DNA from: Desulfobacteraceae bacterium
Lineage (GTDB): Bacteria; Desulfobacterota; Desulfobacteria; Desulfobacterales; Desulfosalsimonadaceae
Direction: 5' to 3'
Assembly: GCA_021737565.1 (NCBI GenBank)
Contig: JAIPDS010000002.1
Location: 1 to 64,000 of the forward strand
DNA length: 64,000 nucleotides
Below are positions 1-64,000 of this stretch, piece by piece (within the stretch, counting starts at the first letter, position 1; every line of letters begins with the position of its first letter). The notes under the pieces are model-generated. The model did not search any database, was not told where the DNA came from, and saw nothing but the letters and a program-made list of their open reading frames with translations. The position numbers and the translations under genes were made by a program.

Positions 1-125
1 GAAAAAATGACACTTCCGTAAAACCCACCTCATCCCCCTTGTTCAAAAAAGATATTTTCATATAGAGTCGACACCGGGCTTGTTCAACCTCCGGATAAGA
101 TCGTGGTTCGTTTCACTCACACGAT

Positions 126-892
126 CTATCCTTGTTCGTCAGGGGTGGCAAAGGGGCGCTTGGGAAAAACGATCCATTTTTTACTGCCGGCTTCGGCAAT
201 TAACTTGGCAAATGCGGCCGGAGACCCGAAAACTTCTGCCTTGCCGGGAAAAATCAGATCACCCCGATCATAGGCCAGCCGCAGTTTGCGCAGGTAAATC
301 CTTCGAAATGCCTTGGCCAGCGACTCGCTGCGAAACAGATATTTTTGACGCGCATGGATCCATCTGTCTTCGTCAAATGTCAGAACCCCGGCCGGTATCA
401 GGCAATGGATGTGAAAATGATCCATCAAGGTTTGCGACCAGGTGTGGAGCACCGCGATAAAGCCGATTCGGCCCGAAAGACGCCATTGCCGGTCTTTGGC
501 AAAAGCGGTGAGGACCTCATTGACCGCTTCGAACAAAAAGCCTAGCAGGATCTTTTTGTTGCAGACAATGAGGGGATTGAGAATATGCGGCAGTGTGAAG
601 ACCAGGTGGAAGTATCCGACCGGCAGCAGTTCGGACCGGCGGTCGTTGAGCCATTTTTCCTTTGCCAGACTCTGGCACTTCGGGCAGTGGCGGTTGCGGC
701 AGGAGTTGTAGGCCGGCCGCTCAAAGCTGCAGTGGTCGCATTTTTCAAGGTGGCCGCCAAGAACAGAGGTACGGCAGATTTTGATCAGGTTGAAGACGGC
801 AAGCTGTTCGGGAGAAAGGGGATATTTTCGACAGTAGGCCTCACCATATTGCCGGAACACATCAGCTACTTCATATCGGGGCCGGTTCATGA
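126..892 (-). pseudogene. IS91-like (HUH/Y2) transposase, C-terminally disrupted
   Basis: MNRPRYEVADVFRQYGEAYCRKYPLS...CRNRHCPKCQ zinc-binding region, HFHIHCLIP HUH motif, ends at KRPFATPDEQG* where IS91 transposases continue. Confidence 0.8.
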
Positions 893-1743
893 TCGCCTCC
901 CGGGATGTTATCGGTTGCATCCAGGGGGCTGTGGATCGATACGGACCGGTTGGGCTGGACATGGAAGTAGACCATGGTGGTCTGGATACTGCTGTGGCCC
1001 AGGAACTTTTTGATGTAATAAATATCCACACCCTGTTCGAGCAGGTGGGTGGCAAAACAGTGGCGCAGAGTATGGATGCCTTTGCCCCGGGTGACGCCGG
1101 CTGTTTTTTTGGCATGATTATATATTCTCTGTGCTGTGGTGACGGACATGGGCAGGTCCTTGAATTTGCCGAAAAAGATGTAGTCCTGCGGTCGAAAGGC
1201 CTTCCAGTAGATGCGCAGGTAATCCAGGGCCTTTGGAGCCAGCAACGTATAGCGGTCTTTTCGGCCCTTTCCCTGTTCTACCCGGACCAGCATGCGGTTG
1301 CTGTCGACGTGTGCGATTTTGAGTCCCACGAGTTCACCCACGCGCAGGCCTGAGCCGTATACCATGGCCAGAAGGGCCTGGTGCCGGATATTGCGGCCTG
1401 CATTAATAATGGCGCACACTTCCTCTTTGCTTAATACTTCGGGTAGTTTTTGAAGGCGGGGCCGGGGCGGCATCCAAAAATCGCCGGCCTTGCGCTTTAG
1501 AAATTTCAAATAAAAATGGTTTAAGGCACTGAATGCTACATTGCAGCTGTTCCAGGCAAGTTTGCGCTCCTGCATCAAATACAGAAGATAGGCCTGTATC
1601 TGCTGGTTGGTCAATTTATCCGGGCTCTGGCTGTAATGGCGCGCCAGTGCGTTGACAGCCTGCATGTAAGAGTCGATCGTGCGGTCAGAAAAGCGTTGCA
1701 GGGTCAGATAGTCATTGAATCTCTTGCGAAGTGGTGTGTTCAT
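871..1743 (-). CDS. Tyrosine recombinase/integrase (XerC/D-like), IS91-associated
   Basis: N-terminal SAM-like domain; GLRVGELVGL, HTLRHCFATHLLEQG, LGHSSIQTTMVYFHV catalytic motifs. Confidence 0.9.
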   Translation of the reverse strand: MNTPLRKRFNDYLTLQRFSDRTIDSYMQAVNALARHYSQSPDKLTNQQIQAYLLYLMQERKLAWNSCNVAFSALNHFYLKFLKRKAGDFWMPPRPRLQKLPEVLSKEEVCAIINAGRNIRHQALLAMVYGSGLRVGELVGLKIAHVDSNRMLVRVEQGKGRKDRYTLLAPKALDYLRIYWKAFRPQDYIFFGKFKDLPMSVTTAQRIYNHAKKTAGVTRGKGIHTLRHCFATHLLEQGVDIYYIKKFLGHSSIQTTMVYFHVQPNRSVSIHSPLDATDNIPGGDHEPAPI

Positions 1744-2290
1744 AATGCCTCCTTATCTTGGGTTTGATTGAAAAACCGGCATCAAACCGGTGTCTAAGAA
1801 AGCATATAGAACAGTTTTGCCTTTTAGGGATAGGGGAAAAACGATAAGAAAGGAACAGAAGTGATTGAATTGTAATCAGATAGGTATGTACGTTTCCGCG
1901 AAGCGGTTTAGTTCAACCATGATTAGACTGCCGACTCGTCATCTGCCAATCGGCAGACGAAATTTTATATGCTTTAAATCGGGCTGATATAACGGTGTAT
2001 GGAGGTGATATCAGCCCGAATGGGTTCATATGAAATTCCGGGTTAAGGTTTTTTTGTGGTGATATGCGCCTCTTTCTGGATTTTGGGAGTCTATGTTGCG
2101 CGGATAAATATATGAAATATGCGATTGCATTTCTGCTTATTAAAGGTGTTGGTTGCAATGCATGAATACGGGTTTTTCGGGTAAGTAAGGTGATTATTCT
2201 TATATAAACCAAATCTGGGGGTGTTTGTCAATAGCAAACAGCTTATAGGGAGGATAATGCATGAATTTTAAAATATGGTGGGTTAATATA

Positions 2291-2319
2291 AAAAAGCCCC
2301 GGTTTGCGGGGCTTTTTTA
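2291..2319 (-). terminator. Rho-independent terminator downstream of tRNA-Gln
   Basis: aaaaagccccggtttgcggggcttttttat: GC stem flanked by A/T tracts. Confidence 0.8.
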
Positions 2320-2326
2320 TGATTAT

Positions 2327-2400
2327 TGGCTGAGGGTCCAGGATTCGAACCTGGGTTAACGGGGCCAGAACCCGTCGTCTTGCCACTAGACCAACCCTCA
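2327..2400 (-). tRNA. tRNA-Gln (CTG anticodon), CCA encoded
   Basis: Reverse complement TGAGGGTTGGTCTAGTGGCAAGACGACGGGTTCTGGCCCCGTTAACCCAGGTTCGAATCCTGGACCCTCAGCCA; 7-bp acceptor stem, CTG in a 7-nt loop, TTCGAAT T-loop. Confidence 0.95.
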
Positions 2401-2467
2401 GCATGATCTGTTTTTTGTATAAAATAGCAAAAAAAGTTTGTGTGTCAAGGCAATTTTCCCTGATTTT

Positions 2468-3883
2468 TCAGTGCTGACCGGATATATGATCCGAAATAAA
2501 GGAAACCGCTCTGTTAATGCGGGCAATTGTTTCCCTGCGGCCCAAAACCTCTATCATTTCAAATATCCCGGGGCTTGCGGTCTTTCCGGTAAGGGCCAGG
2601 CGAAGCGGCTGGGCTATCCTGCCGAACTTGAGATCATGGGTTTCCATGACCTTCATAAAAGCGGCCTCAAGCTGCTTTTCCTCAAAAGGCTCGACTGCTT
2701 CAAGCTCTTTTGCAAGCTGTTTGAGAGGTTCTATAATTTCGGGTTTAAAGAGCTTTTTTATTCCCTTTTCCTCGTAATTCTCCGGGGCCTTAAAATAAAA
2801 CACTGCGCCGTCAGCCATTTCAACAAGGGTCTTGCTCCTGGGTTGAAGGGTTTTAATAACCCTTAAGAGAAAGTCGTCCTGGCTGGCTTCTATGCCCCTT
2901 TCGGCAAGAAACGGTATCAGGTGGGGCGCAAGGTCCTTTACCGGGGCGGTTCTTATGTGTTCGGCATTTAGGGCAAGAAGTTTTTCAGGGTTGAAAACCC
3001 CGGCTGAGCGGCCGATGTGCTCAAGGTCGAATTTCTCTATAAGTTCCTGGCGGGTAAAAAACTCCTGGTCTCCGTGGGACCAGCCCAGGCGCACCAGGTA
3101 GTTTAAAAGCGCGTCAGGATAATAGCCCATTTCCCTGTACGCGGTAACAGACATGGCACCGTGCCTCTTGCTCAGCCGCGCCTTGTCATGGCCGAGCACC
3201 ATGGGAACATGGGCATAATCAGGCACCTGCTCGCCAAGGGCCCGGTAGAGAAGGATCTGCTTGGGCGTGTTGCTGATATGATCATCTCCGCGGATTATGG
3301 TGTTTACCCCCATGGTGATATCATCGACCACTACAGCCATGTTGTATATGGGCATGCCGTCTGCCCGTTGTATTATAAAATCGTCTATTTCAGTGTTGGG
3401 AAACACTATGTTACCATGAATTTTATCCTCCATTACGGTGTTTCCGGCAAGCGGGGACTTAAACCTTACAACCGCTCCTGGCTGCGGTGGAAGGTTCTTA
3501 TCCCTGCAGGTTCCGTCGTATCCGGGCTTAAGCCCCTGGCTGGAGGCCTCCTGGCGCATTTCCTCGACCTTTTCCTTTGAGCATGTGCAGTAATAGGCAT
3601 GCCCGGCGTCTATGAGCTGCTGTATATATTGGTGATATATATCCAGGCGGGCGGACTGGTAATAGGGTCCCTCATCCCAGTCAATGCCCAGCCACTCAAG
3701 GGCATCAAGTATTGAATCCACGTATTGCCGGGTTGAACGCTCAACATCGGTGTCTTCAAACCTGAGTATGAACCTGCCTCCCCGGCCGCGGGAATAAAGC
3801 CAGTTAAAAAGAGCCGTGCGAGCGCCTCCTATATGAAGATAACCCGTGGGACTGGGGGGAAAACGCGTTACAATGGTTCCCAT
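2468..3883 (-). CDS. gltX: Glutamyl-tRNA synthetase
   Basis: MGTIVTRFPPSPTGYLHIGGARTALFNWL, class I HIGH-like motif, LSKRHGA. Confidence 0.95.
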   Translation of the reverse strand: MGTIVTRFPPSPTGYLHIGGARTALFNWLYSRGRGGRFILRFEDTDVERSTRQYVDSILDALEWLGIDWDEGPYYQSARLDIYHQYIQQLIDAGHAYYCTCSKEKVEEMRQEASSQGLKPGYDGTCRDKNLPPQPGAVVRFKSPLAGNTVMEDKIHGNIVFPNTEIDDFIIQRADGMPIYNMAVVVDDITMGVNTIIRGDDHISNTPKQILLYRALGEQVPDYAHVPMVLGHDKARLSKRHGAMSVTAYREMGYYPDALLNYLVRLGWSHGDQEFFTRQELIEKFDLEHIGRSAGVFNPEKLLALNAEHIRTAPVKDLAPHLIPFLAERGIEASQDDFLLRVIKTLQPRSKTLVEMADGAVFYFKAPENYEEKGIKKLFKPEIIEPLKQLAKELEAVEPFEEKQLEAAFMKVMETHDLKFGRIAQPLRLALTGKTASPGIFEMIEVLGRRETIARINRAVSFISDHISGQH

Positions 3884-4075
3884 TTTACACATCCTTTCCG
3901 AAAAATTTGACAAATGTGGAAATATACCCGGATTTTGGACAAAAATCAAGAACAGCGTGAAAACCACCCTGAAATCCCTTGACATCATATTTATTTTAAC
4001 ATACTAGTCTTAATGATCTTTTTATTGTCGCTTTTAAAAATAAGATTAAATTTCAAATAGTTGGGAGATATTTAA

Positions 4076-4255
4076 ATGGCAGTACCCAAGCACAAGGTAT
4101 CGAGATCCAAAAGAGACAAGCGCCGTACACATCAGAAGGCAAAAGCCCCGGGACTGACAAAATGCACCCAGTGCGGAGAAGCGGTAATGGCGCACAGGGC
4201 CTGCCCGGAATGCGGTCATTACAGGGGGCGCAGCATTATCGAAACAGAGGAGTAG
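4076..4255 (+). CDS. rpmF: 50S ribosomal protein L32 (below ORF-track size limit)
   Basis: MAVPKHKVSRSKRDKRRTHQKAKAPGLTKCTQCGEAVMAHRACPECGHYRGRSIIETEE, CxxC..CxxC zinc ribbon. Confidence 0.95.
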   Translation: MAVPKHKVSRSKRDKRRTHQKAKAPGLTKCTQCGEAVMAHRACPECGHYRGRSIIETEE

Positions 4256-4301
4256 AGCCGGCGGCTGCGCGGCTAATGATTAATTCCGGGAGAATGAAAA
4301 T

Positions 4302-4538
4302 ATGAAAATCGAAGACAAGGTAAAAAAGCTTATAGCGGAAAAGCTGGAGGCGGACCCGGCGGACGTGGTTGACAAGGCATCGCTTATTGACGATCTGGGG
4401 GCAGACTCCCTTGCAATCGTTGAAATGATAATGACCATGGAGGAAGAATTCGACATTGAGGTGCCGGATGAAGACGCCGAGCAGCTCAAAAAAGTTGAAG
4501 ACGCCATAGAGTATATAAAGAAAAAAACCCAGGCTTAA
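4302..4538 (+). CDS. acpP: Acyl carrier protein
   Basis: [31 protein letters not shown] phosphopantetheine site. Confidence 0.97.
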
Positions 4539-4552
4539 AACACGGGGGCCGG

Positions 4553-4987
4553 ATGCGACCAATTGCAATCGGATCCGATCATGCGGGATACGATCTCAAG
4601 GAAACGGTAAAAAAGCAGCTTTCAGAGCTCGGCTACGAGGTCGGGGACTTCGGCCCCGATGGCACCGAGTCGGTTGATTATCCCGACTACGGCATAAAGG
4701 TGGCCGGAGGGATAGACAGGGGTGAATATGACCGGGGAATCCTGATCTGCGGAACCGGCCTGGGAATGTCCATGGTGGCCAACCGGTTTAACGGAGTACG
4801 GGCCGCGCTTTGCAACGACCTGTTTTCCGCCATGATGAGCAGGCGGCACAATGACGCCAACATCCTGGTCATGGGCGGAAGGGTTATAGGCTCCGGGCTT
4901 TCCGCCCAAATTGTCAGGACATGGCTGGAGACCCCGTTTGAGGGCGGACGCCACAAGGCGCGCCTTGAAAAATTCTGCAACTTATAA
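4553..4987 (+). CDS. rpiB: Ribose-5-phosphate isomerase B
   Basis: IAIGSDHAGYDLKE, GILICGTGLGMSMVANR. Confidence 0.95.
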   Translation: MRPIAIGSDHAGYDLKETVKKQLSELGYEVGDFGPDGTESVDYPDYGIKVAGGIDRGEYDRGILICGTGLGMSMVANRFNGVRAALCNDLFSAMMSRRHNDANILVMGGRVIGSGLSAQIVRTWLETPFEGGRHKARLEKFCNL

Positions 4988-5053
4988 TATTCTTCAAAAG
5001 CGCCTTCTACAAAATTCCGGCCCGGAAAACCCTTTAATGACAAGGATGGAAAA

Positions 5054-6349
5054 GTGACTGATTTCACGGATAAAAACGCTACAGCCGAAGATCTTATACT
5101 GCAACTAAGCACCGTGGAAAAAACCGATCCAAAGATCGCGGATGCCATTGCCAGGGAATATAACCGCCAGAAATACACCCTGGAGCTTATTGCCTCTGAA
5201 AACATTGTTCCCGCCTCTGTGATGGCAGCCCAGGCCAGTATCATGACCAACAAGTACGCGGAAGGCTATCCTGACAAACGATATTACGGCGGGTGCGAAT
5301 ACGTTGACGTGGCCGAGGACCTGGCAATTGAAAGGGCAAAAGACCTTTTCGGCGCGGGTTATGCAAACGTCCAGCCGCATTCGGGCTCCCAGGCCAACAT
5401 GGCGGTCTTTTTCGCCCTGCTGGAGCTCGGCGATACCGTACTTGCCATGGACCTTGCCCACGGAGGCCATCTAACCCACGGGGCTGCTGCAAGCTTTTCA
5501 GGCAGATTTTACAACTTCGTGCATTACGGGGTGGACCGCGAGACCGGGCTGATAGATTACGACCAGGTGGCCACGCTTGCGGAAAAGCACCGTCCGAAAA
5601 TGATTATAGCCGGGGCAAGCGCTTATTCCAGGATTATTGATTTTGAAAAATTCTCCTCCATAGCAAAGTCCGTGGGCGCGTACCTAATGGTGGACATGGC
5701 CCATATTGCGGGGCTTATTGCCGCGGGAAAACATCCCTCGCCCGTGCCTTACGCTGATGCCGTTACCTCAACGACCCACAAAACCCTCCGTGGCCCCAGG
5801 GGCGGGCTGATCCTTGCCAAAACCGACCTTAGCAAGGTGTTAAACAAGGAAATCTTTCCCGGCATCCAGGGCGGGCCTCTCATGCATGTGATTGCAGCCA
5901 AGGCCGTGGCCTTTAAAATAGCAAAAACGCAAAAATTCGTGGATTACCAGGCAAGGGTGATAGAAAACGCACAAAGCCTGGCCCGGGTGCTCCGGGAAAA
6001 CGGGGTTGACCTGATCTCGGGCGGGACTGACAATCACATGATGCTGGCCGATTTGCGCAGCCTTGACATAACCGGCAAAAAAGCGGAAGAAGTGCTCGGC
6101 ATTGCCGGAATCACGATAAATAAAAACGCGGTCCCCTTTGACACCCAGAGCCCGTTTGTCACAAGCGGCATCCGCATAGGCACGCCCGCGGTGACGACCC
6201 GCGGCATGAAAAAGGCGGAAATGGAGGAAATAGGCCGGTATATAGCCGATGCCCTCAAACATCCGGATGACCGGGACCGTCTTGACCGGATCAGGCAAAA
6301 CGTGGAAAAGCTCTGCTCCGGGTTTCCGCTGTTTGCAGCAACCGAATAA
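5054..6349 (+). CDS. glyA: Serine hydroxymethyltransferase (GTG start)
   Basis: [44 protein letters not shown] lysine motif. Confidence 0.97.
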
Positions 6350-6427
6350 CAGCCTGGCGGATTTTTCCAGGCAGAGGCCGGCCAAAAGGCGATGGGTGAA
6401 TCATTGGCAACCAAAGGGCAAAAAAGT

Positions 6428-6892
6428 ATGAGCCGAGCCGGTATACGCCCTTCGTGGGATACTTATTTCATGAATATCACCTGCCTGGTGGCCGAACGCT
6501 CCACCTGCCTGAGGCGGGCTGTGGGTGCAATCATTGTAAAGGAACACCGGATTCTTGCCACGGGCTATAACGGCGCCCCGGCCGGAATCCGCCACTGCTC
6601 GGAGGTGGGCTGCCTGCGCGAGACCATGAATATTGAATCCGGCCAGCGCCATGAATTGTGCCGGGGCATACACGCCGAACAAAACGCCATTATACAGGCC
6701 GCCTACCACGGGGTGCCCATACGGGGCGCAACCCTTTACTGCACCAATCTTCCCTGCGCCATATGCACCAAAATGCTTATAAATGCCGGTATGGTAGGAA
6801 TCTGTTACAAGGAAGGCTATGCGGACGAGCTGTCCATGTCCCTGCTCGATGAAGCCGGCATAGCCCTAAGGCAGGTAAAAGGAGGGGGCTGA
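6428..6892 (+). CDS. dCMP deaminase family protein (ComEB-like)
   Basis: [11 protein letters not shown] and [13 protein letters not shown] zinc-deaminase motifs; later start than the ORF track chosen by homology. Confidence 0.88.
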
Positions 6893-7347
6893 TGAAATGT
6901 CCTTTTTGCGGGGAAAACGACAACAAGGTTATTGATTCCCGGCTTAGCAAGGAAGGCAACGCCATCCGCAGGAGGCGGGAATGCCTGGGCTGCAGCAGAC
7001 GGTTTACAACTTATGAAACCGTTGAAGAAATCCCCTTGATGATCATTAAGAAAGACAAGCGCAGGGAGGTTTTCAGCAGGGAAAAAGTGCGGGCCGGGAT
7101 CAAGAAGGCCTGCGAAAAGCGCGAAATAAGCATGGATGCAATTGAATCCTTTGTCGAGGAACTCGAAAGGGATCTTCGCGAGGCCGAAGAAAAGGAAATC
7201 CCCTCCCGCGTGGTCGGCGAAAAAACAATGGCAAAGCTCCACGAGCTCGACAAGGTGGCATATGTCAGGTTTGCCTCGGTTTACAGGGATTTCAAGGATG
7301 TCCACGACTTTGTCACCGAACTTAAAACCCTTCTGGATCAGCGGTAA
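6892..7347 (+). CDS. nrdR: Transcriptional repressor NrdR
   Basis: [42 protein letters not shown] zinc ribbon + ATP-cone. Confidence 0.97.
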   Translation: MKCPFCGENDNKVIDSRLSKEGNAIRRRRECLGCSRRFTTYETVEEIPLMIIKKDKRREVFSREKVRAGIKKACEKREISMDAIESFVEELERDLREAEEKEIPSRVVGEKTMAKLHELDKVAYVRFASVYRDFKDVHDFVTELKTLLDQR

Positions 7348-7359
7348 GCAGCCCCTCCC

Positions 7360-8457
7360 ATGCAGCGCCCGGACACTGATTACATGAAAACAGCCCTGGA
7401 ACTGGCCGAAAAAGGCAGGGGCTGGACCTCTCCCAACCCGATGGTGGGTGCGGTAATCGTAAAAAACGGTGAAATAATAGGCCGGGGCTGGCATGAAAGT
7501 CCCGGCGGCCCCCATGCAGAAATAAACGCGATTGCGGATGCAGGGGGACAGGCCCGGGGCGCGACCATGTATGTGACCCTTGAGCCCTGCAATCACCACG
7601 GCCTCACCCCTCCGTGCACAGAGGCGATCCTTGAGGCCGGGATTAAAAAAGTGGTGTGCGCAATGATGGATCCCAACCCTGATGTCGCAGGAGGGGGAGC
7701 CAAATACCTTGCATCCCGTGGTGTAGAGGTAGAAACCGGGTTGTGCGAAAATGAGGCAAGGCGCTTAAACGAGGCTTTCATAAAGTTTGTCACCACCGGC
7801 AGGCCGTTTGTGATTTTAAAGTCCGCGGCCACGCTTGACGGAAAGATCGCTTCAAAAACAGGTGATTCCAAGTGGGTGACAGGGCCGGCCTCAAGAGGGC
7901 ACGTGCATTTGATGCGCCATTTCTCGGATGCCATCCTGGTGGGCATAAACACCGTAATTGCAGATGATCCCAGCCTTACTGCGCGGCTTGATGGCAAAAA
8001 AACAAAAGACCCTGTCAGGATCATTGTCGACACGGGACTTTCGATCCCGGAAAACGCCCGTGTTCTCACCCAGCAATCTTTTGCCCCGGCCGTAATAGCC
8101 GCGGGTGACAAGGTTGATGCAGCAAAGGCGCGGCGGCTTGAAAAAGCGGGCGCGCGCGTGCTTTGCCTGCCCGCGGGAAAAAGGGGCGTGGACTTAAATG
8201 CCCTGGCCCAAGAGCTTGCCAAAATGAGAATCACCAGCCTGCTGGTCGAAGGCGGTGGGCATGTTTCAGGGGCTTTTCTTGCTGCAGGGCTTGTTGACAA
8301 GATCTGCTTTTTCTATGCGCCCAGGATCCTGGGCGGAGACGGCATTTCCATGTGCAGCGGCACCGGCCCGGAGCATATGGCATCTTCTGTTCAGGTCAAA
8401 GATATTGCCATCCAACGGTTTGAAGACGACATACTGGTGGAAGGCTATATTTGCTAA
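7360..8457 (+). CDS. ribD: Bifunctional riboflavin deaminase/reductase RibD
   Basis: MKTALELAEKGRGWTSPNPMVGAVIV, HAEINAI, PCNHHGLTPPCTEAI, LLVEGGGHVSGAF. Confidence 0.96.
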   Translation: MQRPDTDYMKTALELAEKGRGWTSPNPMVGAVIVKNGEIIGRGWHESPGGPHAEINAIADAGGQARGATMYVTLEPCNHHGLTPPCTEAILEAGIKKVVCAMMDPNPDVAGGGAKYLASRGVEVETGLCENEARRLNEAFIKFVTTGRPFVILKSAATLDGKIASKTGDSKWVTGPASRGHVHLMRHFSDAILVGINTVIADDPSLTARLDGKKTKDPVRIIVDTGLSIPENARVLTQQSFAPAVIAAGDKVDAAKARRLEKAGARVLCLPAGKRGVDLNALAQELAKMRITSLLVEGGGHVSGAFLAAGLVDKICFFYAPRILGGDGISMCSGTGPEHMASSVQVKDIAIQRFEDDILVEGYIC

Positions 8458-8559
8458 AACATGTTTGTAATTATTGCCAGATTTGTGTAGTCTGATTATT
8501 TTAGATTATTAATGCTCCTTTTTTGCATGGGGGCCATAACGCGAAATGTGCGGGGAAAA

Positions 8560-9213
8560 ATGTTTACCGGCATTATAGAAGGGCTGGGAACAGTATCGGA
8601 TATCCGGCCCGCGGGGGCGGGCAGGAAAATGTCCATAAAGCCGGACTTTGATCTTAGCGGAACCGGCACGGGCGACAGTATAGCGGTTGACGGGGCCTGC
8701 CTTACGGCGGTTGAAATCTCGGGATCATCTTTTAACGTGGATGTTTCACCTGAAACCCTGCAACGAAGCACTCTGGCAAAGGCCGGACCGGGCAGGCGCG
8801 TGAACCTGGAGCGGGCCCTGCGCCTTTCCGACAGGCTCGACGGGCACCTGGTATCAGGCCATATTGACGGCAGGGCAAAAATTTTATACAGAAGGGACCT
8901 TGGCGGCACCCTGGTGTTCGGATTCGAGGCGGAAAAAGAGCTTACCCGCTACATGATCGCAAAAGGCTCGGTTGCGGTAGACGGCATAAGCCTGACCATA
9001 AACACCTGCAGCGCACGGGACTTCGAGGTCGCGATAATACCGCATACCGCTGAAATAACGACACTCGGACTGAAAAAGCCGGGGGATGCGGTCAATATTG
9101 AAACCGATATGATCGGCAAGTATGTTGAAAAATTCGTAAAAGGCGATAAACAAAACGAGTCCGGCAACAGCGGAATAAGCACGGAATTTCTCGCAAAAGC
9201 CGGTTTTCTGTAA
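8560..9213 (+). CDS. ribE: Riboflavin synthase alpha chain
   Basis: MFTGIIEGLG, GACLTAVE, GSVAVDGISLTIN; duplicated lumazine-binding domain. Confidence 0.95.
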   Translation: MFTGIIEGLGTVSDIRPAGAGRKMSIKPDFDLSGTGTGDSIAVDGACLTAVEISGSSFNVDVSPETLQRSTLAKAGPGRRVNLERALRLSDRLDGHLVSGHIDGRAKILYRRDLGGTLVFGFEAEKELTRYMIAKGSVAVDGISLTINTCSARDFEVAIIPHTAEITTLGLKKPGDAVNIETDMIGKYVEKFVKGDKQNESGNSGISTEFLAKAGFL

Positions 9214-9260
9214 AATACAGAATACGGTTTTTCTATTTCATGGAAGCAACGGAGTAAAAC

Positions 9261-10508
9261 ATGGGACACTTAACTATTGAGGAAGCAATAAAGGAAATAC
9301 GGGAAGGCAGGATGGTAATCCTGGTTGACGACGAAGACCGGGAAAACGAGGGCGACCTTACCATGGCCGCCGAGGCCGTCAGCCCGGAGGCGATTAATTT
9401 CATGGCCAAGTACGGCAGGGGACTGATATGCCTTTCCCTTGCCCCTGAAATGGTGGAACAGCTTGACCTTCCCATGATGGTGAAGCACAACACATCCCAG
9501 TTTGAAACCGGGTTCACCGTATCCATCGAGGCAAAGCACGGCGTTACAACCGGTATTTCAGCGGCAGACCGGGCCACCACCATAAAGACGGCCATTGCAG
9601 AGGATGCAACCCCCGACGACCTGGTGATGCCCGGGCACGTGTTTCCCCTGCGGGCCCGAAGAGGCGGGGTGATAGTGCGCACCGGCCAGACCGAGGGCTC
9701 GGTGGATCTTGCAAGGCTGGCAGGGAAAAAGCCGGCGGGCGTGATATGTGAAATAATGGATGAAGACGGCACCATGGCCCGCATGCCGTCTTTGGAAAAA
9801 TTCAGCGAAAAGCACGGCATCGGGATATGCACCATTGCCGATCTTATCGAATACAGGATGCGCACTGAATCCTTTGTGCGCAAAGTCGTTGAAACAAACA
9901 TCCCGACAGAGTATGCGGGTGACTTCAAGGTCATGGTCTATGAAAACGATGTTGACGACTTCCAGCACATCGCCCTTGTAAAAGGAGAGATTGATTCAGA
10001 GGAGCCGATCCTGGTAAGGGTTCACTCAGAATGCCTCACGGGCGACATTTTCGGCTCCAGGAGATGCGACTGCGGCGAGCAGCTTCATAATGCAATGAAG
10101 ATGATGGAAAAAGAGGGCAGCGGGGTTCTGCTATATGTCCGCCAGGAAGGCCGGGGCATAGGGCTTGTAAACAAGCTTAAAGCATACGTGCTCCAGGACC
10201 AGGGATACGACACCGTGGAAGCCAATGAAAAACTCGGTTTCAAAGCCGACCTTCGTGATTACGGCATAGGAGCCCAGGTTCTTGCAGATCTCGGCGTGCG
10301 CAAAATGCGCCTGATCACAAATAACCCGAAAAAAATAGTCGGCCTGGAGGGCTACGGTTTAAGCGTGGTTGAGCAGATACCCATACGCACCGAGCCCAAT
10401 GACTACAACCGATGCTACCTGGAATGCAAACAGCTTAAGATGGGGCACTATTTAAGCGTCGCCCCCGAGGACAAAACCAAAAACCAGGGGAAAAAGGTCC
10501 ATGCCTAG
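9261..10508 (+). CDS. ribBA: 3,4-dihydroxy-2-butanone-4-phosphate synthase/GTP cyclohydrolase II
   Basis: [16 protein letters not shown] and [23 protein letters not shown]. Confidence 0.97.
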
Positions 10509-10968
10509 AACGATCGAAGCCAACCTGATTGCGGAAGGGAAACGGTTTGCCATTGTGGTTAGCCGGTTTAACGATTTTATCTCCGAGAAACTGCTTTCCG
10601 GCGCAACAGACACCCTGTTAAGAAACGGGGCGGCAGACGGGGATATCGAGGTGATAAGGGTGCCGGGCTCTTTTGAAATACCGCTGGTGGCCAAGAAACT
10701 TGCTGGGCAGAAAAAACACCATGCGGTTGTCTGCCTGGGTGCGATTATCAGGGGCTCCACACCTCATTTCGACTATGTGAGCGCCGAGGTCTCCAAGGGG
10801 ATAGCAGCCGCCGGCATGGAAACGGGAGTTCCCGTCATTTTCGGCGTAATCACTGCGGATACGATTGAACAGGCCATTGAGCGCGCCGGAACAAAAGCGG
10901 GAAACAAGGGCCGGGATGCCGCGGTTGCCGCTATTGAGATGGCGAACCTTTTTGACATGATTGATTAA
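10501..10968 (+). CDS. ribH: 6,7-dimethyl-8-ribityllumazine synthase
   Basis: [33 protein letters not shown]; overlaps ribBA by 8 nt. Confidence 0.97.
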
Positions 10969-10989
10969 GGGGCTTTTGCTTTTGATTCG

Positions 10990-11433
10990 ATGAGTAGCCG
11001 CCGAAAATCAAGAGAAATGGCCCTGCAGGTTCTTTTCTGCATGGATGTGTTAGATGAGAGCTCCGAAGACCTTATCCAGGAGCTGTGCTCTCTTCTTGAG
11101 CCCTCGGAAAAGGCCCGCCCCTTCGGCCTGGAACTGGTAAGGGGGGTTATTGAAAACAAGGCGGAAATCGATGCAAGGCTGGCAGAAGCCTCCAGCAACT
11201 GGAGGCTTGCGCGGATGGATTACGTGGATCGCAATATCATAAGAATTGCAGTTTATGAAATGCTGTTCTGCGAAGACATACCCGCAAAAGTGGCCATAAA
11301 TGAAGCGGTTGACATAGGCAAAAAATACGGTACGGAAAAATCAGGGGCGTTTATAAACGGAATTCTTGACAGCATCCGGCTAAGATACGGAAGCCGGCAG
11401 ACCGAAGCAGAAGGAATGACCGGAGAAGAATAG
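10990..11433 (+). CDS. nusB: Transcription antitermination factor NusB
   Basis: SRRKSREMALQVLFCMD, PAKVAINEAVDIGKKYGTEKSGAFINGILD. Confidence 0.95.
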   Translation: MSSRRKSREMALQVLFCMDVLDESSEDLIQELCSLLEPSEKARPFGLELVRGVIENKAEIDARLAEASSNWRLARMDYVDRNIIRIAVYEMLFCEDIPAKVAINEAVDIGKKYGTEKSGAFINGILDSIRLRYGSRQTEAEGMTGEE

Positions 11434-11487
11434 AGAAATTTTCAGGGATAAGCCGATTTTGTCCGATTAACACAAAAGGAGCTCTTG

Positions 11488-12864
11488 ATGCGAAACAGAC
11501 AGATTTTTTTAAAACCTGATGAAATTCCCAGGCAATGGTACAACATACTGGCCGACATAAAAACAAACCCCCCGCTGGGCCCGGATGGCAAACCCGTGAC
11601 CCCGGAGCAGCTTGCCCCGGTATTCCCGATGAACCTCATAGAGCAGGAGGCAAGCACCCAGAGGTGGATAGACATACCTGAGGAGGTGTTAGATGTCCTG
11701 TCCATATGGCATCCCACTCCCCTGGTGCGCGCCCGGAACCTGGAAAAAGCCCTGGACACGCCCGCCAAAATCTATTTCAAAAATGAATCCCTAAGCCCGC
11801 CCGGAAGCCACAAACCCAACACCGCGGTGCCACAGGCCTATTACAACAAGGCTTTCGGGATCAGAAAAATAACAACCGAAACCGGCGCAGGCCAATGGGG
11901 CAGCGCGCTTTCCTTTGCATGCTGCCAGTACGGCATTGAATGCAAGGTATTTATGGTGCGCATCAGCTTTGACCAAAAGCCGTACCGCAAAACAATGATG
12001 GCGGCATGGAAAGGCAATTGTGTACCCAGTCCCAGCACAGAGACCAAGGCCGGCCGCGAGGCGCTTGAACTTAATCCAGACACCCCGGGCACGCTGGGTA
12101 TTGCCATCAGCGAAGCCATTGAAGAGGCCGTTGCCGACAAGACCGGAGAAACCCGTTATTCCCTGGGCAGCGTGCTAAACCACGTCATGCTCCACCAGAC
12201 CATAATCGGGCTGGAGGCGAAAAAACAACTGGAAAAAGCAGGCGACTATCCAGATGTTGTTATAGGATGTGCGGGAGGAGGAAGCAATTTTGCCGGGCTG
12301 GCATTTCCGTTTGTCTATGACAAAATCCACGGAAAACAGATTGACATTTACCCTGTTGAGCCGGCGGGATGCCCGACTTTGACCAAGGCCCCGTTTGTCT
12401 ATGACCACGGGGATACGGCAAAGTATACACCGCTTCTTCCCATGTACAGCCTGGGCCACACATTCGTACCCCCGCCGGTTCATTCCGGGGGGCTGCGTTA
12501 TCACGGGATGTCGCCCACGGTAAGCCAGCTCGTGGATGAAGGCATCCTGGAGGCAAGGGCGGTAACCCAGGTCAACACCTATGCGGCGGGCGTGCTTGCG
12601 GCGCGCACCGAGGGGATCATTCCGGCCCCTGAAACATCCCATGCCCTGGCCCTGGTGGTGGAAGAGGCAAAAAAGGCAAAGGAGGAAGGCCGGGAAAAAG
12701 TAATCCTGTTTAACTGGAGCGGCCACGGCCTGCTGGATTTAAGCGCCTATGAAGCCTATTTTGCCGGAACCATAAAAGACATTGAGCTCTCTGAAACAGA
12801 CCTGCAGGCCTCGGAAAAAGTGTATGCGGATTATCCCAAACCCGAACATTTAAAAAATAGATAG
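11488..12864 (+). CDS. TrpB2-type tryptophan synthase beta-like protein
   Basis: [27 protein letters not shown] (PLP lysine), [11 protein letters not shown]; long TrpB2-style N-terminus. Confidence 0.9.
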
Positions 12865-12867
12865 CAC

Positions 12868-13137
12868 ATGTTTGATCCGGAAAAAGACAACCTGCAGATC
12901 CGCTGCCCGAGGCTGGGCAGCATTATCCCTTTCCGCTACTGCCTTATCAGCGGAGAGGACAGCATGCCGTGCTTTAAAATCATGGACTGCTGGTGGGAAA
13001 TATTTGACGTGGATTCCTATCTGAAGGAAAATCTCCCGCAAGACATCTACCAGGGCCTGGCCTCCGCGAAACCGAAGCCCAAGGTTGCCTCGATAGTTGA
13101 AATCGCCGAAGAAGCCATGAAAAAAAGAGACAAATGA
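12868..13137 (+). CDS. Small Cys-containing conserved-looking hypothetical protein
   Basis: Co-directional ORF between trpB2 and MBL gene; CPRLGSIIPFRYCLISGEDSMPCFKIMDCWWEIFDVDSYL. Confidence 0.75.
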   Translation: MFDPEKDNLQIRCPRLGSIIPFRYCLISGEDSMPCFKIMDCWWEIFDVDSYLKENLPQDIYQGLASAKPKPKVASIVEIAEEAMKKRDK

Positions 13138-13149
13138 AGGAGGTTTGTT

Positions 13150-13770
13150 TTGATCTTAAAAGCGCTCGCCGTAGGTCCCATAATGGCAAACTGCTACATT
13201 CTCGGATGCGAACGAACAAAATCGGCCGCGGTAATCGATCCCGGAGATGATGCGGACCGGATACTAATGAAGCTTGCAGAAGACAGCCTTACGCTCAAAT
13301 ATATAATCGACACTCACGGACATTTTGATCACGTGGGAGGCAATGCAGCGCTTAAAAAGGCCTCGGGCGCCGATCTTTTGATTCATAAAGCCGATGCGCC
13401 CATGCTTGCCGAACTGGGCAGAACCGCGGCATCCTTCGGGCTGCCCGCTGAAAATTCCCCCCCGCCCGACAGGACAATTGACGAGGGCGATGAGATATCG
13501 TTCGGGGATATCACCCTTAAGGTGCTTCATACACCCGGACACTCTCCCGGCGGGGTATCGCTTTATACAGACAAAATGGTCTTTGTGGGAGACGCCCTTT
13601 TTGAAGGCTCGATCGGAAGAACGGATCTGCCGGGCGGTGATTACAACACTCTTATCTCAAGCATAAAAACCAAGCTGCTTGCAATGGATGATGATACAAA
13701 GGTCTATACAGGCCACGGCCCTGCCACAACCATCGGCCAGGAAAGGGGCATCAATCCGTTTTTAAGATAA
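13150..13770 (+). CDS. MBL-fold hydrolase (glyoxalase II-like)
   Basis: DTHGHFDHVGG, HTPGHSPGGVSLY, GDALFEGSIGRTDLPGGD, TGHGPATTIGQE. Confidence 0.92.
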   Translation: MILKALAVGPIMANCYILGCERTKSAAVIDPGDDADRILMKLAEDSLTLKYIIDTHGHFDHVGGNAALKKASGADLLIHKADAPMLAELGRTAASFGLPAENSPPPDRTIDEGDEISFGDITLKVLHTPGHSPGGVSLYTDKMVFVGDALFEGSIGRTDLPGGDYNTLISSIKTKLLAMDDDTKVYTGHGPATTIGQERGINPFLR

Positions 13771-13777
13771 AAAAACC

Positions 13778-14167
13778 CTAGAAAGCCCCGAGCTGGCAGG
13801 GTTTGATCTTGATTCCCAGGGTTTCGCAGGCGCCGCTGATCTCCATCTTCCGGACCCCGAAGCTTTCTGCCAGTGCAAAAGCCTCCCTGCATGGCAGGCG
13901 GTTGTCTTCAAGGCGCCCGGCAATGGCTTTTCGCAGTTCGTCTGAAACCGTTTCCCTGGGCTTTACGATTTTTTTCTCGGGCTGGTAGCCGAAAAGCCCC
14001 AGCTGGCATTTTGTAAGGCGTATTTCCATACTGTCGGCATACTCCCCGATTACCCCGGGGGAAACACCGAGTTCTTGCGCAAGGACAAAGGCCACCGCGC
14101 AGGGCAGCTGCGCGCCCTCTGCGCGCTCCTTCATGCGTTTTCTTATCCTGGAGTCATTGTTTTCCAT
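13778..14167 (-). CDS. Hypothetical protein with an internal tandem duplication (LPC...KCQLGxF)
   Basis: Two halves align: LPCAVAFVLAQELGVSPGVIGEYADSMEIRLTKCQLGLFG and LPCREAFALAESFGVRKMEISGACETLGIKIKPCQLGAF. Confidence 0.85.
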   Translation of the reverse strand: MENNDSRIRKRMKERAEGAQLPCAVAFVLAQELGVSPGVIGEYADSMEIRLTKCQLGLFGYQPEKKIVKPRETVSDELRKAIAGRLEDNRLPCREAFALAESFGVRKMEISGACETLGIKIKPCQLGAF

Positions 14168-14303
14168 GGCTTAATCTCCGTTTCTGCGATATATTTGCAG
14201 CCGGGCTTTTTGTTTAAATATCACGGATAAAACAAAAATTGTCAATGCCTGCGAAGACGACATTTGCCTTGAACAAAAAAAACCCCTTTGTTAAATTTTA
14301 AAA

Positions 14304-15395
14304 ATGTTGCTTGCCGTAAAAAGGAAAAAAACCCGGCAGATCAGGGTCGGTTCCGTAAAAATAGGCGGAGGCGCACCAATTGCGGTCCAGTCCATGACAA
14401 ATACGCCCACCGCCGATGTGGCCGCAACTGTTGCCCAGATCCGGCGCCTGGAACAGGCGGGGTGCGAAATCATACGCACCGCCGTGCCCGATACGGAATC
14501 CGCAAAAGCCCTGGAAGCAATTAAAAAACAAATATCAATACCCCTGGTTGCAGACATTCACTTTGACCACAGGCTTGCAATAGCCTCGGCAAAAGCCGGG
14601 GCAGACTGCCTGAGAATCAACCCGGGAAACATAGGATCAAAAAGCCGTGTGCACTCTGTGGTAAGGGCCGCGGCGGACTGCGGCGCATCCATCCGCATAG
14701 GGGTCAATGCCGGCTCGCTTGACCGGGACTTAAGAAAAAAACACGGCGGCCCCAATGCCGCCGCCCTGGTTGAAAGCGCCCTGCGCCAGGCAGGGATGCT
14801 GGCCGAGATGGATTTTAACGAGCTAAAGGTTTCCATCAAATCCTCGGACGTGCTTAAAACCATCGAAGCCTACCGGCTTTTTTCGGAAAAATCCGATATT
14901 CCGCTTCATGTGGGAGTTACAGAAGCAGGGGGTCTTTATTCGGGAATAGTCAAATCATCGATTGGTATAGGCGCGATTCTGCTCGAAGGCATAGGCGACA
15001 CCCTGAGGGTGTCTCTTACCCGCGATCCCGTCGAAGAGGTAAGGGTTGGTTATGAAATTTTAAAAGCCCTTGGCATCAGGCAAAGAGGGCCTGAAATAAT
15101 TTCATGCCCAACCTGCGGCAGGTGCAGGATTGATCTTTTTACCATTGCCGAATCGGTGGAAAAGGCCCTTTTAACCAGCAGCGCGCCGATTAAGGTGGCG
15201 GTAATGGGCTGCGAGGTAAACGGCCCCGGCGAGGCAAGGGAGGCTGACGTGGGCATTGCCGGGGGCGAGGGCGGCGGTGTATTGTTTAAAAAGGGGCGCG
15301 TGGTAAAAAGGTTTGCCCGGGATCGCCTGGTTGAGGAGCTTCTTTCGGCAGTCGACGAAATAAGCAGGGAGGAAAAAGGACGGGCAATTTTTTAA
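14304..15395 (+). CDS. ispG: (E)-4-hydroxy-3-methylbut-2-enyl-diphosphate synthase
   Basis: VQSMTNTPTADV, LRINPGNIGS, SCPTCGRC, VMGCEVNGPGEAREADVGIAGG. Confidence 0.97.
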   Translation: MLLAVKRKKTRQIRVGSVKIGGGAPIAVQSMTNTPTADVAATVAQIRRLEQAGCEIIRTAVPDTESAKALEAIKKQISIPLVADIHFDHRLAIASAKAGADCLRINPGNIGSKSRVHSVVRAAADCGASIRIGVNAGSLDRDLRKKHGGPNAAALVESALRQAGMLAEMDFNELKVSIKSSDVLKTIEAYRLFSEKSDIPLHVGVTEAGGLYSGIVKSSIGIGAILLEGIGDTLRVSLTRDPVEEVRVGYEILKALGIRQRGPEIISCPTCGRCRIDLFTIAESVEKALLTSSAPIKVAVMGCEVNGPGEAREADVGIAGGEGGGVLFKKGRVVKRFARDRLVEELLSAVDEISREEKGRAIF

Positions 15396-15405
15396 TTTGA
15401 AGCTT

Positions 15406-15555
15406 GATGGACTCGTAAAAATTCGATTTTCGACGGCAAAGTAAAAAGTTCAAGATCAAGGCGCGCAAAATACCGAGGGATGAAGCGTACTTATCGTACG
15501 TGAAATTCCGAGGGATGAAGCGCAACGCAGATATTGGACTTTTTACGAAGCCGTC
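15406..15555 (+). repeat. MITE-like repeat, copy 1
   Basis: Terminal inverted repeats GATGGACTCGTAAAAA / TTTTTACGAAGCCGTC; flanked by AAGCTT direct repeats (15400-15405, 15556-15561); similar to copies 2 and 3. Confidence 0.9.
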
Positions 15556-15576
15556 AAGCTTAAGTGAGGGATTTAA

Positions 15577-17100
15577 ATGACAAAGAAGGATGAGACCGCT
15601 ATCAGCCCTACCCGGGCACAAAATTATCCCGAATGGTACCAGCAGGTCATCCGGGCCTCTGACATGGCCGAGATTTCCCCGGTGCGCGGGTGCATGGTGA
15701 TAAAGCCCTGGGGCTATGCCCTGTGGGAAAATCTTTCCAGGGCCTTAGATGACATGTTTAAGGCCACGGGCGTGAAAAACGCCTATTTCCCGCTTTTTAT
15801 CCCCATAGACTTCCTGGAAAAAGAAGCCAGGCACGTGGAGGGATTTGCCAAGGAATGCGCGGTTGTAACGCATCACAAGCTGGAAAAGGATGAAAACGGC
15901 AAGCTCGTGCCCGCAGGCAAGCTAAACGAACCCCTGATCGTGCGCCCCACCTCGGAGACCATAATCGGGGACGCGTTTGCCAGGTGGATAAGAAGCTACA
16001 GGGATCTTCCGGTGCTCATAAACCAGTGGGCAAATGTTGTGCGCTGGGAGATGCGAACGCGAATCTTTTTGCGGACCAGCGAATTTCTATGGCAGGAGGG
16101 CCATACCGTGCACGCCACAAAACAGGAGGCCATTGACCGTACATTTATGATGCTTAATGTATATAAAAAGATGGCGGAACAATACCTTGCCATTCCTGTT
16201 ATCACCGGGGAAAAAACCGAGGCTGAAAAATTTCCCGGAGCCGAGATCACAACCTGCATCGAGGCGATGATGCAGGACCGGCGGGCATTGCAGGCGGGCA
16301 CGTCTCATTTTTTGGGCCAGAATTTCGCCAAGGCCTCGGACATCAGGTTCCAGTCCGCCGAGGAGACCGAGCAATACGGATGGACAACCTCATGGGGGGT
16401 ATCCACCCGTCTTATTGGCGGACTGATCATGACCCACAGCGATGATAACGGAGTTGTTTTTCCTCCGCGGATATCCCCGACCCATGTAGTGCTGCTGCCG
16501 ATTATAAAAAGGGAAGATCACAGGGAAACAGTTATGAAATACAGCACGGACCTGGCTGAAAAACTCCGCTCGCAAAACTATCACGGCTCTGCTGTCAGGG
16601 TGGAAATCGATGAGCGAAACATCGGCGGCGCCCGCAACTGGGAATGGATAAAAAAGGGGGTTCCGGTGAGGGTGGAAATAGGGCCCAAGGATATTGAAAA
16701 ACAAGCGGTATATGTTTCCAGGCGCGACAGGGACAGAAAAGACAGCGTGTCCATGGACAGGCAGGAATTTGCCGACGGAATCTGCGATCTTCTCGATGAA
16801 ATTCAAAACAGCCTGTATGAAAAGGCCCTTGATTACCAAAATCAGCATACCCGGGACATAGACGACAAAGATGAATTCGACGCCTTTTTCACCCCGGAAA
16901 ACAAGGAGCGTCCAGAAATACACGGAGGCTTTGCAAGATCCCACTGGTGCGGCAAAACAGAATGCGAACTGGCCATTAAGGAGCGTTTAAACGTGACCAT
17001 CAGGTGCATACCCTTTGACAGGGAAAAGCAAGACGGCAAGTGCATTGAATGCGGAGCCCCGGCAAAAAGCGGACGCGTTATATTCGCAAAAGCCTATTAA
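15577..17100 (+). CDS. proS: Prolyl-tRNA synthetase, archaeal/eukaryotic-like type
   Basis: FPEWYQQVI-like N-terminus, VRPTSETIIGDAFARWIRSYRDLPVLINQWANVVRWEMRTRIFLRTSEFLWQEGHT, class II motifs. Confidence 0.95.
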   Translation: MTKKDETAISPTRAQNYPEWYQQVIRASDMAEISPVRGCMVIKPWGYALWENLSRALDDMFKATGVKNAYFPLFIPIDFLEKEARHVEGFAKECAVVTHHKLEKDENGKLVPAGKLNEPLIVRPTSETIIGDAFARWIRSYRDLPVLINQWANVVRWEMRTRIFLRTSEFLWQEGHTVHATKQEAIDRTFMMLNVYKKMAEQYLAIPVITGEKTEAEKFPGAEITTCIEAMMQDRRALQAGTSHFLGQNFAKASDIRFQSAEETEQYGWTTSWGVSTRLIGGLIMTHSDDNGVVFPPRISPTHVVLLPIIKREDHRETVMKYSTDLAEKLRSQNYHGSAVRVEIDERNIGGARNWEWIKKGVPVRVEIGPKDIEKQAVYVSRRDRDRKDSVSMDRQEFADGICDLLDEIQNSLYEKALDYQNQHTRDIDDKDEFDAFFTPENKERPEIHGGFARSHWCGKTECELAIKERLNVTIRCIPFDREKQDGKCIECGAPAKSGRVIFAKAY

Positions 17101-17130
17101 GCCCCCCGGCCCCGGGGCCGGAAATTTAAA

Positions 17131-19275
17131 ATGATCCGAATAACAGACATAATAGATAAGCTCACGGAGTATTACCCCGAGGCCGACGTGGACATCGTGG
17201 ACCGGGCCTACATATATTCCGCCCGGGTGCACGCCGGCCAGGTCCGTCTTTCCGGGGAGCCTTACCTGTCACACCCCCTGGAGGTGGCAAACATCCTGAC
17301 GGACATGAAGCTTGACCCGATGAGCATCGCCGCAGGGCTGCTCCATGACGTGGTTGAGGACACCCATTCCTCGATTGAGGAGATCTATAAAACTTTCGGC
17401 AAGGATGTGGCCCACATAGTATCCGGGGTTACCAAGATAAGCGTGCTCCCCTTCAGCACCGACCAGCAGAGGCAGGCTGAAAACATCCGGAAAATGATAC
17501 TTGCCATGGCAGACGATCTGCGGGTGATTTTAATCAAGCTTGCAGACAGGCTGCATAACATCAGGACCCTTAATTATCATAAAAGCGCCGAAAAACAGCG
17601 CTCAATAGCACAGGAAACCCTTGACATATACGCCCCCATAGCCTCAAGACTCGGTATTTACTGGCTTAAAAACGAACTTGAGGAAAAAGCTTTCTATTAC
17701 GCGAATCCCGAAGAATACCAGCGCATCCAGGACCTGCTTGAAACAAACCAGGAGGAAAGACAGCGCTATGTGTCCACTGTAAAGACTTTAATAGAGGAAA
17801 AAATGGCCGAAGCCGGCATTGCCGCCGAGGTGATGGGTAGATACAAGCAGTACTACAGCATATACCAGAAAATGATGAGCCAGAACCTGGAATTCGAGGA
17901 GGTTTATGACATAATAGCGTTCCGGATCATAGTTGAAAACGTGGCCCAGTGCTATGCGGCCCTCGGCCACATCCACTCAAAATGGAAACCCATTCCCAAA
18001 AAAATAAAAGACTACATAGCCGTTCCCAAGCCCAACATGTACCAGTCCCTTCACACCACGGTAATCGGTCCCTACGGCGAAAGAATGGAAATCCAGATAA
18101 GAACCCGCGAAATGGATTACGTGGCAAAATACGGAATCGCGGCCCACTGGAGCTACAAGGAGGGAAAAACCCTCGGCATTAATACGGAAAACACGTTCGC
18201 ATGGATTCACAACCTGGTGGAGAACCAGAAAAATTTCGGAAACCCCGAGGAATTTCTCGAAAACGTGCGAATCGACCTGTTTCCCGACGAGGTCTTTGTC
18301 TTCACCCCCCGGGGAGAGGTAAAGTCTCTTCCCAAGGGAGCAACACCGGTGGATTTCGCCTACATGATCCATACCGAGGTGGGCAACGAATGCACCGGCG
18401 CAAAGGTAAACGGCAGGCTTGTGCCTCTCCAGTACGAGCTCAAAACAGGCGACATTGTCGAAATACTTACCACCAAGGGACATGAGCCCAGCAAGGACTG
18501 GCTTAATTTTGTCAAAACCGTAAAGGCGAAATCCAGGATACGCCAGTGGATACGCAAGCAGGAAAAGGAGCGAAGCCTTAGCCTGGGCCGCGAATTGTGC
18601 GAAAAAGCTTTCCGAAAGCACAAGCTGAACTTTTCGGCCATGGTCAATACCCGGGAAATGGAGAAAGCCGCAGAAGCTTTTAATTTCAAAACCGTTGACG
18701 ACCTGATAGCAAATGTCGGCATAGGCAAGATTACGCCTCTTCAGATCATCCGGAAACTTGCCCCCCAGGTGACCGAGAAAAAGGAAACCAAGTTCATCGA
18801 CAGACTGATGCGGCCAAGGGAGCGCAAGCGCCGTGAAAAAAGCGAAGGGGTGGCCGTTCACGGCATGGATGACATACTGATCCGCTTTGCAAAATGCTGC
18901 CAGCCTGTTCCGGGCGATCCGATCATCGGATATATAACCCAGGGCCAGGGGGTTACGGTGCACAGAACCAACTGCGTAAATGCCCTGAAACTAAACCCTG
19001 ACAGGCAAATAGACGTGGAATGGAAATCAGAGGAAGACTCTCTTTTCCCGGTTTCCCTGAAAATCACCGGATATGACCGCATGGGGCTGCTTGCCGAGAT
19101 CTCTACTGAAATAAGCAAGGCGGGCGCCAATATTCATGACGTCCGCCTGGAAAGCAGGGAGAATAAATATATATACGGGGAGTTTACCGTCCTTGTAAAA
19201 GATCTCCCCCACCTGGACACCGTGATGACCAGGCTGAAAAAAATATTAAAAGTACAGGATGTAAAAAGAGTTTAG
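17131..19275 (+). CDS. RelA/SpoT bifunctional (p)ppGpp synthetase/hydrolase
   Basis: GLLHDVVEDT HD motif, ADRLHNIRTL, YKQYYSIYQKM synthetase, TGS and ACT domains. Confidence 0.96.
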   Translation: MIRITDIIDKLTEYYPEADVDIVDRAYIYSARVHAGQVRLSGEPYLSHPLEVANILTDMKLDPMSIAAGLLHDVVEDTHSSIEEIYKTFGKDVAHIVSGVTKISVLPFSTDQQRQAENIRKMILAMADDLRVILIKLADRLHNIRTLNYHKSAEKQRSIAQETLDIYAPIASRLGIYWLKNELEEKAFYYANPEEYQRIQDLLETNQEERQRYVSTVKTLIEEKMAEAGIAAEVMGRYKQYYSIYQKMMSQNLEFEEVYDIIAFRIIVENVAQCYAALGHIHSKWKPIPKKIKDYIAVPKPNMYQSLHTTVIGPYGERMEIQIRTREMDYVAKYGIAAHWSYKEGKTLGINTENTFAWIHNLVENQKNFGNPEEFLENVRIDLFPDEVFVFTPRGEVKSLPKGATPVDFAYMIHTEVGNECTGAKVNGRLVPLQYELKTGDIVEILTTKGHEPSKDWLNFVKTVKAKSRIRQWIRKQEKERSLSLGRELCEKAFRKHKLNFSAMVNTREMEKAAEAFNFKTVDDLIANVGIGKITPLQIIRKLAPQVTEKKETKFIDRLMRPRERKRREKSEGVAVHGMDDILIRFAKCCQPVPGDPIIGYITQGQGVTVHRTNCVNALKLNPDRQIDVEWKSEEDSLFPVSLKITGYDRMGLLAEISTEISKAGANIHDVRLESRENKYIYGEFTVLVKDLPHLDTVMTRLKKILKVQDVKRV

Positions 19276-19285
19276 CAACCCCCCC

Positions 19286-19477
19286 TTACGGGGCCTTGAC
19301 CACAAGGCCGCTTCTTATGCAGCCGGTGCATACTGTAATTTTCTTGACACTTCCCTGGTGCAGGGCCCTGACCCGCTGGAGATTGGGATTGAACCGCCGC
19401 TTTGTAACATTATGAGCGTGGCTTACATTATGACCCACCAAGGGCCTTTTGCCGCATATATCGCAAACCATGGACAT
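19286..19477 (-). CDS. rpmB: 50S ribosomal protein L28
   Basis: [30 protein letters not shown]. Confidence 0.96.
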
Positions 19478-19561
19478 AGCTTACATCTCCTTTCAAACAA
19501 AATCTATTAAAACAGGAATTCGAATATATGCCCTCTTTTTTTTGATTTGTAAAGAGCTTTT

Positions 19562-20230
19562 TTATTCGTCAGGTTCAGCAAGATGTTTCCTGCAGCGTTT
19601 TATGTATTCTTCTGCCTGCCGGCTGTATTTTTCAATATCGGGATAATTCTCTGTCACTATTTTGAACCTGCCCAGAGCGGCTTCATAGTCTCCGGATTTA
19701 AAATAAAAACGCCCCACGTAAAACTCGTGGCCCGCAAGCTGCTTTCTGCATTCCTTTATCTTTGGTGCAGCTTTTTTTGAATACCGGCTTTCAGGGAAAC
19801 GGTCCCGAAGGCGGCTGAAGGTCTCAAGGGCCTTTTTGGTGGGCACCTGGGTCCGGTCTATGCTTTTTATCCTTTCATAATGACACATTCCGATCTGATA
19901 AATCACGTAGGGGATCTTTTCATCCCCCGGATGCATGCGCTCGTAGTATTCATACTCGGCCAGGGCCTGCTCGTACTTGCCCCGGTGATAGTGCGCATCG
20001 GCAATCCTTATTTCCGCGGTCTTGGTATACTTACTGTAGGGATACCAGTCCCTTAAGTTCTCATAGACTTCTATGGCCTTTAAATATTTTTTGTCTTTAA
20101 AATAGGCCTCGCCTTCTGCTGCAAGCTCGGAGGCTGTTTTTTCCTCTTTTTCCCCGAACAATCCCGCGCACCCGGCAGCACCGATAACCAGTGCGGCACA
20201 CAACACCACTGCAATGTTTCTTCTTATCAT
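19562..20230 (-). CDS. bamD: Outer membrane assembly lipoprotein BamD
   Basis: Lipobox AAGC, TPR/Sel-like repeats, SKYTKTAEIRIADAHYHRGKYEQA. Confidence 0.85.
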   Translation of the reverse strand: MIRRNIAVVLCAALVIGAAGCAGLFGEKEEKTASELAAEGEAYFKDKKYLKAIEVYENLRDWYPYSKYTKTAEIRIADAHYHRGKYEQALAEYEYYERMHPGDEKIPYVIYQIGMCHYERIKSIDRTQVPTKKALETFSRLRDRFPESRYSKKAAPKIKECRKQLAGHEFYVGRFYFKSGDYEAALGRFKIVTENYPDIEKYSRQAEEYIKRCRKHLAEPDE

Positions 20231-20286
20231 AGACAGAAATCCTGTTCCGGTTTTTGAAAATCAGGCGATTTTCAGGGTCAAAATCT

Positions 20287-21216
20287 TCAGGAGCTGCTCT
20301 CTATATAATGAGCAGCCTCTGTTGCCGCAACAGCGCCGTCTCCCACGGCCGTGACCACTTGGCGGAGGGGAGTGTTGCGCACGTCGCCGGCCGCGTATAC
20401 GCCGGGCACCGAGGTCTGCATTCGCTGGTCGGCAATGATGAATCCATTTTTGTCAAGATCCACCGTTCCTTTAAGAAATGCCGTATTCGGGGTGACCCCG
20501 ACCCATATAAAACAGCCCGAGACCGGCAGATCCGATTGCTCGCCGGTCTTTACGTTTTTAAGCCTTACGCTTTCAACCCCGGCGTCTCCTCCCTTGATCT
20601 CCAGGGGGATTGAATCCCAGAGGATTTCAACTTTTTCATTTTCAAACACGCGCTCCTGGAGGATGCGGGTTGCCCGCAGCTCATCGCGGCGATGAATCAA
20701 ATAGACCTTGTCGGCAAACCTTGATAAAAACAGGCTTTCCTGAACCGCCGTATCGCCGCCTCCCACAGCCGCAACAGTCGCACCTTTAAAAAAGGGGGCG
20801 TCACAGGTGGCGCACGTTGACACTCCCTGCCCGTAATATTTATCCTCGCCGGCAATGCCAAGTTTCCTGGGCGAGGCGCCCGTTGCGATAATCACGGCCC
20901 GGGCTTCCACTTCTGTGCCGGAAAGACGGAGCTTTTTAACAGGTCCGGAAAAATCGGTTTCCAGGACCTCCTCCGTAACTATTTCAGCATCAAAGCGCTG
21001 GGCCTGTTCGCTTATCTTCATCATGAGGTCGGCTCCGCTGAGGCCTTCGGGAAATCCCGGATAATTTTCAATCCAGTCGGTTACAAGGATCTGCCCCCCG
21101 GGAGCGGCCTCTTCAAGCACAAGGACAGAAAGCCGGGCGCGGGCCGCATAAATTGCAGCACTGAGTCCTGCCGGACCCGCCCCTATTATAATCAGATCAT
21201 ATTGCTTGTTTTTCAT
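20287..21216 (-). CDS. trxB: Thioredoxin-disulfide reductase
   Basis: IIGAGPAGLSAAIYAARA, CATCDAPFF redox site, YAAGDVRNTPLRQVVTAVGDGAVAA. Confidence 0.96.
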   Translation of the reverse strand: MKNKQYDLIIIGAGPAGLSAAIYAARARLSVLVLEEAAPGGQILVTDWIENYPGFPEGLSGADLMMKISEQAQRFDAEIVTEEVLETDFSGPVKKLRLSGTEVEARAVIIATGASPRKLGIAGEDKYYGQGVSTCATCDAPFFKGATVAAVGGGDTAVQESLFLSRFADKVYLIHRRDELRATRILQERVFENEKVEILWDSIPLEIKGGDAGVESVRLKNVKTGEQSDLPVSGCFIWVGVTPNTAFLKGTVDLDKNGFIIADQRMQTSVPGVYAAGDVRNTPLRQVVTAVGDGAVAATEAAHYIESSS

Positions 21217-21225
21217 TTTACCCCG

Positions 21226-21552
21226 CTACATGCTCTTTTTGATGGCATCCTCGAGCTTGGCCTTCTGAACCATTCCCACGATCTGCTCCATTTTCTGGCC
21301 GTCCTTGAAAAGGATCAGGGTGGGGATCGCCCGGATGCCGTAATTGCTCGGTGTTGCGGGATTGTCATCCACATTGCACTTTACGATCTTGAGTTTGTCT
21401 CCGTAATCCTTGCTGATCTCTTCGAGCACCGGCGCGATGGCCTTGCAGGGTCCGCACCACGGAGCCCAGAAATCCACGAGAACGGGCGTATCGGCTTTTA
21501 AAACTTCCTGTTCAAACGTATTGTCGCTGATCTCCTTGATTCCTTCAGCCAT
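21226..21552 (-). CDS. trxA: Thioredoxin
   Basis: VLVDFWAPWCGPCKAIAPVLEE. Confidence 0.97.
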   Translation of the reverse strand: MAEGIKEISDNTFEQEVLKADTPVLVDFWAPWCGPCKAIAPVLEEISKDYGDKLKIVKCNVDDNPATPSNYGIRAIPTLILFKDGQKMEQIVGMVQKAKLEDAIKKSM

Positions 21553-21776
21553 TTTTCATCCTTCCTGATTCGTTTTTGGTTGTCTGTTCGCAGGCCATAA
21601 GATAACTTACTACTACAGCCCTGTCTTTTATGTCAAGATAACCATGGAGCAGGATTTTTCAAAAACAAAATACCACTTGCCGCCGGGAGAAAATTTGTTG
21701 ACGCTTATGGTCTTGTTAATTATTATTTTATGTTTATACAATTTTAAATCTGGATTTAATAATTTGTTTAATTTGT

Positions 21777-21927
21777 TGATGAACTCGTAAAAAGTCAATT
21801 TCCGACGGCAAAGTAAAAAGTTCAAGATCAAGGCGCACAAAATCCCGAGGAATGCAGCGTACTTATCGTACGTGAAATTCCGAGGGATGAAGTGCAACGC
21901 AGATATTGGACTTTTTACGAAGCCGTT
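21777..21927 (+). repeat. MITE-like repeat, copy 2
   Basis: TGATGAACTCGTAAAAAGTC ... GACTTTTTACGAAGCCGTT; flanked by direct repeats AATTTGT (21770-21776, 21928-21934). Confidence 0.9.
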
Positions 21928-21954
21928 AATTTGTGAGAAAAAACAGGCGGAAAA

Positions 21955-22332
21955 ATGATTGAACTTGATTTTGAAAAAGGCGGGGGACTGCTGCCTGCCA
22001 TAGTCCAGGATTACAAAACAGGAGAGGTTCTCATGCTGGCCTACATGAACCGGGCTGCCTGGGAAAACACCCTGAATACAAAAAAGGCAACATATTACAG
22101 CCGCTCCAGGGACAAGCTGTGGGTTAAGGGAGAGACCTCCGGACATATACAGCAGGTCAGGGAAGTGCGCTTTGACTGTGACAGCGACACCATTTTGCTC
22201 AAAGTGGACCAGGTGGGCGGGGCCGCATGCCACAAGGGTTACAAATCCTGCTTTTACCGGAAAGTCGAGGACGGAAGCGCGGTCATCGCGGAACAAAAAA
22301 TCTTTGATCCAGAAGAGGTATACAAAAAATGA
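21955..22332 (+). CDS. hisI: Phosphoribosyl-AMP cyclohydrolase
   Basis: [47 protein letters not shown]. Confidence 0.96.
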
Positions 22333-23204
22333 CTGAAACGCTTAAGCTCGGAATACCGAAAGGAAGCCTTCAGAAGTCGACAATAGAGCTTTTCCGGCGC
22401 TCGGGCTGGAAAATAAACGTCAACGGCAGAAGCTATTTCCCGGATATAAATGACAAATCAATCGAGTGCACCCTCTGCCGGGCCCAGGAAATGTCGGTAT
22501 ACGTTGAATCCGGCACCCTGGATACAGGGCTTACCGGAAAGGACTGGATCGCGGAAAACCAATCCGACGTTCACGTGGTAACCGACCTGGTATATTCGAA
22601 GGCAAGCGCCAGGCCCGCCCGCTGGGTGGTCGCCGTGGCAAGCGACTCGCCTGCCAAAAAAATTGAGGATCTTTCGGGCAAAAAGATAGCCACCGAGCTT
22701 GTCAATTACACCCGGCGCTATTTTGAACAAAAGGGTATTGATGTCAGCATAGACTATTCCTGGGGCGCTACGGAGGCAAAGGTGGTATCCGGGCTGGCGG
22801 ATGCCATAGTTGAAATAACCGAGACGGAAAGCACCATCCGGGCGCACGGGCTGCGGGTGATCCACGAGATGATGCAGACAAACACCCAGCTTATAGCCAA
22901 TCACGAGGCCTGGAAAAACCCTGAAAAAAGAAAAAAGATCGAGCAGCTATCCCTTCTTTTAAAAGGCGCGCTGGTTGCGGAAAAAATGGTGGGGTTAAAA
23001 ATGAACGTGCCGGAATCCGGCCTTGACAAGGTTGTCTCCCTGCTGCCGAGCCTTAACGCCCCGACCATTGCAAAGCTTTACCAGAGCGAGTGGTATTCCG
23101 TGGAATCGGTGGTAAATTCGGATACCGTGCGCGATCTTATACCGGTATTGATGGAAAACGGCGCCGAGGGTATTATTGAATACCCGTTGAACAAGCTCAT
23201 ATAG
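22329..23204 (+). CDS. hisG: ATP phosphoribosyltransferase (long form)
   Basis: [40 protein letters not shown]-terminal regulatory domain. Confidence 0.95.
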
Positions 23205-23225
23205 GAAGCGTTAAAAACTTGCGTT

Positions 23226-23834
23226 GTGAAGATAACTTCAGCCACATTTGAAAAAAGCGCGGCCGCGCCGCAACATTACCCGCAGGCAGACCTGCCGGAA
23301 ATAGCCTTTGCCGGCAGGTCCAACGTGGGGAAATCAAGCCTTATCAATACGCTGGTAAACCGCAGGCACCTGGTTAAAACAGGCTCGACCCCGGGCAAAA
23401 CACGTTTGATAAACTTTTTTATCATAAACAGCGAATTTTGCTTCGTGGACCTGCCTGGCTACGGCTATGCAAAGGTTCCGGCATCAGAGAGAAAAAAATG
23501 GGGCAGCATGGTTGAAACCTATCTGCAGACCAGATCCACCCTGAAGGGCGTGGTTCTGCTCCAGGATATAAGGCGGATGCCGGGCGGAGAAGAAGAAGAG
23601 CTTCTCGACTTTCTGGGTCATTTCAGGATTCCGGCAATCATCGTGCTGACCAAGGCCGACAAGTTATCAAAAAACAAACAGATCGCCCAGGCAAAACGCA
23701 TAAGGCAGGCACTGGATCTGGAAGCAGACGAGACACTTTGTTTTTCGGCAAAATCGCGCCAGGGCGCAGATTCTTTGTGGGAAATGATCAGCAGGCTGCT
23801 TGAACCCAAGTTGGGGGTTTTAGAAGACAGATGA
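23226..23834 (+). CDS. engB: Ribosome biogenesis GTPase YsxC/EngB
   Basis: IAFAGRSNVGKSSLINTL, DLPGYGYAKV, LTKADKLSK. Confidence 0.96.
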   Translation: MKITSATFEKSAAAPQHYPQADLPEIAFAGRSNVGKSSLINTLVNRRHLVKTGSTPGKTRLINFFIINSEFCFVDLPGYGYAKVPASERKKWGSMVETYLQTRSTLKGVVLLQDIRRMPGGEEEELLDFLGHFRIPAIIVLTKADKLSKNKQIAQAKRIRQALDLEADETLCFSAKSRQGADSLWEMISRLLEPKLGVLEDR

Positions 23835-24748
23835 ACAAAGAACAGCAGGAAAATAAGGAGCCGGCTTTTAAATCGGGATTTGCCGCCATAGCCGGGGCGC
23901 CCAACGTTGGGAAGTCAACACTTTTAAACCGGCTGGTCGGGGAGAAAATATCGATTACCTCTGCAAAGCCCCAGACCACAAGAAACCGGATAGCCGGTAT
24001 AGCCCACGGGGAAGGCTACCAGATAGTTTTTCTCGACACCCCCGGGGTTCACAGAAGCGAACGCATCTTTAACCAAAAAATCGTTGATGTTGCAATGTCG
24101 GCAATAGAGGAGGCAGACCTCGTTTTGGTAATAGCCGATTCATCCAGGCCGGATTCGGCTTCCGAGTCCCTGATAGTCGAAAAACTTCAGACCAGGACCG
24201 GTATTCCGGCAATCCTTGCGCTAAACAAGATAGACCTTGTGGAAAAGCCGAAACTGCTTGAACTGATCGACAGATGGTCAAAAACGTATGAATTTGCCGA
24301 AATCGTTCCCGTGTCTGCCAAAGAAGGCATCCAACTGCCCGAGCTCCTGGAGGCCATGGCAAGGCTTCTGCCCGAAGGACCGCCTTATTACCCCGAAGAC
24401 GCCCTCACCGACATGCCGGAACGCTTCATAGTGGCTGAAATGATAAGGGAAAAGGTCTTTGAACACACCGGCCGGGAAATCCCCTATTCCACCGCGGTAA
24501 CCATAGAAGACTTCTTAGAGGACCCGGAGCGCGGCAGGGTCAGCATTCACGCGGCAATTCACGTGGAGCGCAATTCCCAGAAAGGTATAATCATCGGCCG
24601 CCAGGGTCAAATGCTAAAGGAAATAGGCACCGAGGCGCGCAAAGATATTGAAGGGCTCCTGGGAACCCCGGTCTTTTTAAAGCTTTTCGTCCGGGTGGAA
24701 AAAAACTGGAGCAAAAACCCCAAGGCAATCCGGAAGCTCGGATACTGA
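23831..24748 (+). CDS. era: GTPase Era
   Basis: GAPNVGKSTLLNRLVG, SAKPQTTRNRI, DTPGVH, LNKIDL; C-terminal KH domain GRQGQMLKEIG. Confidence 0.97.
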   Translation: MNKEQQENKEPAFKSGFAAIAGAPNVGKSTLLNRLVGEKISITSAKPQTTRNRIAGIAHGEGYQIVFLDTPGVHRSERIFNQKIVDVAMSAIEEADLVLVIADSSRPDSASESLIVEKLQTRTGIPAILALNKIDLVEKPKLLELIDRWSKTYEFAEIVPVSAKEGIQLPELLEAMARLLPEGPPYYPEDALTDMPERFIVAEMIREKVFEHTGREIPYSTAVTIEDFLEDPERGRVSIHAAIHVERNSQKGIIIGRQGQMLKEIGTEARKDIEGLLGTPVFLKLFVRVEKNWSKNPKAIRKLGY

Positions 24749-25581
24749 TGATCCTTTCGTTTCATCCCTGCTATGTTGCGGACATAAACAGGCTTTGCGC
24801 AGGCCGGGACCCTGATGAAAAAGACCTGGAGCTTATAAGGACCGCCAGTGCGGTCATACTTCCCCAGGGATGCCGGCGCTCCCTTTTTGAAGCAGCCCGC
24901 GGCCTATGCCAGAGGGTATTTCCGGATTATACCGCAAGATTCGCCTGGCCTGAGAAAACCGGACAGATCATAATGTTTGCCCGCTTTAACGCCCCGCACC
25001 CGAAAACCGCGATCTTTGACAGTCTCAAGGATTATTGCAGGAAATATTCGGTACAAGACAAGCCCGATGATTTTGATTTTCCGCTTGTGTTTAAATATAA
25101 TGGTCCGGGAGAGGGATCCGGGGTATGGCTTGTGCAAAACAGGCAACAGATGCGGAGGCTGCTTGAGCAGACCGCCCGCTGGGAAAAAACCGGGCAATAC
25201 GGATTCCTTATACAGGAGTACGTGGAAACCAAAGGCTGGTGCCTCAGGGCGGCGGTGGTGGGAAAAACCCTTGTCACCTACTGGCGTGTGCAGCCCGGGC
25301 CTGAAAAATTTCATGTTTCAGCATCCAGGGGGGCTGAAATAGATCACAAGTCTTATCCGGAGCTCCGGAAGGCTGGAGAAGAACAGGTAAAAAGGCTGTG
25401 CGCGCGCACGGGAATAAATCTTGCGGGCTTTGATCTTATATTTCCGACAGGATCTGGAAGACAGGGCCCGCTGTTTCTGGAGGCAAACTATTATTTCGGC
25501 CGCCGGGGTCTGGGAGGCTCCGAGGCGTTTTATGACCTGCTGTGCAGGGAAATCGACAGGTGGCTTGGCAAAACACGGTGA
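24748..25581 (+). CDS. ATP-grasp-like protein of unknown function
   Basis: FPLVFKYNGPGEGSGVWLV, FLIQEYVETKGWCLRAAVVG, GFDLIFPTG...PLFLEANYYFGRRGLGG typical ATP-grasp arrangement. Confidence 0.75.
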   Translation: MILSFHPCYVADINRLCAGRDPDEKDLELIRTASAVILPQGCRRSLFEAARGLCQRVFPDYTARFAWPEKTGQIIMFARFNAPHPKTAIFDSLKDYCRKYSVQDKPDDFDFPLVFKYNGPGEGSGVWLVQNRQQMRRLLEQTARWEKTGQYGFLIQEYVETKGWCLRAAVVGKTLVTYWRVQPGPEKFHVSASRGAEIDHKSYPELRKAGEEQVKRLCARTGINLAGFDLIFPTGSGRQGPLFLEANYYFGRRGLGGSEAFYDLLCREIDRWLGKTR

Positions 25582-25585
25582 TGCT

Positions 25586-25858
25586 ATGTATATTCCCGAA
25601 GAAGAAGAAATAAAAAAGGAAAAGGCAAAAGCCCGGCAGCTCCGTGCAACCCAGTGGTGGAAGCGCAAGTGCGCCAGGGGAATCTGCCATTACTGCGGCA
25701 GAAGGTTTCCAGCAGGTGAGCTGACCATGGATCACATCGTGCCTATTTCCCGGGGAGGGAAAAGTACGCGGGGCAACGTGGTTCCGTCCTGCAAGGATTG
25801 CAACACGCAAAAGAAAAGCCGCCTGCCCATGGAATGGACCGGCGGCGACCGCACTTAA
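25586..25858 (+). CDS. HNH endonuclease family protein
   Basis: CHYCGRRFPAGELTMDHIVPISRGGKSTRGNVVPSCKDCNTQKK. Confidence 0.92.
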   Translation: MYIPEEEEIKKEKAKARQLRATQWWKRKCARGICHYCGRRFPAGELTMDHIVPISRGGKSTRGNVVPSCKDCNTQKKSRLPMEWTGGDRT

Positions 25859-26151
25859 TCAAAATCCCCCAGCGGCCGGTCAAACGTGTAGCGGGCCGGG
25901 GAGACAACCAGCAGATCATAGCTCTGGTTCACGTTTTTGCCAAGCGCTGAAAACGGCAGAGAAACAACAAATACAGCAGAACCTAATATTGTGGAAACAA
26001 GCCCAACCGGCCTTGCGACTACAATATCAACCGCCATTGCGGCTCCGTCGGGACGCCCGCTGTCCACGCCTGCCGTACCGGCAAATGCGGAGGTGCCAAA
26101 CGGCCCCGCCACCAGGGCTGCAATCAATATAAAAAATATAACCCTCTTCAT
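25855..26151 (-). CDS. Small exported hypothetical protein
   Basis: MKRVIFFILIAALVAGPFGTSAFA signal peptide. Confidence 0.65.
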   Translation of the reverse strand: MKRVIFFILIAALVAGPFGTSAFAGTAGVDSGRPDGAAMAVDIVVARPVGLVSTILGSAVFVVSLPFSALGKNVNQSYDLLVVSPARYTFDRPLGDFD

Positions 26152-26545
26152 ATGAAATCCTCCTTTTTTTCCGCCGGGATTGACCGCCTCTTCCTGCTTT
26201 ATCCCCCCTGCCGCCGTCTCGGGCGGGCAAACAGGCTTTCTTGACATCCGGCAGGATTCGGATATAAAGAAATAAATGTATTTTATATTATATTATGTCA
26301 TAAATTTGTTCAGGTCAATTTTTTTATAAAAAAATCAAACACCAAGGAACCATTCCGTGATACACCAGGAAAAACCGTCGGATTCAGAAAAAATCACACC
26401 TGTTCAAAAGGAATGACCGAACACAACTATAATACCGCACGGCGGTTTTATTCATATTCCGTGCTCCAACAAAAGCTCCATGCTGTTATGAACGAGGTAA
26501 CCCCTCCCGGGGATATCCGAACCCTAATTTGACACAACAAGTGAT

Positions 26546-28270
26546 ATGCTGCGCGAAATCGCAATCAAAAATTTTGCCATAATAGACGATCTGCGGATCA
26601 GCTTTGAAAAGGGCTTAAATATAATAAGCGGTGAGACCGGTGCGGGAAAATCAATAATTATAAACGCCCTGAACATCCTGCTGGGCAGCCGCGCCGATGC
26701 CGCCATGATCCGAACCGGGGCAGATACGGCGGAACTCGAAGCCCTGTTTGACCTGGAACCCGGCGGGCCCGCGGCGCAAATTCTCAAAGAACAGGGATAT
26801 GATGCAGAAGAAGAGCTCCTGATACGAAGAATACTCTCCAGAAATGACAGGCACAGGGTTTATATAAACGGCCGGCTTGCCACCATGCAGCTTCTTTCCA
26901 GGCTTACGGACAATCTTGCGGGAATATCGGGCCAGCACGAGCACCAGCGTCTTTTAAAAGAATCAGAGCATCTCAATATCCTGGACAGATTCGCCGGACT
27001 CGGGGGGCTGAGAAAATCAGTATCAGAATGCTATCGTGAAATCCTGCCGCTGATACAAAGACTTGAAGAACTGAAAGAGCAGAAATCAAGGCAGTCAGAA
27101 CGTATCGACCTGCTGCGGTTCCAAAAAGAGGAAATCAGTGCCGCGGCCCTTTCTCCGGGAGAAGAAGAAGACATAAAGCAGGCCTTAAAGCGCCTGAAAA
27201 ACGCCGAGTTTCTGTATCAAAGCGTCGGCGGGGGGGTTGAGGAGCTATACAACCGGGAAGGCGCAGTGGCAGAGCGGTTAAGATCGGTGCAAAAGGATAT
27301 TGAAAAGGCCGCCTCAACAGACCCCGACCTGTCCCCCCTGGCCGAATCACTGGCCGATGCCGCAATCAGGATTGAAGACACTGTGGAGCAGCTTCGCGGA
27401 TACATAGACTCAATTGAATTTGACCCCGCAAAAACAGAAGAGCTTGAAGCAAGGCTTGATACTATAAACCGGCTCAAGAGAAAATACGGTTCCTCGATTC
27501 AAGAGGTTCTCCGCTACATGGAGTCGGTGGACACCGAACTTTCGGAAATAGAAAATATTGACGAAAAAATTGGTGAAACAGAAACAGAACTTAGACATGC
27601 AAAGGAGAGGCTGTTTGGCCTGGCAGACGAGCTTTGCAAAAAGCGCAGGGCCGCTGCAAAGGATCTTTCCGCAAAAATGGAAGAAGAGCTCATCTCCCTT
27701 AAAATGGAAGGCACAGCGTTTTCCGTAAGCTTCCGGGAGAACAGTCCCGGAGCTGACACCCCGGAATGGCTTCGCATGGATAAAAAGGCAGTAAATGAAA
27801 AGGGGACTGAACAGGCTTTGTTCATGATCGCCCCTAATCCGGGCGAGGATCCAAGACCCCTTTCCAAAATCGCTTCCGGCGGGGAGCTTTCCCGGATAAT
27901 TCTTGCCTTAAAGGCAATTCTGGCCGATACCGAGCTTGTTGAAACCGTTGTTTTCGATGAAGTAGACGCAGGGATAGGCGGCGAAGTCGCCGAAGTGGTG
28001 GGCAGAAAACTTGCCCGCCTTGCGGAATCCGGGCAGATAATCTGCATCACCCACCTGGCCCAGATCGCAAGATTCGGGGATCAGCACTTCCGCATAACCA
28101 AGGATGTACAAGAGGGCAGGACTGCCACCTCGATAGAAAAACTGGATGCTTCCGGTCGTATAGAGGAAACCGCCCGAATGATAGGGGGCGAGGCGATTAC
28201 CGAGACCACCCTGGCTCATGCAAAAGAACTGCTCAAAGCTCCGCAGAGCAGTAAATCCGGGCAAAAATAA
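26546..28270 (+). CDS. recN: DNA repair protein RecN
   Basis: IKNFAIIDDLRISFEKGLNIISGETGAGKSIIINAL, ASGGELSRIILALK, VFDEVDAGIGGEVA. Confidence 0.97.
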   Translation: MLREIAIKNFAIIDDLRISFEKGLNIISGETGAGKSIIINALNILLGSRADAAMIRTGADTAELEALFDLEPGGPAAQILKEQGYDAEEELLIRRILSRNDRHRVYINGRLATMQLLSRLTDNLAGISGQHEHQRLLKESEHLNILDRFAGLGGLRKSVSECYREILPLIQRLEELKEQKSRQSERIDLLRFQKEEISAAALSPGEEEDIKQALKRLKNAEFLYQSVGGGVEELYNREGAVAERLRSVQKDIEKAASTDPDLSPLAESLADAAIRIEDTVEQLRGYIDSIEFDPAKTEELEARLDTINRLKRKYGSSIQEVLRYMESVDTELSEIENIDEKIGETETELRHAKERLFGLADELCKKRRAAAKDLSAKMEEELISLKMEGTAFSVSFRENSPGADTPEWLRMDKKAVNEKGTEQALFMIAPNPGEDPRPLSKIASGGELSRIILALKAILADTELVETVVFDEVDAGIGGEVAEVVGRKLARLAESGQIICITHLAQIARFGDQHFRITKDVQEGRTATSIEKLDASGRIEETARMIGGEAITETTLAHAKELLKAPQSSKSGQK

Positions 28271-28278
28271 TCAGCAAA

Positions 28279-29091
28279 TCAGAAATTCACGCCTGTTTCA
28301 AGAAACGGCCCTGAAAAATCCACGTCAATAATAAGGTCGTCTTCCTCAATGTCATAGATGTCATGCCTGTAGCCCCCTGAAACAAAGACGGGGCCAACCG
28401 CCCTTACCTTTACACGGCCTATCATGCTAAGGATTTCATAGTCGCTGTAAGAGATTCCGCGTACTTCGGCCTCAAGTGCGAACCTCTCCACGGGGTGAAG
28501 ACCCAGGCCCAGATAAATCATGGGAACCGGCAGGGTTTCTGATTTTTTTTCATACCTGTCGAGATCTTTTTGTTCCACCACTGCTTCTGCTTCTATGATC
28601 CTGGCGTTAACGCCTGCCTCAAGATTAAGCCGGTTTAAGGTAGCTCCCCTTATCAGGGGTATGTTGTAGAACACGCCTATATCGTAATGATCCATGGTCA
28701 GGCGCGAGTTGAATTCCTCGGAGACATCAAAATCAATTTCGCCGAACCTAAAGGTTTTGCTGTAGGTTCCTGTTCCCTTGTACTCCTGGGGCGTGACCAT
28801 TAAATAAAGATTGGGAACAAGAGCAGGAGTGTTTATTTTCAGGCGGCCGTAAATTTCATCCTCTTCATCAAAACTAAAATCATCCTCCAGGTCCAGATAA
28901 TCGTCACTCTTATAAGCCATATCTCCTGAAGGTGAAACCCTCCAGCCGCCGATCGCGCCTTCTATGTCCATCAAGGGCAGGGCAACCGCGCGGAAAGGTA
29001 AAAGTACCGCCAGAACCGCCAGCAGGCATAAAAACATTTTTACCGCTTTGACACCCATCAGGGCCTCCTTTTTTGAGCCGTGTGATTGCAA
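28279..29091 (-). CDS. Outer-membrane beta-barrel protein (TIGR04219-like)
   Basis: Signal peptide, LPLMDIEGAIGGWRVSPSGDMAYK, terminal FLETGVNF, alternating strands. Confidence 0.7.
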   Translation of the reverse strand: MQSHGSKKEALMGVKAVKMFLCLLAVLAVLLPFRAVALPLMDIEGAIGGWRVSPSGDMAYKSDDYLDLEDDFSFDEEDEIYGRLKINTPALVPNLYLMVTPQEYKGTGTYSKTFRFGEIDFDVSEEFNSRLTMDHYDIGVFYNIPLIRGATLNRLNLEAGVNARIIEAEAVVEQKDLDRYEKKSETLPVPMIYLGLGLHPVERFALEAEVRGISYSDYEILSMIGRVKVRAVGPVFVSGGYRHDIYDIEEDDLIIDVDFSGPFLETGVNF

Positions 29092-29263
29092 AATAACCGT
29101 AAATTAAATACTTGACTGTTTTGTACAAATGATGTATTTAAATAGGTTTGACGGCTTCGCAAAAATTCCAATATTCGCACAATAGCAATTAATAAAAACA
29201 TAACCTTTTTTAACGTATAACACAAGAGATAACTTTAATCTGTTTGTTTGCGGGGTAAGTTTC

Positions 29264-30556
29264 ATGAGCGAAAATGCCAGCTTAAAGGTAAACGGCAAAA
29301 CCATCGAACTCCCGGTAATCGAGGGCCCGGAAGGCGAAAAGGCCGTTGACATCCGGAGTCTTCGGGCCGAAACCGGATATATTACGTTTGACCCCGGATT
29401 TGGCGATACCGGAAGCTGCAAGAGCGCCATCACCTACATGGACGGGGAAAAGGGAATCCTGCGCTACAGGGGAATCCCGATAGAAGAACTTGCAGAGCAC
29501 TCCTCGTTTGTCGAGACCTCCTACCTTCTGATAAACGGGAAACTTCCCACCCGGCAGGAGTTAAACCGCACAAGCGTGCAGCTAAACGACCACTCCCTGG
29601 TCCATGAGGACATGCAGAACTTCTACCAGAATTTTCCGCGCGCCTCCCATCCCATGGGAATTCTGTCCGCAATGGTAAACGCGCTTAGAAGCTTTTATCC
29701 GGAACTTATAAGCACTGACGAGGAATTCGAGCAGACCGCACTGCGCCTTCTCTCCAAGGTGCGCACCATGGCGACCATGGCATACAAGATTTCCCGGGGG
29801 CACAAGGTGGAATATCCGAGGCCCGACTATACCTATTGCGCGAATTTTCTGCACATGATGTTCAACACCCCGGTCAAGCCATACATAGTACGAAAGGAAC
29901 TGGTAAAGGCCTTAAACGTATTCTGGATCCTTCATGCCGATCACGAACAGAACTGCTCAACCGCGGTTGTACGCAGCGTCGGAAGCGCCAGGACCAACAT
30001 ATATGCATCGCTTTCAGCAGGCATATCCGCTCTCTGGGGTGATCTGCACGGCGGGGCCAACCAGGCGGTTATACAAATGCTGACAGACATTTATGAGCAG
30101 GGGCTTTCCGTGGACAAGGTTGTGGCACGTGCCAAGGATAAAAAAGACCCGTTCAGGCTCATGGGATTCGGCCACAGGGTCTATAAGACTTACGATCCAA
30201 GGGCCAGAATACTAAAGAAGTATGTACACGAGGTGCTCGAAAGCCTGAAGCTAAACGACCCCCTGCTCGACATAGCCCTGGAGCTTGAGGAAATAGCGGT
30301 AAACGATGAATATTTTCAAAAATACAACCTCTATCCCAATGTTGACTTCTACAGCGGAATCCTGCTCAAGGCCATGCAGATTCCCACAAACATGTTTACC
30401 GTGATGTTTGCCATAGGCAGGCTTCCGGGCTGGATGGCCCAGTGGCGGGAAAACATGACAGATCCGGAGCAGAGGCTGGTGAGGCCCAGACAAATATATA
30501 CAGGCTGTAACCTCCGGCAGTATGTACCCATAGACGACAGGGAACAGGGAAAATAG
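29264..30556 (+). CDS. gltA: Citrate synthase
   Basis: GILRYRGIPIEELAE, LHADHEQNCSTAVVR, GFGHRVYKTYDPRA. Confidence 0.97.
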   Translation: MSENASLKVNGKTIELPVIEGPEGEKAVDIRSLRAETGYITFDPGFGDTGSCKSAITYMDGEKGILRYRGIPIEELAEHSSFVETSYLLINGKLPTRQELNRTSVQLNDHSLVHEDMQNFYQNFPRASHPMGILSAMVNALRSFYPELISTDEEFEQTALRLLSKVRTMATMAYKISRGHKVEYPRPDYTYCANFLHMMFNTPVKPYIVRKELVKALNVFWILHADHEQNCSTAVVRSVGSARTNIYASLSAGISALWGDLHGGANQAVIQMLTDIYEQGLSVDKVVARAKDKKDPFRLMGFGHRVYKTYDPRARILKKYVHEVLESLKLNDPLLDIALELEEIAVNDEYFQKYNLYPNVDFYSGILLKAMQIPTNMFTVMFAIGRLPGWMAQWRENMTDPEQRLVRPRQIYTGCNLRQYVPIDDREQGK

Positions 30557-30558
30557 CT

Positions 30559-32022
30559 TTATCCGGACGCCGGGGAAAGTTTTTCCCTGAACTCCAGGTA
30601 TTCAAGCATTGCTCCCATGGCCCGGGCCGCCCGGTTGGGCCCGGGCAGAACCGGCGCGCCTAAATCATAAAGGCTCTTTATAAAAGGGTTTTCCCCGGAA
30701 TAATAGGAAAACCCTATTACCGGCTTTTCAGATCCAAGCATCATATCGCTCAGATACCTGCTTTGCTCATTTACGAATTTTTCTGTTTCCGCTTCCAGTT
30801 CATCACCCGAAACTCCCATGGTTTCCAAAATCATCCTTACAGTGCGAAGCGGCATCATCAGGTATAGAAGCAGCATGTCCGCATTTTCGTCCTGTTTTAA
30901 AATCTCCGGGATGTTTACAAAATAATCCAGATTCCTTCTGGAAAAAGTAAGATCCACGGGATTGCTCATACTTCCCGTATGGGGAACATATTCGGCAAGT
31001 CTTTGCTTTGTCTCCTCCGAGAGGCCCGGCAGCTTCATGCCGAAGCGCTCGCACGCGTCCGCGGCCACCGTACCCGGGCCGCCGGAATGAGTCTGCACGA
31101 TCACGCGGTTGCCTTTTGGCAAAGGACAGGTCCCCAGGCACCAGCATATATCAAAGAGTTCCTCGATTGACCAGGCGCGGATCACACCGCTTTGCCGGAA
31201 AATGCCGTTATAGACCGGATCTTCTCCCGCAAGAGCTCCCGTATGAGAAAGCCCCGCCTTTCGGCCCGCCTCGGTGCCCCCGGCATAATAGGCCACGATG
31301 GGCTTTTGCGGAACAATTCTCCTGGCAGCTTCCACAAATTCACTTCCCCGCCTGATGCTTTCAATATAAAGGCTTATAACTTTGGTATCAGGACATGCGG
31401 CCAGATACTCCATGCAATCCACGATATCTATATCGGCTTCGTTTCCCACGCTGAATCCAGTGGAAAAACCCAGGCCGTACCTTCCCAGGTAGGCAAACAT
31501 CTGGGTGATAAAACTTCCACTCTGGGAGGCCATGCCGATAAATCCGGGCGGATGCTCGCAGGGCAGAAATGTGGCGTTAAACCTGAAATGAGTATTAACC
31601 GCCCCTATGCAGTTGGGCCCCAGAAACCGTATTCCATATTGCGCCGCTGTCCGCTTAAGTTTTGCCTCAAGCCCGGCCCCGTCTTTTCCCACTTCCTTAA
31701 AGCCGCCTGAAACCACTATTGCATGCTTTATTCCCTTCTGCCCGCAGGCCTCCATAACCTCGGGCACCACCCCTGTGGGCAGCACCATTATGGCCAAATC
31801 CGGGACCTCTGGCAGGTCGGCCACGGATTGGTATGCCTTGTACTCAAGAACCGTTTTTTCAGACGGATGAACCGGGTATATCTTCCCCCGGTATCCTATA
31901 TGCAAAATAGAGGAGAGGATACTGGTGCCCATTGAAGTGTATTTGTTGGAAGCACCGAATATTGCTATACTTTCCGGATTGGCTATGCTGTAGAGCGGAG
32001 ATTCCTCAATTTTGCCTGTCAT
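30559..32022 (-). CDS. Acyl-CoA synthetase (ADP-forming) alpha-domain protein
   Basis: CoA-binding IAIFGASNKYTSMG, GPNCIGAVN, QSGSFITQM, GLSHTGALAGEDPVY; no ATP-grasp beta domain in this ORF. Confidence 0.85.
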   Translation of the reverse strand: MTGKIEESPLYSIANPESIAIFGASNKYTSMGTSILSSILHIGYRGKIYPVHPSEKTVLEYKAYQSVADLPEVPDLAIMVLPTGVVPEVMEACGQKGIKHAIVVSGGFKEVGKDGAGLEAKLKRTAAQYGIRFLGPNCIGAVNTHFRFNATFLPCEHPPGFIGMASQSGSFITQMFAYLGRYGLGFSTGFSVGNEADIDIVDCMEYLAACPDTKVISLYIESIRRGSEFVEAARRIVPQKPIVAYYAGGTEAGRKAGLSHTGALAGEDPVYNGIFRQSGVIRAWSIEELFDICWCLGTCPLPKGNRVIVQTHSGGPGTVAADACERFGMKLPGLSEETKQRLAEYVPHTGSMSNPVDLTFSRRNLDYFVNIPEILKQDENADMLLLYLMMPLRTVRMILETMGVSGDELEAETEKFVNEQSRYLSDMMLGSEKPVIGFSYYSGENPFIKSLYDLGAPVLPGPNRAARAMGAMLEYLEFREKLSPASG

Positions 32023-32093
32023 TTTTTCCTTTCTTAAAAGTCTCAGGCACGCCGGCGGCCTTCAAAAAAGAAGGCCCTTGATTTCCATGTAAT

Positions 32094-33065
32094 TCAAGCC
32101 AGTCCATACAGGATCCCGGGCTCGTTTTCCGCCCGCCTGACACGATTTTTCATTTCCAGGTACCGCAAATGCGCAATGGCCTCGCCCGTGGCAAACCATT
32201 TCTGCTGTGTAGGGAAATCCTCCCAGCTTTTTGCAGTAAGGTCCCAGGTCATGCGGGAAGCAACGTCAAATGCATGCATGGGAGAAGATTTTGCAAGTAT
32301 TGCTTCCACCTCTTCCAGTCTATTGGCATGATGACGCTTCAGGGTATCAATGCGATCCCGGAAATCGGAAAACAAATTCCTGTGGCCGGGAAGAGCCAGC
32401 TTCACCTCCAGGTCCCTTACCCTGTCAAGGCTCTTTAAATAGTCTCCCAGGGGATTCGTATTATCAGACCAGCACTGGATATTGGGTGTAATATCATATA
32501 GCACATGATCGCCTGCAATAAAAATCCCCTTTTCCGGTTCATACAGGCAGGTATGGCCGGGGGTGTGCCCAGGGGTCTGAATGCAGATAAAATCGTAATC
32601 ACCCACCTTCAGCCTGTCCCGGTCATTGATCATGCTTAGTGAAGGCGACCAGTTTGAACCATACTTATGCGCCGGATGCTGGTTTAGGGCCTCGCGAAGC
32701 ATGTCTTCGGGAAATCCGTTTCTGCCTCCGTATTTGATCATTGGCTCAAGGCCCCTGGGGTTTTCAATTATTTCACTATCAGGCCTGTTGAAATAAATCC
32801 GGGTATTTTCCCCTGCCAGCTCGTTTACAAGCCCGAAATGATCCGCATGCAGGTGGGTGATAAAGAGATCGACAGTATCGAGCCCTACGCCTATCTCAGC
32901 CAGCCCTTCGCTCAGGGCCTTTTTGCAGACATCGCGGTTTAAGCCAGTATCAATTACAAGGTTGCGTGAATTTCCCTTGACAACATATGAATTAAGGGAT
33001 TTGAGCGGACTGTTGGGCAACGGGACCAGTATTCTGTAGAGACCCGGGTATAGCTCTTCTGCCAT
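32094..33065 (-). CDS. MBL-fold metallohydrolase
   Basis: THLHADHFGLV, QTPGHTPGHTCLY, GDHVLYD. Confidence 0.9.
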   Translation of the reverse strand: MAEELYPGLYRILVPLPNSPLKSLNSYVVKGNSRNLVIDTGLNRDVCKKALSEGLAEIGVGLDTVDLFITHLHADHFGLVNELAGENTRIYFNRPDSEIIENPRGLEPMIKYGGRNGFPEDMLREALNQHPAHKYGSNWSPSLSMINDRDRLKVGDYDFICIQTPGHTPGHTCLYEPEKGIFIAGDHVLYDITPNIQCWSDNTNPLGDYLKSLDRVRDLEVKLALPGHRNLFSDFRDRIDTLKRHHANRLEEVEAILAKSSPMHAFDVASRMTWDLTAKSWEDFPTQQKWFATGEAIAHLRYLEMKNRVRRAENEPGILYGLA

Positions 33066-33283
33066 GGCGCGTTTTCCTTTCAGGGATTAAAAATAAAACG
33101 AACGCTCACTCGTTTTTAAAAACGTCATTCTACCCCTTAACAAATTTTTTTCAAGCGCAAACAAAAAACCCCGTTGCCAGCCTCTTAAATATCGGGCAAA
33201 AAGGCTTAATTTCATACCTTTGGTTGACACGCCGGCAATTCCGGATATAGATATATTTATATTCCCCCTGACTGGATCCTGCT

Positions 33284-35728
33284 ATGCCGCAAGATTATCA
33301 AAAAATAGAGGTTGCCGTGGCCATGCCGGTATTCGGGACCTATACTTACGCGGTCCCGCCCGGGCTTTCAGACATGATGGAGCCGGGCAAGCGTGTACTT
33401 GTTCCTTTCGGGTCGCGGCGGGTAACGGGCTACGTGCTCGGCCCGGACGCCAGGGAGCAAAAAGAGGGGCTGAAAGCCGCCGAAGACGTAATTGATGACG
33501 ACACTCCCCTGTTTCCGGAAGAAATGATCCCTTTTTTCCGGTGGATAGCGGATTATTACATGCATCCCATAGGAGAGGTCATTTCAGAGGCACTGCCCGG
33601 AGGTATCAACCCTGCCGAGTATTCGGTCTACCGGACAACAGATAAGGGAGCAGCCTCCCTTGATAATGAAAAACTGCCGGTACAGGAAAAAAAAGTCCTT
33701 AAGCTGCTTTGCGAAAACCCCTGCAGGCACTCCTTGCTATGCAGAAAAGCCGGAGAGAACATCCCCCGCAGTCTTCTTGAGAAAATGCGCCGAAGGGGCC
33801 TGCTTGAAAAAGAAAACAAAATCCACCGGCAGACAGTGCGCACAAAAACACGCAGATGCGCTGAACTCATAGATGCGGGCATTGCGGAAAAAGACTTCTC
33901 AGAGCAAAAGCTCACCATTGTCAGACACCTGCGCGAAAACGGAAAAACCCCTGTAGATGAGCTTAAAAAAATTGTCCCCACTGCTGCAAATCATATAAGG
34001 GAGCTTGAAAAAAAAGGTTATGTAAAAATAAGCGAACAGGAAGTCTACAGGGACCCGTTCGGAGATCCGGTAGACCCTGATACCCCGCCCAGGCTCACCG
34101 CAGAACAGCAAAAAGTCGTTCGTGAAGCAGGCGATGCTGTAAAATCCGGATTCCGCACCTATCTTCTGGCAGGTGTAACAGGAAGCGGCAAAACAGAGGT
34201 CTACATGCAGCTTGCCGCCCGCGCCCTTGAACAGAATCGAACCGCTCTGATCCTGGTTCCGGAAATAGCAATTATTTCTGAAATCGAGCGCCGGTTCAGG
34301 GCCAGGTTCGCAGGACTGGTCGGGGTGCTGCACTCGGGGCTGTCTGCAGGAGAAAGATTTGACCAGTGGCTGCGTATAGCCCGGGGGGAGGCGCCGGTTG
34401 TTATCGGCGCAAGATCAGCGATTTTCGCTCCCCTGGCCAAGCCGGGTGTAATCATCGTGGACGAAGAGCACGACACCTCGTATAAGCAGGAAGGCCGGCT
34501 TCACTACAATGCAAGGGACATGGCAGTGGTAAGGGCCAAGCTGGCGGGTTCCACTGCGGTGCTGGGCTCTGCCACCCCGTCCGTGCAGTCTGTATACAAT
34601 GTATCTGCGGGAAAATTCCATGAACTCAACCTTACCCGCAGAATTCACAGGCGTGCCATGCCAGAGGTAAAAATCGTGGATCTGCGCAAGCACAAGGGCC
34701 TTAAAGGCGCCCGCCGGTTTATTACCCGGCCCCTGGAAGAAGAAATAAAATCCACTCTTGCCAGGGGCGAACAGGTGCTTCTTTTTTTAAACCGCCGCGG
34801 CTTTGCCAGCTACCCTGTATGCGCTCAATGCGGAGAGGCCCTAAAATGCCGCCACTGCGACATCACCCTTACCCTTCATAAAAAAGCCAACATATACAAG
34901 TGCCATATGTGCGGCTATTTCAGGGCTGCTGCCTCCAAATGCGACAAATGCGGGTCTGCCTCCATAAAACAGCTCGGCATGGGTACCGAGAAGCTCGAGG
35001 AGGCGGTTCGCACGCTTTTTCCCGAGGCCAGGACCGCCCGCATGGACAGGGACACCATAAACAGAAGAGGTGCGCTGTTAAAAATCCTTAAAGATCTGCG
35101 TGAACAAAAAATAGACATCCTCGTGGGCACGCAGATGGTAGCCAAGGGTCATGATTTTCCCAACATCACCCTGGTGGGAATCGTATGCGCGGATTTGTCG
35201 CTTTCGTTTCCGGATTTCCGGGCAGGAGAGATGACCTTCCAGGTCCTGGCCCAGGTGGCGGGCCGTGCTGGCCGGGGCGAGGCTCCCGGCAAAGTGGTTC
35301 TACAGACTTACAGCCCGGATCATTTCGCGATCGAGGCCGCACGCGCCCAGGATTTCATGGCGTTTTACAACCGGGAAATAAAATTCAGAAAATCCCTTCA
35401 ATACCCTCCCTTTACCCGCATGACCCAGCTTAAAATCACGGGCAGGGATAAAAGCAAAACGCGCAAACAGGCCGAAGAGCTCGGGCGGCTCCTGCACATG
35501 CTACAAAAAAACGGGGAAGAAAAATTTAAGCACGTACAGATCCTCGGCCCCATAGAGGCCCCTGTTACCAGAATTGCAGGACGCTATCGCTGGCAGATAC
35601 TTCTAAAGGCCCGTTCCCCTGAAAACATCAGACAGATGCTGCGCAGGCTGATTTTGCAAAACCCCTCCGGTTTTTCCGGCCGGGAGGTTCACACCGCAAT
35701 AGACGTGGACCCGTTTTTCATGATGTAG
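33284..35728 (+). CDS. priA: Primosomal protein N' (PriA helicase)
   Basis: LLAGVTGSGKTEVYMQ, VDEEHDTSYKQE, GSATPSVQS, zinc-binding cysteines CAQCGEALKCRHCDITL. Confidence 0.97.
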   Translation: MPQDYQKIEVAVAMPVFGTYTYAVPPGLSDMMEPGKRVLVPFGSRRVTGYVLGPDAREQKEGLKAAEDVIDDDTPLFPEEMIPFFRWIADYYMHPIGEVISEALPGGINPAEYSVYRTTDKGAASLDNEKLPVQEKKVLKLLCENPCRHSLLCRKAGENIPRSLLEKMRRRGLLEKENKIHRQTVRTKTRRCAELIDAGIAEKDFSEQKLTIVRHLRENGKTPVDELKKIVPTAANHIRELEKKGYVKISEQEVYRDPFGDPVDPDTPPRLTAEQQKVVREAGDAVKSGFRTYLLAGVTGSGKTEVYMQLAARALEQNRTALILVPEIAIISEIERRFRARFAGLVGVLHSGLSAGERFDQWLRIARGEAPVVIGARSAIFAPLAKPGVIIVDEEHDTSYKQEGRLHYNARDMAVVRAKLAGSTAVLGSATPSVQSVYNVSAGKFHELNLTRRIHRRAMPEVKIVDLRKHKGLKGARRFITRPLEEEIKSTLARGEQVLLFLNRRGFASYPVCAQCGEALKCRHCDITLTLHKKANIYKCHMCGYFRAAASKCDKCGSASIKQLGMGTEKLEEAVRTLFPEARTARMDRDTINRRGALLKILKDLREQKIDILVGTQMVAKGHDFPNITLVGIVCADLSLSFPDFRAGEMTFQVLAQVAGRAGRGEAPGKVVLQTYSPDHFAIEAARAQDFMAFYNREIKFRKSLQYPPFTRMTQLKITGRDKSKTRKQAEELGRLLHMLQKNGEEKFKHVQILGPIEAPVTRIAGRYRWQILLKARSPENIRQMLRRLILQNPSGFSGREVHTAIDVDPFFMM

Positions 35729-35842
35729 AGGTCCCCACAAAATACTTGATTGATGCAGATGAAAAATGGCAGGTTACAAAAGCAAAACCCGGGGCAGATA
35801 TGTATTTGAGACTTGGTATCTATATGGCAGAAGAGGTTAAAA

Positions 35843-37438
35843 ATGAATGATTCAAAAGATTCCGGTTCAAATCAAATCCGGCCTGAACTGGCAGAGGTTA
35901 TTGAGCGGCACAGGATGACAAAAGACGAGGCCCGGCCCGAAGCGGTTGCCAGGCGCAGAAAAAAAGGACGGCGCACAATCCGGGAAAACATAGCAGATCT
36001 CTTAGACGACTATCCTTCGATTGAATACGGTTCCCTGGCCCTGGCAGCCCAGCGCCGCCGGACCCCGATGGAGGAACTGATCAGGAACACCCCTGCCGAC
36101 GGAATTGTGACAACCATCGGCAAGATAAACAGCCATCTCTTTGACCATCCGAAAAACCGGTGCATGGTACTGGGCTATGACTACACGGTTCTTGCAGGCA
36201 CCCAGGGCTATTTCAATCACAATAAAAAGGACAGAATGCTGGAGCTGGCCTATAAAATGAAACTTCCGACCGTGCTTTTTGCCGAAGGCGGAGGGGGCAG
36301 GCCCGGAGATGTTGATAAAGCCGAAACTGCGGTGGCAGGCCTTCACCTAAAATCCTTTTCCCACTTTGCCAGGCTCTCCGGCCTTGTGCCGGTCGTAGGT
36401 ATTGTAAGCGGCTATTGCTTTGCCGGCAATGCAACGCTTCTGGCATGCTGCGACGTGATCATAGCCGCGGAAAACGCCAACATAGGCATGGCCGGTCCTG
36501 CAATGATCGAGGGAGGAGGACTTGGCAAGTTTCATCCCAGCGAAATAGGGCCGGTTTCGGTTCAGTCTCCCAACGGGGTTATAGATATAGTCGTTGAAAA
36601 TGAAGAGGAAGCCGTCGCAGCAGCCAAGAAGTACATATCTTATTTCCAGGGCCCTGTATCGGAATGGGAATGCGAGGATCAGCTCCGTCTTCGCGACTCT
36701 ATACCCCAGCGGCGCCGGCGCACTTATGACGTAAGAAAAATAATCAACACCCTGGCTGACAAGGGGTCGGTGCTCGAACTGAGAAAGAAATTCGGCAAGG
36801 GAATTATCACGGCACTCGTAAGAATCGAAGGCCACCCCTTCGGCCTGATAGCCAACAACACCTTTCATCTCGCCGGTGCCATAGATGCGGACAGCGGGGA
36901 CAAGCTTTGCCGGTTTGCACAGCTTTGCGATGCATTTGACCTTCCCGTGATCTCGCTTATAGACACCCCGGGATTCATGGTGGGGCCCGAGGCTGAAAAA
37001 ACCGCCCAGGTGCGGCATTTCGGCCGGATTTTTACAAATTTCGTAAACATAACCGTACCTGTGTTCAGCATAGTGCTTAGAAGGGGCTACGGACTTGGTG
37101 CCATGGCCATGGCAGGAGGCAGTTTCCACAATTCTGATTTCATAGTCTCCTGGCCAACGGGCGAATTCGGGGGCATGGGCCTTGAAGGGGCCGTGAGGCT
37201 CGGATACAAAAAAGAACTTGATGCTATCGAAGATCCCGAAGAACGGGAAAAGCGGTTCAATGAACTGCTGGCCATGTATTACGAGCACGGCAAGGCGATA
37301 AACATGGCCTCATGCCTGGAGATAGACGATGTGATTGATCCGGCGGAAACAAGGCAGTGGATCATGGCCGGCCTGCATGCCCAGCCCGGGCCCGATCCCC
37401 GAAGCGGCAAAAAAAGACCGAATATTGACTGCTGGTAA
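35843..37438 (+). CDS. Acyl-CoA carboxylase carboxyltransferase subunit
   Basis: Crotonase-like carboxyltransferase halves: GYCFAGNATLLACCDVIIA, LIDTPGFMVGPEAEK, RRGYGLGAMAMAGG. Confidence 0.92.
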   Translation: MNDSKDSGSNQIRPELAEVIERHRMTKDEARPEAVARRRKKGRRTIRENIADLLDDYPSIEYGSLALAAQRRRTPMEELIRNTPADGIVTTIGKINSHLFDHPKNRCMVLGYDYTVLAGTQGYFNHNKKDRMLELAYKMKLPTVLFAEGGGGRPGDVDKAETAVAGLHLKSFSHFARLSGLVPVVGIVSGYCFAGNATLLACCDVIIAAENANIGMAGPAMIEGGGLGKFHPSEIGPVSVQSPNGVIDIVVENEEEAVAAAKKYISYFQGPVSEWECEDQLRLRDSIPQRRRRTYDVRKIINTLADKGSVLELRKKFGKGIITALVRIEGHPFGLIANNTFHLAGAIDADSGDKLCRFAQLCDAFDLPVISLIDTPGFMVGPEAEKTAQVRHFGRIFTNFVNITVPVFSIVLRRGYGLGAMAMAGGSFHNSDFIVSWPTGEFGGMGLEGAVRLGYKKELDAIEDPEEREKRFNELLAMYYEHGKAINMASCLEIDDVIDPAETRQWIMAGLHAQPGPDPRSGKKRPNIDCW

Positions 37439-37471
37439 AAAAATCTTCACTTTACACAGCAGTTGAAAATT

Positions 37472-37918
37472 TTATTCCGCGATTTCATAGGATTCAATGG
37501 AAATTTCCAGTCCCTCTGGCAATTCGGTCGGGGCTTGTTTTTTCCTGTTTACCGCACAAAAAGCCACTTCCTCGAATTCAAACTCTGCCTGCCCGCCGGC
37601 GGGCAGGTTGCTGATAATATCTTTCTGGTGCGGCATTTTTTCATACGAGCTGACAAACCATTCCCCGTCAAGTATCTCCTCGCGGCAGGATGTGCAGTAG
37701 CCTGTTATCTCAACATTTTTAACGTCTACTTCCCCAACGTTTCTTATGACGCCTTTTGCATCAATCACATAATGATACTCATGTTCCAGGCGGATGGAAA
37801 ATTCAGTGTCTGCAACCTCAAGCTTTGCTTCTTCGGGCTCTGCCGCGCATCCCCATAAACACAGCGCCGCAAGCAATAAAACAAAAATCCCCAATATAAA
37901 ATTTGTTCTCTTAATCAT
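37472..37918 (-). CDS. Lipoprotein, FxLYD-like
   Basis: Lipobox LCLWGC; GVIRNVGEVDVKNVEITGYC. Confidence 0.7.
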   Translation of the reverse strand: MIKRTNFILGIFVLLLAALCLWGCAAEPEEAKLEVADTEFSIRLEHEYHYVIDAKGVIRNVGEVDVKNVEITGYCTSCREEILDGEWFVSSYEKMPHQKDIISNLPAGGQAEFEFEEVAFCAVNRKKQAPTELPEGLEISIESYEIAE

Positions 37919-38246
37919 TTCTCCCCCTCCTTTTTAAGGCCTAAACCCGAAAAAACCCCCCGAAAGCATTATACAGATTTTTGCCCGCACCAATTTTATG
38001 CCTCCCTGAGGATACTACCCATATTACCAAAAAATTTATAGCAAAATAAGTCCCGTATTTCAAATCTCCAATCCCCGGCCAGACATTTTATTATGTACTA
38101 TCCCCGAAAAGATTGATATACTTCTTTTCCAGGAAGCAAAAAAGAGCTTAATTCCTTATCAGCTCCACTGTTTAAAGAACTGCCGGGCGGGAGAGCATCA
38201 AATCCATCGGATGTTAAAAGGGAAATACTGATCCGGGACTAGAACA

Positions 38247-39560
38247 ATGAGCCTGTCTGACCCAGGAGCCGCTTTACCAAAACCGCCGGTATTTTTCTAT
38301 GGATGGATCATAATTTTTGTCGCATTTGTCACCCTGGCAATATCATTCGGGATCTGGTATTCCTACTCGGTATTTATCCTTGCGGTGGTTGATGATTTCG
38401 GCTGGAGCATGGCATCCGCATCAAGTGTTTTTTCAATTTTTATCATCTCGCATTCCACGTTTGCCATGGGGGGAGGCTATCTTCAGGACAGGTTCGGACC
38501 GAGAATCGTTGTTCCGGCAGGGGCCGTAATAGTTGCCATGGCCCTTGTTGCCGCTTCCCTGTCCGAGAACCTCTGGCATTTTCAATTATCATACGGTATT
38601 GTCGGCGGCGGAGGCATCAGCCTGCTGGCCTTTGTTTCCCATGCGGCTTTTCTGCCCAAATGGTTCGAACGCAAAAGAGGGCTGGCCCTGGGAATTGCCA
38701 TGGCCGGAATCGGGCTTGGAATGCTGCTTGTGGTCCCTTTTGCAGAAAAACTGATCTCCCTGTACGGATGGAGAAATGCTTATCGAGCGCTTGCGGCACT
38801 TGTACTTCTTGTTATCGCTCCTTTAAACCTTGTTTTCGGCCGAAAAAGCCCGGAGGCTGTATCCCAGTATCCGGACGGGGATGCTTTTGATAAACAGAAG
38901 CCGGCAAAACCCCACAAATGGGCAATGTTAATTGTTGATGAAAACTGGGCAAAGATTGACTGGAGCTTTAAAAAGGCCTGTAAAACACGGCGGTTCTGGT
39001 TTCTGGTGTTTGCGTTTTTCTTTATTGCATTCGCCTTTCAGGGAGTGTTGCTCCATGCGGTCTCTGCCATGGTTGATTCGGGTATGAAACGGAGCACTGC
39101 CTCGTATTTCTTTGGAACGGCCGGCATCATGGGTTCTGCCGGAAAAATCCTGTTCGGGTATCTATCGGATATGCTGGGCCGGGAGCGGGCCAAGCTGATC
39201 GGAGATACTACAGCATTATTGGGTATAATTTCGCTTATGCTTGTTTCCCTGATCCACGGCCCCATGGCGCTTGGGTTCGCCCTGTTTTTCGGCCTGGGCT
39301 ACGGGGCCACGGCCCCGCTGATACCGGCTATTACAGCCGACATATTCATGGGCAAAAATTACGGACTGATTTTTTCAATAATCGCCACGGGCGGGGGCCT
39401 GGGCGCTGCGGCCGGCACTTATGTAAACGGCCTGCTAAGGGATATAACGGGCACTTATCTTGTATCGTTTACGGTTTGTTCAGTATTTCTGGCAATTTCG
39501 TGCATGCTGGTATTTCTTGCAGCCCCGGGCAAAGTAAGAAAAATGGTCAAGAAAACGTAA
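38247..39560 (+). CDS. MFS transporter (OFA-like)
   Basis: 12-TM hydrophobicity, FFYGWIIIFVAFVTLAISFG, GYLQDRFGPR. Confidence 0.88.
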   Translation: MSLSDPGAALPKPPVFFYGWIIIFVAFVTLAISFGIWYSYSVFILAVVDDFGWSMASASSVFSIFIISHSTFAMGGGYLQDRFGPRIVVPAGAVIVAMALVAASLSENLWHFQLSYGIVGGGGISLLAFVSHAAFLPKWFERKRGLALGIAMAGIGLGMLLVVPFAEKLISLYGWRNAYRALAALVLLVIAPLNLVFGRKSPEAVSQYPDGDAFDKQKPAKPHKWAMLIVDENWAKIDWSFKKACKTRRFWFLVFAFFFIAFAFQGVLLHAVSAMVDSGMKRSTASYFFGTAGIMGSAGKILFGYLSDMLGRERAKLIGDTTALLGIISLMLVSLIHGPMALGFALFFGLGYGATAPLIPAITADIFMGKNYGLIFSIIATGGGLGAAAGTYVNGLLRDITGTYLVSFTVCSVFLAISCMLVFLAAPGKVRKMVKKT

Positions 39561-39567
39561 ATAACTT

Positions 39568-40830
39568 ATGTTTACCTTTATTCATGCCGCAGATATTCAC
39601 CTGGACAGCCCCATGCACAAGCTGGAGGCATATGACGGCGCTCCTGTGGAGCAGTTCCGGCTGAGCACCAGAAGGGCACTTGACAACCTGCTTGAGCTTG
39701 CAGTTTCTCAAAAGGTCTCCTTTGTGCTTATTTCAGGCGACCTTTATGACGGTGACTGGAAAGACTACAACACCGGGCTTTACCTGGTTTCCCGGATGAA
39801 CCGCCTGAAAGAAGCCGGCATACCGGTATTCATGGTTTCGGGAAATCATGATGCGGCAAGCGCAATCACAAAGACCCTGCGCATGCCGGAGAACGTGACC
39901 GTATTTTCTTCAGCACGGCCGGAAACATGCACCCTGGATGACCCGATGGTGGCAATCCACGGCAGAAGCTTCGGCTCTCCTGCGGAAAAAAACGACCTGT
40001 CAAAAGATTATCCCGCCCCCCTGCCAGGCAGGTTAAACATAGGAATGCTTCATACCTGCGCTACCGGAAGACCCGGTCATGAACCTTATGCACCCTGCAA
40101 TCCGGAAGGGCTTGCGCAGAAAGGGTATCAATACTGGGCCCTTGGTCACGTACACCAGCACGAAGTGCTCTCCAAAAATCCCTTCATAGTTTTTCCCGGA
40201 AACAACCAGGCCAGGCACATCAGGGAACCGGGAGCAAAGGGATGCGTCCTTGTCACAGTCACAGACGAAATGGAGATCTCCCTTGATTTTATACCAACCG
40301 ACGTGGTGCGCTGGTGCAAAATAACAGTGGACGCGCGCCGGGCAAACGAAGCCTACGAGGTTGTAGACAGGTTTTCAGATCTGCTCGAATCGGTAGTATC
40401 GGAAAACAGCGGAATGCCTCTGGCGGTACGGGCCGAAATTTCAGGCGAGACCCGCGCGGCCGCGGAACTGACCTCTGATCCGGACCGCTGGACCGGGGAG
40501 ATAAGAGCTGCTGCAATGGAGGCGGGAAACGGGTTGGTTTGGGTGGAAAAGGTTGAGCTTTCATGCCACCTGCCTCCTGATCTGCGTCAACCGCCTGCCG
40601 GCGGGGCCATGAAGGAACTGCTTGCACTGTTTGACGAACTGGAGGAAGACGAGCAAGCAAGACGGGAACTTGCAGAGGAACTCTCAGATATTTGCAGGAA
40701 ACTGCCTGCAGAGCTAAAGCAGGAGCCTGACGGCATAAAATGCGATGATCCGGACTGGATAGGCGAGCTCCTCGGGCGCGTGCGGCCCGAGCTTGCAGGC
40801 CGCCTTTTGCGGAAAGGAGGCGGCGCATGA
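39568..40830 (+). CDS. SbcD/Mre11-like exonuclease (YhaO-like)
   Basis: FIHAADIHLDSPMH, LISGDLYDGDW, VSGNHDAAS, GHVHQHEVL. Confidence 0.92.
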   Translation: MFTFIHAADIHLDSPMHKLEAYDGAPVEQFRLSTRRALDNLLELAVSQKVSFVLISGDLYDGDWKDYNTGLYLVSRMNRLKEAGIPVFMVSGNHDAASAITKTLRMPENVTVFSSARPETCTLDDPMVAIHGRSFGSPAEKNDLSKDYPAPLPGRLNIGMLHTCATGRPGHEPYAPCNPEGLAQKGYQYWALGHVHQHEVLSKNPFIVFPGNNQARHIREPGAKGCVLVTVTDEMEISLDFIPTDVVRWCKITVDARRANEAYEVVDRFSDLLESVVSENSGMPLAVRAEISGETRAAAELTSDPDRWTGEIRAAAMEAGNGLVWVEKVELSCHLPPDLRQPPAGGAMKELLALFDELEEDEQARRELAEELSDICRKLPAELKQEPDGIKCDDPDWIGELLGRVRPELAGRLLRKGGGA

Positions 40831-43800
40831 AAATAGATGCCCTTTACCTGACCGCTTTCGGCCCTTTTACAGATGCCACCCTGGATTTCAGCAGCGGAAA
40901 TCCAGGGTTCCACCTGGTATACGGACCAAACGAGGCGGGAAAAAGCTCCGCGCTGCGCGCCCTTCGCTCCCTGCTTTACGGGATTGACGAGCGCACGCCC
41001 GACAGCTTCATCCACCCTTATTCCAGGCTTCGTATAGGGGGGAAATTAACCGCTGAAAACGGCAAAAGCCTGGAAATCGTGCGGCGAAAAGGCAGAACAA
41101 ACACCCTGCGGACTGCAGACGACATGAGCGTGGTGGAGGAAACAGTTCTGGAAGAATTTTTGAACCACGTGGACGCCGACCTTTTTGCAACCATGTTCGG
41201 CATAGGATACGACGACCTGGTAAGAGGCGGAAAAGAAATAGTCTCAGGAGGCGGGGACCTGGGAGAACTCGTCTTTTCGGCAGGCTCGGGCATAGTGCGG
41301 TTAAAGGAGATAAGGGAGGCGCTTTGCGCCGAAGCGGAAAGCCTGTTTAAACCCTTGGGAAAGGTTCCTTCCATTAATGACGCGCTTTTACGTTTCAAGG
41401 AAATTGAAAACCGCCTCAAGCAGGCAATGCTGTCCGGAAGCAGGTGGAACGAGCTTGACGGGGAGCTGAAAGCCGCCCTTAATGAACGCGACTCGGTAGA
41501 ACAGCAACTCAGGGAAAACCAAAAAGCCCGTCAGCATCTTGCAAGGATAAAAGAGGCCCTGCCGCTTATTGCGCGGCGGCGCGAGGTAACAGAGACTCTT
41601 GGACAGTATGAAAACGCCGTGCTTCTGCCTGAGGATTTCCCTGAGACCCGCAGGGATCTTGTTGCAAAGCTTGACATGGCCGCACAGGAAGAAGACAGGG
41701 CGCAAAAAGCGATAAATTCCATTGAAAAGCAGATGGCGGATCTTTCGCCCAATGATGCCTTAATTGAAAATGCCGGGCTCATAGAGGAATATCACAGGCA
41801 GCTCGGAAGCCAGCACAATGCCGCTTCAGAGCGGATAAAACTTGAAACCGAGAGGAGCGCACTGCTTGACGAGTGCAGGGAAATTCTGCGCGGCCTGTCA
41901 GACAGCCTGTCCCTGGAGGACGCCGAACGCCTGCGCATAAAAAAGGACCGGGCAGAAGCAATAAGACGGCTCTCATCTGAATACGAACAAATAATTGCCC
42001 GCATTGAAGACGCCCGGAATCTATTGCCCGGGCTGGAACATGAAATCAGCGGGCTTGAGGGAAAAAGGCGAAAGATGACCGCTCCCATGGACAGGGACTC
42101 CATGGACGCCCTGCAGACCGCCCTGGCCGAAGCCTCTGAATACGGGCCCCTGGAAAAACAAAACCAGCAGGAAATAAAGAACCTGGAGGCCAGAAAATTC
42201 TCCCTGGACAACCGGCTGGAAAATCTGGGGCTTGCCGGAAAAAACGCCCGGGAACTTGAAAAACTGCCTGTTCCTGACACCGAAACCATCCGGATGTTTG
42301 AAGAAAGTATTGATCAGGCGGCCAATTATATCCAGGAGATAAACAGGGAGCTAAAAGAAGTAAAAGACCGGATCAGGGAGGCTGAAGCAAAAATCCGGGC
42401 CGGCCAGATGGCACATGCGGTCCCCTCCGAAAACGACCTTAACCGGGCACGCGACAGAAGGGACCGCGGCTGGAGCTTGATAAGGCGGAAGCTCGAAGGC
42501 GGTTCCCTGGATCAAAAAGAGACTGCCCGGTATCTTTCCGGAATTAAAAATGATCAAGACCATGGGCCCGAAAGCCTGGAGGATGCGTTTGAACATTGCC
42601 TGAAAACATCGGACGAACTTGCAGACCGTCTGCGCAGGGAGGCAGACCGGGTTGCGGAGCATGCAAGGTTAAATGCCGATCTTGACGCTGCAATGCAGAG
42701 AAAACAGGAGCTTGATGATGAATACGAAAAAGAGGAAAAAGACCGGGAAAAACTCAATACCAGGTGGAGTGAGCTTTGGGAAAAAGCCGGCATAAATGCC
42801 GGCACACCAAGGGAAATGGAGCACTGGGGCCGGGACCTTGCCTCAATAAAACAGGATCTCTCAGAACTTGAAAACAGCATGGAAAAGGCAAAAGATTTAA
42901 ACCGGGCGATCGGTGCCCGCAAAAAAGCCCTTACCGCGGTGTTAAAGCCCCTGGATACAAAAACCGATCCCGACCACGACCCGCTGAGCAGACTTATTTT
43001 TAAGGCGCAAAAGATAATCGGGGATGAAAACAGGCTTGCCTCGGAATACAAAGAGATAGACTCCGAGATCGCTTCGCGCAGAAAAGAGCTGGCTGCCGCA
43101 AAAAACCGGCTGGAGGCGGGTGAAAGGGCTCTTGAAAGATGGCGGTCCCAGTGGCAGGAGGCTGTCTCTTTTCTCGGGCTGTCTTCAGAGGCAAAACCTG
43201 ATGAAGCAAATGCCGTAATGGAGGAGATCAGAGCCCTTTTTGAAAAACTAAGGGAAGCCGAAAACCTTCATAAACGTATACAGGGCATTGACAGGGACGC
43301 GCAGAGCTTTAAAGAAAATGTCACCGGGCTGGCAGAAACAGTGGCCCCTGATCTTTCCGGAAAACCCCCGGAAGACATCGCGCTTAAGCTCCACACCAGG
43401 CTGACAGCCTCCAGGGAGGCGCGCACCCGCCATGACGCCCTTGAAAAGCAGCTTGCATCCGAGAAGGAAAACCTTGAAAAGGCACGGAAAACCACCGCTC
43501 AAATCAGGACCCGTCTTGCCCGCATGTGCGAGGAGGCGGGCTGCAAAGAGTATCATGAACTGCCCGGGGCTGAAAAGCGCTCCACCCAGCGCCGGGAACT
43601 GGAAGAAGAACTTAAATCACTTGAAGACAGGATACTGGCTCTTTCCGCAGGGGCGACGGTGGAAGAATTTACACAGGCCGCCGCCTCGGTGGACCCCGAC
43701 ACTATTGACCCTGAAATCCAAAAGTATGACCAGGCCATAGACTCCCTGTCCGGGCGGAAGGACTTTCTTGCCGAAAAGATCGGGAGCCTGAGAAATGAAA

Positions 43801-44369
43801 TGTCAAAAATGGACGGCAGCGCGGAAGCCGCGGGACTTGCCCAGGAGCGCCAGGAAATCCTTGGAAGGATGGACCCCCAGGTGCGCCGTTATGCAAGGGC
43901 AAAAATCGCGGCCCGGATACTTGATACGGCCATTGAAAGGTTCAGGGAAAAAAACCAGGGGCCCATGCTGCGCAGGGCATCCGTGCTGTTTTCGGAAATA
44001 ACCTGCGGGGCGTTTAAAGGTGTTCGCGCGGATTTCGACGAGGCCGGAAGGCCGGTAATAACCGGGGTGCGCGGCAATGACAAAGAGCCTGTAGATGTCT
44101 CCGGGATGAGCGACGGAACAGCAGACCAGCTCTATCTCGCCCTAAGGCTTGCAGGCCTTGAGATGACCATTGAAAAAACCGATCCCATGCCTTTTATAGT
44201 GGATGATATTTTAATAAAATTTGACAATGACAGGGCCGCAGCGGCCTTAAAAATCCTTGCGGAGCTATCAACCCGCACCCAGGTGATATTTTTCACCCAC
44301 CATTTTCACCTGGTTGAACTTGCGGAACACAAACTTCGGCAGGAATCAATTGTTTATCATAAACTGTAA
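40827..44369 (+). CDS. SbcC/Rad50-like coiled-coil AAA protein (YhaN-like)
   Basis: LVYGPNEAGKSSALRALRSLLYG Walker A, long coiled coil, DVSGMSDGTADQLYLALRLA signature, PFIVDDILIKFD Walker B; 4-nt overlap with upstream gene. Confidence 0.93.
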   Translation: MKIDALYLTAFGPFTDATLDFSSGNPGFHLVYGPNEAGKSSALRALRSLLYGIDERTPDSFIHPYSRLRIGGKLTAENGKSLEIVRRKGRTNTLRTADDMSVVEETVLEEFLNHVDADLFATMFGIGYDDLVRGGKEIVSGGGDLGELVFSAGSGIVRLKEIREALCAEAESLFKPLGKVPSINDALLRFKEIENRLKQAMLSGSRWNELDGELKAALNERDSVEQQLRENQKARQHLARIKEALPLIARRREVTETLGQYENAVLLPEDFPETRRDLVAKLDMAAQEEDRAQKAINSIEKQMADLSPNDALIENAGLIEEYHRQLGSQHNAASERIKLETERSALLDECREILRGLSDSLSLEDAERLRIKKDRAEAIRRLSSEYEQIIARIEDARNLLPGLEHEISGLEGKRRKMTAPMDRDSMDALQTALAEASEYGPLEKQNQQEIKNLEARKFSLDNRLENLGLAGKNARELEKLPVPDTETIRMFEESIDQAANYIQEINRELKEVKDRIREAEAKIRAGQMAHAVPSENDLNRARDRRDRGWSLIRRKLEGGSLDQKETARYLSGIKNDQDHGPESLEDAFEHCLKTSDELADRLRREADRVAEHARLNADLDAAMQRKQELDDEYEKEEKDREKLNTRWSELWEKAGINAGTPREMEHWGRDLASIKQDLSELENSMEKAKDLNRAIGARKKALTAVLKPLDTKTDPDHDPLSRLIFKAQKIIGDENRLASEYKEIDSEIASRRKELAAAKNRLEAGERALERWRSQWQEAVSFLGLSSEAKPDEANAVMEEIRALFEKLREAENLHKRIQGIDRDAQSFKENVTGLAETVAPDLSGKPPEDIALKLHTRLTASREARTRHDALEKQLASEKENLEKARKTTAQIRTRLARMCEEAGCKEYHELPGAEKRSTQRRELEEELKSLEDRILALSAGATVEEFTQAAASVDPDTIDPEIQKYDQAIDSLSGRKDFLAEKIGSLRNEMSKMDGSAEAAGLAQERQEILGRMDPQVRRYARAKIAARILDTAIERFREKNQGPMLRRASVLFSEITCGAFKGVRADFDEAGRPVITGVRGNDKEPVDVSGMSDGTADQLYLALRLAGLEMTIEKTDPMPFIVDDILIKFDNDRAAAALKILAELSTRTQVIFFTHHFHLVELAEHKLRQESIVYHKL

Positions 44370-44424
44370 ATAACAGGCCCGGCTGCTGAAACAAAGTTAA
44401 ATCCGGAACCCTTTTTCCGGGCCC

Positions 44425-44844
44425 TCAGATTGCAATTCCTTCAAGTTCGGCGGCTTTTTCCAGATTTCCATCATAGCACGAAAACACAACAGAGCCCGGG
44501 GTTTCCTTATTAAGCACCATTGCGCAGGCAAGATGGATGGCATCAAAGCCTCTCAGCGCATGTTTTTCCGCTAAATCTCCGGCCAGGCGGACGGTTTCAC
44601 GGGTAATATATAAGACAAAATAATCGGGCCAGTCTGTCTCAAAAGAGCTTTTCAAATGCTCATATTCATTATCTGAAAATGCTTTCTCCCGGTATCTTCG
44701 GGCCATGGCCGCCCTTGTCTCGGCATATGCAACAACCGAAGTAGCCGCTGCTTCACAGGAGTCAACCAGTTTTTGAACCTTTGAAGACCCCTGCTCTTCA
44801 ACATACAGCTTTACCAGGCTGCTGGTGTCAAGATAAAGAATCAT
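44425..44844 (-). CDS. vapC: VapC-like PIN-domain toxin
   Basis: MILYLDTSSLVKLY, VAYAETRAA, LRGFDAIHLACA, PIN acidic residues. Confidence 0.9.
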   Translation of the reverse strand: MILYLDTSSLVKLYVEEQGSSKVQKLVDSCEAAATSVVAYAETRAAMARRYREKAFSDNEYEHLKSSFETDWPDYFVLYITRETVRLAGDLAEKHALRGFDAIHLACAMVLNKETPGSVVFSCYDGNLEKAAELEGIAI

Positions 44845-44845
44845 T

Positions 44846-45115
44846 TTATCTTCTGTCTTCTTTTACGGCACTGGAAACACTCTTTGTTTTTGAAGCAATG
44901 CGTCTGGCCGGCCCTTTCGGTTTGGCGCCCGACCAGGAGGCAGCTCCGCGCATGACCAATGAATAAAGACTTTCCTCACTGGCCTTTTCCCCGTAAGGCA
45001 CCAGGACGGCTACTTCCTTTTTCCTGTCGGTCAGGATAATTTTTTCTCCGGCCCTGATTTTTTTCATATATCGCCCCATGCTTTCCTTTAACTGCCTTAT
45101 ACCGACCTTTTCCAT
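44846..45115 (-). CDS. vapB: VapB/Phd-YefM-like antitoxin
   Basis: VGIRQLKESMGRYMKKIRAGEKIILTDRKKEVAVLVPY; 1 nt from vapC. Confidence 0.88.
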   Translation of the reverse strand: MEKVGIRQLKESMGRYMKKIRAGEKIILTDRKKEVAVLVPYGEKASEESLYSLVMRGAASWSGAKPKGPARRIASKTKSVSSAVKEDRR

Positions 45116-45201
45116 GGTCGCACCCCATAGCAAATATTTTATTTTGTGGTCACATTATATTTAATGTAGTCTCATTTGTCAATCCGGAAAAGCTCCGGGA
45201 A

Positions 45202-46089
45202 TCACTTTTCAGCAGCATAAAACTGCGAGCAAAGCATGCCTGCAAGCATGAGTCCTGCGCCCGCCCAACCCCTTGCGGGAAGCGTTTCCCCAAGTACGAG
45301 CATTCCGGCCATAACGGCAAATACGGTTTCGAGGCTCAGGATAATGGCTGCGTGTGCGGGCGGGGCTTTCTGCTGGGCCACGACCTGGAGTGTAAATCCT
45401 ATGCCCACGGAAAGCAGTCCTCCGTACAGTATGGGAACAGCCGCATCATATACGGCGGACCAGCTCGGGGTTTCCAGGAAAAATCCGGCCAAAAAGCTTA
45501 TCACCGAGCACACCCAGAACTGTATCACCGAAAGCTTCAGCACGTCTAACCTGGGCGCAAACCAGCCTATTACCAGAACGTGAAATGCGTACATAAAGGC
45601 GCATATAATGACAAGGATATCGCCTGTGCAGAAATAAAATCCCTTTTGAACTGTCAAAAGATAAAGCCCGGTTACTGATAAAACAGCGCCCGTCCATCCG
45701 CCGGCTCCGGGGCGCATGCCCCATATAAGCCCGAGCAGAGGCACAATTACCACGTATAAACCGGTAATAAAGCCGGCCTTTCCGGCCGTGGTATAAACAA
45801 GACCTATCTGCTGGAGAATGCTTCCGCCAAACAAAAATCCCCCCGCAAGCAGCCCGCCAAAAATCAGGAAAGAGGTTTTTTCCTGTTTTTTGACGATAAA
45901 AAGCCTGTAGCGGCTGAAAAAAAGCATGACCGGGCTAAGAAACATAGCGCCCAGGGCAAACCTGGTACCGGTGTACATGAACGGACCGATGTGCTCCATT
46001 CCCACCTTCTGGGCGACAAATGCCGACCCCCAGATCATGGCCGTAAGAAGCAGGAGAAGATCTCCTTTCAGATGTGTCCGGGAGGTCAT
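45202..46089 (-). CDS. EamA/DMT-family transporter
   Basis: 10-TM pattern, LLTAMIWGSAFVAQKVGM, SLETVFAVMAGMLVLGETL. Confidence 0.92.
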   Translation of the reverse strand: MTSRTHLKGDLLLLLTAMIWGSAFVAQKVGMEHIGPFMYTGTRFALGAMFLSPVMLFFSRYRLFIVKKQEKTSFLIFGGLLAGGFLFGGSILQQIGLVYTTAGKAGFITGLYVVIVPLLGLIWGMRPGAGGWTGAVLSVTGLYLLTVQKGFYFCTGDILVIICAFMYAFHVLVIGWFAPRLDVLKLSVIQFWVCSVISFLAGFFLETPSWSAVYDAAVPILYGGLLSVGIGFTLQVVAQQKAPPAHAAIILSLETVFAVMAGMLVLGETLPARGWAGAGLMLAGMLCSQFYAAEK

Positions 46090-46092
46090 TTA

Positions 46093-46782
46093 TCAGGCAC
46101 TTTCTGCACTAAGATAGGCGTTTAAACGCCTTTCAATGCGCCGGAACAGCCACAGCACGCCGTATACTATTACAAGATAGAGTCCTGCAGCGAAAAGATA
46201 GGTTTCGTAGAAGGCGAAACTCCGGGTGGCGATTTCTCCGGCCACCCCGGTAATATCCATAACTGTTATTATTGATACAAGAGATGAAGCCTGCAAAAGG
46301 AAAATAACCTCGTTGGTATAAGAAGGCCATGCAATCCTGATGGCCCTGGGTATTATTATCCTGCGGTAAAGCAGCACCCCTGACATGCCGCAGGCGCGCG
46401 CGGCCTCGATCTCTCCGGATGGCACGCCCTGTATGCCGCCCCTGAAAATTTCGGTTGAATAGGCAGCCGTGTTTAATGTCAGGGATAAAACCGCGCAGAA
46501 CCAGGGGCTTTGAAAAAGGTGCCACAGGCCCACGGCCTGAAGCTGCTCCTGAAACTGACCGGAGCCGTAATATATCAAAAAGATCTGCACCAGCAGCGGG
46601 GTTCCGCGGAAATAAAAGGTAAAGGCATATACAGGGAGGGAAAGTATCTTTCCGGCCGAGACCCTTATTACCGACAGGGGGATGGCCATGCAGAATCCAA
46701 TGAAAACGCTAAGTGCTGTTATCTGTATGGTAACCCAGGAGGCATTCAGGAAGCGGGGAATACTTTCTATAATGATTTCCAT
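46093..46782 (-). CDS. Amino-acid ABC transporter permease
   Basis: FYFRGTPLLVQIFLIYYG, AAYSTEIFRGGIQGVPSGEIEAARACGMS EAA loop. Confidence 0.95.
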   Translation of the reverse strand: MEIIIESIPRFLNASWVTIQITALSVFIGFCMAIPLSVIRVSAGKILSLPVYAFTFYFRGTPLLVQIFLIYYGSGQFQEQLQAVGLWHLFQSPWFCAVLSLTLNTAAYSTEIFRGGIQGVPSGEIEAARACGMSGVLLYRRIIIPRAIRIAWPSYTNEVIFLLQASSLVSIITVMDITGVAGEIATRSFAFYETYLFAAGLYLVIVYGVLWLFRRIERRLNAYLSAESA

Positions 46783-46787
46783 GCCCT

Positions 46788-47477
46788 TTAAGCCCTCCTT
46801 ATTCCCCGTTCGGCACGTTTTTCAGCCCACTGCTGGACGATGTTCGAAATAATCGTGATGCCCAGGTAAATCAGGGATGCGGCCAGGAAAAAAGTAAAGG
46901 GCTTTCTTGTGTTTTTGGCAGCTATATCCGCGCTGCGCATCAGCTCTGGAAGCTGAATTACGGAAATAAGGGCCGTGGCCTTGATCAGAACCATCCAGAC
47001 ATTTCCAAGGCCGGGAAGGGCAAAGCGCATCATCTGGGGCAGCAGAATCCGCCGGAAAGTCAGGGGGCCGCTCATGCCGCAGGCGCGCGCAGCCTCGACC
47101 TGGCCCCTGGGCACGGCCAGGTAGGCCCCCCTGAAAACCTCGGTTGAAAACGCCCCGTAAATGAATCCTATGGTAAGCACTCCGGCAGCAAAGGGATTAA
47201 GCGAAATGTCTACAGGGTATCCCAAAGCAGCGGTTATGTCCTGGATCAGGGTGGGAAGGCCGTAATATACCAGCAAAATCAGAACCAGCTCGGGAATCCC
47301 GCGGATTACCGTGGTATATATATCTGCAAAAAAGCGCACCACCGGCGACGCCGACAGCTTGCAAAGCATCCCGATCAGCCCCAGAAAAATTGCTATAGCC
47401 ATGGAACTGACCCCCACATAGACAGTCAGCCTGGCACCCTGGAGCAAAAGAGGACCGTATCCTTCCAACCCTAACAA
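46788..47477 (-). CDS. Amino-acid ABC transporter permease
   Basis: RGIPELVLILLVYYG, STEVFRGAYLAVPRGQVEAARACGMS. Confidence 0.95.
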   Translation of the reverse strand: MLGLEGYGPLLLQGARLTVYVGVSSMAIAIFLGLIGMLCKLSASPVVRFFADIYTTVIRGIPELVLILLVYYGLPTLIQDITAALGYPVDISLNPFAAGVLTIGFIYGAFSTEVFRGAYLAVPRGQVEAARACGMSGPLTFRRILLPQMMRFALPGLGNVWMVLIKATALISVIQLPELMRSADIAAKNTRKPFTFFLAASLIYLGITIISNIVQQWAEKRAERGIRRA

Positions 47478-47535
47478 TGCAGAACCTTTTCCTGTTTATC
47501 GCCGCCCAATCCTTATACTGCCGGATGCTGTTTTA

Positions 47536-48315
47536 TCAGTCTCCGTAGACGTCGAAATCAAAATACTTGTCGTTTATTTTCTTGTATGTGCCATCTTTGC
47601 GGATCTGCTTTATAGCCTTGTTAAAAGCCTCGCGCAGCTCATCGTCTCCTTTTCTGACGGCAATGCCGATTCCTTCGCCGAACCATTGCTCATCCGTGTA
47701 GCCGGGGCCGACAAACTCGTAATCTTCTCCGGGCCCGGTATCAAGAAATCCCTCCTGGAGCACCACGGCATCCGCAAAAAGAAGATCCAGCCTGCCGGAG
47801 GTCATGTCCATGTTGGCCTCTTCCTGGGTGGCATAGGACCTTACATTCATAATATCCCCGAAGTTGTCGTTTATGAAATTGGCCGATACCGTGGCTCTCT
47901 GGACTCCCACGGTCTTTCCCTTCAATCCTTCTTTTGAAATCTCTATGTCATCATCCTTGTGCTTAACGAATCTTGCCGGGGTCTGGTAATATTTTTCAGT
48001 AAAGTCAACCCGTTTTTTGCGCTCCTCTGTTATGCTCATGGAAGCGATGATGGCATCGTATTTCTTGGCAAGAAGGGCCGGAATCATGCCCTCCCAGCTT
48101 TGGGTCACGAATTCGCATTCCATGCCGGCGGCCTCACACAGGGCTTCTGCTATGTCGATATCAAAGCCCTTCAGGTTGCCGTCCTTGTCCATGTAGTTAA
48201 AGGGAGGGTAGGCACCTTCGGTGCCGATCCTTACGACATCGTCTGCAACAGATGCCGTAGCTGAAAAAAGGATGCAGAAAACAAGCAACAGTAAAATGTG
48301 TAAATACCTTTTCAT
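47536..48315 (-). CDS. Polar/basic amino-acid-type ABC substrate-binding protein
   Basis: Signal peptide; VRIGTEGAYPPFNYMDKDGNLKGFDIDIAEALCEAAG. Confidence 0.95.
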   Translation of the reverse strand: MKRYLHILLLLVFCILFSATASVADDVVRIGTEGAYPPFNYMDKDGNLKGFDIDIAEALCEAAGMECEFVTQSWEGMIPALLAKKYDAIIASMSITEERKKRVDFTEKYYQTPARFVKHKDDDIEISKEGLKGKTVGVQRATVSANFINDNFGDIMNVRSYATQEEANMDMTSGRLDLLFADAVVLQEGFLDTGPGEDYEFVGPGYTDEQWFGEGIGIAVRKGDDELREAFNKAIKQIRKDGTYKKINDKYFDFDVYGD

Positions 48316-48369
48316 TTTTCCTCCAGATTCTTTGGGTTAAATTAACGGCGCTATCACTCCTGCTGTTTA

Positions 48370-49191
48370 TCAGAAAAACCGGGACAGAAACGCCCGACAG
48401 CGCTCTGATGCCGGTTTTTGGAAAATATAATCGGGAACCCCCTCGTCTTCTATTACGCCGCCGTGCAGGAAAACAACATGACTGGAGACCTCTTTTGCAA
48501 AACCCATCTCATGGGTGGCCATGATCATGGTGCGCCCCTCTTTTGCGATATCCTGAATCACCCGCAGCACTTCTCCCACCAGCTCGGGATCAAGCGCGGA
48601 GGTGGGCTCGTCGAAAAGCATAACATCCGGTTCCATGGCAAGTGCCCGGGCTATTGCGGCACGCTGTTTCTGTCCGCCAGAAAGATGGGCGGGATAATAA
48701 TGCGACCTGTCCGCAATCCCCACCTTTTCGAGGTAGGTCATTGCCTTTTGCCTGGCTTCTTTTTTAGGTGTTTTTAACACATGCACAGGCGCCTCGATTA
48801 CGTTTTCAAGCACCGTCATGTGCGACCAGAGGTTGAAATGCTGAAAGACCATTCCCAGCTTGGTACGGATCCGGTCCACCTGCCTGCGATCTGCTGGCAC
48901 TGTCTCTTTTCTGCGGTTTCTTGCAAGGCGGATATGCTCCTCGCCCACGTGAATCTCGCCGGAAGTGGGGATCTCAAGCAAATTGATACACCGCAGAAGT
49001 GTGCTTTTCCCGGAGCCCGAAGACCCTATAAGGGCTATCACGTCACCCTGGCGGGCAGTAAGCGATATCCCTTTTAAGACCTGGAGCCGGCCGAAATCCT
49101 TATACAGATCTTTTATCCTGACAGCGGAGGCCGGCAAGGTATAATTTTCCCCCGGATTGTTCACAATACAGGCGCCTTTAGCTAAGTTCAA
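48370..49191 (-). CDS. Amino-acid ABC transporter ATP-binding protein
   Basis: [54 protein letters not shown]. Confidence 0.95.
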
Positions 49192-49357
49192 AAATTTTAG
49201 CTGCGTTCAAAAATAAGGAGGCCCCCCTGTCATAACGATGTCATAACAAGCCCTAAACCTATAAAAGCCCCCGATCCGTGTCAAGAAGAAACAACCGGGA
49301 CCGGACCGGGGACGCCCTTAACTCATTAACTTATTGGCAACATACGGTCCCTTATCC

Positions 49358-50812
49358 TTATTCAGCCTCTTCAAGGATCCGGGTGATCCGGCTGCGCACT
49401 TCCTCCGGGATCCTTTCGGAGGGATCAGGCCGGCTGCTGATAAGGAATCGGGTCTTGTCCAGTATGCGCTGAGGCATGGAGGAAAAAACCGGGCCCGCGC
49501 TTTTGAGTTCTTCGGACAAATCCCCGGGGACTGCGGGATCATCGCCTGAAGGCGAAGGCTTTTTCCCGCTTTGTTTCGAGATTTTCCGGAAATCTCCTCC
49601 GGGACCTGCGGCCTGGATCTGCTTTCTGGCAAGGGTTTGTTCGTTTACTATCACCCCTTTTGCCATAAACCCGCTTTTTTCAATGATTTCGTCTGCAAGC
49701 ACGAGCTGAAAAACAGAGCCGCACATGCCCGACTCCAAAAACCCAACGTCATGGACCAGGCTGGGACCGCTTAGCATTGCTGAATGTATTGAAAGCGCAG
49801 ATTCAATTGCGGCCTGGGCGCCCATGGCCTTGGAATCGCTGCACCCGGCTGCTGAAAACACCGGAAATCCAAGGTACTCACCCATCTCTGTAAGACCTGC
49901 CTCAAGGCTTGGAAGCTCCGGTGCGCCGTAGGCAAACACAGCCTCCCTCATATCGAGTATGGACTGAGTTCCGCCTATTATTATGCAGGCCCCGGGATTA
50001 ATAGTTTGCGCGATAACCACTCCCATTATTGATTCTGCAAGGGTTACCGCAATGTGGGCAGCATGGGTGGCCGGAACCGTTCCGCCGCCTGTGCTTGCCG
50101 GGGCAAAAATCTGGGGGATGTTGTTTTCCGCGCAGTACATCACCTTGTCAATGGCGTTAAAATCCGAGAGCAACGGGGATATGGGCTCGTTGTAAAACAG
50201 ATAGTTCGGCTTGTGCTCAAATGCCTCGGTTCCGCCGGCCATAGCAATTCCTATCTTATGGATATCCCTGCAGTGCCGCCTGGAAAAGCACCAGGCAATC
50301 GGCGGCTTATCGGAATTTTGAATCATCTCGGCAAACTCGTAAAGCCCTTCCTTTCCCGCGGGCACATCGCTTACCAGCCCCAGGGACATGACAAAGCCTA
50401 TGGAGTCCAGAGCCCCGCAAAGGCCGGCCACCATTGCAGCATCCTGCCTGGTGTATTTCCTGCGCTCAAGCGTGAAGGGATCTATAAAATTGGGGCAGGT
50501 GGGGCCGGGACCGAAACTTGTGTATCCCTGCTCTATGCGCAGAGCCACCTCCCCGGTCCGGCTGTAGATGTTTGTTACCGGCGGCACCGAGGCAAGCGCC
50601 CTGTTTACAACATGGGAGGGTATATATACCCTTTCATTTCTAATCCTGCAGCCGTTTTGCTCCAAAAGCTCCCTGGCCCCGCTATGCTCCACCTTGACGC
50701 CCGTATGCTGAAGAATGGTAAGCACCTGGTTGAATATCAGCCGTTTCTGGCCCTCGGAGAGAAACGAGAACATTACATGCTGGTTTTCCGTAAGGTTGGT
50801 CCTTGTTCCCAT
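49358..50812 (-). CDS. MttB-superfamily (trimethylamine methyltransferase-like) protein, no in-frame amber codon
   Basis: Full-length 484-aa ORF; GYTSFGPGPTCPNFIDPFTLERRKYTRQDAAMVA, ASTGGGTVPATHAAHIAVTLAE, QTINPGACIIIGG. Confidence 0.88.
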   Translation of the reverse strand: MGTRTNLTENQHVMFSFLSEGQKRLIFNQVLTILQHTGVKVEHSGARELLEQNGCRIRNERVYIPSHVVNRALASVPPVTNIYSRTGEVALRIEQGYTSFGPGPTCPNFIDPFTLERRKYTRQDAAMVAGLCGALDSIGFVMSLGLVSDVPAGKEGLYEFAEMIQNSDKPPIAWCFSRRHCRDIHKIGIAMAGGTEAFEHKPNYLFYNEPISPLLSDFNAIDKVMYCAENNIPQIFAPASTGGGTVPATHAAHIAVTLAESIMGVVIAQTINPGACIIIGGTQSILDMREAVFAYGAPELPSLEAGLTEMGEYLGFPVFSAAGCSDSKAMGAQAAIESALSIHSAMLSGPSLVHDVGFLESGMCGSVFQLVLADEIIEKSGFMAKGVIVNEQTLARKQIQAAGPGGDFRKISKQSGKKPSPSGDDPAVPGDLSEELKSAGPVFSSMPQRILDKTRFLISSRPDPSERIPEEVRSRITRILEEAE

Positions 50813-50815
50813 GAT

Positions 50816-52264
50816 TTATCCCTCCTTCTGCCGGGCATCTGCCAGGGCCCGGAGCTCTTCTGCGAGTTTGGGGTCAAAGGGTTCCGGCGCGTACTCTTTT
50901 AAAATTTTTTCCCGTTTTTCTGCAGCCCGGACTGCCATGGTTTTTTTGCCTGCCTCAGCCCAGTTCTGATACACTGCCCTGTCAACAAGCTCGGGCCTGA
51001 ACCATTCCTGCCAGTGCTCAAGGGTATGGTCCTGGGTAAGATATTCTCCCCCTGGTCCCACTTCTGCTATAAGACCAGTTGCCAGGTATTCTTCCTCGGT
51101 GCTTATGCCCTTTCCGATCTGGCCTATCATTCTTATTATCTCATCACACACCACCAGGCTGTCCGGGCAGAAACCGGTGCCTCCCCTTATAAGGCCGGAG
51201 CCGTAAATAAGGTCCGCCCCTGAAAGAAAGGCATAATACAGCCCCGATACCCAGTCCGTGCCCGCGTCCTGGTCTATGCTTTCGGAATCGGTAATGCCTG
51301 CAGGAGAAAACATGGCAAGGCCCAGCCACTTGGAAACATCCGTATTGGCAGCCGCGCTCAAACCGAGCTGCGGAGCTGAAAAGGCGGGAGCATCTCCCGA
51401 GAGCCCCGCCGCTGTTGTCACACCTCCCCTAATAAGCGGCATGCCTGGATTTTGAAGATAGGAAAGTACTGATACCAGCATGGTTTCCGCAAGAGTTAAA
51501 ACCAGGGTTCCTGGAATGCTTTCAGGGGCCGTGACCCCTGAGACCGCGTTAGAAGCGCACACGCAAGGGATTTTGTGCTCCGCGCAGAACAGGATCTTTT
51601 CAGCCTCGGTCTCAGACAGGGTCAGCGGGGAATCAATCCCGCAATAACAGGCAAAAAGCGGGCCGAGCTGAAATTCTTTTTTCCCGCCTGATACAACACA
51701 CATCATTTCCCACAGGGTTTGAAGCTCCTTTCTGCCGGAGACTCCCAGAAGAAGGGGCTTGCAGGAGCCTTCCAGCAGGGCGGAAACGCACTTAAGATCC
51801 CATGAATCATTTTTCCCGGTCCCGGTCTTTAGATGACCTGCAATAAAATCAATACCTGTAAGATAATCGGCAAGCAGGGCGGCGTTGCGAACCTGCTCAC
51901 AAGCCGTGCCGCCCAGGGTGCCGTTCTTTTGAGGGAAAACAGGCCCCGCGCCGAATGCCAGTTCATCCTTCTGTAGCCTGACAGATCTTTCCCCTGTCCT
52001 GCCGGCAAGGGCTATTTTCCCGGGGTGCTCCCGCAGCGCCCTTTCCACCAGCACGGCGGGTATGCGCACCAGGCTTTCCCCTGTCACCGCAGCCTCGCTG
52101 CCTGCAAACAGGTCCAGGGCTTTCTGACTTTTTACCAGGGCGCCGTCGCTTTCTATTATCCCCAGGGCGTCAAAATAGATTCTTTCTATCTCGTCTTCTG
52201 ACAGCACCCGGAATTTGGGCGTGGTCTGAACGATTTCCCGTATCTTCATAAAACCCCTCCGCAA
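50816..52264 (-). CDS. Second MttB-superfamily protein, no in-frame amber codon
   Basis: 482 aa; AFGAGPVFPQKNGTLGG, AVSGVTAPESIPGTLVLTLAETM, YLQNPGMPLIRGG; stops 3 nt upstream of the next start. Confidence 0.85.
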   Translation of the reverse strand: MRRGFMKIREIVQTTPKFRVLSEDEIERIYFDALGIIESDGALVKSQKALDLFAGSEAAVTGESLVRIPAVLVERALREHPGKIALAGRTGERSVRLQKDELAFGAGPVFPQKNGTLGGTACEQVRNAALLADYLTGIDFIAGHLKTGTGKNDSWDLKCVSALLEGSCKPLLLGVSGRKELQTLWEMMCVVSGGKKEFQLGPLFACYCGIDSPLTLSETEAEKILFCAEHKIPCVCASNAVSGVTAPESIPGTLVLTLAETMLVSVLSYLQNPGMPLIRGGVTTAAGLSGDAPAFSAPQLGLSAAANTDVSKWLGLAMFSPAGITDSESIDQDAGTDWVSGLYYAFLSGADLIYGSGLIRGGTGFCPDSLVVCDEIIRMIGQIGKGISTEEEYLATGLIAEVGPGGEYLTQDHTLEHWQEWFRPELVDRAVYQNWAEAGKKTMAVRAAEKREKILKEYAPEPFDPKLAEELRALADARQKEG

Positions 52265-52562
52265 AGATGAAAATAAATCCTAATATAGAAACAGCACTGT
52301 AGTATATTAAACTTGGAAAAAATATATCACTTCCCGAAACTGAAAAAAACTTTAATTAACTGCAGAAATGCAAGTCTTTAAACAGGGCATATCAAATTGA
52401 CCAATGATCGATTCCGCGGACGCAGCGGCAAAAACGCCCTGTAATGCGTGTCCACAAGCCTGCTGAAAACGGCTGCAAAAGTCCGGTACGATAAAGGGCG
52501 AACCGGTCTACTGTCATTTTAGGTAATTTTTAGTTAGTATAAATTTTTATTTTTAACTTTTA

Positions 52563-52592
52563 TTGACAAAAACAAACTTTTTCACCTATCTT
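52563..52592 (+). promoter_or_regulatory. Candidate sigma-70 promoter for the tungstate regulator/tup operon
   Basis: TTGACA, 18-bp spacer, TATCTT; weak -10. Confidence 0.35.
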
Positions 52593-52627
52593 TTCTGATA
52601 TTTTTCCAAACGCCAAAGGAGCCTGAC

Positions 52628-53581
52628 ATGGGAAAACTGTTTTCAACCAAACAGGTGGCCGAGTACCTGGGTGTAAACGAAAAAATGGTCTACACCATGA
52701 TCGCGGAAAAGGGCCTGCCTGCCTCCAAGGCAACCGGCAAGTGGCTTTTCCCCAAGCACCTGGTGGACCAGTGGATAGAAGCCCACACTGTAAACCTTTC
52801 AGGTGCAGCCGGGCCGGTGCCTCATGCAGAGGAGTTGCTCATAATCGCGGGCAGCAACGACCCCCTGCTTGAACAAGCCATAGGAGTCTTCAACGGAACT
52901 CATGAAGACAGCCTGGCGGTGTTCGGCAACCTGGGTAGTCTGGGAGGGATCCGCGCGTTAAAGCAGGACCTGTGTCACGTCGCCTCCAGCCATCTGATGC
53001 AGGAAGACGGAAAAGACTATAATTTCGGAATACTTGAAAAGCACATGAGCCCTGCTCCTGCTGTAGTCAACTTATGCAGAAGGAAACAGGGCCTGATTGT
53101 TGCGGCAGGAAATCCAAAAGGCATAAACAGCACTGCGGACCTTGGCAGGAAGGGAATCCGTGTGACAAACAGAAAACTTGGAACCGGCACCAGGCAGCTT
53201 TTTGATATGGAACTTAAAAATGCCGGCATAAAAGGCACAGGCCTAGAAGGATACGAAAATGAGGTCCAAAGCCACATGGACGCCGCGCTTGAAGTACTGC
53301 ACGGCAGAGCAAACGCTGCCCCCGGCATACAGCCGGCAGCAGAGCGCCTGGGACTGGAGTTTGTGCCCTGGCGGTGGGAAAGATACGACCTTCTAATCCG
53401 CAAGGAGCGCTTTTTTGACAAGCCGGTGCAGCGCTTTCTCGGGATGCTGGGCGAGGATGCCTTCAGGAGACTGGCGGCCGGATACAAAGGATACGATGTT
53501 TCGGCAAGCGGAAAGATGGTCTTTGCCGGACAGGAGAAAACAGACACCAATAAAACACAGACCCGGGAGGAAATGAAATGA
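52628..53581 (+). CDS. Excisionase-type HTH regulator fused to a periplasmic-binding-protein-like domain
   Basis: FSTKQVAEYLGVNEKMVYTMIAEKGLPASKATGKWLFPKHLVDQWIE then a TupA/ModA-like ligand-binding domain; overlaps tupA start. Confidence 0.88.
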   Translation: MGKLFSTKQVAEYLGVNEKMVYTMIAEKGLPASKATGKWLFPKHLVDQWIEAHTVNLSGAAGPVPHAEELLIIAGSNDPLLEQAIGVFNGTHEDSLAVFGNLGSLGGIRALKQDLCHVASSHLMQEDGKDYNFGILEKHMSPAPAVVNLCRRKQGLIVAAGNPKGINSTADLGRKGIRVTNRKLGTGTRQLFDMELKNAGIKGTGLEGYENEVQSHMDAALEVLHGRANAAPGIQPAAERLGLEFVPWRWERYDLLIRKERFFDKPVQRFLGMLGEDAFRRLAAGYKGYDVSASGKMVFAGQEKTDTNKTQTREEMK

Positions 53582-54420
53582 AGTCTTTTATCCGTTTTCT
53601 TATGCCAATGGTTCTTGCAGCAGCAATATCGGCAGTTCCTTGCCTTCCTGCTGCAGCGGGCGACAATGCCAGGCTGCTCATGGCAACCACCACCAGCACC
53701 GACAATACAGGCCTTCTTGAATACCTGGAGCCTTATTTCGAAGAGGCAGCCGGCATTGACCTGCGCTGGACCGCCACGGGTACGGGAAAGGCCCTTGAAC
53801 TGGGCAGAAACTGCGATGCGGATGTTTTGCTGGTCCATGCTCCGCCTGCGGAAAAAGAATTCGTGAAAAACGGATACGGGAAAAACCGCACACAGATCAT
53901 GTACAACGATTTCGTAATCATAGGGCCCAAGTCCGATCCGGCAGGCATAAAAGGAAAATCGGTATTGGGGACGCTTTCTGCCATAAAAGAAAAAGGTGCA
54001 AAATTTGTAAGCAGGGGGGATGACTCGGGAACCCATAAAAAAGAGCTTTCCCTGTGGGAAAAAGCAGGCCTGCAGGTGCCTGAAAAACAGAACTGGTACA
54101 TCCAGACAGGCCAGGGCATGCTGCCGAGCATAAATATAGCCGAGGAGCGCTCCACTTACATAATGACCGACCGGGGTACATATATCAAGTACGCCCATGA
54201 AAGAGGCGGGAACCCGCCTCTTGAAATAATGGTTGAAGGCGACCCTGTACTGCGCAATCAGTATAGTGTAATCCAGGTAAATCCTGAAAACTGCCCCAAC
54301 GTAAATGCTGAGGCGGCGCGCAAATTTTCCCGCTGGATGGCCGGACAACAGGCCCAGGATTTGATAGGCGAATTCAAGCTCATGGGGAAAACCCTGTTTA
54401 TCCCGAATGCCAGGCAATAA
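53578..54420 (+). CDS. tupA: Tungstate ABC transporter substrate-binding protein
   Basis: MATTTSTDNTGLLEYLEPYFEEAAGIDLRWTATGTGKALELGRNCDADVLLVHAPP; signal peptide. Confidence 0.93.
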   Translation: MKSFIRFLMPMVLAAAISAVPCLPAAAGDNARLLMATTTSTDNTGLLEYLEPYFEEAAGIDLRWTATGTGKALELGRNCDADVLLVHAPPAEKEFVKNGYGKNRTQIMYNDFVIIGPKSDPAGIKGKSVLGTLSAIKEKGAKFVSRGDDSGTHKKELSLWEKAGLQVPEKQNWYIQTGQGMLPSINIAEERSTYIMTDRGTYIKYAHERGGNPPLEIMVEGDPVLRNQYSVIQVNPENCPNVNAEAARKFSRWMAGQQAQDLIGEFKLMGKTLFIPNARQ

Positions 54421-54426
54421 AGCCCA

Positions 54427-55113
54427 ATGGACTTTATTCTGCAGGGACTAACCGAGGCTTTCCGGCTTCTTTTGGCAGGAGATGAAGAGACCTTTTCCGC
54501 AGTGGCGGCAACCCTTAAGGTCTCTTGTCTTTCCATGGCGGCAAGCCTTGCACTTGGACTGCCCCTGGGATTTCTCCTGGGATATCTTCGGTTTCCGGGA
54601 AGACGCAAGATCCGCATGGTGGTTGACACTCTTTTGTCGCTTCCAACGGTATTTATCGGCCTTATGGTATATGCCTTTGTTTCCAGCAGGGGACCGCTGG
54701 GAGAAATGAATCTTCTTTTCACCCTGCCCGGCATTGCTATAGGACAGACCATCCTGGCCCTGCCTATCGTGATCGCCCTTTCGGCTACTGCTGTTGAAAG
54801 TCTGGAGGCGGGCCTTCGCACAACTCTTCTTTCGCTCGGGGCCGGCAAATACAGGCTGATGACAGGCATCATGTGGGAGGCAAGGCACGCCATATTAGCA
54901 GCAGCGCTTACAGCATACGGCAGAGTTATGACAGAGGTGGGAATCTCCATGATGGTCGGAGGAAATATCAAGTGGCACACCAGGACCATTACCACAGCAA
55001 TTGCGCTTGAGACCGCCAAGGGCAAATTCGCCATGGGAATCGCACTGGGCCTGGTACTGCTGATGATTGCATTTGCTGTAAACGCCGGGGTTTCGTTTTT
55101 GCGCAGAAAATAG
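54427..55113 (+). CDS. tupB: Tungstate ABC transporter permease
   Basis: SLPTVFIGLMVYAFVSSRGPLG, GRVMTEVGISMMVGGNIKWHTRTITTAIAL. Confidence 0.93.
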   Translation: MDFILQGLTEAFRLLLAGDEETFSAVAATLKVSCLSMAASLALGLPLGFLLGYLRFPGRRKIRMVVDTLLSLPTVFIGLMVYAFVSSRGPLGEMNLLFTLPGIAIGQTILALPIVIALSATAVESLEAGLRTTLLSLGAGKYRLMTGIMWEARHAILAAALTAYGRVMTEVGISMMVGGNIKWHTRTITTAIALETAKGKFAMGIALGLVLLMIAFAVNAGVSFLRRK

Positions 55114-55124
55114 ACAGGCCGAAT

Positions 55125-56165
55125 ATGTCCCTGTACAGGCTTGAAAACATAGAGCAACGCTACGGCGGAAAAACCGTTCTTTCAATACCGGACTGGTCTG
55201 TTGCCGAAGGCACCATAACCGGGCTCTGCGGCCCTAACGGCAGCGGGAAAAGCACGCTTTTAAGGCTTCTCGGATTCACTGATTCCCCGGCCCGGGGCAG
55301 AATCTTCTTCAGGGACCGCGCAACCGATATCTATGCCGGAAACCTGCGCAAAAAAGCAACCTTGCTGCCTCAGGAATCCTACCTCCTAAAGCGCACGGTT
55401 TACAGAAACATCGCCTACGGCCTACGAATAAGAGGAGAGAAAAAAAACCAAAGGCAAAGGGTCGCACAGGCACTGTCGCTTGTGGGTCTGGATGCGGAAA
55501 GCTTTGCAGAAAGACCCTGGTATGCCCTTTCCGGCGGAGAGGCAAGAAGGGCCGCCATGGCGGCGCGACTGGTGTTAAACCCGGAGGTGCTACTTCTCGA
55601 CGAACCAACCGCAGGAGTTGACGCCCAAAGCGCCCAGATGATGAAGCAGGCCGCAGCAGACGCACATTTTAAAAACGGTGTTACGCTTGTTATTGCAAGT
55701 CACGATCTTCAATGGCTCGAAGACATCTGCACCGACATTTTTTACATGTTTGACGGGAAACTCCTTGGAAAGGGCACAAGGACCTTTATATTCGGACCCT
55801 GGGAAAAAACAGGAGATAACGGCGCCCTATGCAGACTTGCAGACGGGCAGGTATTTTTAGCAGAAAACGCGCCCAAAGATCCGGCCGGCGCAGCCGCAGC
55901 CATAGAGCCGGAAGAACTTAGCCTTCATTTGGAAAAACAGGATATTCCCCCGGAAAAAACAGCCGTGAAGGGAATTCTTGTTCGCCTTGCCCTGGAAAAA
56001 CACAGCGGAAGGTTAAGAGCCTCTATATCTGCAGGCCACACCGAGTTCATTGTTTACCCGGATCCAAAATCCATTCACAGAAAAGGATTTCTCCCCGGCT
56101 CGCCCGTATGGCTCGCATATACCCCGCAAAAAGTAAAATGGTTCGGAAAAGAAAGACGCCCTTAA
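55125..56165 (+). CDS. tupC: Tungstate ABC transporter ATP-binding protein with C-terminal TOBE-like extension
   Basis: [51 protein letters not shown]. Confidence 0.93.
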   Translation: MSLYRLENIEQRYGGKTVLSIPDWSVAEGTITGLCGPNGSGKSTLLRLLGFTDSPARGRIFFRDRATDIYAGNLRKKATLLPQESYLLKRTVYRNIAYGLRIRGEKKNQRQRVAQALSLVGLDAESFAERPWYALSGGEARRAAMAARLVLNPEVLLLDEPTAGVDAQSAQMMKQAAADAHFKNGVTLVIASHDLQWLEDICTDIFYMFDGKLLGKGTRTFIFGPWEKTGDNGALCRLADGQVFLAENAPKDPAGAAAAIEPEELSLHLEKQDIPPEKTAVKGILVRLALEKHSGRLRASISAGHTEFIVYPDPKSIHRKGFLPGSPVWLAYTPQKVKWFGKERRP

Positions 56166-56290
56166 CTGTTTTTGAATTTCGGGTCGCGCTCTGTTATACT
56201 GAAAATATCTTATCCCTGACCGGATCTAAAGATTCCGAAAGATCCTGTGCTTCAGAACTGCGGCAAATTTGGAAATACCGGAGGTTGCTC

Positions 56291-57334
56291 ATGGGTATTG
56301 AATTCAAAAGGCGGGACAAGGTCGCAAAATTTTTAAACCCTTTCAAGGATTTTGAGCTCTCAGAGGCCAAATGCCAAATCAGAAAGGACCCTCTTACAGG
56401 CAGAACCGGGCGCCTGGCTCATTTTGTGGGATTTAAGCCCCCGTCAGCGGATTTTACAAGGATCATCGAGGATTCTGAACAAAACTGCCCCTTTTGCCCG
56501 GAAAACGTGCTTAAAATAACCCCGAAATTCGATCCCGGGCAGATCCCTGAAGGAAGGCTAAAAAAGGGCGAATCCATCCTGTTTCCCAATCTTTTGCCCT
56601 ATGACGCTAACAGCGCGCTTGCCGTGCTGTGCAAAAAGCATTACAGGGCTCTTACGGATTTTACTCCCGGTATTTTCGTGGATGCCCTTGAAAACTGCCT
56701 TGACTACCTGGACAGGGTTATAGAAGACAAAGGCGGCACTTACGGCCTTGTGACCTGGAACTACATGCCTGCAGCAGGCTCCAGCCAGGTGCATCCGCAT
56801 TTTCAGGTCTATGCAACCCAAGAGCCCGGCAATTTTCTCCAGGCCATGCTCTCTTCAGGCAGAAAGTATATGCAGGAAAACGGCCGCACATACTGGGAGG
56901 ACTACATAAAGGCGGAAACAGATGCAGGCCAAAGGCTTATCACACAAGGCAAAAGCAGCGTATGGCTCACAGATTTCGTGCCCTTGAGCGCTCTGGCCGA
57001 TATAGTCGGGATCTTTCCGGAAAAACAGACCCTGTTTGACCTAAGCAATGCAGATCTTCGTGAAGCAGCGCAAATCCTTAACACTGCAATAGCTTACCTG
57101 GGGCAGCAGGGTGTCTACAGCCTGAATATGGGATGGATGCCCGCCCGTGAGACTGAAAGGCATCACTGGCTGCAGCTCAGGATATCGCCCAGGCTTTATC
57201 TGGCACCTCACGTGTGGTGCACTGAAACGCCTTCGCTGGTCTACCAGTACCAGGAATCTTTTATGATCTGGGCGCCCGAGGATACTGCAAAAGAGCTGGG
57301 TGAATTTGTTAAAAAAGCTGAAAGCGGGCATTGA
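56291..57334 (+). CDS. GalT/HIT-superfamily nucleotidylyltransferase-like protein
   Basis: CPFCPENV zinc pair, GSSQVHPHFQVYAT (HxHxQ active-site pattern), second-half HHWLQLRISPR. Confidence 0.78.
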   Translation: MGIEFKRRDKVAKFLNPFKDFELSEAKCQIRKDPLTGRTGRLAHFVGFKPPSADFTRIIEDSEQNCPFCPENVLKITPKFDPGQIPEGRLKKGESILFPNLLPYDANSALAVLCKKHYRALTDFTPGIFVDALENCLDYLDRVIEDKGGTYGLVTWNYMPAAGSSQVHPHFQVYATQEPGNFLQAMLSSGRKYMQENGRTYWEDYIKAETDAGQRLITQGKSSVWLTDFVPLSALADIVGIFPEKQTLFDLSNADLREAAQILNTAIAYLGQQGVYSLNMGWMPARETERHHWLQLRISPRLYLAPHVWCTETPSLVYQYQESFMIWAPEDTAKELGEFVKKAESGH

Positions 57335-57363
57335 CAAAACGGCAGGAGCAAGGAAAAAGGCAT

Positions 57364-58371
57364 ATGAATACAGAACTGCCGCAATTGCCGCCGCAGGCAA
57401 AATGTACAAGATGCAGGGGCAGGGCCGTGGTTTCCCTGCCTTCTCATAATTCCAGGTTCTGCGAGGACTGTTTTATCCATTTTTTTCAAACCGCTGTTAA
57501 AAGAGGTCTTAAAAAAGCAGGACCCGGGGAAAACAGTCCTCTTATGGTGGCGGTCTCCGGGGGCAAGGATTCTCTTTGCGCATGGTCTGTATTAAACGAT
57601 CTTGGCTATGAAACAAGGGGGTTGCATATAAACCTGGGCATTGAAGGCTTTTCCGAGGCTTCCAGGGAGGCTGTTGCTGAATTTGCAGCCTCCAGGGGAC
57701 TTTCCTGGTCGGAATACAGCCTTAAAAATGAATTCGGCTACAGCATGCCCGAAATCTACAGCATCCTTAAATACAAAATATGCTCTGTGTGCGGAAGGTT
57801 AAAAAGGCAGTTTTTAAACAGGCTCACCGCCAAGGAGAGCTATTCTTGCGTTGTTACCGGCCATAATCTTGATGACGAGGCCGCCCGCCTGCTCGGAAAC
57901 CTTATCGGAGACCGGCAGGAATTTGTCAGTCGCCAGTTTCCGTGGCTTCCTTCTCCGCACCCGAAAATCCCGGCTAAATTAAAACCGCTGCACCGGCTGG
58001 AGATAAAAGAAATCCTTGCATACTGCAAAATAAAACACATTACCCCCTCACGGGACGCGTGTCCGTTTTCCCGGGGTGCCACCAGCAACTATTTCGCAGA
58101 GGCCCTTGAATTCCTGGATAAAAAAATGCCGGGCACCAAACGCGGATTCCTGTTTTCCTACCTGCGCAAGCCAAAGGAACTGCGCCCCGCGGATAATTAT
58201 GTCAACTGCGCTGTCTGCGGGGAGCCGGCACTTTTTTCCACCTGCCCGGTATGCGGCATTAAAAAACGCATACAGGAAATAGAGGCAAAACGTTTTGCAG
58301 GACAAGCACGCAAATCAGCTACCGATGCCAAAGGGACGGAAGCGTTTTCGCCCCCTGATTCCAACCATTAA
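57364..58371 (+). CDS. TtuA/TtcA-family PP-loop ATPase (tRNA 2-thiolation-like)
   Basis: MVAVSGGKDSLCAWSVL PP-loop, KICSVCGRLKR, VVTGHNLDDEAARLLGNL, N- and C-terminal CxxC zinc fingers. Confidence 0.88.
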   Translation: MNTELPQLPPQAKCTRCRGRAVVSLPSHNSRFCEDCFIHFFQTAVKRGLKKAGPGENSPLMVAVSGGKDSLCAWSVLNDLGYETRGLHINLGIEGFSEASREAVAEFAASRGLSWSEYSLKNEFGYSMPEIYSILKYKICSVCGRLKRQFLNRLTAKESYSCVVTGHNLDDEAARLLGNLIGDRQEFVSRQFPWLPSPHPKIPAKLKPLHRLEIKEILAYCKIKHITPSRDACPFSRGATSNYFAEALEFLDKKMPGTKRGFLFSYLRKPKELRPADNYVNCAVCGEPALFSTCPVCGIKKRIQEIEAKRFAGQARKSATDAKGTEAFSPPDSNH

Positions 58372-58390
58372 CAACAAAGGAGGAAAAGCC

Positions 58391-59830
58391 ATGGGAATCC
58401 GCACCGCACAGCAGTACAAAGAAAGCCTGCGCGACGGGAGAAATGTCTACATCAGCGGTGAAAAGGTGGAAGACATCACGCAGCACCGGGTTCTGGGGGT
58501 CACTGTGGACACGGTCGCGGCCGGATATGAAATGACATCATCCGATAATCAGGAGATACGTGAAAAACTGGTTGCCAAACACCCGGAAACAGGAGAGCCA
58601 ATCAACCGTTTTTTCATCACCCCTCAAAATTCAGAGCAATTATTTGACAGAACCAGGATGATTCATCTCTTAATCGAGAACACCGGGGGGCTTCCCTTTG
58701 GAAAGGACATCGGCACGGACTGCCTTAATGCCGTCATGGCGGTAGCCCGGCAAATTGGAAACAAGCAGTATGAAGAAAACGCAAAAAACTTCCTGGAGCA
58801 TCTGCGCAAAAACGATCTTCACACCTGCGGTGCCGTAAGCTGCGTCAAGGGTGACCGATCCAAAGAGCCGGCCATGCAGAAACACCCGGATTACTATTTG
58901 CATGTTGTCGATAAAAACAAGGACGGCATCGTGGTAAAAGGCGCCAAGATGCACATCACCAGCGCTCCCAACGCAAACGAGATCATAGTGGTTCCAACGC
59001 GCCAGATGCGGGAAAACGAGGCTGATTACGCGGTAAGCTTTGCCATACCGGCAAACACCAAGGGTATCACCTTTATCTGCCGAAACGGCCGGGGCCCCTG
59101 GTCAGACCGGGAATTTCATCCCGACCGGCCTGTAAGGGAGCTAACAGAGGCCATGATCGTGTTTGACAATGTTTTCGTCCCCTGGGACCGGGTTTTTATG
59201 TGCGGCGAATGGCAGTATTCCATGCTACTTGCCTATACGTTTGCCACCTTTCACAGGTTTACGGCCATCAGCTACAAGATCCCGTCAGTAGAGGTCATGG
59301 CCGGCTGTGCGGTGGCGATGGCCAAATACAACGGCCTTGAAAAAGTCGGCCACATCCGCGACAAGCTGGCCAATATAGCCGCATACGTGGAAACCCTAAG
59401 GGCTCTTACCCGAGCTTCTGCCCTGGAACCGGTCATGCACGGCGATATTGCGGTTCCCAACCCGCTGGTAACCAACATGGCAAAGCTTCATTTCGCAGAC
59501 AACTACCACCAGTTCGTCAAGCTGATCCAGGACATCGGAGGAGGAATCGTTGCTACCTGTCCCGACAAGCGGGACTGGGATAATCCCGATATTCACGAAT
59601 ATCTTGAGCATTACCTGGGCGGCTCGGGAAAATACAGCACCATGGAGCGACTGCAAATGGTACATGAAACCATGCGGCACGTGTGCTCCCACGAATCGGC
59701 TTTCCACGAGGTCACAACCGTGCATGCAGAGGGCTCCATGGCGGCCCAGAAAATGATGATCCTCTACGAATCGCCGCTGGAGCGCTATGAAACCCGGGCC
59801 AAAAGGGCCGCCGGCATTATTGAATCCTGA
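58391..59830 (+). CDS. HpaB / 4-hydroxybutyryl-CoA-dehydratase-fold flavoprotein
   Basis: RTAQQYKESLRDGRNVYISGEKVEDITQH, DGIVVKGAKMHITSAPNANEIIVVPTRQM, MIVFDNVFVPWDRVFMCGEW. Confidence 0.9.
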   Translation: MGIRTAQQYKESLRDGRNVYISGEKVEDITQHRVLGVTVDTVAAGYEMTSSDNQEIREKLVAKHPETGEPINRFFITPQNSEQLFDRTRMIHLLIENTGGLPFGKDIGTDCLNAVMAVARQIGNKQYEENAKNFLEHLRKNDLHTCGAVSCVKGDRSKEPAMQKHPDYYLHVVDKNKDGIVVKGAKMHITSAPNANEIIVVPTRQMRENEADYAVSFAIPANTKGITFICRNGRGPWSDREFHPDRPVRELTEAMIVFDNVFVPWDRVFMCGEWQYSMLLAYTFATFHRFTAISYKIPSVEVMAGCAVAMAKYNGLEKVGHIRDKLANIAAYVETLRALTRASALEPVMHGDIAVPNPLVTNMAKLHFADNYHQFVKLIQDIGGGIVATCPDKRDWDNPDIHEYLEHYLGGSGKYSTMERLQMVHETMRHVCSHESAFHEVTTVHAEGSMAAQKMMILYESPLERYETRAKRAAGIIES

Positions 59831-59844
59831 GCCGGCTCAACTTT

Positions 59845-60197
59845 GATGGCTTCGTAAAAAGTCCAATATCTGCGTTGCACTGCATCCCTGCGGAATTTCG
59901 CGTACGATAAGTACGCTGCATTCCTCGGGATTTGCGCGCCTTGATCTTGAACTTTTTACTTTGCCATCTCAAAATTGACTTCCAAGGAAATCATTTTTTT
60001 GCGCTCTCACGAAATTGCACCTCGTTGCCCTGACGGCGGTGCGGAAAAGCGGGTTTCCGAGCGGAAATTGAGGCTCGACAAGGCTCCTGGAGCGAGGAAA
60101 CTCCTTTTTCGCACCGCCGATCAGCCAAGGTGCTTACGGATTTCCTTTCTGCAAAAAGGCCGCGTCAGCTGAATAAATCGCTTTTTACGAGACTGTC
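59845..60197 (-). repeat. MITE-like repeat copy 3 (inverted), interrupted by a ~200-bp insertion
   Basis: gatggcttcgtaaaaagtccaatatctgcgttgcac... matches the reverse complement of copies 1/2; distal end ctttttacgagactgtc separated by insert 59981-60182. Confidence 0.85.
59981..60182. mobile_element. Putative palindromic element nested in repeat copy 3
   Basis: Imperfect inverted arms 60017-60058 / 60096-60133 and outer aaggaaatc/gatttcctt; possible CT target duplication. Confidence 0.6.
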
Positions 60198-60687
60198 AAC
60201 TCTGGGCCTCCTCATGCCGCGGCACCGTCCAGGGCTTGCCCGCAAGCCGGCAGTAAAGCAAAACCAGCAAAAACGCCATGGTAAGTCCCAGATGCGCAAG
60301 AAGGAGCACTATTACGACCTGCGGTGAAAATGGGACAAAAAAGGTATTTCTGATTACAAGCAAAATGCCCGAGACAATTATGCCTAAAAGAATCGCCGCC
60401 CGCACACCGCCGGAGGCTGAAAGCCTCCGGTACTTGCGGGTTACAAGGAAAAATTCGGCTGCAAAATAGGCTGCGATCGCAAGGATAGCAGCAGCCCCCA
60501 GGTAATGGAGGAAATGGGTGGTATAGAATTCGGCAAGCCACCCCAGGCCCGGGATATCTGCTATATAATAGCGTTTGAAAATCGGCATCTGTGCAAACCC
60601 GGTAAGAGCAAGAAGAAACAGTATCAGGCCGTATGCGTAGTTAAGCTTCCGTTGGCTGCGGGCTGTGGTGTTGCTTCTTGTTTTCAT
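60196..60687 (-). CDS. Small integral membrane protein (possible cytochrome b-like subunit)
   Basis: Four hydrophobic segments, His in THFLHYLG and LAHLGLTM; overlaps the ferredoxin gene end. Confidence 0.65.
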   Translation of the reverse strand: MKTRSNTTARSQRKLNYAYGLILFLLALTGFAQMPIFKRYYIADIPGLGWLAEFYTTHFLHYLGAAAILAIAAYFAAEFFLVTRKYRRLSASGGVRAAILLGIIVSGILLVIRNTFFVPFSPQVVIVLLLAHLGLTMAFLLVLLYCRLAGKPWTVPRHEEAQS

Positions 60688-61673
60688 GATGCTTCTCCTT
60701 TATCTTTACCGGCTTGTCCGGATTTGTTGATAAAACTGTATGTCTTTACCGCTGCGGCGGCAATCCCGGCAAACGGGGCAATAAGCATGGCTGCAGTAAG
60801 GTTTTCGGCCTTGTCCATGGCATTGTCTGCGGGTGCAAGGTGCGGCCTGCCTGCGCCCTTCTCGATTGCGGAATTAAGATCCTCAAACGGCACCGGTGAT
60901 ACGTAGATTGTATTTGTACCGCCGTTTTCCGTCTCCCCGTAAATGTAGCCGCCGATCTCTTCTGCAATTTCATGGGCCTCCCTGATAATTTCGTTTCTCG
61001 GGCCGATCTTCTGCACATTTGCCGGGCAGGCCACGATACAGGCGGGCTTTTTGCCCCTGGCCACGCGTTCATAGCACCTGTCACACTTATACATCACTCC
61101 GTTTCCGGCAAAAGAGGGCATAATATCAAGATAAAGCCCTACCCCGGTCTGACGCTGGGGTATGCTCCAGGGGCAGACATTTCTGCATTTTGAGCCGCCC
61201 AGGCAAAGATCGTAATCAATCCTGGAAATCCCGTTTTTATACTGCCTGGCGGCCCCCCACGGGCACAGGTTTACGCACGGCGGATTAACACAATGCATGC
61301 ATCGCCTGGGGATATTGATCGTCTCTTTGCCGCCGTTTACCTCAACCTCTGCATGCTGAATATAAAGAAAGTTATACGGGGTCAGCCTGTCCCTTACGTG
61401 TCGCTTATCAGACCAGTCCTCCACCTTGACCCTGGAGGGATACATCTTTGGAAACGGCTTTTCAGGCTCCGGGAACTTGTGCCCGTTTGTCTCTCTGCAG
61501 GCTTCCACACAGGCGCCGCAACCGATGCATTTGCGGATATCGAGAAGGGTTGCAAGCTGCCCGTCGCCGCTGTTGCCTGCCGCGGCAACCGAAGGCACCG
61601 CAAGGGCTGCGGCAGACCCCGCAGCTGCAATACCTCCTTTTAAAAATGATCGTCTTGAAATCGACTCAGACAT
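60684..61673 (-). CDS. Tat-exported DmsB/HybA-like polyferredoxin (4x[4Fe-4S])
   Basis: SRRSFLKGG Tat motif; CIGCGACVEAC, CMHCVNPPCVNLCPWGA, CRNVCPW, CDRCYERVARGKKPACIVACPANV. Confidence 0.9.
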   Translation of the reverse strand: MSESISRRSFLKGGIAAAGSAAALAVPSVAAAGNSGDGQLATLLDIRKCIGCGACVEACRETNGHKFPEPEKPFPKMYPSRVKVEDWSDKRHVRDRLTPYNFLYIQHAEVEVNGGKETINIPRRCMHCVNPPCVNLCPWGAARQYKNGISRIDYDLCLGGSKCRNVCPWSIPQRQTGVGLYLDIMPSFAGNGVMYKCDRCYERVARGKKPACIVACPANVQKIGPRNEIIREAHEIAEEIGGYIYGETENGGTNTIYVSPVPFEDLNSAIEKGAGRPHLAPADNAMDKAENLTAAMLIAPFAGIAAAAVKTYSFINKSGQAGKDKGEAS

Positions 61674-62250
61674 GATCCACCTCGTTTGTTTGTTTGAAAC
61701 TTTGAATATTTTCTTTTTCTCCCCCTTCCATTTCGGCTTTTGCTTCAAGCATGGCGGATCTCAAAAGCTCCAGGCCGGATATAACCCGGTTTCTGCCGGC
61801 CGGGTCCAGTTTTTCAAGGATTTTTGCCTGCATTTGCTTCTGAAAGTCCTTAATCCGTTCGACCGCTCTCCTGCCTTCCGGTGTCAGGCGCAAAAGCCTG
61901 ACCCTGCCGTCTGCAGGATCAACGGCACTTTCAATTAGCCCTTTTTCATTCATACTATTAACAAGTTTGGTCACCCTGCTTTTAGCCACTTCCAGTTGTT
62001 CGGCAATCCCTTTTACAGTCAGATACCGCTCGCTGCCGAAAAGCATCAGGCACCGTATTTCAGAATACGGAAGACCGAATTTCCCGGCCTCGAAAAGCTG
62101 CCTGTCCTCGCAGCAGCGCCTGATGTCCTCGATCAGTACATTTAGCCGGCTGAGCTGGTACTCGGAAATCCTAAACTTTTGTTCGTATGTATTCCCATTT
62201 TTGTTCATAGTGTTAATTAATTTAATTACTAAAGACATTGCTGTCAACAA
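61666..62250 (-). CDS. MarR-family transcriptional regulator
   Basis: LTVKGIAEQLEVAKSRVTKLVNSMNEKGLIESAVDPADGRVRLLRLTPEGRR; overlaps next gene start. Confidence 0.9.
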   Translation of the reverse strand: MLTAMSLVIKLINTMNKNGNTYEQKFRISEYQLSRLNVLIEDIRRCCEDRQLFEAGKFGLPYSEIRCLMLFGSERYLTVKGIAEQLEVAKSRVTKLVNSMNEKGLIESAVDPADGRVRLLRLTPEGRRAVERIKDFQKQMQAKILEKLDPAGRNRVISGLELLRSAMLEAKAEMEGGEKENIQSFKQTNEVDHV

Positions 62251-62371
62251 AAAAATGGGTTGACTTATGCAGGGATCAAATCAAATGATCTATGTTCAGG
62301 TATAAAAGAGTCTTAAAATCAAAACCGGAATTAAAAAAATTTGAAAACCATTTTTCAGGGAGGAAAAGTTC

Positions 62372-63169
62372 ATGAAAATTGTTCGCTTTATAGACAGCCA
62401 GGGCAGCATATGCACAGGGGCAGATCCGGAAAACGGCCGGGCCGGCGTAGTGGAGCAGGCCGCAAACGGAACCTATGTTCCAACCGGGCAAACCGCGCAA
62501 ATAGCGCAATACCTGCCCCCGGTCGATCCCCCGGCTGTTTTGTGCATAGGATTAAACTACCGCCGGCATGCCGAGGAAACAGGCCAGGAGCTGCCGTCAT
62601 TTCCGGTGTTGTTCATGAAAAACCCGGCATCGGTAATCGGCCACGAACAAAACATAGTGCTGCCGGAATCATGCCGCAAAAGAGAGCAGGCTGATTATGA
62701 GGCGGAACTGGCGGTGGTTATTGGCAAAGCTGCAAAAAATGTTTCCGCCGAAGAAGCCCTTTCATACGTGAAGGGCTATACCATAGGAAACGACGTCTCG
62801 GCCCGGTGGTGGCAGAGACATGCGGGAAGCGGCCAGTGGGTCAGGGGAAAAAGCTTTGATACATTCTGCCCGGTCGGGCCGGTGATGGTAACAGCAGACG
62901 AAATCCCCGACCCCGGGAACCTGGAAATCTCCTGCAGCCTTAATTCACAGATCATGCAGCAAAGCAATACCTCTGATATGATCTTCTCTGTTGCCCAAAT
63001 AATTGAATACCTCTCAGAGGACACGACTCTTTTGCCGGATACCGTAATTTTAACCGGAACCCCGAGCGGGGTGGGGGTTGCCAGAAAACCCCGGGTCTTT
63101 TTAAAACCGGGGGACAGAATAGAAATGAGCATAGAAAAAATAGGCACCCTGGCAAACACTGTGGTTTAA
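62372..63169 (+). CDS. Fumarylacetoacetate hydrolase family protein
   Basis: VLCIGLNYRRHAEETG, DYEAELAVVIGKAAKNVS, GYTIGNDVSAR, TGTPSGVGVARKP. Confidence 0.94.
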   Translation: MKIVRFIDSQGSICTGADPENGRAGVVEQAANGTYVPTGQTAQIAQYLPPVDPPAVLCIGLNYRRHAEETGQELPSFPVLFMKNPASVIGHEQNIVLPESCRKREQADYEAELAVVIGKAAKNVSAEEALSYVKGYTIGNDVSARWWQRHAGSGQWVRGKSFDTFCPVGPVMVTADEIPDPGNLEISCSLNSQIMQQSNTSDMIFSVAQIIEYLSEDTTLLPDTVILTGTPSGVGVARKPRVFLKPGDRIEMSIEKIGTLANTVV

Positions 63170-63191
63170 GCATCAGGCAGGGAGCCGGAGA

Positions 63192-63596
63192 CTAATCCTG
63201 CACAGCCTTTGAGAGTACAGTGGATGCGCTTTCGCTGATCACCAGGTCGGCCGTGGAATCAAGAGGGGTTGGATCCTGGTGCAGCCCGTCTACATTCTGG
63301 GTGATAACGGCTTTTAAAACATCTTTTTCTTCAAGCCGGGCAAGAGCCCTGTGCCCCTCATTGGGCTTTGCGGCCTTTAGCACAGAATATCTTACATCCC
63401 TGAAAAAACTCCAGTAATAGGAGGGATCTCGTAAAAAGTAATTAATGTTTGCATATTTGTCAGGATCATACTTGTTCCAGACCCCGTCGGATCCCCTGTA
63501 GGTGGGAATTCCGCTTTCGGCTGAAATGCCCGCCCCTGTGAATGCAACGATTCTTTTAGCCCTGTTTATCATTTCTCCAAGTTTTTCTGTGCTCAT
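63192..63596 (-). pseudogene. Sir2-family NAD-dependent deacylase with in-frame internal deletion
   Basis: AFTGAGISAESGIPTYRGSDGVW and ITQNVDGLHQ joined directly to a sirtuin-like C-terminus DPTPLDSTADLVISESASTVLSKAV; zinc domain missing. Confidence 0.75.
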
Positions 63597-63791
63597 CACA
63601 ATTTCCTCCAAATACACCTGTTAAGACAAAGACACTTTGTTTCCGTATATTTTTCTGTTCAAGTGTATTCAAAACCATACAGGACTGAGCCTGTTCTTTT
63701 TGTCTTCACCCCCAACCCTGCAGAAAATAACCCTTTGTAATATAAAGATAAAAACACGATTGAAAATATATTCTTTCAATTTTTAATCCTA

Positions 63792-63807
63792 TGGCACCCA
63801 AATTGCT
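63792..63807 (+). promoter_or_regulatory. Sigma-54 (-24/-12) promoter
   Basis: TGGCACccaaaTTGCT matches TGGCACN5TTGCW; 39 bp upstream of a start codon with aaggag RBS. Confidence 0.85.
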
Positions 63808-63845
63808 TTGTAAAGACAAAAACCAATATTTAAGGAGTCATGACC

Positions 63846-64000
63846 ATGCCCGGAAAACATCCGGATAAATTCAAATATATCACCAAAATCACCCTTTTTC
63901 TTGTTCTTGCCTTTACAATGCTTTCAGGGGCGGCAGCCCACTCATCAGAGGTGACCCTGACCTGGCAAGCCCCGGATGACGACAGGGTTGTCGGCTATTA
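63846..64000 (+). CDS. Exported protein with fibronectin-III-like start, truncated by window edge
   Basis: MPGKHPDKFKYITKITLFLVLAFTMLSGAAAHSSEVTLTWQAPDDDRVVGYY: signal peptide then Fn3-like strand; RBS aaggag. Confidence 0.75.
   Translation, partial: MPGKHPDKFKYITKITLFLVLAFTMLSGAAAHSSEVTLTWQAPDDDRVVGY

Follow-up and report, generated by a model that had tools for sequence, protein, structure and literature searches.

A clade of AbfD-related flavoproteins without the full set of [4Fe-4S] ligands carries a glutamate that points to acyl-CoA dehydrogenase-type chemistry

The 4-hydroxybutyryl-CoA dehydratase AbfD serves as a model of cluster-dependent radical catalysis on a flavin, and it possesses a side activity as vinylacetyl-CoA isomerase; in the acyl-CoA dehydrogenases, the catalytic base is the Glu of a YEGT-type motif. 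The cluster ligands of AbfD are C99, C103, H292 and C299, and the catalytic residues of T. thermophilus HpaB are R100, Y104 and H142. AbfD (K14534, EC 4.2.1.120) is used as a survey marker of 4-hydroxybutyrate CO2-fixation cycles (e.g., PMC9802188). An AbfD-like elimination without an AbfD sequence has been proposed for the acyl-CoA-dehydrogenase-like flavoenzyme BbuA, a gamma-butyrobetainyl-CoA trimethylamine lyase with a reported identity of ~10% or less to 4-hydroxybutyryl-CoA dehydratase (PMC8364193).

The window, i.e. the whole stretch of 64,000 nucleotides of a Desulfobacteraceae bacterium of the sulfate-reducing type that was analysed (contig JAIPDS010000002.1), contains at 58391..59830 (+) the gene of a ligand-poor flavoprotein of the AbfD/HpaB fold, with an ATG at 58391, a stop at 59830, a product of 479 aa and a Shine-Dalgarno-like sequence AAAGGAGG at 58376..58383 (+). 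Pfam matches extend along the entire protein (HpaB_N, 6e-84; HpaB, 5e-52), PF02770 is matched weakly (23.5 bits, below the 33.3-bit cut-off), and the full acyl-CoA dehydrogenase set of PF02771, PF02770 and PF00441 was not obtained in the Pfam search. The confident AF2 model (pLDDT 93.6) has AbfD (1u8v) as its best PDB match with a TM of 0.91, followed by HpaB-type monooxygenases (TM ~0.82-0.89) and then by acyl-CoA dehydrogenases, to which the Foldseek match is partial (TM ~0.44-0.48, rmsd ~9-14). The host draft genome of 2.65 Mb encodes seven HpaB/AbfD paralogues including this one, as well as dsrA, ETF and 14 acyl-CoA-dehydrogenase matches, and has a single flavin-reductase gene, located on a different contig. 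Among the matches listed, the closest named orthologues belong to Desulfobacterales/Desulfatitalea MAGs.

The first-pass annotation had proposed that the protein seems to lack the [4Fe-4S] ligands, with the His kept and a Cys lost, and that it is accordingly unlikely to be a classical 4-hydroxybutyryl-CoA dehydratase; both proposals are borne out by alignment to the structure-solved AbfD (1u8v) and to the N. maritimus 4-hydroxybutyryl-CoA dehydratase (6vjr). Residues 101-106, LPFGKD (58691..58708, +), take the place of AbfD C99-F-Q-R-C103, so that two Fe-S ligands are lost: C103 is aligned with D106, and C99 with L101 or P102 depending on gap placement. H288-R289 (59252..59257, +) corresponds to AbfD H292-R293, and Y295-K296 (59273..59278, +) to C299-K300 with loss of the third Cys ligand; one of four ligands is thus kept (H288) and three are gone. 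In the same alignment the catalytic E455 of AbfD is matched by T442. Despite these differences, AbfD and the window protein have in common the fold (TM 0.89-0.91 for 1u8v and 6vjr), H292-R293, K300 and the KGDR and KxH motifs. H288-R289 is invariant in the ligand-poor clade described below (92/92) and in AbfD-type sequences (23/23), and K153, R156, K186 and H188 are likewise common to both clades. Position 106 is acidic in 85 of the 92 clade members and Cys in six, this acidity being partly selected because one of the collection-search patterns allowed only D, C or E there. The ligand loss recurs in all 14 orthologues with complete sequence in the alignment, which all have both cysteines of the window protein discussed below, and the two traits are therefore more than chance.

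When the genome collection was scanned with an alignment of ligand-poor sequences as query, at least 80 loci were retrieved. They represent 15 or more phylum-level groups, which among the matches listed include Desulfobacterota, Chloroflexota, Spirochaetota, Poribacteria, Latescibacterota, Nitrospinota, Myxococcota, Actinomycetota, Acidobacteriota and one Lokiarchaeota MAG; no relatives were found on viral contigs. In a tree of 121 sequences, 92 form a monophyletic, phylum-spanning, ligand-poor clade (UFBoot 100; FastTree support 0.90) that includes the window protein and is sister to the AbfD clade (n=25; UFBoot 100; FastTree 0.98), the two together being set apart from the HpaB enzymes. The window protein thus falls outside the AbfD clade and does not cluster with HpaB. 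No description of the ligand-poor clade was found in the open-access literature, and as far as that literature shows it is apparently a large, undescribed group; a paper on benzene activation (PMC13101534) was discarded as a source on the clade, since AbfD appears there merely as a chemical analogy.

Sorted by ligands, the seven host paralogues are of three kinds: L004 and L005 have all four ligands and are closely related to AbfD, the AbfD-like L006 and L007 also have four, and the window protein, L002 and L003 lack the full set. L006 and L007 lie in tandem (G000:C101:29724-32680), carry HGGGS without E455 and form a separate branch on the AbfD side, where the ligand sets of L028 (rearranged Cys segment) and L030 (Met for H292) are altered as well. 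An in-frame TGA flagged in two AbfD-type matches proved to be the terminal stop only. The L003 kind is a subgroup of six ligand-poor sequences (L003, L015, L034, L114, L124 and L129) representing a further active-site variant, with a single Cys at position 106 (that of AbfD C103) and Lys or Arg for Tyr295, E447 and H288 being retained.

The feature that is more informative than the C-x4-C on which the first-pass annotation had focused, and which that annotation missed, is Glu447 in the motif H445-A-E447-G-S (59723..59737, +), at which position AbfD has Ala or Gly according to the alignment. The AbfD-type sequences combine the Cys ligands with HG[AG]GS, and the ligand-poor clade an incomplete ligand set with an acidic residue; this position of H-[AG]-E-G-S is occupied by 91 Glu and one Asp in the 92 clade members and by Ala or Gly in 23 of 23 AbfD-type sequences; E447 is also invariant in a 58-member clade alignment, and its position was part of none of the collection-search patterns. 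The acyl-CoA dehydrogenases of the host end in IYEGTSQIQK, GEGTSEVQR or IYEGTSEIQK, and when they are compared with the clade by global hhalign, E447 coincides with the Glu of IYEGTSQIQK, while R289 meets an Arg that is conserved in them. Local hhalign of the C-termini reproduces this register both for the clade (E 7e-4), the alignment being short, with a low probability of 27% and a preceding loop that is much longer in the clade, and for AbfD, in which Ala faces the Glu (E 2e-3). Against the PDB, the clade profile reaches the rat short-chain acyl-CoA dehydrogenase (E 1.3e-4). The likeness to this enzyme (1jqi) thus comprises homology of the middle domain, E447 on the Glu of Y-E-G-T and R289 on the conserved Arg, whereas the window protein has longer N- and C-terminal segments and is globally a member of the AbfD/HpaB family. 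In the AF2 model E447 is found, as expected, in the loop linking helices 434-445 and 450-460, and as judged from the sequence it would be the Glu of a [Y/x]-E-G-[T/S] motif before the last helix. The hhalign scores are modest singly, and the argument is carried by the agreement between the two clades together with the invariance of E447. E447 points to a match with the catalytic Glu of the acyl-CoA dehydrogenases, and hence to what would be known acyl-CoA chemistry on an unexpected scaffold.

Gene neighbourhoods were evaluated using 118 contiguous same-strand proteins from ~50 clade loci, which are not strictly independent, the control being 118 ORFs that lie far from these loci on the same contigs. 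SDR proteins (22/118) and AMP-binding CoA ligases (9/118) adjoin the clade genes, neither family being among the 25 commonest of the distant ORFs (lowest count listed 2); acyl-CoA dehydrogenases are not enriched (4/118 versus 3 in the distant ORFs). Considering the CoA-ligase and SDR-type neighbours, an acyl-CoA is the likely substrate of the clade. At the orthologue locus L054 the gene string reads SDR, CMD, CoA ligase, orthologue, Liv-type permeases, binding protein and ATPases, and a further CoA ligase, and this placement, with an acyl-CoA ligase on one side and a branched-chain-type ABC transporter on the other, suggests an imported carboxylic acid as substrate. A 3-hydroxyacyl-CoA dehydrogenase gene is located near the orthologues L053, L055 and L062, and clade members on Rhodococcus plasmids, which are of the H-A-E-G-S type, adjoin CoA ligases, a racemase or an acyl-CoA dehydrogenase.

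Within the window, a TtuA/NcsA-like PP-loop gene (57331..58371, +) lies 20 bp upstream and is likely to share one transcript with the gene under study. It is preceded by a GalT-like gene of the HIT superfamily with weak matches and no Pfam match (56192..57334, +), and further upstream by genes for an HTH/PBP regulator and a TupABC-type tungstate transporter (52628..56165, +), the permease and ATPase of which are assigned from their location and sequence alone. Of the orthologue loci examined, only that of the nearest genome (L051) retains the GalT-like and TtuA-like genes, so that the upstream genes were given no functional weight and a functional link to the tungstate, TtuA-like or GalT-like genes was rejected. 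The pair is followed in L051 by a gene of 114 aa, and a gene of the fumarylacetoacetate-hydrolase family (62372..63169, +) is also present near the L051 orthologue. Two adjacent MttB-family methyltransferase genes (49358-52264, -) have uninterrupted reading frames and apparently are therefore not pyrrolysine enzymes; amino-acid-type ABC transporter genes (46093-49191) adjoin them on the same strand (-). Co-occurrence of the MttB genes with the gene under study was dismissed, as they are on the opposite strand and absent from the orthologue loci. At 60196-61748 (-) are genes for a TAT-signal, multi-[4Fe-4S] HmcB/HybA-like protein and for a 163-aa protein without Pfam match, and a catalytic subunit is not obvious nearby.

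Because the cluster is lost and a dehydrogenase-type Glu stands at the matching position, the clade probably performs a simpler acyl-CoA chemistry. The reading that we prefer, with a probability of roughly 0.55, is that the window protein is a cluster-less FAD enzyme performing acyl-CoA-dehydrogenase-type alpha-proton abstraction, most likely for acyl-CoA desaturation. FAD would be bound in the AbfD/acyl-CoA-dehydrogenase fold with the acyl-CoA thioester held over the flavin; E447, at the position of the dehydrogenase catalytic base, would remove the alpha-proton, the beta-hydride would be passed to flavin N5 and onward, most likely to ETF, and an alpha,beta-unsaturated acyl-CoA would be the product. 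H288-R289, together with the D106/Y295 pair that would fill the former cluster site, may bind or polarise the substrate. Against desaturation it must be said that the H288 retained from AbfD could be equally fit for isomerisation, that the immediate neighbours of the window gene (tungstate transport, TtuA-like, GalT-like) do not belong to CoA metabolism, and that both the C-terminal alignment and the Foldseek match to acyl-CoA dehydrogenases are, as given above, limited in extent.

The retained histidine bears on the next most probable reading, a cluster-less acyl-CoA isomerase or lyase catalysing a redox-neutral double-bond shift, comparable to the vinylacetyl-CoA isomerase side activity of AbfD, or the elimination of a good leaving group, by means of FAD, H288 and E447. 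AbfD as sister clade and the shared H288-R289 and K153/R156/K186/H188 argue for such an enzyme, and BbuA, for its part, eliminates trimethylamine from gamma-butyrobetainyl-CoA (PMC8364193); yet AbfD E455 is replaced by T442 and the clade has a dehydrogenase-type base instead, and we consider this reading unlikely, if worth entertaining. A 4-hydroxybutyryl-CoA dehydratase working without a cluster, or with one ligated differently through C146/C151, could be argued from ~30% identity and a TM of 0.91 to AbfD and from the two extra cysteines, but is hardly credible given that three ligands are missing clade-wide, that C146/C151 are not retained beyond the orthogroup, and that four-ligand copies are already present in the genome.

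A two-component, HpaB-type flavin monooxygenase acting on phenols would agree with the shared Pfam families and fold, with the database name of clade members (4-hydroxyphenylacetate 3-hydroxylase family) and with the origin of some of these from aerobes, e.g. Rhodococcus. However, identity to the HpaB oxygenase components (2yyg, 9lft) is ~26-28%, the clades are separate in the tree, and R100, Y104 and H142 are aligned with K105, C111 and G147; the NCBIfam HpaB equivalog cut-offs are also missed (206 versus 480 and 117 versus 885 bits). The oddity of an O2-dependent role in an anaerobe, raised on first reading, stands since the genome carries dsrA, and with the lone flavin-reductase gene on another contig a monooxygenase is very improbable. 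Ligand loss, and nothing else, would fit a non-catalytic or decayed paralogue, the least probable of these readings considering that full-length orthologues from several genera are 77-90% identical with unchanged active-site residues, in a clade of 92.

The first-pass annotation was borne out in so far as the protein is neither an AbfD nor an HpaB, but the reading supported here is an acyl-CoA-dehydrogenase-like active site on an AbfD scaffold, and a role of the C-x4-C as key to a new chemistry is not supported. The two cysteines in C146-G-A-V-S-C151 (58826..58843, +) are indeed aligned with acidic residues of AbfD, D146 and D151, the latter being invariant (TDP) in AbfD-type sequences, which at position 146 have 17 Asp, 3 Gly, 2 Cys and 1 Val (n=23). 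Both occur together in the 14 complete orthologues and otherwise only in L077 and L078, whereas each is also present without the other (C146 in 7/92 and C151 in 1/92 ligand-poor members), and 75 of the 92 have Asp at 151. A cluster site was discounted, and a new metal site is unlikely, because there are two cysteines only, too few to stand in for a four-ligand cluster, and these are not strictly linked. By motif the C151 segment is the counterpart of T-E-P in acyl-CoA dehydrogenases, a segment located near the flavin in that family, and C151 may possibly have a tuning role. It is a speculative and rather improbable extension that the clade gained its Glu independently when the cluster was lost (or that AbfD lost the Glu on gaining the cluster) and that C151 in the orthogroup would support a thiol-tuned flavin chemistry on acyl-CoA foreign to AbfD and to classical dehydrogenases, e.g. 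a cluster-free radical elimination.

The need of AbfD for its cluster can best be asked with a natural cluster-less relative, and since a single scaffold here carries either of two active sites (cluster plus Ala versus no cluster plus Glu), direct swaps become testable. Cluster-less members turn up across many uncultured phyla, with a Lokiarchaeota MAG among the matches listed, and this also matters for AbfD annotation: the ligand-poor clade is probably mislabelled in databases, one Rhodococcus member carrying the label 4-hydroxybutyryl-CoA dehydratase, and a check of the ligands and of H-x-E-G-S would separate such members from AbfD. No misannotation is claimed for the SBR1093 dehydratase, which clusters with Bradyrhizobium (PMC4195664), because a Bradyrhizobium plasmid copy (L147) has all four ligands. 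One clade member (L100) is situated on a contig labelled as a Klebsiella pneumoniae MAG and groups with members from uncultured Binatia/Proteobacteria MAGs, this contig being probably mis-binned or mislabelled.
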